From a virus, in IMG/VR virus record IMGVR_UViG_3300020129_000129, positions 1 to 22,436 of that record: DNA of 22,436 nucleotides, one strand, 5' to 3'. The notes under the pieces are model-generated. The model was given only the letters and a program-made list of their open reading frames with translations, was not told the DNA's origin and ran no database searches. Made by a program: the position numbers and the translations under genes. This document shows positions 1 to 22,436 of this stretch, piece by piece. Each line of letters opens with the position of its first letter. Position 1 is the stretch's first letter.

Positions 1-83
1 TCGACCTGGTGCCGACACGGTGCCAGCCCGGCCTTTTTGAGGGCGTGCTGGGCGAACTCGCGGATGGAAAGCTGCTTCTGCAT
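1..83 (-). CDS. Partial minus-strand gene at the left edge, unknown function
   Basis: Read on the minus strand, an ATG at 83-81 opens a frame that runs off the window edge after 27 codons; an in-frame TAA lies five codons upstream of the ATG, so this is the first possible start. The peptide begins MQKQLSIREFAQHALKKAGL and has a helical, mildly basic look. No Shine-Dalgarno is obvious. The segment around the start is a near-exact tandem repeat (64-78 and 82-96 match at 14 of 15 bases). I do not recognise the family. It would be transcribed divergently from the rest of the window. The short visible length makes this tentative. Confidence 0.35.
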   Translation of the reverse strand, partial: MQKQLSIREFAQHALKKAGLAPCRHQV

Positions 84-359
84 GGAAAACTGCTTCGCTT
101 ATGAGATGAGCGTCTCATCGTCCCAGATTGAGCCATATCAGGCATTCACCTGAGAGGCAACATTCCCTCGGTCATGGACTTTAGTAACCGCCCCTCCCCG
201 GAAGTAACTTGCGGAGCCTCCCGGCTGGTCGCTTAAGCTAGTTCCCGACATACGACCGTTCCGTGAAGGGCTGCGCAACGCCCAATCTCCGCGCAGCCCT
301 TCCTCCTTTGCTCCACCGCCGCGCGCCGGACATAAAGCGCAGCCGATCGCAAAACCCTC
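84..359. other. Noncoding divergent intergenic region with small dyads
   Basis: No convincing gene is visible here. The stretch separates the minus-strand gene at the left edge from the + strand gene block, so it is where divergent promoters would be expected. It contains a small dyad at 105-119 (GATGAG, three-base spacer, CTCATC) and the larger hairpin at 265-302. I saw no strong pair of -35 and -10 boxes. Longer frames through it have shadow-like Arg/Pro/Ser-rich composition. Confidence 0.4.
265..302. repeat. Perfect 12-bp inverted repeat (hairpin)
   Basis: The arms GAAGGGCTGCGC (265-276) and GCGCAGCCCTTC (291-302) are exact reverse complements with a 14-base loop. There is no run of T on either side, so it is not a standard intrinsic terminator. 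It could be an RNA structure in a leader or a protein-binding site upstream of the first + strand gene. Confidence 0.6.
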
Positions 360-719
360 ATGAGAATTCCTGTGTTTGCCCGCGGATCGAATCCCCGCGT
401 GGACCGTCGAATCACCAAAAAAAGCCTACTGTACGCCGAAACCCAAGTCCTAGAAGGACTTGCGGACTGGGTGGATCCCTGCGATCCTCAGAGAGGCATC
501 ATCGCCCGAGAGTATCTCCCCTCTGGAAAGGCTCTCGTCCCAGATCCGGGCGCCGTCGAGAACCTGGCGCTGCCGCGGGTGGAATTGCCAGGTGTGAAGT
601 ATGTCCCTCCCGCCACTGATTCCCGGCCGCGGATTTCTACCGTCCGCGAAGGTTGGGACTGGTCCCTCGAAACGCTTCCCCCGCTCGATCGCGCGATCGA
701 GTCCGCCATCTCGGCCTGA
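360..719 (+). CDS. Hypothetical protein, 119 aa
   Basis: An open frame from ATG 360 to TGA 717-719. The middle section, with stretches such as YAETQVLEGLADWVDP and LPRVELPGVKYVPP, reads like a real soluble protein rather than a shadow, and codon third positions are GC-rich as in the rest of the window. No ribosome-binding site is clear before the ATG. No motif, signal peptide or membrane span is visible and I do not recognise the family. It is the first + strand gene of the block and is followed at once by other small unknown genes. Function unknown; moderately sure it is a gene. Confidence 0.5.
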   Translation: MRIPVFARGSNPRVDRRITKKSLLYAETQVLEGLADWVDPCDPQRGIIAREYLPSGKALVPDPGAVENLALPRVELPGVKYVPPATDSRPRISTVREGWDWSLETLPPLDRAIESAISA

Positions 720-738
720 AGTCCGAGCCCGCACATGC

Positions 739-984
739 GTGCCTTTCGACGAAACCTACTTCGAGATCGTGCAGCGAGTGATGCGCGAAGCCTACGAAGT
801 GGAAGAACTGCGCCGAGCCGTCGGCCCCTGGTCGTTTCGGGTGGATTCGATCCGGGCGTCTTCTGGTGGGAAGGATCTCTCGGAGACGATGACGCTGCTG
901 CTGGCGTTGATTGTCTTTGACGGCTACGAGCTGTTCCCCGCAAACCATGACCTTCCCGGATCCGCGGCGAATCGGAACCTATAA
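739..984 (+). CDS. Hypothetical protein, 81 aa
   Basis: The frame is open from 601, but only the part after about 739 looks like protein (FDETYFEIVQRVMREAYEVEELRRA, split here as FDETYFEIVQRVMREAYE then VEELRRA). I therefore place the start at GTG 739, twenty bases after the previous gene's stop. The upstream part overlaps that gene and is Arg/Pro/Ser-rich like a shadow. The protein is mostly helical with a hydrophobic run near residues 50-60 (MTLLLALIVF) and ends at TGA 982-984, overlapping the next gene by 38 bases. No family recognised. The start is uncertain. Confidence 0.45.
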   Translation: MPFDETYFEIVQRVMREAYEVEELRRAVGPWSFRVDSIRASSGGKDLSETMTLLLALIVFDGYELFPANHDLPGSAANRNL

Positions 985-1222
985 CCAGATCGATCGCTCA
1001 CGCCAATACACACGGGCCGACGGGCCGGAGCTCTTGCGCTCGCTCAATGAAGCCTGGTCGAAGATCCGGACCTGCGAGCGCGAGCTGACCAAGCGCGATA
1101 CGGCGATCGCCGAGCTGCGCGAGAAGCTGAAGAAGTCGCAAATCGTGAATGTGGCACTGACCTCGATCATCACCGCGCTGGCGGTCAAAGGGCTGGAATT
1201 TCTAATCAAGGCGCTGCCGTGA
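947..1222 (+). CDS. Small coiled-coil protein with C-terminal membrane span
   Basis: I prefer ATG 947 (MTFPDPRRIGTYNQIDRSRQ) over an in-frame upstream start at 911, which would add a low-quality extension inside the previous gene; this gives 91 aa. The centre is a charged heptad-like helix rich in Glu, Lys and Arg (RELTKRDTAIAELREKLKK). It is followed by a hydrophobic C-terminal segment (IVNVALTSIITALAVKGLEF) that could be one membrane span. It overlaps the neighbours at both ends (38 bases upstream, GTGA junction downstream), so it is part of a compact operon. The layout resembles small phage membrane accessory proteins such as holin-like or spanin-like products, but nothing specific supports a lysis role. 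Confidence 0.6.
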   Translation: MTFPDPRRIGTYNQIDRSRQYTRADGPELLRSLNEAWSKIRTCERELTKRDTAIAELREKLKKSQIVNVALTSIITALAVKGLEFLIKALP

Positions 1223-1404
1223 ACCTGCTCCAGTACGAACGCGAGAAATTGAAGCTGGCCCGCCAGGCCGAACTCGAGATGCTCAAGCGCCTGATGACGA
1301 AACGAAATCGCGACTACGCCGAGATGGCGAGTGGCTTCTGGCTGGGACTCTGGGCGCGCACCCGGAGCAGCCTGCGGGGAAAACCCCGGAAGGCAGCGGC
1401 GTAG
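1219..1404 (+). CDS. Hypothetical basic protein, 61 aa
   Basis: It starts with GTG at 1219, which overlaps the stop of the preceding gene in a GTGA junction typical of translational coupling. The sequence opens MNLLQYEREKLKLARQAELE, a strongly charged helix, then has an aromatic stretch (GFWLGLWART) and a very basic C-terminal tail (SLRGKPRKAAA). It is likely an amphipathic, possibly membrane-associated peptide. The TAG stop is directly followed by the ATG of the next small gene. Family not recognised. Confidence 0.55.
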   Translation: MNLLQYEREKLKLARQAELEMLKRLMTKRNRDYAEMASGFWLGLWARTRSSLRGKPRKAAA

Positions 1405-1497
1405 ATGGCAGTCTCAGCCGATTGGGTGCAGGGCTTCTGTTGGGGAGTGGTCGTGACTGGCTGCGTGTGCTTGGTGGTCCTGGCACTACTCTACTGA
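1405..1497 (+). CDS. 30-aa single-span membrane peptide
   Basis: ATG 1405 sits directly after the TAG of the previous gene, and the frame ends at TGA 1495-1497. After MAVSADWVQGFCWG the peptide is a continuous hydrophobic run (VVVTGCVCLVVLALLY), long enough for one membrane span. It contains three cysteines. Its direct abutment to the upstream gene supports translation by re-initiation. It is one of three tiny single-span proteins in the window (see 3249 and 17451). Function unknown. Confidence 0.5.
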   Translation: MAVSADWVQGFCWGVVVTGCVCLVVLALLY

Positions 1498-1510
1498 GAA
1501 AACGAATTTT

Positions 1511-1558
1511 CGCGGAAGTCCAATAGATCCGCGTGCAACCATATGTCCTACGGTTGCA
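1511..1558. promoter_or_regulatory. Two abutting inverted repeats before the integrase
   Basis: The first dyad is CGCGGA (1511-1516) with TCCGCG (1528-1533); the second is TGCAACC (1534-1540) with GGTTGCA (1552-1558). Each has an 11-base spacer, and the second begins at the base after the first ends. The pair lies in the only gap between the small-gene block and the recombinase gene. By position it could be a phage attachment site, an operator for the recombinase, or, since a T-run follows at 1570-1575, a weak terminator. The sequence alone cannot decide. Confidence 0.4.
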
Positions 1559-1581
1559 AAACTTGATTGTTTTTTGATTCG

Positions 1582-2166
1582 ATGCAGGCGCTGAAACGCG
1601 AAGAGCTGGCGAAATTTTTGGAAGCCTGCAGAGAGCAGAGCGAGCAGACCTGGTTGATGGCTCTACTCGCAGTGAATCACGGATTGCGCGTCGGAGAGCT
1701 CTGCGGACGCTGGGCCGTGCGCAAGGTTAAAGGCAATAAGGAGAAGTACTTCCACCGCGGGATCCTGGCGCGCGAAGTGCGGAACGGACTGATCACGATT
1801 CGCCGTCTGAAAGGCTCGGAGATCACCACGCAGCCGCTGGTCGCACACGAAAATCCTCTGTTCGATGAGCGCCGCGCAGTCGAAAAACTGGTTTTGAAAA
1901 CACGCCCAAATGACCCGCTTTTCAAGCTCAATCGAACAACCGCCTGGCGCCATCTGCAGGCCGCAGGACGCGCCGCCGGCGTAAAACTTTCCGCCGCGCA
2001 TATTCGCGGAATGAAACACACGCTCGGCACGCTAGCTGCTGAAAATACAGCACCTAAGGAGCTGCAGATCCAGATGGGGCACAAGGATGGAAAGAACACC
2101 CTGCGCTACTACGACACGACTCCTGAGCAGGCGGCAGAGGCCGTCAAACGCGCGCTGGCGCTTTGA
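1582..2166 (+). CDS. int: Tyrosine recombinase (phage integrase), catalytic domain only
   Basis: This is a site-specific recombinase of the phage integrase family, about 194 aa. It carries the first catalytic Arg in NHGLRVGEL, a beta-hairpin Lys in RRLKGSEITTQPL, the GH motif in QIQMGHKD and the nucleophile Tyr in NTLRYYDTT. Box II is odd: where the family has HxLRH, this protein has RGMKH, so the usual His and second Arg are Arg and Lys. It lacks the N-terminal core-binding and arm-binding domains found in most 300-400 aa integrases and is nearer in length to FimB-type recombinases. An in-frame TTG at 1567 is possible, but ATG 1582 is preferred; neither has a clear ribosome-binding site, and a TGA at 1564 bars any longer N-terminus. 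The family call is firm, activity is uncertain. Confidence 0.8.
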   Translation: MQALKREELAKFLEACREQSEQTWLMALLAVNHGLRVGELCGRWAVRKVKGNKEKYFHRGILAREVRNGLITIRRLKGSEITTQPLVAHENPLFDERRAVEKLVLKTRPNDPLFKLNRTTAWRHLQAAGRAAGVKLSAAHIRGMKHTLGTLAAENTAPKELQIQMGHKDGKNTLRYYDTTPEQAAEAVKRALAL

Positions 2167-2186
2167 ATTTTTGAATTAATTTTTGA

Positions 2187-2597
2187 ATGCCACGCGGTGG
2201 ACGACGAGAAGGCGCAGGACGGAAGAAGCAGACCAGGGCGACGGATGCAGGTGTAGCCGAGAAAGTGCTGGCGAAAGCGCATGCCGAGCAGACCTGGTTG
2301 TCACTGATCCAGCTGGAGAAGAACCGGCTCGGCATCGCGGCAGACGGGAAGCTGAAAGAAACCAAGAAATCAGAGCCTAGCGATGAGGACGAGGAGGGAG
2401 TCATCGACGGTCCCGACTATCAGGGCAGATTTTCCATCATCCCGCTGGTGAATCTGTTCAAGTACCTCGAGGATCGCGCTTATGGCCCCTGCAAACAGAA
2501 GCTAGAACTCAATGGGAAGCTCGAATTTGATCTCGCCGCTCGACGCGACCGTGTTCGCGAACTTCTCTCCCGGTTGGCTGGAGGGACTAAGCGCTGA
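2187..2597 (+). CDS. terS: Terminase small subunit-like protein
   Basis: The protein (136 aa) opens MPRGGRREGAGRKKQTRATD. The GGxRxGAGRKK start is common in phage terminase small subunits and related DNA-binding proteins. Small terminases recognise phage DNA and hand it to the large subunit for packaging. The middle is acidic (PSDEDEEG) and the end is basic and helical (RRDRVRELLSRLAGGTKR). The gene sits just upstream of the large terminase and overlaps it by 86 bases, the classical position. The upstream gap is a 20-base AT-rich stretch with repeated TTTGAA and no obvious ribosome-binding site. The identification rests on the N-terminal motif and gene order. Confidence 0.65.
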   Translation: MPRGGRREGAGRKKQTRATDAGVAEKVLAKAHAEQTWLSLIQLEKNRLGIAADGKLKETKKSEPSDEDEEGVIDGPDYQGRFSIIPLVNLFKYLEDRAYGPCKQKLELNGKLEFDLAARRDRVRELLSRLAGGTKR

Positions 2598-3261
2598 AGA
2601 TCTCGAGGCGCTCGAACGCGAACTCGAGGAAGCTGTCGGCTTTGCCGCACAGAAGGAACAAAGTGAGCAGCTGGATCTCGATGCGAAATGCGCCGCCGAT
2701 GCTCTGTTCTGGCTGCAGAACCTCACCGCTACCGAGAATCCCAAGCACCAGGAGCAAGGCCTTCCCTACAAAGCCCCATTCCCGCGCAAAAGTTATTTCG
2801 CTCCGCTGTTTGAAGAATTCCGGCGAGCTCGTCGGCTGTTCATCCCGAAGACGCGCGAGATGCTCACCAGCTGGTGCGTGATGGGCGACTCGACGCACAG
2901 AGCACAGTGGGAGCGCTGGTTCGTCGTGGTGCAGACCGACGCAGAGAAGAAAGCCGAAGAGTTGATCGGCTACGCGCGCGCCCTCTACGACAATCAGCCG
3001 GACTGGATGAAGAAGCTGCATCCGCTGAGCGGACAGCCCTCGCAGACCAAGATTGAATGGCAAGCCGGCGGGCGATTGCTCGCGATCCCTGCCGGCGTCA
3101 ACAAGATTCGTTTGTATCACCCGACTCGCTACGTGATGGACGAAGCCGCATTCCTGCCGGAAGCAGAAGCCTGCTACAACGCCGCGGCGCCGGTGGCGCA
3201 GCAGATCATCGCGATCTCTTCGGCCGGACCTGGATGGTTTGGCGATCAATGCGCCAAGTGA
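2512..3261 (+). CDS. terL: Terminase large subunit, N-terminal ATPase part (split gene)
   Basis: This 249-aa protein is the motor ATPase half of a large terminase, which powers DNA packaging into the procapsid. The adenine/Walker A region is the degenerate form seen in many phage terminases (FIPKTREMLTSW, residues 110-121). Walker B is RYVMDEAAF (206-214), with the catalytic Glu following the Asp, and the coupling motif is ISSAGPGWF (235-243). The frame then stops at TGA 3259-3261, right where the nuclease domain should begin; that domain is encoded at 6479-7420. The start at ATG 2512 overlaps the small subunit gene by 86 bases; no better start is seen downstream. A membrane peptide gene begins 13 bases before this stop. 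The ATPase call is confident; whether it works as a separate chain is inference. Confidence 0.85.
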   Translation: MGSSNLISPLDATVFANFSPGWLEGLSAEDLEALERELEEAVGFAAQKEQSEQLDLDAKCAADALFWLQNLTATENPKHQEQGLPYKAPFPRKSYFAPLFEEFRRARRLFIPKTREMLTSWCVMGDSTHRAQWERWFVVVQTDAEKKAEELIGYARALYDNQPDWMKKLHPLSGQPSQTKIEWQAGGRLLAIPAGVNKIRLYHPTRYVMDEAAFLPEAEACYNAAAPVAQQIIAISSAGPGWFGDQCAK

Positions 3262-3392
3262 AGGTCACCGCCGCAGTGCTGTTTGTGATGGCGCTCATCG
3301 GGTTTCAGTGCTGGTGGGTCAGATACAAATACCAGGACTGCAAAAGAGTCGGGCACTCAACTCTTTACTGCGTCCTCGATCTTGGAAAATGA
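3249..3392 (+). CDS. 47-aa single-span membrane peptide
   Basis: ATG 3249 lies inside the last codons of the terminase ATPase part, and the frame closes at TGA 3390-3392. The peptide begins MRQVKVTAAVLFVMALIGFQ and has one N-terminal hydrophobic segment followed by a polar, Cys-containing tail (YKYQDCKRVGHSTLYC). This could be an uncleaved signal anchor. The 13-base overlap upstream and the ATGA overlap with the methyltransferase downstream place it firmly in the operon. It is the first gene of the block that separates the two terminase halves. Function unknown. Confidence 0.55.
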   Translation: MRQVKVTAAVLFVMALIGFQCWWVRYKYQDCKRVGHSTLYCVLDLGK

Positions 3393-3895
3393 ACACACTT
3401 CCAGTCACCTTCGACGGCCGGCGCGCAGTTCCCTCCCCTGAAGTCACGCGCGTGATGCTCGAGCTACTCGAGCTGACCAAGCTCGACAAGGTGCTCGAGA
3501 TCGGAACCGGATCCGGCTATCAGACCAGCGAGCTGGCGAAATCCGGAGCTGAACTGCATTCGATCGAGCTCGAGCCGTGGGTGGATCCAACCAAGATCAC
3601 CGGCGAATGCGTGTTCTTACATGCCGGCAACGGCGTGACCGGGCTCTACAGCGAAGCGCCGTTCACCGCGATCGTTGCAACCTGTGGCGTCGAGCAGATT
3701 CCCTCCGCCTGGCGCGCGCAACTCACCGAAGGCGGACGCCTGGTCGCACCAGTCGGAGATAGCACCGTGCAGCGCCTGACCAAGTTCGTGAAGCATGATG
3801 GCTCGCTGGTCCCGGTGCGGATCGGCGCCTACGTGCGCTTCCAGATGCTCAGGGAGCCCGAAATTCGCAAGCCGGTGAAGCCGGTCTATGCCTAA
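3389..3895 (+). CDS. PCMT-like SAM-dependent methyltransferase
   Basis: The 168-aa product has the SAM-binding motif I (VLEIGTGSGYQT, residues 35-46). It also has the C-terminal strand pattern of protein-L-isoaspartate O-methyltransferases (IVATCGVEQIPSAW, then QLTEGGRLVAPVG). PCMT enzymes methylate damaged aspartyl residues. This protein is shorter than the usual ~210 aa and its N-terminal active-site loop (LPVTFDGRRAVPSPEV) only loosely matches the family, so the substrate may differ. It starts at ATG 3389 through an ATGA overlap with the membrane peptide and overlaps the next gene by 8 bases. The Rossmann methyltransferase fold is confident; the PCMT reaction is inference from family resemblance. 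Confidence 0.75.
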   Translation: MNTLPVTFDGRRAVPSPEVTRVMLELLELTKLDKVLEIGTGSGYQTSELAKSGAELHSIELEPWVDPTKITGECVFLHAGNGVTGLYSEAPFTAIVATCGVEQIPSAWRAQLTEGGRLVAPVGDSTVQRLTKFVKHDGSLVPVRIGAYVRFQMLREPEIRKPVKPVYA

Positions 3896-4109
3896 AGTCT
3901 CCGCCGCTTCGGTTGATTACACCGAGCTGCCTGGCGCCCAGAAAGACGCGGACTGCTCGCACGTGGAAGTCAAAGGCGGAGTCTCGAATCAGCTGGGCTG
4001 CTGCAACGACTTCGAGTACGTACCAGGCAAGCCGAAAGAGTTCCGCTGCGGGACGTGTGAGTACGTCGTGATCCAGAACGTAAAGCCCGACAATTTCTAT
4101 GGCGCGTGA
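3888..4109 (+). CDS. Small Cys-rich protein with C-terminal FYG tail
   Basis: The product is 73 aa, starting at ATG 3888 inside the end of the methyltransferase gene. It has five cysteines (23, 38, 39, 54, 57) ending in a CGTC pair, which suggests a small zinc-ribbon or zinc-knuckle fold. The last residues are KPDNFYGA. The FYG tail recurs at the ends of the two disordered proteins encoded at 4864-5268 and 5273-5803, so it may be a shared docking or sorting signal. The gene overlaps the next by 11 bases. I do not recognise a named family; the zinc binding is inferred from the cysteine spacing. Confidence 0.6.
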   Translation: MPKVSAASVDYTELPGAQKDADCSHVEVKGGVSNQLGCCNDFEYVPGKPKEFRCGTCEYVVIQNVKPDNFYGA

Positions 4110-4326
4110 TCTAGTGCTCGTGCTCTGGCTTTTTGTTGATGTGCTCTGGAGCGCATTTCTCTTCGGCGGGTGCGCGTGGCTGGTGTTTTGGCATGACCAT
4201 TCGCCTTGGTGGTTTCTTCTGGCGATCTTTCTCAGCCCCGCTCTAGGTGGCGGCAAGCTGTACCGCGCCCTCGCAAAGCGTTGCGGTCTGGGAGAAGGCG
4301 AACTAGGAAAAGATGATGGCGCGTAA
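4099..4326 (+). CDS. Two-span small membrane protein
   Basis: A 75-aa protein starting at ATG 4099. Two hydrophobic segments are visible: LVLVLWLFVDVLWSAFLFGG (about residues 5-24) and WWFLLAIFLSPALGGG (about 37-52), separated by a short His/Asp loop (FWHDHSP). The C-terminus is polar (YRALAKRCGLGEGELGKDD) and likely cytoplasmic. The size and two-span layout resemble holins, but the same shape occurs in many unrelated phage membrane proteins and no lysis enzyme is encoded nearby. It overlaps both neighbours (11 and 14 bases). Function unknown. Confidence 0.6.
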   Translation: MARDLVLVLWLFVDVLWSAFLFGGCAWLVFWHDHSPWWFLLAIFLSPALGGGKLYRALAKRCGLGEGELGKDDGA

Positions 4327-4852
4327 AGGCTTCATCGTCGCTCATGGCGAGACTTTGATGGACCGGGAAGGACGAGTGCACGGCCGGCTCGATCCGCCGC
4401 TCACGCTCAAAGGCAAGCTGACCGCGAAACGCGCCGCCCGTCAGCTGAAAGGCAAGCCGATCGAGCGCATCTACTCTTCGCCGCGGCAGCGCGCACGTCA
4501 GACCGCCAGCATCCTTGCGGACACGCTCCAGGTGCCGATCGAAGTTCGCGGCGAACTCGTTCCGTGGGATCTCGGACGCATGTCCGGCGCGAAAGCTTCA
4601 ACCATTACGCCGATCGTCGATTTCTTCTCTTCGCGCCCGGAGCGCGTGGTGCCGAGCGGCGAATCGAAGGCTGACGTTCTCAAGCGCTATCGCAAGTTCG
4701 TCTCCGAGCTGAAGCGCGGCAAAGGCATGTTTGTGATCGCCGGCCATTCTCAGCACACGCTCGGCTTCGACTATGCCGCCAAGGGCGGCGATCTCTCGAA
4801 AGTCAAAATGATCGGCGGGCAGGCGGGAGAAGTGAAACCCGTCACCGTCTGA
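4313..4852 (+). CDS. Histidine phosphatase superfamily protein, RHG motif changed to AHG
   Basis: This 179-aa protein matches the phosphoglycerate mutase/histidine phosphatase superfamily. The catalytic region is FIVAHGETLMDREGRVHGRL, followed by the typical PLTLKGKLTAKRAARQL and IYSSPRQRARQTASIL segments, a GES element (residues about 117-119) and a C-terminal GHSQ with the second active-site His. The first Arg of the family's RHG motif, a phosphate ligand, is Ala here; the nucleophile His is kept. Members dephosphorylate small molecules or proteins. The loss of the Arg suggests altered or weak activity. It overlaps the previous gene by 14 bases and ends 11 bases before the next. Family call firm, substrate unknown. 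Confidence 0.8.
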   Translation: MMARKGFIVAHGETLMDREGRVHGRLDPPLTLKGKLTAKRAARQLKGKPIERIYSSPRQRARQTASILADTLQVPIEVRGELVPWDLGRMSGAKASTITPIVDFFSSRPERVVPSGESKADVLKRYRKFVSELKRGKGMFVIAGHSQHTLGFDYAAKGGDLSKVKMIGGQAGEVKPVTV

Positions 4853-4863
4853 AAGGCAACACC

Positions 4864-5268
4864 ATGAAAAAAGTAAAAGGAATGCCGATCACCGGCGCCA
4901 AGCCGCAGTACTCAAAGAAAGCTCCGCTGGTGCCCGACGCGAAGGACACGTCCGCGCAAGCGCAGATCATGATCGGCGAAGCCCCGTCGCCCTTTAAGAA
5001 CAAGATGCAGACGGGAGAGATGCCGGCGCCTTCAGGAGCATCAGGCGGTGTCTCGACGATGGAGCCGAAGATCCAGTCCGGCCTGAAGCGATCGACGCCT
5101 GGCGCGCGCGCATTGCCCTCCGGGCAGCCCGTCGGACAGCGCAAGCCGATCAACCAGTCCGGCCAGATGGACGGCCGCATGGGAACACGCTTCGCGCGCA
5201 AGGTCGGCGGCGCGGATCTGAAGACCAAGTACACACCAAAGCGCAACGCCAATTTCTACGGGGAGTAA
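4864..5268 (+). CDS. Disordered basic protein with C-terminal FYGE tail
   Basis: The 134-aa product is rich in Lys, Gly, Pro, Gln, Ser and Ala with few hydrophobic residues, so it is probably disordered. It opens MKKVKGMPITGAKPQYSKKA and ends KYTPKRNANFYGE. A ribosome-binding site (AAAGG) precedes ATG 4864 by about eight bases. The C-terminal NFYG tail is shared with the Cys-rich protein upstream, and a close variant ends the next protein. Such low-complexity basic proteins in phage operons are sometimes internal virion or DNA-binding components, but nothing here proves that. Its sister gene follows after four bases. Confidence 0.65.
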   Translation: MKKVKGMPITGAKPQYSKKAPLVPDAKDTSAQAQIMIGEAPSPFKNKMQTGEMPAPSGASGGVSTMEPKIQSGLKRSTPGARALPSGQPVGQRKPINQSGQMDGRMGTRFARKVGGADLKTKYTPKRNANFYGE

Positions 5269-5272
5269 GACC

Positions 5273-5803
5273 ATGAAACGCACTCAGCAGGGCGTGCCTG
5301 CAGCCGAAACCGGCCGCGTCGCGGGCGACTATTCCGGATCGCGGAACTACAACAAGATGCCGACCAAAAGCGGCGGCAACTCGACCACCAACGAAGCTCG
5401 CCGCGGAGCTGGCCAGATCGCACCGCGTCCGCAGAGTTCCAAACAGCCACTGCTGAGCGCGAGCGCCGCTACGGCGTCCGCGCAGGCAGGCATCGCGCGC
5501 GTCAAAGGCGCGGGTTCTTCCCCAACGGGAACCGGCGGATCCGCCGGCAGCTTCACGCCCGTGCAGAACAACGCCAACGCGAACCAGCACGGCACCGCGA
5601 TGCCCTATGGCGGCAAGGGCACGCCACCGGCACAGCGCGGCGGTCCCGCAGGCCTGCGCGCCGGCGGACGCAATCAGACCTGGCCGAACGGAGCGATGTA
5701 CACCGACGGCACCAAGGCAGACGGCGCCCGCGGCCGCGGCGGCGAGTTGCAGAAGCCGAAGCGGAAAGGCAAAGGTGCAGCTTTTTACGGCGAGTACTCC
5801 TAA
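5273..5803 (+). CDS. Low-complexity Gly/Ala/Gln-rich protein with FYGE tail
   Basis: The 176-aa protein starts at ATG 5273 behind a strong ribosome-binding site (GGGGAG). It is dominated by Gly, Ala, Ser, Thr, Gln and Asn with scattered Arg and Lys, has almost no predicted core, and ends KRKGKGAAFYGEYS. The FYGE motif near the C-terminus matches the tails of the two other proteins in this block, although two residues follow it here. Composition and tail make it a relative or functional partner of the protein at 4864-5268. No enzymatic motif is visible. Likely roles are structural or nucleic-acid binding; this is inference. Confidence 0.65.
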   Translation: MKRTQQGVPAAETGRVAGDYSGSRNYNKMPTKSGGNSTTNEARRGAGQIAPRPQSSKQPLLSASAATASAQAGIARVKGAGSSPTGTGGSAGSFTPVQNNANANQHGTAMPYGGKGTPPAQRGGPAGLRAGGRNQTWPNGAMYTDGTKADGARGRGGELQKPKRKGKGAAFYGEYS

Positions 5804-5832
5804 AGCGGCCGCTCGATTGCTCAAACCAGAGC

Positions 5833-6240
5833 ATGGGCTGGCTATCGAAGCGAACAACAAAAGCAAGTTGTCATCCTGAAAAACCGCATGTGGCGAAGGG
5901 CCTCTGTAATGCCTGTTATCGACACATGCGCTACCACGCCAAGTGGAAATCCTCCAACACCGAGCGATCGAGACTCTGGCGGAACAAGAACCGCGACAAA
6001 TGGCGTTTATGGAAGAAAGAGGCAGAACGGCGCAAACGTGAACGCAAGGCCACACGCCCTCGCGCAAGTTCTTGCGAGATTTGCGCACGAGTTTGCTTCA
6101 CATTTTTCGATCACGATCACAGCACAGGACAGTTTCGCGGTTGGATTTGCGAGCACTGCAATAAAGCTTTAGGTTTCGTGAAAGACGATCCCGCACTTCT
6201 CCGAAAACTGGCCGAGTACCTAGAAAAAGCGGACAACTGA
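5833..6240 (+). CDS. Endonuclease VII-type HNH nuclease
   Basis: The 135-aa product has the recombination endonuclease VII pattern. There is an N-terminal Cys cluster (C13, C25, C28 in GLCNACYR), then a basic helical linker and a C-terminal zinc/nuclease module. That module has C81-x2-C84, the catalytic DHDH (residues 93-96), GQFRGWIC with C106-x2-C109, and an Asn (CEHCNKALG). Family members cut branched DNA or act as free-standing homing endonucleases. It lies in the block that splits the terminase gene, a setting in which homing-type nucleases are often found. ATG 5833 follows a 29-base gap after the previous gene; TGA 6238-6240 runs into the next gene's ribosome-binding site. Confidence 0.85.
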   Translation: MGWLSKRTTKASCHPEKPHVAKGLCNACYRHMRYHAKWKSSNTERSRLWRNKNRDKWRLWKKEAERRKRERKATRPRASSCEICARVCFTFFDHDHSTGQFRGWICEHCNKALGFVKDDPALLRKLAEYLEKADN

Positions 6241-6253
6241 GAGGAGAACAGCC

Positions 6254-6475
6254 ATCACAACCACAAACGTGTACAAGGTGCATTACCACTTCGAGGGATC
6301 GGGCGGCAAGAAGATCTCGCCCGATTACGTCGATTACGTGGCGGCGGCTGCGAACGACTACAACTCGATCAAGACCGTGCTTTCGAACAACGGCAAGCTG
6401 CTCGGCGGGGGAACACTGGTGATCTCCGCGGTGCAGAACTTCCCCTCGGGTGGATCGACCGGAGTCCTCAGCTAA
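6254..6475 (+). CDS. Small conserved-looking protein, probable ATC start
   Basis: A small open frame ending at TAA 6473-6475. From the GTG at 6269 it is 68 aa (MYKVHYHFEGSGGKKISP). However, a strong ribosome-binding site (GAGGAG, 6241-6246) is spaced seven bases from an in-frame ATC at 6254, giving a natural N-terminus of initiator plus TTTNVYKVHYHF (73 aa). The GTG is 22 bases from that site, too far for normal use. The protein looks like a small alpha/beta domain with a Gly-rich end (FPSGGSTGVLS). It lies in the same frame as the TerL nuclease part, separated from it only by the TAA and one ACC codon. Family not recognised. Confidence 0.6.
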   Translation: MTTTNVYKVHYHFEGSGGKKISPDYVDYVAAAANDYNSIKTVLSNNGKLLGGGTLVISAVQNFPSGGSTGVLS

Positions 6476-6478
6476 ACC

Positions 6479-7420
6479 TTGCAGGTCGAATTCCCGCATC
6501 CCGGAATCGAAGTCTGGTCGAACCGCCACGGCATCCGCATCTTCCGCCTGCACTACTCGGCTGATCCAGAGAAGACCAGCGAGTGGGCCGCAGCGCAGAA
6601 GCACGCGATGACCAACCCTGCCGACTACGAGCAGGAATTCGAGATCAACTTCTCGGCCAAGCTGGGAACGCTGATCTACCAGATGCGGGATGAAGCGACG
6701 CTCGAGAACTCATTCCCGATCCCGCACGACTGGACTCGCTATTTTGCTCTCGACCCGCATCCTGTGGTTCCCCACGCAGCACTTTGGGTGGCGGTTGACC
6801 GCTGGGGAGATGCATGGGCTTATCGAGAACTATGGCCCTCTCGCATCGCAGGACAGCCCGGAAATCCTCCCGAGGATGACGTGCGATTTTCCATCAAGGA
6901 CTTCGTAGAAGCCGTGCAGTGGCTCGAGTCGGCCGAGAACCCCGAGAACCAGATGCAGGCTGAAGACGTTTACAAGCGCGTCATCGACTACGCCGCCCGC
7001 GCCATGGGGCAAGGGTTCTTCGACGAGAAGCCGGAATACAACTTCCAGCTGCGCTTTGAGGAACTCGGTGGCTGGAAGTTTGACGACTCGATCAAGGATC
7101 ACCAGGCCGGCTACGAAGCCGTGAATGAATGGCTGAAGCCGCGCGACGTCGAGCAAGTGGATGGAATGTTTCGGCCGAAATCACGGCTGCATATCTTCCA
7201 GGACAAGTGTCCAGAGCTCGTGCTCGAGCTGCACACCAACCGCTTCCAGCAGATGACGCCGACGATGGCCGAGCGCGCCGATCCCACTGGCAAGCCAATG
7301 GCAAAACGAAATCACGAGACCGACTGCCTGCGCTATCTGGCGATGGCTGGCCTCGAGTACATCCCCAATCGCCGCCTGACTTCGAACTGGAAGCCCCTGG
7401 CAAACGGAATCAACTACTAA
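6479..7420 (+). CDS. terL: Terminase large subunit, C-terminal nuclease part (split gene)
   Basis: This 313-aa segment is the RNase H-fold nuclease half of the large terminase, which cuts concatemeric DNA at packaging. The linker to the ATPase part is visible (HGIRIFRLHYSADPEKTSEW). The acidic residues expected at the metal site are present: D92 in YFALDPHP, D170 in RVIDYAAR, and D282 in NHETDCLRYL. The only early start is TTG 6479, four bases after the previous stop, with no well-spaced ribosome-binding site, so translation may depend on re-initiation. The next in-frame ATG, near 6608, would remove the linker. It ends at TAA directly before the portal ATG. The ATPase half lies 3.2 kb upstream. 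Confidence 0.85.
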   Translation: MQVEFPHPGIEVWSNRHGIRIFRLHYSADPEKTSEWAAAQKHAMTNPADYEQEFEINFSAKLGTLIYQMRDEATLENSFPIPHDWTRYFALDPHPVVPHAALWVAVDRWGDAWAYRELWPSRIAGQPGNPPEDDVRFSIKDFVEAVQWLESAENPENQMQAEDVYKRVIDYAARAMGQGFFDEKPEYNFQLRFEELGGWKFDDSIKDHQAGYEAVNEWLKPRDVEQVDGMFRPKSRLHIFQDKCPELVLELHTNRFQQMTPTMAERADPTGKPMAKRNHETDCLRYLAMAGLEYIPNRRLTSNWKPLANGINY

Positions 7421-9667
7421 ATGCCCTCTGAAATCCCAGGCACGTCGCAAGCTGCGCCGAACGTGTCGACGAACTCGACGCCCGAGACGGTGGCCGACAT
7501 TCTCGACCGCCGCAACGAGTCGCGCCGCTACATGCAGATCAACTACTGGGATCAGTGGGAGGACGTCTATCGCGCTTCGAAGTGCCGCACCAAGCCGATC
7601 ATGACGAAGGACAAGAGCGGCAACGAAGTCGAGGACAAGACGCGCACTAACGTCGCGATGCCGGAGCTGAGCCTGATCATCCGCCGCAAAACGGCGCGGC
7701 TCACCGCGAATCCGCCGCAGATCAACTACACCTGCGCCGAAGATGGACCGCGGCAGCTCGCCGATCGCCTGACCGCATGGAGCTATCAGCAATTCGATCG
7801 CTCCGGTGAAGCCATGGAGCACCGCAAGCTCGTGCAGTCCGGGCAAACCTTCGGCTACGGCGTGCAGAAGCACTACTGGGACACGGTCGAGATCACGCGC
7901 AAGTTCTTTCGCCAGTTCGTGAAGGGCGGACAGCCCTACGCCATGAACCGCACCGGCTTTATGCAGATGCAGGGCGCGCCCGACGATGAGATCTCGGCCG
8001 CAGTGAAAGAAGGCGGCGAGGAACTGAACGACACCGAACTCTCGAACGCGATCGCCAAGTACGGACCGACCGCACAGGTGCCCACGCGCGTGCGGCAGTT
8101 CGAAGGCCCGGTCTCGAAAAACATCTTTATTGGCGATTTCTTCATGGAGCCAGGCGCCGCGAACCTGAACGTCTCCGGCTGGGGAATCGAGAACTACTTT
8201 GAGTCCGACGTGTGGCTGAAGAAGATGGCGGCGAAAAAGTATATCGACCCGGAAACGGGCGACGAGCGGCCGATCTTCGACACCAAGGCGATCAAGGAAC
8301 TCGCCGACATGCCGTCCTGGCAGCCGATCTACCAGCAGCAGCCCTTCGATCTGCGATCGCGTTTGCGCACCAATGCACTCGGCCAGACGCTTCCCTTGTG
8401 GCCGACGAAGCTTCTGCGCGGCAAGCGCTACGACGTGCTCGAGTGCCACACCAAGGACAAAGAGGGAAAGTTCTGGATCGAGTGGGTGGGCAACGAGAAA
8501 GTTTTTCTGGGGAAAATGCCTTATCCGTGGGATCTCTACGGGAAGTACTGCTACACGGAACTCGTGCCGATGTTTGACCTGCTCGCGGCCTACGGAGATT
8601 CGACGCCGCAGCTCTTGAGACACCTGTGGCTTTTACACAACGCGATTGTCGGATCGCGCCGCGACCTGGTCGCGAACATCTTACGCCCGCTCATGAAAAT
8701 GCGCGCCGGCGCCGACGTTCCCGACGAGCAGATCGATCGCGCTTTGTTCCGCATCATCCAGATGCGCAACCCCGATGACCTGCAGCCGCTGATCGAAGAC
8801 TTGGGCTCAATCGCGCCGGCAATTCAGGGAGCAACCGAAGAAGAAGCGCAGAACCTGCGCATGATGGCTCTCGCCGAGCCGAACCTCACCAACGTCGAGA
8901 CCGGCACAGAATCGAATCCACAAGCGGGCAAGACCGCGACCACCGCGGTGCTCGCTGCCAAGTCGGCCGACGCGCTGACCCAGTTCGAGATGGACTCGCT
9001 CAACTGGTATCTCAAGGAGTCGGGCGAGAAGAAGCTCGCCATGCTGCAGCAGACCGAGCCCGAGCCCGACGAGAAATCCGAGAGCGGCTACAAGCCCTAC
9101 GATCTGGCCTCGAGCTACACCTCGAAGGTGGAAGGCCTGACCCAACGCTACGGCAAGACCAGCGTCGCCCAGCTCGACTTCATGGAGCTCCAGCAGGAGA
9201 TCCAGGTCGAACCGGCCGCGATGTCGATGCTTTCAGTCGATGACGACATCCGTCGCACCGGCGCATTGCAGCTGGTCGAAATTGCCGGGCAGATGCCCTC
9301 GGTCGTCGATCCCCACTACGCGGCGAAGAACTTCGCTTCGACGATCAAAGGCGTGGACGCAGACAAAGCTGTGCCGCCGCCGAAGCCGCCGCAGAATCCG
9401 CCGCCGAAGATCTCTGTGACGGTCGCGATCAAGTGGCCAGAACTGCCGCCGGAAGTGCAGGCGCAGATTCTCTCCGCGGCCGGCGGGCAGGTTTCCGCCG
9501 CAACCCAGAACGAACTGCAGCTCGAATCGACGCTCAAAGGCATCGAGAAACTTTCTTCCGCGGCCAATCACGCCGACAACTTGATGAGCACCCGCGGCGC
9601 TGACGATGTGCACGATCTGCCTTCGACCAAGGGAGTGAACAATCCAAGCCCAACTCCGGCTCGCTGA
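7421..9667 (+). CDS. Portal protein
   Basis: The 748-aa protein is the portal, a dodecameric ring at one capsid vertex through which DNA is packaged and ejected. It follows the terminase directly (TAA then ATG). The N-terminal half has the usual helical clip/stem pattern with DRRNESRRYMQINYWDQW and a segment on refusing or binding partners (PELSLIIRRKTARLTANPP). A central segment (LLRHLWLLHNAIVGSRRDL) fits the long stem helix. The region around EPNLTNVETGTESNPQAGKT resembles large portals of the SU10/P22-like kind. The C-terminus is Ala/Gln-rich and coiled. The length is at the high end for portals. The assignment rests on size, order and composition, and is strong in context. Confidence 0.8.
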   Translation: MPSEIPGTSQAAPNVSTNSTPETVADILDRRNESRRYMQINYWDQWEDVYRASKCRTKPIMTKDKSGNEVEDKTRTNVAMPELSLIIRRKTARLTANPPQINYTCAEDGPRQLADRLTAWSYQQFDRSGEAMEHRKLVQSGQTFGYGVQKHYWDTVEITRKFFRQFVKGGQPYAMNRTGFMQMQGAPDDEISAAVKEGGEELNDTELSNAIAKYGPTAQVPTRVRQFEGPVSKNIFIGDFFMEPGAANLNVSGWGIENYFESDVWLKKMAAKKYIDPETGDERPIFDTKAIKELADMPSWQPIYQQQPFDLRSRLRTNALGQTLPLWPTKLLRGKRYDVLECHTKDKEGKFWIEWVGNEKVFLGKMPYPWDLYGKYCYTELVPMFDLLAAYGDSTPQLLRHLWLLHNAIVGSRRDLVANILRPLMKMRAGADVPDEQIDRALFRIIQMRNPDDLQPLIEDLGSIAPAIQGATEEEAQNLRMMALAEPNLTNVETGTESNPQAGKTATTAVLAAKSADALTQFEMDSLNWYLKESGEKKLAMLQQTEPEPDEKSESGYKPYDLASSYTSKVEGLTQRYGKTSVAQLDFMELQQEIQVEPAAMSMLSVDDDIRRTGALQLVEIAGQMPSVVDPHYAAKNFASTIKGVDADKAVPPPKPPQNPPPKISVTVAIKWPELPPEVQAQILSAAGGQVSAATQNELQLESTLKGIEKLSSAANHADNLMSTRGADDVHDLPSTKGVNNPSPTPAR

Positions 9668-9929
9668 AGCGCAGCAGCTCTACGACGGGCTGCAGGATGC
9701 GCTGCTGCGGCCGGCGCTGGAAGCCTTCATCGAAAGCGAACGCCAGCAGTTGCTCAAAGACCTGGTTACGGCCGTATGCCTCACGGAACGATCGACGCTC
9801 AAGGAATCGCGCCTCGCGGGAAAGATCGAAGCCTATGAAGGCCTGCTCTCGCAACTCGAGAAGTATGCGGTCGAGCAGCTTGGCCAGACCCAGGGAGTGC
9901 GGGCAGAGCTGGATCGCGGCCTTAACTGA
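9642..9929 (+). CDS. Small coiled-coil protein, probable ATC start, possible frameshift at its end
   Basis: Between portal and scaffold a frame codes for a highly protein-like helical sequence (AQLRLAEAQQLYDGLQDALL, then ESERQQLLKDLVTAVCL). It opens right after an in-frame TGA at 9636, and the first codon at proper distance from a GGGAG site (9631-9635) is ATC 9642; no ATG, GTG or TTG is available nearby. The frame closes at TGA 9927-9929 (95 aa). The +1 frame then continues with sensible protein (TEFFASHPEALQVLTDQPSA) to TGA 10021-10023, overlapping the scaffold start by 8 bases. That suggests the true product is about 126 aa, made by a +1 frameshift or disrupted by a sequence error. Function unknown; the position suggests a head assembly helper. 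Confidence 0.55.
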   Translation: MQAQLRLAEAQQLYDGLQDALLRPALEAFIESERQQLLKDLVTAVCLTERSTLKESRLAGKIEAYEGLLSQLEKYAVEQLGQTQGVRAELDRGLN

Positions 9930-10015
9930 GTTCTTCGCCTCGCATCCCGAGGCTCTACAAGTTTTGACGGACCAACCGTCTGCAGCGGGAACCAACCCCG
10001 CGAAGGAGAAAACCA

Positions 10016-11167
10016 ATGAGTGACGTCAGCACAGCACCCGAGCAGGATCAGATAGCGGATTCCCTTCTCGGCGAGCCGCAGGAACAAACGACAACCGAGC
10101 AGACCGGAGCAGAGGAAGTTGTCGAAGGTTCTGAGCAGCTCGACACGCAAGACCAAATCGACGCTGAGCCCACCGAACAGCTCTCGGACGAAACAGCCGA
10201 CGACTGGCTCCCGACGGAGCAGCAGAAGGTGTTTCCCGATGACGTTCTCCGGCAATATGCGGAGCAGCGCTACCCGGATGTTCTCCGGTTGCTCGACAAC
10301 GATCCAACCAACGGCGTTCTCAAGCAACTGCTCCACGACAAGCTGAACACAGATATTTTCCTGCGCGCACAGCAGGAGGAACAGAACGCATTCCAGACGG
10401 AAGAATTCGAGACTGAGCCAGAAGCGGAACCAACCCGCAGCGAAACCCAGCCTCAGATCACGCGCGAGCAGTACTTCCAGAATCTCGACCGGGTCATCAG
10501 CGAACGCACGGATCCGGAAGTGGCAAAGGCCTTTCACTCCGATTTCCTGCGCGCCTTTGGCGTGCCGGAAGCCGAGATCGCGAAGGTCCCTGCGCAACAG
10601 GCCATGCAATTCACGCACGTTGCCTCGAAGTACATGCTCAACCTGATGAACTCTTTCGCCGGCGACCTGATCCAGTCCCAGCTCGGCCAGCAACTGTCCC
10701 AGGCTTTTCCCGGCTTCAGTGAAATGTATGAGCGCTCGGCTTACGCGATGGCGTGGGACCGGGTGCGCAACTCAAACCAGCAGTTCTCGAGCTTGCCGGC
10801 GTATGGGTCAAAGGAATTCTCAAAGACCCTGCGCGAAGCCAGCGCGCGGATTCCCGGCTTTGAGGAAATGCAGTTCACCGGCCGCAACGGGCAGCCCCTG
10901 CCCGCCATGGAAAACGCCATGCGCAAGTACGCCATGCTCGCCCAGATCGCCTCTGGGCAGCAGGTGGATCCGCGCCTGGTGCAGCAGGCAGCGCAGGCTG
11001 GCGCGCGCAATGCGCGGCGGGCGGATGTCAGACGCTCGGCCGCAAACCTCGGCTCCGGACGCAGTGCAGCCGCTGCGCCCAAGGCTTCTTCGAAGTTCCA
11101 GTCGAACGCGGACCTCTTCGATGACGACACGATGGCTCTGTACCAGAAGGAACACGGCCGTCTTTAG
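10016..11167 (+). CDS. Probable scaffolding protein
   Basis: The 383-aa product begins with a very acidic, Gln/Glu-rich disordered region (residues 1-70, e.g. EQTGAEEVVEGSEQLDTQDQ), continues with helical segments, and ends in a basic Ala/Arg-rich tail closing with FDDDTMALYQKEHGRL. This acidic-then-helical-then-basic layout directly before the major capsid gene is typical of phage scaffolding proteins, which template procapsid assembly and leave before DNA fills the head. ATG 10016 has a good ribosome-binding site (AAGGAGA, about seven bases). No protease motif is seen. The assignment is from composition and position. Confidence 0.7.
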   Translation: MSDVSTAPEQDQIADSLLGEPQEQTTTEQTGAEEVVEGSEQLDTQDQIDAEPTEQLSDETADDWLPTEQQKVFPDDVLRQYAEQRYPDVLRLLDNDPTNGVLKQLLHDKLNTDIFLRAQQEEQNAFQTEEFETEPEAEPTRSETQPQITREQYFQNLDRVISERTDPEVAKAFHSDFLRAFGVPEAEIAKVPAQQAMQFTHVASKYMLNLMNSFAGDLIQSQLGQQLSQAFPGFSEMYERSAYAMAWDRVRNSNQQFSSLPAYGSKEFSKTLREASARIPGFEEMQFTGRNGQPLPAMENAMRKYAMLAQIASGQQVDPRLVQQAAQAGARNARRADVRRSAANLGSGRSAAAAPKASSKFQSNADLFDDDTMALYQKEHGRL

Positions 11168-11194
11168 GGCTCAGCAGAACTTGGAGCCTTTCCT

Positions 11195-12496
11195 GTGAAC
11201 ATTTTCAGCTTAATCACAGCGCTCTTCGTCACCCGGCTCAGCTTTTCCCGGCTGGGCGAAGAACTCATGGCGATGTTTTCCATGGGTGCGCTGCAGGTCT
11301 CACGCAGTTTCAACCAGATGGTCACGGACACGACCAACGTCCGTGACGTCAGCGAACAGATGGTGCTGCTCGAACCCGATGCGGCCCCGCTGTTCGTCCT
11401 GACCAATGCGGCCAAGCGCAAGCAGCCGACCATTGGGCCACGCTTTGAATGGGTGGAAGACAACGAAGTCTCGCTGTGGGGTCAGGCGTCGCTCGCTGCC
11501 GATACTACATCGGCGGTGACTTCGATCCTGGTCGCAGATGGAACTTTGTTCGGAGTGGGCGACATCGTGGCCGTGCCGAAGGCGCAGTCTTCTTCGGCCG
11601 CGCCCGAAGTTTTCCTGGTCACCTCCATCACGACCAACACGCTCACCATTACGCGAGGCGTGGGCGGATCCGGCGCAGATACCATTCCTGCGACGGGCTC
11701 GCTGCGCATCCTTGCGTCGGCGTTTAAGGAAGACGACAACGTCGGGCAACAGCGCTACACCTCGAAGACGGTGCAGATCAGCTATGCCCAGATCTTCAAG
11801 ACGCCGGTGAAGGTCACTCACACCGCGGCTTCCACTAAGCAGTACGGAGCGCCGCAGGGTGAGCGGAAGTACCAGCTGGTGAAGGCATTGATCCGCCACC
11901 GCTCGGAAATCGAAGCTGCCGGCTTGTGGTCCCGTGCTTCAGAGTCGCTCGCATCGCCCGGTTCGCGCTGGACGACGATGGGCTGGCTCTCCCGCATCTC
12001 GACCAACAAGACCGACGCGTCGACCACGGCGACGATCACGACCTGGAACACATTCTCAGAGACCGCGTTCCGCTACGGAGAAAAGCAGAAGTTGCTGCTC
12101 TGCGCTCCGAAAGTGATCTCGGCTCTGAACTTCTACTCGCAGAACAAGCTGCTGACGCGGGTGGGAGACACGGTCTTCGGCGTGAAGATCGCTCGCTTCG
12201 AGATGGCGCTGGGCGAGTTCCTGCTCGCGAACGACTATCGTCTGGGAACCGCCGACGTTGGCTTCCCCGGCGGCAACTCGTTTGCGACCCACGCCTACTC
12301 GATCGATCTGCCCTCGGTGGCGATCCGCTACCTGCAGGGCGGTGGTGACAGCCTGATCGGCGACACGAAGCTGTTTGAAAACGTGCTGCCCGACGGCTCA
12401 ACCACCCGCACCGACGAGTACCGCTCGCAGATCGGCTGGGAGATCCGGCATGAAAAGAAACATGCCTGGCTCTTCGATCTGTCGGCTTACGCATAA
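11195..12496 (+). CDS. Major capsid protein, SU10-like (DUF5309) family
   Basis: The protein forms the capsid shell. It has the features of the SU10-like family of HK97-fold capsid proteins: an early segment TDTTNVRDVSEQMVLLEPDA followed by PLFVLTNAAKRK and FEWVEDNEVSLWGQ, an inserted beta domain (residues about 95-160), then a spine-like helix (KYQLVKALIRHRSEIEAAGL) and an ending with an RSQIGWEIRHEKKHAW stretch. GTG 11195 has a good site (TTGGAG, eight bases) and gives 433 aa; ATG 11267 would give 409 aa starting MAMFSMGALQVSRSF, a more typical capsid N-terminus. The stop is followed by a terminator-like hairpin, consistent with high expression of this gene. Confidence 0.82.
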   Translation: MNIFSLITALFVTRLSFSRLGEELMAMFSMGALQVSRSFNQMVTDTTNVRDVSEQMVLLEPDAAPLFVLTNAAKRKQPTIGPRFEWVEDNEVSLWGQASLAADTTSAVTSILVADGTLFGVGDIVAVPKAQSSSAAPEVFLVTSITTNTLTITRGVGGSGADTIPATGSLRILASAFKEDDNVGQQRYTSKTVQISYAQIFKTPVKVTHTAASTKQYGAPQGERKYQLVKALIRHRSEIEAAGLWSRASESLASPGSRWTTMGWLSRISTNKTDASTTATITTWNTFSETAFRYGEKQKLLLCAPKVISALNFYSQNKLLTRVGDTVFGVKIARFEMALGEFLLANDYRLGTADVGFPGGNSFATHAYSIDLPSVAIRYLQGGGDSLIGDTKLFENVLPDGSTTRTDEYRSQIGWEIRHEKKHAWLFDLSAYA

Positions 12497-12504
12497 AACC
12501 CTCG

Positions 12505-12534
12505 ACTGGAGGCGGAGAACCTGCCGCCTCCAGT
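12505..12534 (+). terminator. Intrinsic terminator-like hairpin after the capsid gene
   Basis: The arms ACTGGAGGCGG (12505-12515) and CCGCCTCCAGT (12524-12534) pair perfectly over 11 bases with an 8-base loop, followed by TGTTTC. The hairpin lies eight bases after the capsid stop. The T-tract is short, so it may be a partial terminator or an mRNA-stabilising hairpin that lifts capsid protein levels relative to the genes after it. Confidence 0.7.
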
Positions 12535-12553
12535 TGTTTCACTGGAGAAGACT

Positions 12554-12790
12554 ATGAACCTCTATCGCGTGCAGTTCTTTCATGTCACCAGCCGGCGCAC
12601 CGAGCAGATGCGCGGCCAGGCATTCACCCACCGCCAGGGCACCGAGAAGACCGCGTTCGTCGTGGCCGCAACGCCGGAAGAAGCCGGCGCGCACATATCG
12701 GCCAGACACGACTGCGACATTCTGGGCGTCTTGACCGAGAAGTCGAACGTGGAGATCGCAACACCCGCGAAAGCATCCGCCCGCAAATAG
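12554..12790 (+). CDS. Hypothetical head-region protein, 78 aa
   Basis: ATG 12554 has a clear ribosome-binding site (GGAGA, about eight bases). The protein opens MNLYRVQFFHVTSRRTEQMR, likely a beta strand followed by a basic helix, and has an Ala/Glu helix (TPEEAGAHISARHDC) and a Lys/Ala-rich end. The pattern (a strand carrying YRV, a helix with a PEEA start, then DILGV) resembles a small alpha/beta domain. It is the first gene after the capsid terminator. Family not recognised; a decoration or head completion role is only a guess from position. Confidence 0.6.
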   Translation: MNLYRVQFFHVTSRRTEQMRGQAFTHRQGTEKTAFVVAATPEEAGAHISARHDCDILGVLTEKSNVEIATPAKASARK

Positions 12791-12799
12791 GAGAGCCTC

Positions 12800-13309
12800 A
12801 TGTCAGAAGCGAAGAAGTGGAAGTGTCTGAATCCCGACTGCGGCAAGGAATTCACCGTCGGAAGCTGGCTGTGCATCGACGGCCAGAATAATCATGTTGT
12901 CGCCCAGAAGCAGTACCGCTCGATCGATGCGCCATCCGATCCTGGCCATCCGCAGATCGGTGGCATGGACTCGCTGCGCGACGGGCGCACAGTGGTCTGC
13001 AATATCCCTCCGGAAAAGCGCGTCGTGATGAAGGGCGATGACGGCCAGGACAAGATCCAGATCATGCCCGGCGGCAACGTCACCTTCCACCGCGGGCTGT
13101 ACGCCACGAGCGACCCAGAAATTCAGTACTACCTCGACAAGCGCCCTGGCTACAACATGACCGAGGAGCAATGGGAAGCGGCATGGCTCTCGGATTCGCA
13201 GAGGCTGATGCTCGACAAACAGCGCTTCGCGGCCGACAAACAGCGCCTCGAGAACGAACGGAATGAGTTGCTGGCGCAGGTGAAGCAGAAGGTGGGCGCG
13301 AGAGCGTAA
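12800..13309 (+). CDS. Zinc-finger/coiled-coil protein of the head region
   Basis: The 169-aa protein has an N-terminal zinc-ribbon-like start (KWKCLNPDCGKEFTVGSWLC; C9, C14 and C25). A beta-rich middle (DGRTVVCNIPPEKRVVMKGD, then GGNVTFHRGLYATSDPEIQY) is followed by a charged coiled coil (DKQRFAADKQRLENERNELL). The site AGGAGAG lies about seven bases before ATG 12800. The segment in which it predicts a state of coming from a given position (YATSDPEIQYYLDKRPGYN) is common in phage structural proteins and points to a virion or assembly role. I cannot name the family. Confidence 0.65.
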   Translation: MSEAKKWKCLNPDCGKEFTVGSWLCIDGQNNHVVAQKQYRSIDAPSDPGHPQIGGMDSLRDGRTVVCNIPPEKRVVMKGDDGQDKIQIMPGGNVTFHRGLYATSDPEIQYYLDKRPGYNMTEEQWEAAWLSDSQRLMLDKQRFAADKQRLENERNELLAQVKQKVGARA

Positions 13310-13570
13310 GTGGGCGGACCGAACGCTGGCGGGATGTACGGACCTGGCGGGGACACACTATTCCGCTCGGGGCTTGGTCCCGCTCGTACGATCAACGACG
13401 CCTCGATGGGCGCGGGGATGCAGAATGCCTACCGCGTCGAGCCCGACTACGTGAAGCTGATCGCCGAAGAATTCCGCAAGACTGGCTGGGGACGCAAGCC
13501 GAAACCGAAACCGATCGAGCTCCGCCTCCCGCGCTGGTCTGAGATTAAAGAACTCCTCCGAAGCTTCTAA
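13310..13570 (+). CDS. Hypothetical protein, 86 aa, Gly-rich N-terminus
   Basis: The GTG start at 13310 follows the stop of the previous gene with no gap, suggesting coupled translation. The N-terminal half is Gly/Pro-rich (GGPNAGGMYGPGGDTLFRSG) and the C-terminal half is helical and basic (YVKLIAEEFRKTGWGRKPKP, then WSEIKELLRSF). It is the last short head-region gene before the glycosyltransferase cassette. No family recognised. Confidence 0.55.
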   Translation: MGGPNAGGMYGPGGDTLFRSGLGPARTINDASMGAGMQNAYRVEPDYVKLIAEEFRKTGWGRKPKPKPIELRLPRWSEIKELLRSF

Positions 13571-13574
13571 CTCC

Positions 13575-14120
13575 ATGCCTACCCGGTGGAGCATTTTGAT
13601 TTTAACCATGCCGCACCGCCGGCACCTGCTCGAGAAATTGCTCGCGAATCTCCAGCAGCAAGCACTTCCCGAAGTTGAAATCCTGGTGAAGGAAAATCCC
13701 TACGATCTCTCCCGGCTCGGCGCCAACCGGCAAGCCTTGCTCGAAAAAGCGCGAGGCGAATACGTGAACTTCATTGACGACGACGACGAAGTGCCCGCGG
13801 ACTATCTGGCAACCATCTTCCCGCTGCTGGATGGAGTCGATTACATCGGCTTCCAAATCGAGATGACGTACGACGGCCGGCCCTTCCAGTTGGCCGATCA
13901 CTCGCTCAAACACAAAACGCCGGAAATGGGGAAGAAGAACGTCTCGCACCTGAACCCGATCCGGCGTGAGTTAGCGATGCAAGGAATCTTCGAAGGGGGC
14001 TTCGCCGAAGATCGCCGCTGGGCGGAGCGCGTCGCCCCATCGGTCAAGACCGAGCACTACATCCCGCGCGTGATGTACGTCTACCACTACTCCAGTACCA
14101 AGAATGTGGCTCATGGCTAA
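13575..14120 (+). CDS. Small GT-A-type glycosyltransferase-like protein
   Basis: The 181-aa protein has the opening of family 2-like nucleotide-sugar transferases (WSILILTMPHRRHLLEKLLA), a helix-strand repeat, a conserved-looking GANRQALLEKARGEYV segment, and the acidic metal/sugar-nucleotide site VNFIDDDDEVPADY (DDDD at residues 68-71). The C-terminal half is short, so the acceptor domain is minimal; a full family member is about 250 aa. It probably transfers a sugar from a nucleotide donor. It starts the accessory cassette; the same fold recurs twice in the gene at 14502. It overlaps the next gene by 8 bases. Donor and acceptor are unknown. Confidence 0.75.
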   Translation: MPTRWSILILTMPHRRHLLEKLLANLQQQALPEVEILVKENPYDLSRLGANRQALLEKARGEYVNFIDDDDEVPADYLATIFPLLDGVDYIGFQIEMTYDGRPFQLADHSLKHKTPEMGKKNVSHLNPIRRELAMQGIFEGGFAEDRRWAERVAPSVKTEHYIPRVMYVYHYSSTKNVAHG

Positions 14121-14505
14121 CTGCTCCAACTGCGGCTCCGAATCCACTCGCGTGCGCTCGCGCTGGACCGACAAGGGAGTACAGCTCCCCGACGAATGCC
14201 CTGCCTGTGCGCCGCAGAGCTTCGAGAAATTCACCGCGCCGTCGGACAAAAAGATCTGGATGGGCTACGAAGCCCACCCCAACGAATACGTCAGGGCTGC
14301 CGACGGCGGCTTCGATCGCAAACCCGAGTACCGCGCCGAGCAGGAACAGAAGCTCTGCCAGGCGACCGAAGACGAGAAGGCGAGAGAGGAACAGGTCGCG
14401 GCCCGCAAGCGGGCGAATCGCAGGCTGACCCCTATGACCGCGGCTGAAATGACGGCCGCGCTGGCGAAGGCCGCTGAAATCGCAGAAGCGCTCAGGAGAT
14501 CATGA
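14113..14505 (+). CDS. Zinc-ribbon protein with helical C-terminus
   Basis: The product (130 aa from ATG 14113, or 133 from ATG 14104) has two CxxC pairs at its start: CSNCGSESTRV, and CPAC about 25 residues later, forming a likely zinc ribbon. The middle is acidic and aromatic (KKIWMGYEAHPNEYV) and the C-terminus is a long charged helix ending in an Ala-rich stretch (TAAEMTAALAKAAEIAEAL). I prefer the second ATG because it starts just before the first cysteine pair. It sits between two glycosyltransferase genes, with an overlap upstream and an ATGA junction downstream. Function unknown. Confidence 0.6.
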   Translation: MANCSNCGSESTRVRSRWTDKGVQLPDECPACAPQSFEKFTAPSDKKIWMGYEAHPNEYVRAADGGFDRKPEYRAEQEQKLCQATEDEKAREEQVAARKRANRRLTPMTAAEMTAALAKAAEIAEALRRS

Positions 14506-16130
14506 AACCTCAAGACGAATGGCAGAAAAAAGTGCGGCGGATCCTCATGGACCCGGACGGCCGCGCTGCGCTCAAACAGTACGGCATCGACGTCGAGATC
14601 ACCGACGAGGAAAAAGAGAAAGAGAAGCCCATCGTGGCCATTCTCTGCCCCACCTATCGCGCGCCGGAGCCCGTGATGCAGGACTCGCTGCGCGCCATGG
14701 TGCTCTACTCTCGCGAGCGCGGCATCACGGTCTACTCCGGCGCACCCATCCAGACTTCCGTAGTTCACTGGTCGCGGAATTTTATTGTGGCCGACCAGAT
14801 CAAGAGCGGAAAGCCCTGGACGCACGTACTTATGGTCGACGACGACATGAAGATCCCGGAAGACGCGCTGGTGAAATTGCTGGCGCATCAAAAGGACATC
14901 ATCGGAGGGATCTGTACCCGAAGAACCGATCCGCCGCGGCCGACGATCAGCCACTACAACGACGAGAAGCAAGTCTTCGAGCCGATCTGGGAATGGCCGG
15001 ACAATGAGACCTTTGAAGTCGGCGGCATCGGTGCGGCCTTCCTGCTGGTTTCGAGAAATGCCCTGGAGCAGATTGCGCAAGCCTACTTCGATTGTCTCTG
15101 GGAAAAAGATTTCTATAAGGTGTCGGACGAATGGGTGGAGCGCGTGCGGGCGCAGCGCTTGCAGTATTTCGACAAGGAAAAGATGGCGTTCTGGTTCCGC
15201 TTCCTGCCTTCTGAATCGCTGGCGATCGAGCAGGGCGAGGACATGAGCTTCTGTCTCGTTGCCCGCAAGTACTGCGGGCTCTCCATCTGGGTTGATACCT
15301 CCGTGCAGCCAGGACATCTCGGCACCTACGATTTCGGCGTGAAGGACTTCATTCCCTACCGGCACGAAGTGATCGAGCGCGCCAAGCGGGACGGAACCTA
15401 CAAACCCAAGGCGGTCCCGCCCATGGATATTTCGATCCTCTGCCCCACGCGCGGCCGGCCGGAAAACGTCAAGCGCTTGCTTGATTCGATCGCCGCGACT
15501 TCGAGCGTTTTACCGGAAGTAATTTTCTACGTGGACGATGACGACACAACGTTTCCTGGCGCTCTCGGGTATCCAAATGCTTCTGTCGTGCGCGGCCCAC
15601 GCATCACGCTCTCTGATTGCTGGAACAAACTGGCGGCGATCGCCACCGGGGAAATCCTGATGAACGCCGGCGACGACCTGATCTTTAAAACGAAGGGCTG
15701 GGACGACGAGGTGAAGCAGTCCTTCGCGAATTTCCCCGATCGCCTGGTCTTTGTGCACGGAGACGACGGGCACTTCGGGAGGCGCTTCGGCACGCATGGC
15801 TTTGTGCATCGCAAGTGGGTCGAGGCAGTCGGCTACTTCATTCCGCCCTACTTCTCCTCTGACTTTGGCGACACCTGGCTGAACGAAGTCGCGAACCGCC
15901 TCGATCGCCGCGTGGCCTTGCCGTTCCTGGCTGAACATATGCATCCGATCTGGAACAAGGCCGAGTGGGACCAGACGCACAAGGAACGACTGGCGCGGCA
16001 CGAGCGCGACCAGGTGGAAGAGTTGTACAAGAAACTCGCGCCCGAACGGGATCGCGACGTCGAAAAGCTCTCACGAATCATCCATGGCGAAAGTCTGCCT
16101 ACTCGACAGCCCGAGCTGGTTGTTATTTAA
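14502..16130 (+). CDS. Tandem two-domain GT-A glycosyltransferase
   Basis: The 542-aa protein carries two glycosyltransferase-like domains. The first (about 43-280) begins IVAILCPTYRAPEP and has the acidic motif VLMVDDDMKIP (DDD at 113-115) and a GGIGAAFLLVSRNAL element. The second (about 309-500) begins DISILCPTRGRPENVKRLLD and has FYVDDDDTTF (345-348) and EILMNAGDDLIF (384-395). Each is a complete GT-A start with its own metal-binding Asp cluster. Fused transferases often add sugars in sequence or form a disaccharide. The start has a good AGGAG site. The end overlaps the radical SAM gene by 47 bases. The fold is confident; sugar and target (virion protein, DNA base or host glycan) are not known. 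Confidence 0.8.
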   Translation: MKPQDEWQKKVRRILMDPDGRAALKQYGIDVEITDEEKEKEKPIVAILCPTYRAPEPVMQDSLRAMVLYSRERGITVYSGAPIQTSVVHWSRNFIVADQIKSGKPWTHVLMVDDDMKIPEDALVKLLAHQKDIIGGICTRRTDPPRPTISHYNDEKQVFEPIWEWPDNETFEVGGIGAAFLLVSRNALEQIAQAYFDCLWEKDFYKVSDEWVERVRAQRLQYFDKEKMAFWFRFLPSESLAIEQGEDMSFCLVARKYCGLSIWVDTSVQPGHLGTYDFGVKDFIPYRHEVIERAKRDGTYKPKAVPPMDISILCPTRGRPENVKRLLDSIAATSSVLPEVIFYVDDDDTTFPGALGYPNASVVRGPRITLSDCWNKLAAIATGEILMNAGDDLIFKTKGWDDEVKQSFANFPDRLVFVHGDDGHFGRRFGTHGFVHRKWVEAVGYFIPPYFSSDFGDTWLNEVANRLDRRVALPFLAEHMHPIWNKAEWDQTHKERLARHERDQVEELYKKLAPERDRDVEKLSRIIHGESLPTRQPELVVI

Positions 16131-17454
16131 CCCGCTGAGCTTCCTGCACCTCGGGATCCTGTACCTGGCGGGCTCGCTGCGCAAGGCGGGCCACGAGGTG
16201 AAGGTGCTCGACGCGCACCAGATCACCAGCTGGGACAAGGCCAAGAAGGAGCTGATCATTCACCATGAGCAGCTCGAGCCCTGCGACGTGCTCGGGATCT
16301 CGGCGACGACGGCCAACGTGCATTGGGGCAAGCAGCTCGCGAAGGCCTGGCCGGCGAAAGTCAAAGTGCTCGGCGGATCCCATGCCACCTACATCGCCAA
16401 CGGCCCGCACGAGCAGTACAAGCGGCCGGAGTACTTCGACGGTTTCAATTTCCTGATGCTCGGCGAGTCGGAGGATTCCTTTGTGCAGTTCTGCGACGCA
16501 TGGGACAAAGACGAGAACGTCTATCACGTGCCCGGCCTCGCCTGGTTTAACTCTTTCCGGATGCTGCAGAAGAATCCGCCGGCCGCGCTCCCAGACGTGA
16601 ATTCCCTTCCCGGTCCCGCATTCGATCTGTGGCCGACCGAGTTCTATAGCGGGCGCTTCACGACGTCGGATTACGACGGCAAAGGCGGACAAGGCATGAC
16701 CGCGCAGCTCTTCACCGCGCGCGGATGCCCTTACGGTTGCCGCTTCTGCGCCGATGCGAGAACCAAGATTCGCGAGGAAAGCTATGAGCAGATCGAGATG
16801 CAGGCCGCGGCGTTGGCCTTTCAGGGTGTCACCTGCGTGCGAATCTACGACGACGTGCTCACTATACGTGCCGATCGATGCAAGAGAATCGCTGACATCA
16901 TGGCTGACTACGGTCTGTGGTTCCGCGGGAACACGCGAGTCAATCTTACGGACCGGAGTCTTTTCGATTACCTGGCGAAGCGGGGCTGCGTTGAGCTCGG
17001 CTTCGGCGTCGAGCACGGATCCGCGCGAATGCTGAAGGCGATGGACAAGGGCACGACGCCCGAGAAGAACACGATCGGGATCAAGATGTGCCAGGACGCC
17101 GGCATGGTCGCGAAAGCCTATCTGCTGGCCGGCTTTCCCGGCGAGACGCTCGAATCGCTCGCCGAGATGGAAGCCTGGATGCGCGACGCGCGTCCCGACG
17201 CCTGCAGCTGGAATCTCTTCCAGCCTTATCCCGGATCCGACGTGTGGATCCACCCCGAGAAGTACGGCGTGAAGCTTCCGCTGAACGCTTTCGACAAGTT
17301 CTGGCAGACCGGCGATGAAGTGACCGAGGAATCGGTGTATCTCGATCTGCCCAGTATTTCCAAATCAGATTTAGTCCGGCGCTTCCGCGAGATCTCCCAG
17401 GTGATCGATTCCGAGATCCAGCATCGCGACCGGGCGCAGGTGATGATGCAATGA
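16084..17454 (+). CDS. B12-binding-type radical SAM enzyme
   Basis: This 456-aa enzyme has an N-terminal Rossmann domain like the cobalamin-binding region of the BchE/methyltransferase class (VKVLDAHQITSW, and VKVLGGSHATYIA near residues 90-103). A radical SAM core follows with the [4Fe-4S] motif RGCPYGCRFCAD (C215, C219, C222) and typical later strands (CVRIYDDVLTI, VELGFGVEHGSARML, KAYLLAGFPGETLE). Such enzymes use S-adenosylmethionine to start radical chemistry, often methylation or ring rearrangement of unactivated carbons. The usual DxHxxG cobalamin motif is not intact, as in other members of this class. It overlaps the glycosyltransferase and meets the next gene at an ATGA. Family confident; substrate unknown, plausibly a sugar. 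Confidence 0.88.
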   Translation: MAKVCLLDSPSWLLFNPLSFLHLGILYLAGSLRKAGHEVKVLDAHQITSWDKAKKELIIHHEQLEPCDVLGISATTANVHWGKQLAKAWPAKVKVLGGSHATYIANGPHEQYKRPEYFDGFNFLMLGESEDSFVQFCDAWDKDENVYHVPGLAWFNSFRMLQKNPPAALPDVNSLPGPAFDLWPTEFYSGRFTTSDYDGKGGQGMTAQLFTARGCPYGCRFCADARTKIREESYEQIEMQAAALAFQGVTCVRIYDDVLTIRADRCKRIADIMADYGLWFRGNTRVNLTDRSLFDYLAKRGCVELGFGVEHGSARMLKAMDKGTTPEKNTIGIKMCQDAGMVAKAYLLAGFPGETLESLAEMEAWMRDARPDACSWNLFQPYPGSDVWIHPEKYGVKLPLNAFDKFWQTGDEVTEESVYLDLPSISKSDLVRRFREISQVIDSEIQHRDRAQVMMQ

Positions 17455-17549
17455 CTCCAGCTTTTGCGTGTGCTCTCACTGTCATGTTCTTTGTGGCCTG
17501 GATTATGGCATTTGTCCTCGGCTACATGATCGGACGGAGGCATAAATGA
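17451..17549 (+). CDS. 32-aa single-span membrane peptide
   Basis: The ATG at 17451 overlaps the radical SAM stop (ATGA) and the frame closes at TGA 17547-17549, itself overlapping the ATG of the dehydrogenase. The peptide is MTPAFACALTVMFFVAWIMA followed by FVLGYMIGRRHK: one hydrophobic span with a basic C-terminal end, which predicts a cytoplasmic C-terminus. The ribosome-binding site of the dehydrogenase (GGAGG) lies inside its last codons. The double ATGA junction argues that it is translated. Function unknown. Confidence 0.55.
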   Translation: MTPAFACALTVMFFVAWIMAFVLGYMIGRRHK

Positions 17550-18859
17550 AGATCGGATTCGTAGGTTGCGGGAAACTCGGCCTGATGGTCGCGCTGGCGA
17601 TCGAATCGAAGGGCCACGAAGTCAAAGGCTACGACGTCAACAAGCAGATCGCGAACTACTTCGCCGGCGCGCCCTATCCCTACCAGGAAGAAGGCGCGGA
17701 CGCTCTCTTCCACTCGAGCAAGATGGAGATGGTCGGGCTCGAGGAGCTGTGCCGCTGGGCCGACATTCTCTTTCTCGCGCCGCAGACTCCGCACGAGGCG
17801 AAGTACGAAGGCGATCGCCCGCTGCCGGAATCGCGCGCCGACTTCGACTACCAATATCTCAAGCAGTGCGTCTGCGACGTGCGCGCCTACCTGGTGCGTC
17901 CGACGACGTGCGTGCTGATCTCGACCGTTTTGCCGGGCACGCTCGAGCGCGAAGTCCTGCCGCTGCTCGACGATCGCTTCCGCCTGGTCTATGAGCCGCT
18001 GTTCATCGCGATGGGCACGGTCGTGCGCGATTTCCTGAATCCGGAGTTCGTCCTGGTTGGGCTGCACGACAAGCAGGCCGCCGGCGAGCTGCAGCGCTTC
18101 TACGCGACTATTCACAACCGGCCGCTGTTCATCACCGACGTGAAAACCGCCGAAGGCATCAAGGTCTTCTACAACACCTTCATCACGGCCAAGACCGTGC
18201 TCGCAAATCTCTACGGCGAGATGGCCGCGCGGCTCGGCATGAACGTCGATGACATCTTCCAGGCGCTCACGCTGGCGACGGATCGCCTGCTTTCCCCGAA
18301 GTACCTGAAGGCCGGCATGGGCGACGGCGGCGGCTGCCATCCCCGCGACAACATCGCGCTGAGCTACATCGCGCAGAAATGCGAGCTGAGCTTTGATTTC
18401 TTCTCCGCGCTGATGACGGCGCGCGAAAAGCACGTCGAGTGGCTGGCTTCCCTGATCAAGCAGTACCGCGGCGATCTCCCGGTCTTCATTCTCGGCCGAG
18501 CCTTCAAGCCTGAGACCAACATTGAGACCGGATCGCCGGCCGTGCTGCTCTCACGCATTCTGCATCGCGACGGGATCCCGCACGGCTCGCAGGAGTACTT
18601 CGTTCCGCTGCAGCAAGGCCTTTACTTCATCGGCACCAGGCACGAGCGCTGGGCGAAGACGAAGTTTCCGGCCGGATCCGTCGTGATCGATCCCTTCCGC
18701 TATATCCCGGACCAGAAGGAAGTGACCGTGCTGCGCCTCGGCGACGGATCGATCCTGCCGAAAGCTGCCGTGGTTCGTTCTCTTGTTGCCGTTCGCACGC
18801 CTAGCCCAACAAAACTCTCAAAGCGGCACTGGAAGAAAGTAATGGAAGAAGCTGGATGA
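17546..18859 (+). CDS. UDP-glucose/GDP-mannose dehydrogenase family enzyme
   Basis: The 437-aa enzyme has the NAD-binding GxGxxG (GFVGCGKLG, residues 4-12), the STVLPGT loop, the central Lys and Asn of the active site (EGIKVFYNTF, K206 and N210) and the catalytic Cys in DGGGCHPRDN (C264), and a C-terminal UDP-binding segment (GRAFKPETNIETGSPAVLLS). The family oxidises UDP-glucose, UDP-ManNAc or GDP-mannose to the uronic acid in two NAD-dependent steps. The C-terminal motif normally reads FKPNTDDxRESP; here the Asp and Arg positions differ, so the nucleotide sugar may differ too. It has a strong GGAGG site and overlaps the next gene by an ATGA. It would supply an acidic sugar to the neighbouring transferases. 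Confidence 0.85.
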   Translation: MKIGFVGCGKLGLMVALAIESKGHEVKGYDVNKQIANYFAGAPYPYQEEGADALFHSSKMEMVGLEELCRWADILFLAPQTPHEAKYEGDRPLPESRADFDYQYLKQCVCDVRAYLVRPTTCVLISTVLPGTLEREVLPLLDDRFRLVYEPLFIAMGTVVRDFLNPEFVLVGLHDKQAAGELQRFYATIHNRPLFITDVKTAEGIKVFYNTFITAKTVLANLYGEMAARLGMNVDDIFQALTLATDRLLSPKYLKAGMGDGGGCHPRDNIALSYIAQKCELSFDFFSALMTAREKHVEWLASLIKQYRGDLPVFILGRAFKPETNIETGSPAVLLSRILHRDGIPHGSQEYFVPLQQGLYFIGTRHERWAKTKFPAGSVVIDPFRYIPDQKEVTVLRLGDGSILPKAAVVRSLVAVRTPSPTKLSKRHWKKVMEEAG

Positions 18860-19575
18860 CCCGAACCGAAATCATCGAACTCGCAAACCAGCTCACCGAG
18901 CGCAAGGGCGAGAAGGTTTTGAACCTGCAATCGCTCTATCGCTTCGTGCTGCAGGACATCTGCAAGCGGCAACGCTTCTGGTGGCGGCGGAAGTATTTCA
19001 GCTTCCCGCTGGTCGCAAGCCAGGCTCTCTACGATCTGACGTCCGTGGTCACCACGCCAGCAGGTGCGATGACGGACGTGCTCCTCGAGGAGATCACGAA
19101 GTTCACCGTGATTCTGACTTCGAGCCCCTACCAGGTCGCCGAGTTTGTTCCCGTATTCGATCCCGAGGCGCTGATCGACATGGTGAACAACACCTCGATC
19201 ACTTCGCCGACGCAGGGCAACACGCAATCGCCAGGCGGACGCTACACCATGGATCCGAGCGGCGTGAACGTCGTCCGCATCGATCCGCCCGATCTCGCTT
19301 ACACGGCATTCGTGGTGGGCTGGGCGATGCCGAATCCGGCAACCGACTCCGCCAGCGACGCAGTCCCGCTGATTCCCGCCTTCTATCACAACACCATTGT
19401 TTCGGGACTGAACGCCAAGATTTTCAAGTTTGCCTACGGCTCGAAGAATGAGAAGACGCTCGACGCGATGGCCGAGTACGAGCAAGGCCTGCAGGACATG
19501 ATGCAGAAGAAGCAGTTCGATCCGAACTACCGCTCGCAGCTGTCGCTTGCGGAAGATTCAGTTCGCTCTACTTAA
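18856..19575 (+). CDS. Probable head-tail adaptor protein
   Basis: The 239-aa protein opens with a helical segment (TRTEIIELANQLTERKGEKV, then LQSLYRFVLQDICKRQRFWW). A beta-sandwich-like middle follows, and then a helical C-terminal end (SGLNAKIFKFAYGSKNEKTL, DAMAEYEQGLQDMMQKKQF). This pattern, and a place shortly before the tail nozzle-like gene, fit the adaptor proteins that sit under the portal in short-tailed phages such as SU10, T7 and P22. It starts through an ATGA overlap with the dehydrogenase gene. The assignment is from architecture and order, not from a diagnostic motif. Confidence 0.6.
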   Translation: MTRTEIIELANQLTERKGEKVLNLQSLYRFVLQDICKRQRFWWRRKYFSFPLVASQALYDLTSVVTTPAGAMTDVLLEEITKFTVILTSSPYQVAEFVPVFDPEALIDMVNNTSITSPTQGNTQSPGGRYTMDPSGVNVVRIDPPDLAYTAFVVGWAMPNPATDSASDAVPLIPAFYHNTIVSGLNAKIFKFAYGSKNEKTLDAMAEYEQGLQDMMQKKQFDPNYRSQLSLAEDSVRST

Positions 19576-19716
19576 ATGTGGCTCCGCTTTGTTTGTTGGT
19601 TTAGCCGAAAGTTCTTCGACATCCACGACTACCACGAGTCGTGGGGCGGAGATGGGCTTCCGACTCACTTCTACGAGTACCACTGCTCGAATTGCGGCAA
19701 GCCGTTTGTGATCTAG
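19576..19716 (+). CDS. 46-aa protein with a CxxC zinc-knuckle end
   Basis: ATG 19576 follows the previous TAA with no gap, and TAG 19714-19716 is followed immediately by the ATG of the tail gene. The peptide starts MWLRFVCWFSRKFFDIHDYH and ends HFYEYHCSNCGKPFVI. The terminal CSNCG pair, together with the His residues before it, suggests zinc binding. The opening aromatic-basic stretch could associate with membrane. Gap-free spacing on both sides makes it very likely to be translated as part of the operon. Confidence 0.65.
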   Translation: MWLRFVCWFSRKFFDIHDYHESWGGDGLPTHFYEYHCSNCGKPFVI

Positions 19717-22266
19717 ATGCCACCTCTCCGACCATTCGAACAGATCGACGCCGGCGGTGTCGATGCCCGCTCGAACCCGATCAACATGCCGCGCAACCGC
19801 GCGTTGCGTTGCCTGAACTGGGTTCCGAAGCAGGCGGGCTTCTGGGAGCTGCGCTGGGGCTATTCGACCGTGACGATGTCCACGGTCTCGGCGACGACCA
19901 TTCACTCGATCTTCCCCTATCGCACCTGGGACAGTACCAAGTACGTTCTCTTCATGCAGGGCACGTCGCTGAATGTTCTGAACACCGGAACTGGAGTCGT
20001 GACCACGCCGACCGTGCGCGGAACTGCGATCGCATCTTCGGCGAAGGGCATGGGCTACTTCGCGAACAATCGCTTCCACTACGGCAACGGGACGGACCAG
20101 AAGTGGTTCGACGGCACGACCTGGCGCGACAACGGGATCCGCGCGCTCACGACCTCAGACATTCGGAACGCCGTTGTAACCGAAGGCGTGCGCGAGCTGA
20201 AGACCACCGAGAACTCGACGATCACGCTTACCGCCGCGGCCGGCGGAACCTTCCCGGCCGACACGCTCACCGGGCATCTGATCTACGTTGCGATCTTCGA
20301 CACCTCGAACAACGAGATCGGCCCTGCGACAGTGAGCGCCGGATCCGGCCGTGTGACCGTGGCGCTCAATCAGAAGATCACCGTCGCCAACATGCCGGAC
20401 CTTTCGACCGTGAATGTGAATTACGTGAAGCTGATCGGCGGCACGATCGACGGCGGGAACCTCGCCTGGTTCTTCACCAACACTTCGACCAACATCACGA
20501 GCTGCACGCGCGTCTCGACAACTGTCACAGTGAATGCGACCGGGCACGGGCTCTCGACGGGCGACGTGGTGATCCTTGCCGGCACCACCAATTTTGACGG
20601 CGTGTACGTAGTGACCGTCACAGATGCGAACAACTTCACCGTGTCCTTAACCCTCGCGACCGGCGCCAACACCGGCGCAGTGGGCACGGTGAAACGCATC
20701 GTGAAAGCAGCGAACGCGACGACCTCGGTCGACGTCACCGCGGCGACCCAGGACACCAGCTACCAGGTGAACCAGAATCGCGGGCTCGCCGCATCGACAG
20801 TCGGCGGATCCCAGCCTGGCTATCAGTTCTATGTCTCGATCTACAATCCGAACGGAGGCGGCCATGTCGGAAACCGGATCGCGATCGGCAGTCGCGCCCT
20901 TCAAACCGCGTATCGCTCGAATTGGCATATCGCAGGCCTTCCCGACTTGTCAGCAACGGACTCCGAGTGGACTTTACTCATTGGAAGAACGGGCGACGGT
21001 GCGCAGGTTCCTTATGCTGCTACGGACAACGCCGGCAACTTCACCTACGCCGCCTCCGCCCAAACCTCGCTAGTCGTCACCGCGGCGAACCTCGACGGCA
21101 ATCACGAGCTCCCGACACGCAACACTCCGATTCCCTCGCAGTGCAACATGTTCTGCCTGGCCGGCGACTTCTGCTACGCCGGCGACACCGGATCTCCCAC
21201 GCTGCGCCGGTCGGGATCTCTCGCCGACGATCGCGCCGGCGTCTTCACCGGACGGCCGGAACAATCGTGGGCAGCGAATGACATCGACACCTTCCCGACC
21301 GCGGATGCTCTGACGGCGATCTTTGAAGTCGATCAGGAAGTGCTCTGCGGGACTTTGACTGACTGCGCGCTCTCGGTGAATCTCGCCGGCATTCAGCAGT
21401 GGGTGGGACCGTTCAACGTTGGGATCGCCGGGCGGCGGGCGGGGACCAAGTGCGGCTCGCATGGCTTCTTCTGGCTCTCTGGAGAAAAGCAGCTGATCAC
21501 GCTGCAGAATGGCGTCCCGGTACCGGTCTCCGAAGAATACGAACTCTCCGAACTCTCGCAGATCGGCGACAACTTCCTTTCGACCGTCGAGCTGGTCTAC
21601 TACCGCAACGCCGCGCTCGGCAAGGACGAGCTGCGCGTCGAAGCACAGAAGCAGGACGGCACGCCCTACACCATCATTCACGACTTCAAGCTCAGGGAGT
21701 TCTCGCAGGCGCCCGGCTCGATCTACGGGCAAGGCTACGGCTCGCAGTACGCCGGCCAGCTCGCGACTGCCTTCACCGTGGCCCAGGTGCGCGATTCGAA
21801 CGGCAAGCTGCAGGTCTTTGCCGGCTCGACCAACGGCGTGCTCTACCAGCTCTACTCAAACGCCGACGACATCGGCAACCAGTACACCGCGGATCTGATT
21901 CTCCTGGTCAACGGCGGCACCAATCGGCCGAACGTGCCCTTCCTCGATTTCTACGGCGATGAGCTGATCGACGTCCAGGTGGGACAAACCCTTTCGACTT
22001 CCCTCACGCCTGGATCCGAATTTGCTTTCGAGGATCTGACGCCACCGGGCAACGGCGCAGAAGCCGTGCAGGGCTCGGAGAACGATTTCCTTTTCCGCGC
22101 GCACTTGAACACGCCCGAGGTGCAGCACATCTATGTTCGCTTCGTTTTGCAGTCGCACTCGGCCGACGGAAACCTCAGCCTGAATTCTCCGCCCCACATT
22201 CCACTCGAGAACTACGGCCGGCTGTACGAGCTGATTCCGGCGGTGGGAGACGAGCGCGAACGGTAA
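19717..22266 (+). CDS. Large tail/nozzle-type structural protein
   Basis: The 849-aa protein opens with MPPLRPFEQIDAGGVDARSN and INMPRNRALRCLNWVPKQAG, a pattern seen in podoviral nozzle-type tail proteins, which close the tail tube below the adaptor. A GHGLSTGDVVILAGTTNFDG segment with the following VVTVTDANNFTV (about residues 260-315) is the small beta domain found in many phage tail proteins, apparently inserted into the main beta-propeller-like body. Later parts (CNMFCLAGDFCYAGDTGSPT, HGFFWLSGEKQLITLQNGVP) repeat a strand pattern consistent with a propeller. It is the largest gene here and ends at TAA 22264-22266. The structural role is well supported; the nozzle assignment is inference. 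Confidence 0.72.
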   Translation: MPPLRPFEQIDAGGVDARSNPINMPRNRALRCLNWVPKQAGFWELRWGYSTVTMSTVSATTIHSIFPYRTWDSTKYVLFMQGTSLNVLNTGTGVVTTPTVRGTAIASSAKGMGYFANNRFHYGNGTDQKWFDGTTWRDNGIRALTTSDIRNAVVTEGVRELKTTENSTITLTAAAGGTFPADTLTGHLIYVAIFDTSNNEIGPATVSAGSGRVTVALNQKITVANMPDLSTVNVNYVKLIGGTIDGGNLAWFFTNTSTNITSCTRVSTTVTVNATGHGLSTGDVVILAGTTNFDGVYVVTVTDANNFTVSLTLATGANTGAVGTVKRIVKAANATTSVDVTAATQDTSYQVNQNRGLAASTVGGSQPGYQFYVSIYNPNGGGHVGNRIAIGSRALQTAYRSNWHIAGLPDLSATDSEWTLLIGRTGDGAQVPYAATDNAGNFTYAASAQTSLVVTAANLDGNHELPTRNTPIPSQCNMFCLAGDFCYAGDTGSPTLRRSGSLADDRAGVFTGRPEQSWAANDIDTFPTADALTAIFEVDQEVLCGTLTDCALSVNLAGIQQWVGPFNVGIAGRRAGTKCGSHGFFWLSGEKQLITLQNGVPVPVSEEYELSELSQIGDNFLSTVELVYYRNAALGKDELRVEAQKQDGTPYTIIHDFKLREFSQAPGSIYGQGYGSQYAGQLATAFTVAQVRDSNGKLQVFAGSTNGVLYQLYSNADDIGNQYTADLILLVNGGTNRPNVPFLDFYGDELIDVQVGQTLSTSLTPGSEFAFEDLTPPGNGAEAVQGSENDFLFRAHLNTPEVQHIYVRFVLQSHSADGNLSLNSPPHIPLENYGRLYELIPAVGDERER

Positions 22267-22436
22267 CTCGCGATGAAACGATAACTCCGCAATGAAGTGC
22301 TGCTGCGTGTTCGGATCGAGGATGTCAGCGAAGTGCGAGTCTTCGGTGTCCTTGTAGAGACGCCAGCCGTTGATGTCGGCCGAGAATCCGGCGCCGAAGC
22401 GCCAGTTGACCAGGATTCCCCGCGGACCGGATTGCA
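22267..22436 (-). CDS. Partial minus-strand coding sequence at the right edge
   Basis: Read on the minus strand from 22434, the frame gives a strikingly protein-like sequence: QSGPRGILVNWRFGAGFSAD, then INGWRLYKDTEDSHFADILD, then PNTQQHFIAELS. The + strand reading of the same bases is Val/Arg/Glu-rich like the shadows elsewhere in the window. No start is inside the window. No stop occurs in any minus frame just after it; the frame runs on under the tail gene to about 21856. A real convergent gene should stop sooner, so either the two genes overlap deeply or the last ~150 bases are an inverted, chimeric end. Two imperfect copies of TAACTC...ATGAA (22264-22277 and 22282-22296) mark the junction. 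Confidence 0.35.

Follow-up and report, generated by a model that had tools for sequence, protein, structure and literature searches.

Organisation of the terminase locus

The DNA analysed here, called the window throughout, is a virus record of 22,436 bases from IMG/VR. Two genes on its plus strand encode the parts of a large terminase (TerL), chain A at 2512-3261 (249 aa) and chain N at 6479-7420 (313 aa). They are separate open frames that lie 3.2 kb apart. A first interpretation of this DNA, the sequence-only reading, had claimed that TerL is physically split in two and that the gap holds nine co-directional genes and not a single homing gene. Both claims were confirmed: the region 3248-6475 between the two chains holds nine ORFs of 44 aa or more, all in the same direction. 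It had also proposed that the halves could be rejoined in frame. A join would restore a contiguous TerL, but chain A and chain N are in different reading frames in the window. The following features were assigned.

2187..2597, plus strand: candidate small terminase (TerS), 136 aa, from its position directly upstream of TerL; overlaps the chain A gene
2512..3261, plus strand: TerL chain A, ATPase core with deviant Walker A, Walker B and coupling motif; ends just past the coupling-motif helix
3248..3392, plus strand: short ORF of 47 aa that may encode a membrane peptide (from sequence alone); overlaps the end of chain A
3389..3895, plus strand: protein-L-isoaspartate O-methyltransferase (PCMT) family gene (PF01135, E=3e-26)
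3888..4109, plus strand: 73 aa protein with the C-terminus NFYGA (F[FY]G tag)
4099..4326, plus strand: small hydrophobic protein of 75 aa whose start codon falls within the FYG codons of the preceding gene
4313..4852, plus strand: histidine phosphatase superfamily protein (PF00300, E=3.5e-29), also in the gap of many relatives
4864..5268, plus strand: basic low-complexity protein with the C-terminus NANFYGE, shared by gap homologues in relatives
5273..5803, plus strand: basic low-complexity protein with the C-terminus AAFYGEYS; homologues in the gaps of relatives
5833..6240, plus strand: Endonuclease VII-type HNH nuclease, possibly a free-standing homing endonuclease (PF02945, E=8.9e-17; PHROG 2633)
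6269..6475, plus strand: protein of 68 aa encoded just before chain N; homologues in several relatives
6479..7420, plus strand: TerL chain N, conserved extension, predicted last ATPase core strand and lid, RNase H-like nuclease
7421..9667, plus strand: probable portal protein that adjoins chain N on the downstream side, named from its position and its conservation beside chain N in relatives

The product of 2187..2597 (136 aa) had no Pfam or PHROG match; its N-terminus, PRGGRREGAGRKK, resembles that of many TerS proteins. For the 47 aa ORF at 3248..3392 a homologue was absent among the relatives compared. The product of 7421..9667 is called a portal by inference because it had no PHROG match.

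Chain A carries the ATPase core

The Walker A, Walker B and coupling motifs that the sequence-only reading had placed in 2512-3261 were found as K113-T-R-E-M-x-T-S (codon 2848), D210-E211 (3139/3142) and S236-S-A-G (3217). The residues K113, R115, D210, E211 and S236 were invariant across 31 chain A homologues. The Walker A motif is deviant: when aligned to gp17 it has a threonine at the usual lysine position and a conserved lysine six residues upstream. A profile built from the 31 sequences matched T4 gp17 with E=1.1e-10, and the AlphaFold2 model of chain A (pLDDT 92.5) matched the gp17 structure 3cpe in Foldseek with E=1.5e-10 and TMq 0.68 over 202 columns. By the profile and by the fold, chain A thus has the P-loop ATPase core of the TerL superfamily. 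In almost all 31 homologues it terminates a few residues past G-W-F-x-x-x-C.

Chain N carries the nuclease

All three nuclease aspartates that had been read in 6479-7420 were present. D92 (6752) and D282 (7322) were invariant in 32 rows and D170 (6986) was conserved in 31 of them. The model of chain N was only moderately confident (pLDDT 78.1) and matched the nuclease of the P22 large terminase (Foldseek 4dkw, E=2.2e-6) and, over about 270 columns, the D6E large terminase. Chain N thus has the RNase H-like nuclease with three acidic residues of the TerL superfamily. A conserved extension, EFPHPG...W.NPHG, precedes the last ATPase strand and is unseen in contiguous T4-type TerLs; it could help chain N to dock on chain A.

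Against the PHROG collection chain N matched the PHROG 2 TerL with E=9.8e-6 and chain A matched a TerL with E=0.035, and a Pfam match was found for neither chain. Since Pfam and PHROG barely detect the halves, their identification rests on the profiles and the folds.

Chain N starts at one aligned position, with ATG, GTG or TTG within about 10 codons in 30 of 34 sequences. The remaining four (L030, L031, L023 and L027) have none of these codons at the expected place, the aligned codon in L031 being ACG, and must either initiate at a rarer codon or contain sequence errors. In several relatives the start codon is placed within the final codons of the preceding gene, as in translational coupling. 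The start in the window had been described as a weak TTG just after another stop. This is correct, as the TTG comes three bases after the stop that ends the preceding gene; it is however the sole in-frame start after that stop, and most relatives have ATG or GTG in its place.

Alignment places the break within the ATPase domain

The junction was aligned with the contiguous T4-type TerLs of immuto, Mel-JY01, RM378 and LR756508. The end of chain A, GWFGDQCAK, aligns with NWFHKTWEKA, the helix that follows the coupling motif. On chain N, the segment GIRIFRLHYSADPEKTSEW aligns with GFVPVKLKWDVHPERKQDW. The segment matching GIRIFRLHYSADPEKTSEW we take, by the established TerL structure, to be the last ATPase core strand followed by the lid, and these two elements would correspond to about residues 18-60 of chain N. 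In our reading, the alignment thereby places the break past the coupling-motif helix, within the ATPase domain and not at the domain boundary, so that the last core strand and the lid would sit on chain N. The earlier description of the two pieces as an ATPase half and a nuclease half is right in that the split is real, but it should be amended because chain N also appears to carry this last part of the ATPase domain. With part of that domain on chain N, a stable association of the chains is the simplest working model. The association may be obligate and occur in trans through fold complementation.

The split is common to a lineage of uncultivated phages

IMG/VR was searched with each half separately and duplicates were removed before the loci were counted. 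The search for relatives with the same split, which had been suggested for the window, was successful: TerL was split in 41 of 41 distinct loci that have both halves (40 from IMG/VR and the window), with gaps of 174-5540 nt. In the 39 loci with strong matches to both profiles the gap was 757-5540 nt with a median of 2518. The identity of the homologues to the window ranged from 81% down to about 25%. All records are metagenomic. One related contig was binned with an Acidobacteriota MAG, which is a host lead only. In the phage collection no relative of chain A or of the portal was found, and the best match to chain N had 23.5% identity.

Fourteen records of 30-69 kb, none of them certified complete, each had exactly one chain A and one chain N. 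In the same 14 records the families PF03237, PF17289 and PF03354 (Terminase_6N, Terminase_6C and TerL_ATPase) were unmatched, while the positive controls matched, and a second copy of the ATPase half was not found in the window. The statement that neither half is duplicated thus held for the ATPase half in the window and for the related records.

In a maximum likelihood tree of the ATPase part, a branch with 99/98 support separated all 31 split rows from 14 contiguous TerLs. L038 forms a long branch and L072 attaches via a short stem. The tree is consistent with a split that arose once, within this sampling. Where measurable, dN/dS was 0.03-0.08 for both halves, with synonymous sites near saturation. 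Both halves are under strong purifying selection. Unlike the usual TerL, which is a single polypeptide, the enzyme is encoded by two ORFs at every one of these loci; as in genes in pieces, its parts are kept under selection and an intron was not found.

The gap is variable and contains proteins with a common C-terminus

The gap content and length differ between relatives. The most constant gene of the gap is PCMT (PF01135), which 11 of the 12 distinct contigs in the first comparison carry there; histidine phosphatases and small basic proteins are the next most common. An Endonuclease VII-like gene was found at differing positions in the gaps of the window, L004 and L012, in the latter two beside chain A, and most gaps are without it. 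Such a pattern is in keeping with a mobile passenger or with a remnant of the gene-breaking event. No direct repeat pairs the two gap junctions, and for lack of such a repeat we rejected the idea that the gap is an excisable element.

We also observed that a C-terminal F[FY]G, followed by 0-3 residues, recurs in gap proteins that are unrelated in sequence. In seven records the tag was present in 17 of 75 crude gap ORFs and in 7 of 836 ORFs outside (Fisher p=1.3e-14); this p-value is inflated by overlap among the ORFs and by homologous genes shared between records, but the contrast is still large. Of the seven outside cases, six are accounted for by a small disordered protein, one in each record, that has the same tail.

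The two chains have been exchanged between lineages

The chain A of the window is sister to L005 (99/98), and its chain N falls into the L002 clade (100/99). A second discordance was found between L021, L023 and L025 on one side and L010, L011, L013 and L014 on the other, where chain N is 84-91% identical and chain A only 60-63%. Holding the window with the L002 group was rejected on the chain A data (AU p=8.8e-5), and for L021, L023 and L025 the chain A arrangement was rejected when forced on the chain N data (p=1.6e-4; reverse p=0.034), although these values are somewhat optimistic because some groups were named after seeing one tree. The discordance of the window by itself could be a contig chimera, but that of L021, L023 and L025 is not easily explained in this way. 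The two chains were swapped independently between lineages and therefore behave as separable modules.

A probable two-chain large terminase

In a whole lineage of uncultivated phages, TerL is encoded as two separate chains, with other genes spanning up to about 5 kb in the space between. That this represents a genuine two-chain enzyme is highly probable. We propose that a single break opened an ancestral terL gene in the loop that connects the coupling-motif helix to the last ATPase core strand; each piece would have acquired, or retained, a start and a stop of its own. Chain N would then dock on chain A and complete the ATPase fold in trans, and the resulting heteromeric TerL ring would operate on the portal. 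The opened site may have become a variable region for the methyltransferase, the phosphatase and the small basic proteins with the tag, to which a homing-type endonuclease is sometimes added.

How the gene was broken could be explained by a free-standing homing endonuclease that caused the fission and left the Endonuclease VII-like gene as a remnant. This account concerns the origin and is compatible with a two-chain enzyme. The Endonuclease VII genes in three gaps, at differing positions, and the precedents in T4-like phages, such as the Aeh1 nrdA gene split by mobE (PMC2988022), speak for it. Most gaps however are without such a gene, the most constant gap gene is PCMT and the junctions are not paired by a direct repeat. 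We consider it a possible origin, though less likely than not.

A broader proposal is that of an obligate two-subunit motor with exchangeable subunits, an ATPase fold completed by chain N and an opened locus that hosts F[FY]G-tagged proteins, the tag possibly serving to dock them on the motor or the capsid. As a whole it is doubtful and offered tentatively.

The chains might also act separately, chain A as a lone packaging motor and chain N as a stand-alone nuclease for the genome ends. Reassortment shows that different partners are tolerated, and chain A alone was predicted with high confidence (pLDDT 92.5), as would be expected from this explanation. On the other hand, chain A is without the last core strand and the lid of the aligned contiguous T4-type TerLs, and chain N has retained both. 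Separate action is therefore improbable, and we are confident that the two separate chains act together. Complementation by the strand and the lid is the likely way in which they would join.

Rejoining of the halves into one TerL chain by an unrecognised intron or by trans-splicing, which the sequence-only reading had left open, was not supported. Group I self-splicing introns exist in some phage terL genes (PMC11878797), and the join, which sits in a loop, would give a contiguous TerL again. Against this, no Rfam intron match was found at E<=1 over 2000-8000 (a single chance match), and five relatives searched at the Rfam gathering thresholds gave tRNAs only. The stop right after chain A and the start of chain N are both conserved, the gap varies from 174 to 5540 nt and in its content, and the chains reassort between lineages. 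Splicing is accordingly very unlikely. A split intein was rejected as well, since neither half had a Hint/intein Pfam match and the chain ends consist of TerL sequence.

An assembly chimera or a recently decayed locus, with an intact TerL elsewhere, is hardly credible: the nearest relatives of the window do differ for chain A and chain N, but 40 other loci from many metagenomes share the split, a second and separate discordance is common to L021, L023 and L025, the catalytic residues are retained with dN/dS of 0.03-0.08 where measurable, and no second TerL was found in the 14 records (three families; none certified complete), so that neither of the two outcomes named beforehand as fatal to the split, a chimera and a second intact TerL, was encountered.

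A two-chain enzyme has two consequences. In TerL the coupling between ATP hydrolysis and DNA movement depends on the lid and on the linkage of ATPase and nuclease, both of which have been studied in a single uninterrupted chain. In a natural motor that is cut inside the ATPase domain this coupling becomes directly testable, as the chains can be expressed, mixed and mutated separately. In addition, because neither half matches a Pfam TerL model, marker searches for terL and completeness checks will misread such phages.

Comparison with known systems

The enzyme resembles the T4 gp17-type TerL in its ATPase core fold, the order of its motifs, its RNase H-like nuclease and the adjoining portal. 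It differs in being made from two genes as two chains, with the break in the ATPase domain, the deviant Walker A and the chain N extension. The terminase of herpesviruses, a homologue of TerL, is encoded in two exons with other genes inside the intron, and its mRNA is spliced to give one chain. There, as here, the coding parts flank unrelated genes, but evidence for splicing was not found in our case. Annotators of actinophages label the terminase 'ATPase domain' and 'nuclease domain' separately; literature support for these labels was not found in open-licence papers.

Group I introns in terL (PMC11878797) share the interruption of the gene, but they are spliced and have recognisable ribozymes, none of which was found here. 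The Pectobacterium phage CBB, in which a TerL-like protein of 235 aa gave a short ATPase match, was not accepted as a further case, as a longer TerL gene adjoins and the arrangement looks different. In the open-licence literature the only split terminase found was that of the Parabacteroides phage phiPDS1, so that the absence of others is weak evidence. Its TerL is in two CDS, for which the authors suspected a problem of the codon table or the assembly (PMC10773633). Two CDS for two TerL parts in one genome are common to both arrangements; phiPDS1 however is a single doubted case from another host group, whereas the split described here is clade-wide. The open-licence literature gave no report of a TerL whose split is fixed across a divergent clade, falls within the ATPase domain and encloses variable cargo, and whose halves reassort.

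Enzymes of T4-like phages that are split and reassemble from two polypeptides include the Aeh1 NrdA and the DNA polymerase of phage 25 (PMC2988022). These are likewise essential enzymes, with a homing endonuclease at or near the split, as a possible one is in three of the gaps here, but they are limited to few genomes and a small insert, whereas the present split extends over a divergent clade with several kb of variable cargo and halves that reassort. In conclusion, split phage enzymes that reassemble are already known, and a clade-wide two-chain TerL with variable cargo would be a new form of them.

Gap proteins with a common C-terminal tail

A C-terminal F[FY]G tail was found on 17 of the 75 ORFs in the gap between the two terL halves vs 7 of the 836 ORFs outside it, as counted in seven records. 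In the window, the tail is carried by the following gap proteins:

3888-4109, F[FY]G-tailed gap protein
4864-5268, F[FY]G-tailed gap protein
5273-5803, F[FY]G-tailed gap protein

Tailed proteins were also observed in the terL gaps of other related loci, including L002, L003, L004, L018 and L067. The tailed gap proteins are small, mostly basic and mutually unrelated, and outside the gap one additional disordered protein with the same ending is encoded in 6 of the 7 records. Possibly, the tail functions as a docking tag or as a capsid-targeting tag.

Start codons and an intein in nuclease-half genes

The nuclease-half genes of the related loci L030 (7539), L031 (7983), L023 (8001) and L027 (4241) have no ATG, GTG or TTG at the expected start; the codons there were ACG, CTG or unclear. 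In the distant split TerL of L072, an intein (PF14890, E=1.1e-13) was observed within the nuclease chain (886-2724). The intein is apparently missing in the relative L115.

Other genes of the window and a possible host

1567-2166, tyrosine-recombinase-type integrase (PF00589, E=3.2e-13)
13575-18859, a pair of family 2 glycosyltransferases together with a UDP-glucose/GDP-mannose dehydrogenase, among virion genes
16084-17454, radical SAM protein with a B12-binding domain, amid structural genes

The integrase gene is the immediate upstream neighbour of the terminase genes. For the radical SAM protein, no counterpart was found among the relatives compared. The glycosyltransferase and dehydrogenase genes suggest a sugar modification of the particles or of the host surface. 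A single related locus, L087, was found in the species-genome collection. Its contig had been assigned to an Acidobacteriota MAG, and this binning provides Acidobacteriota as a possible host lead.
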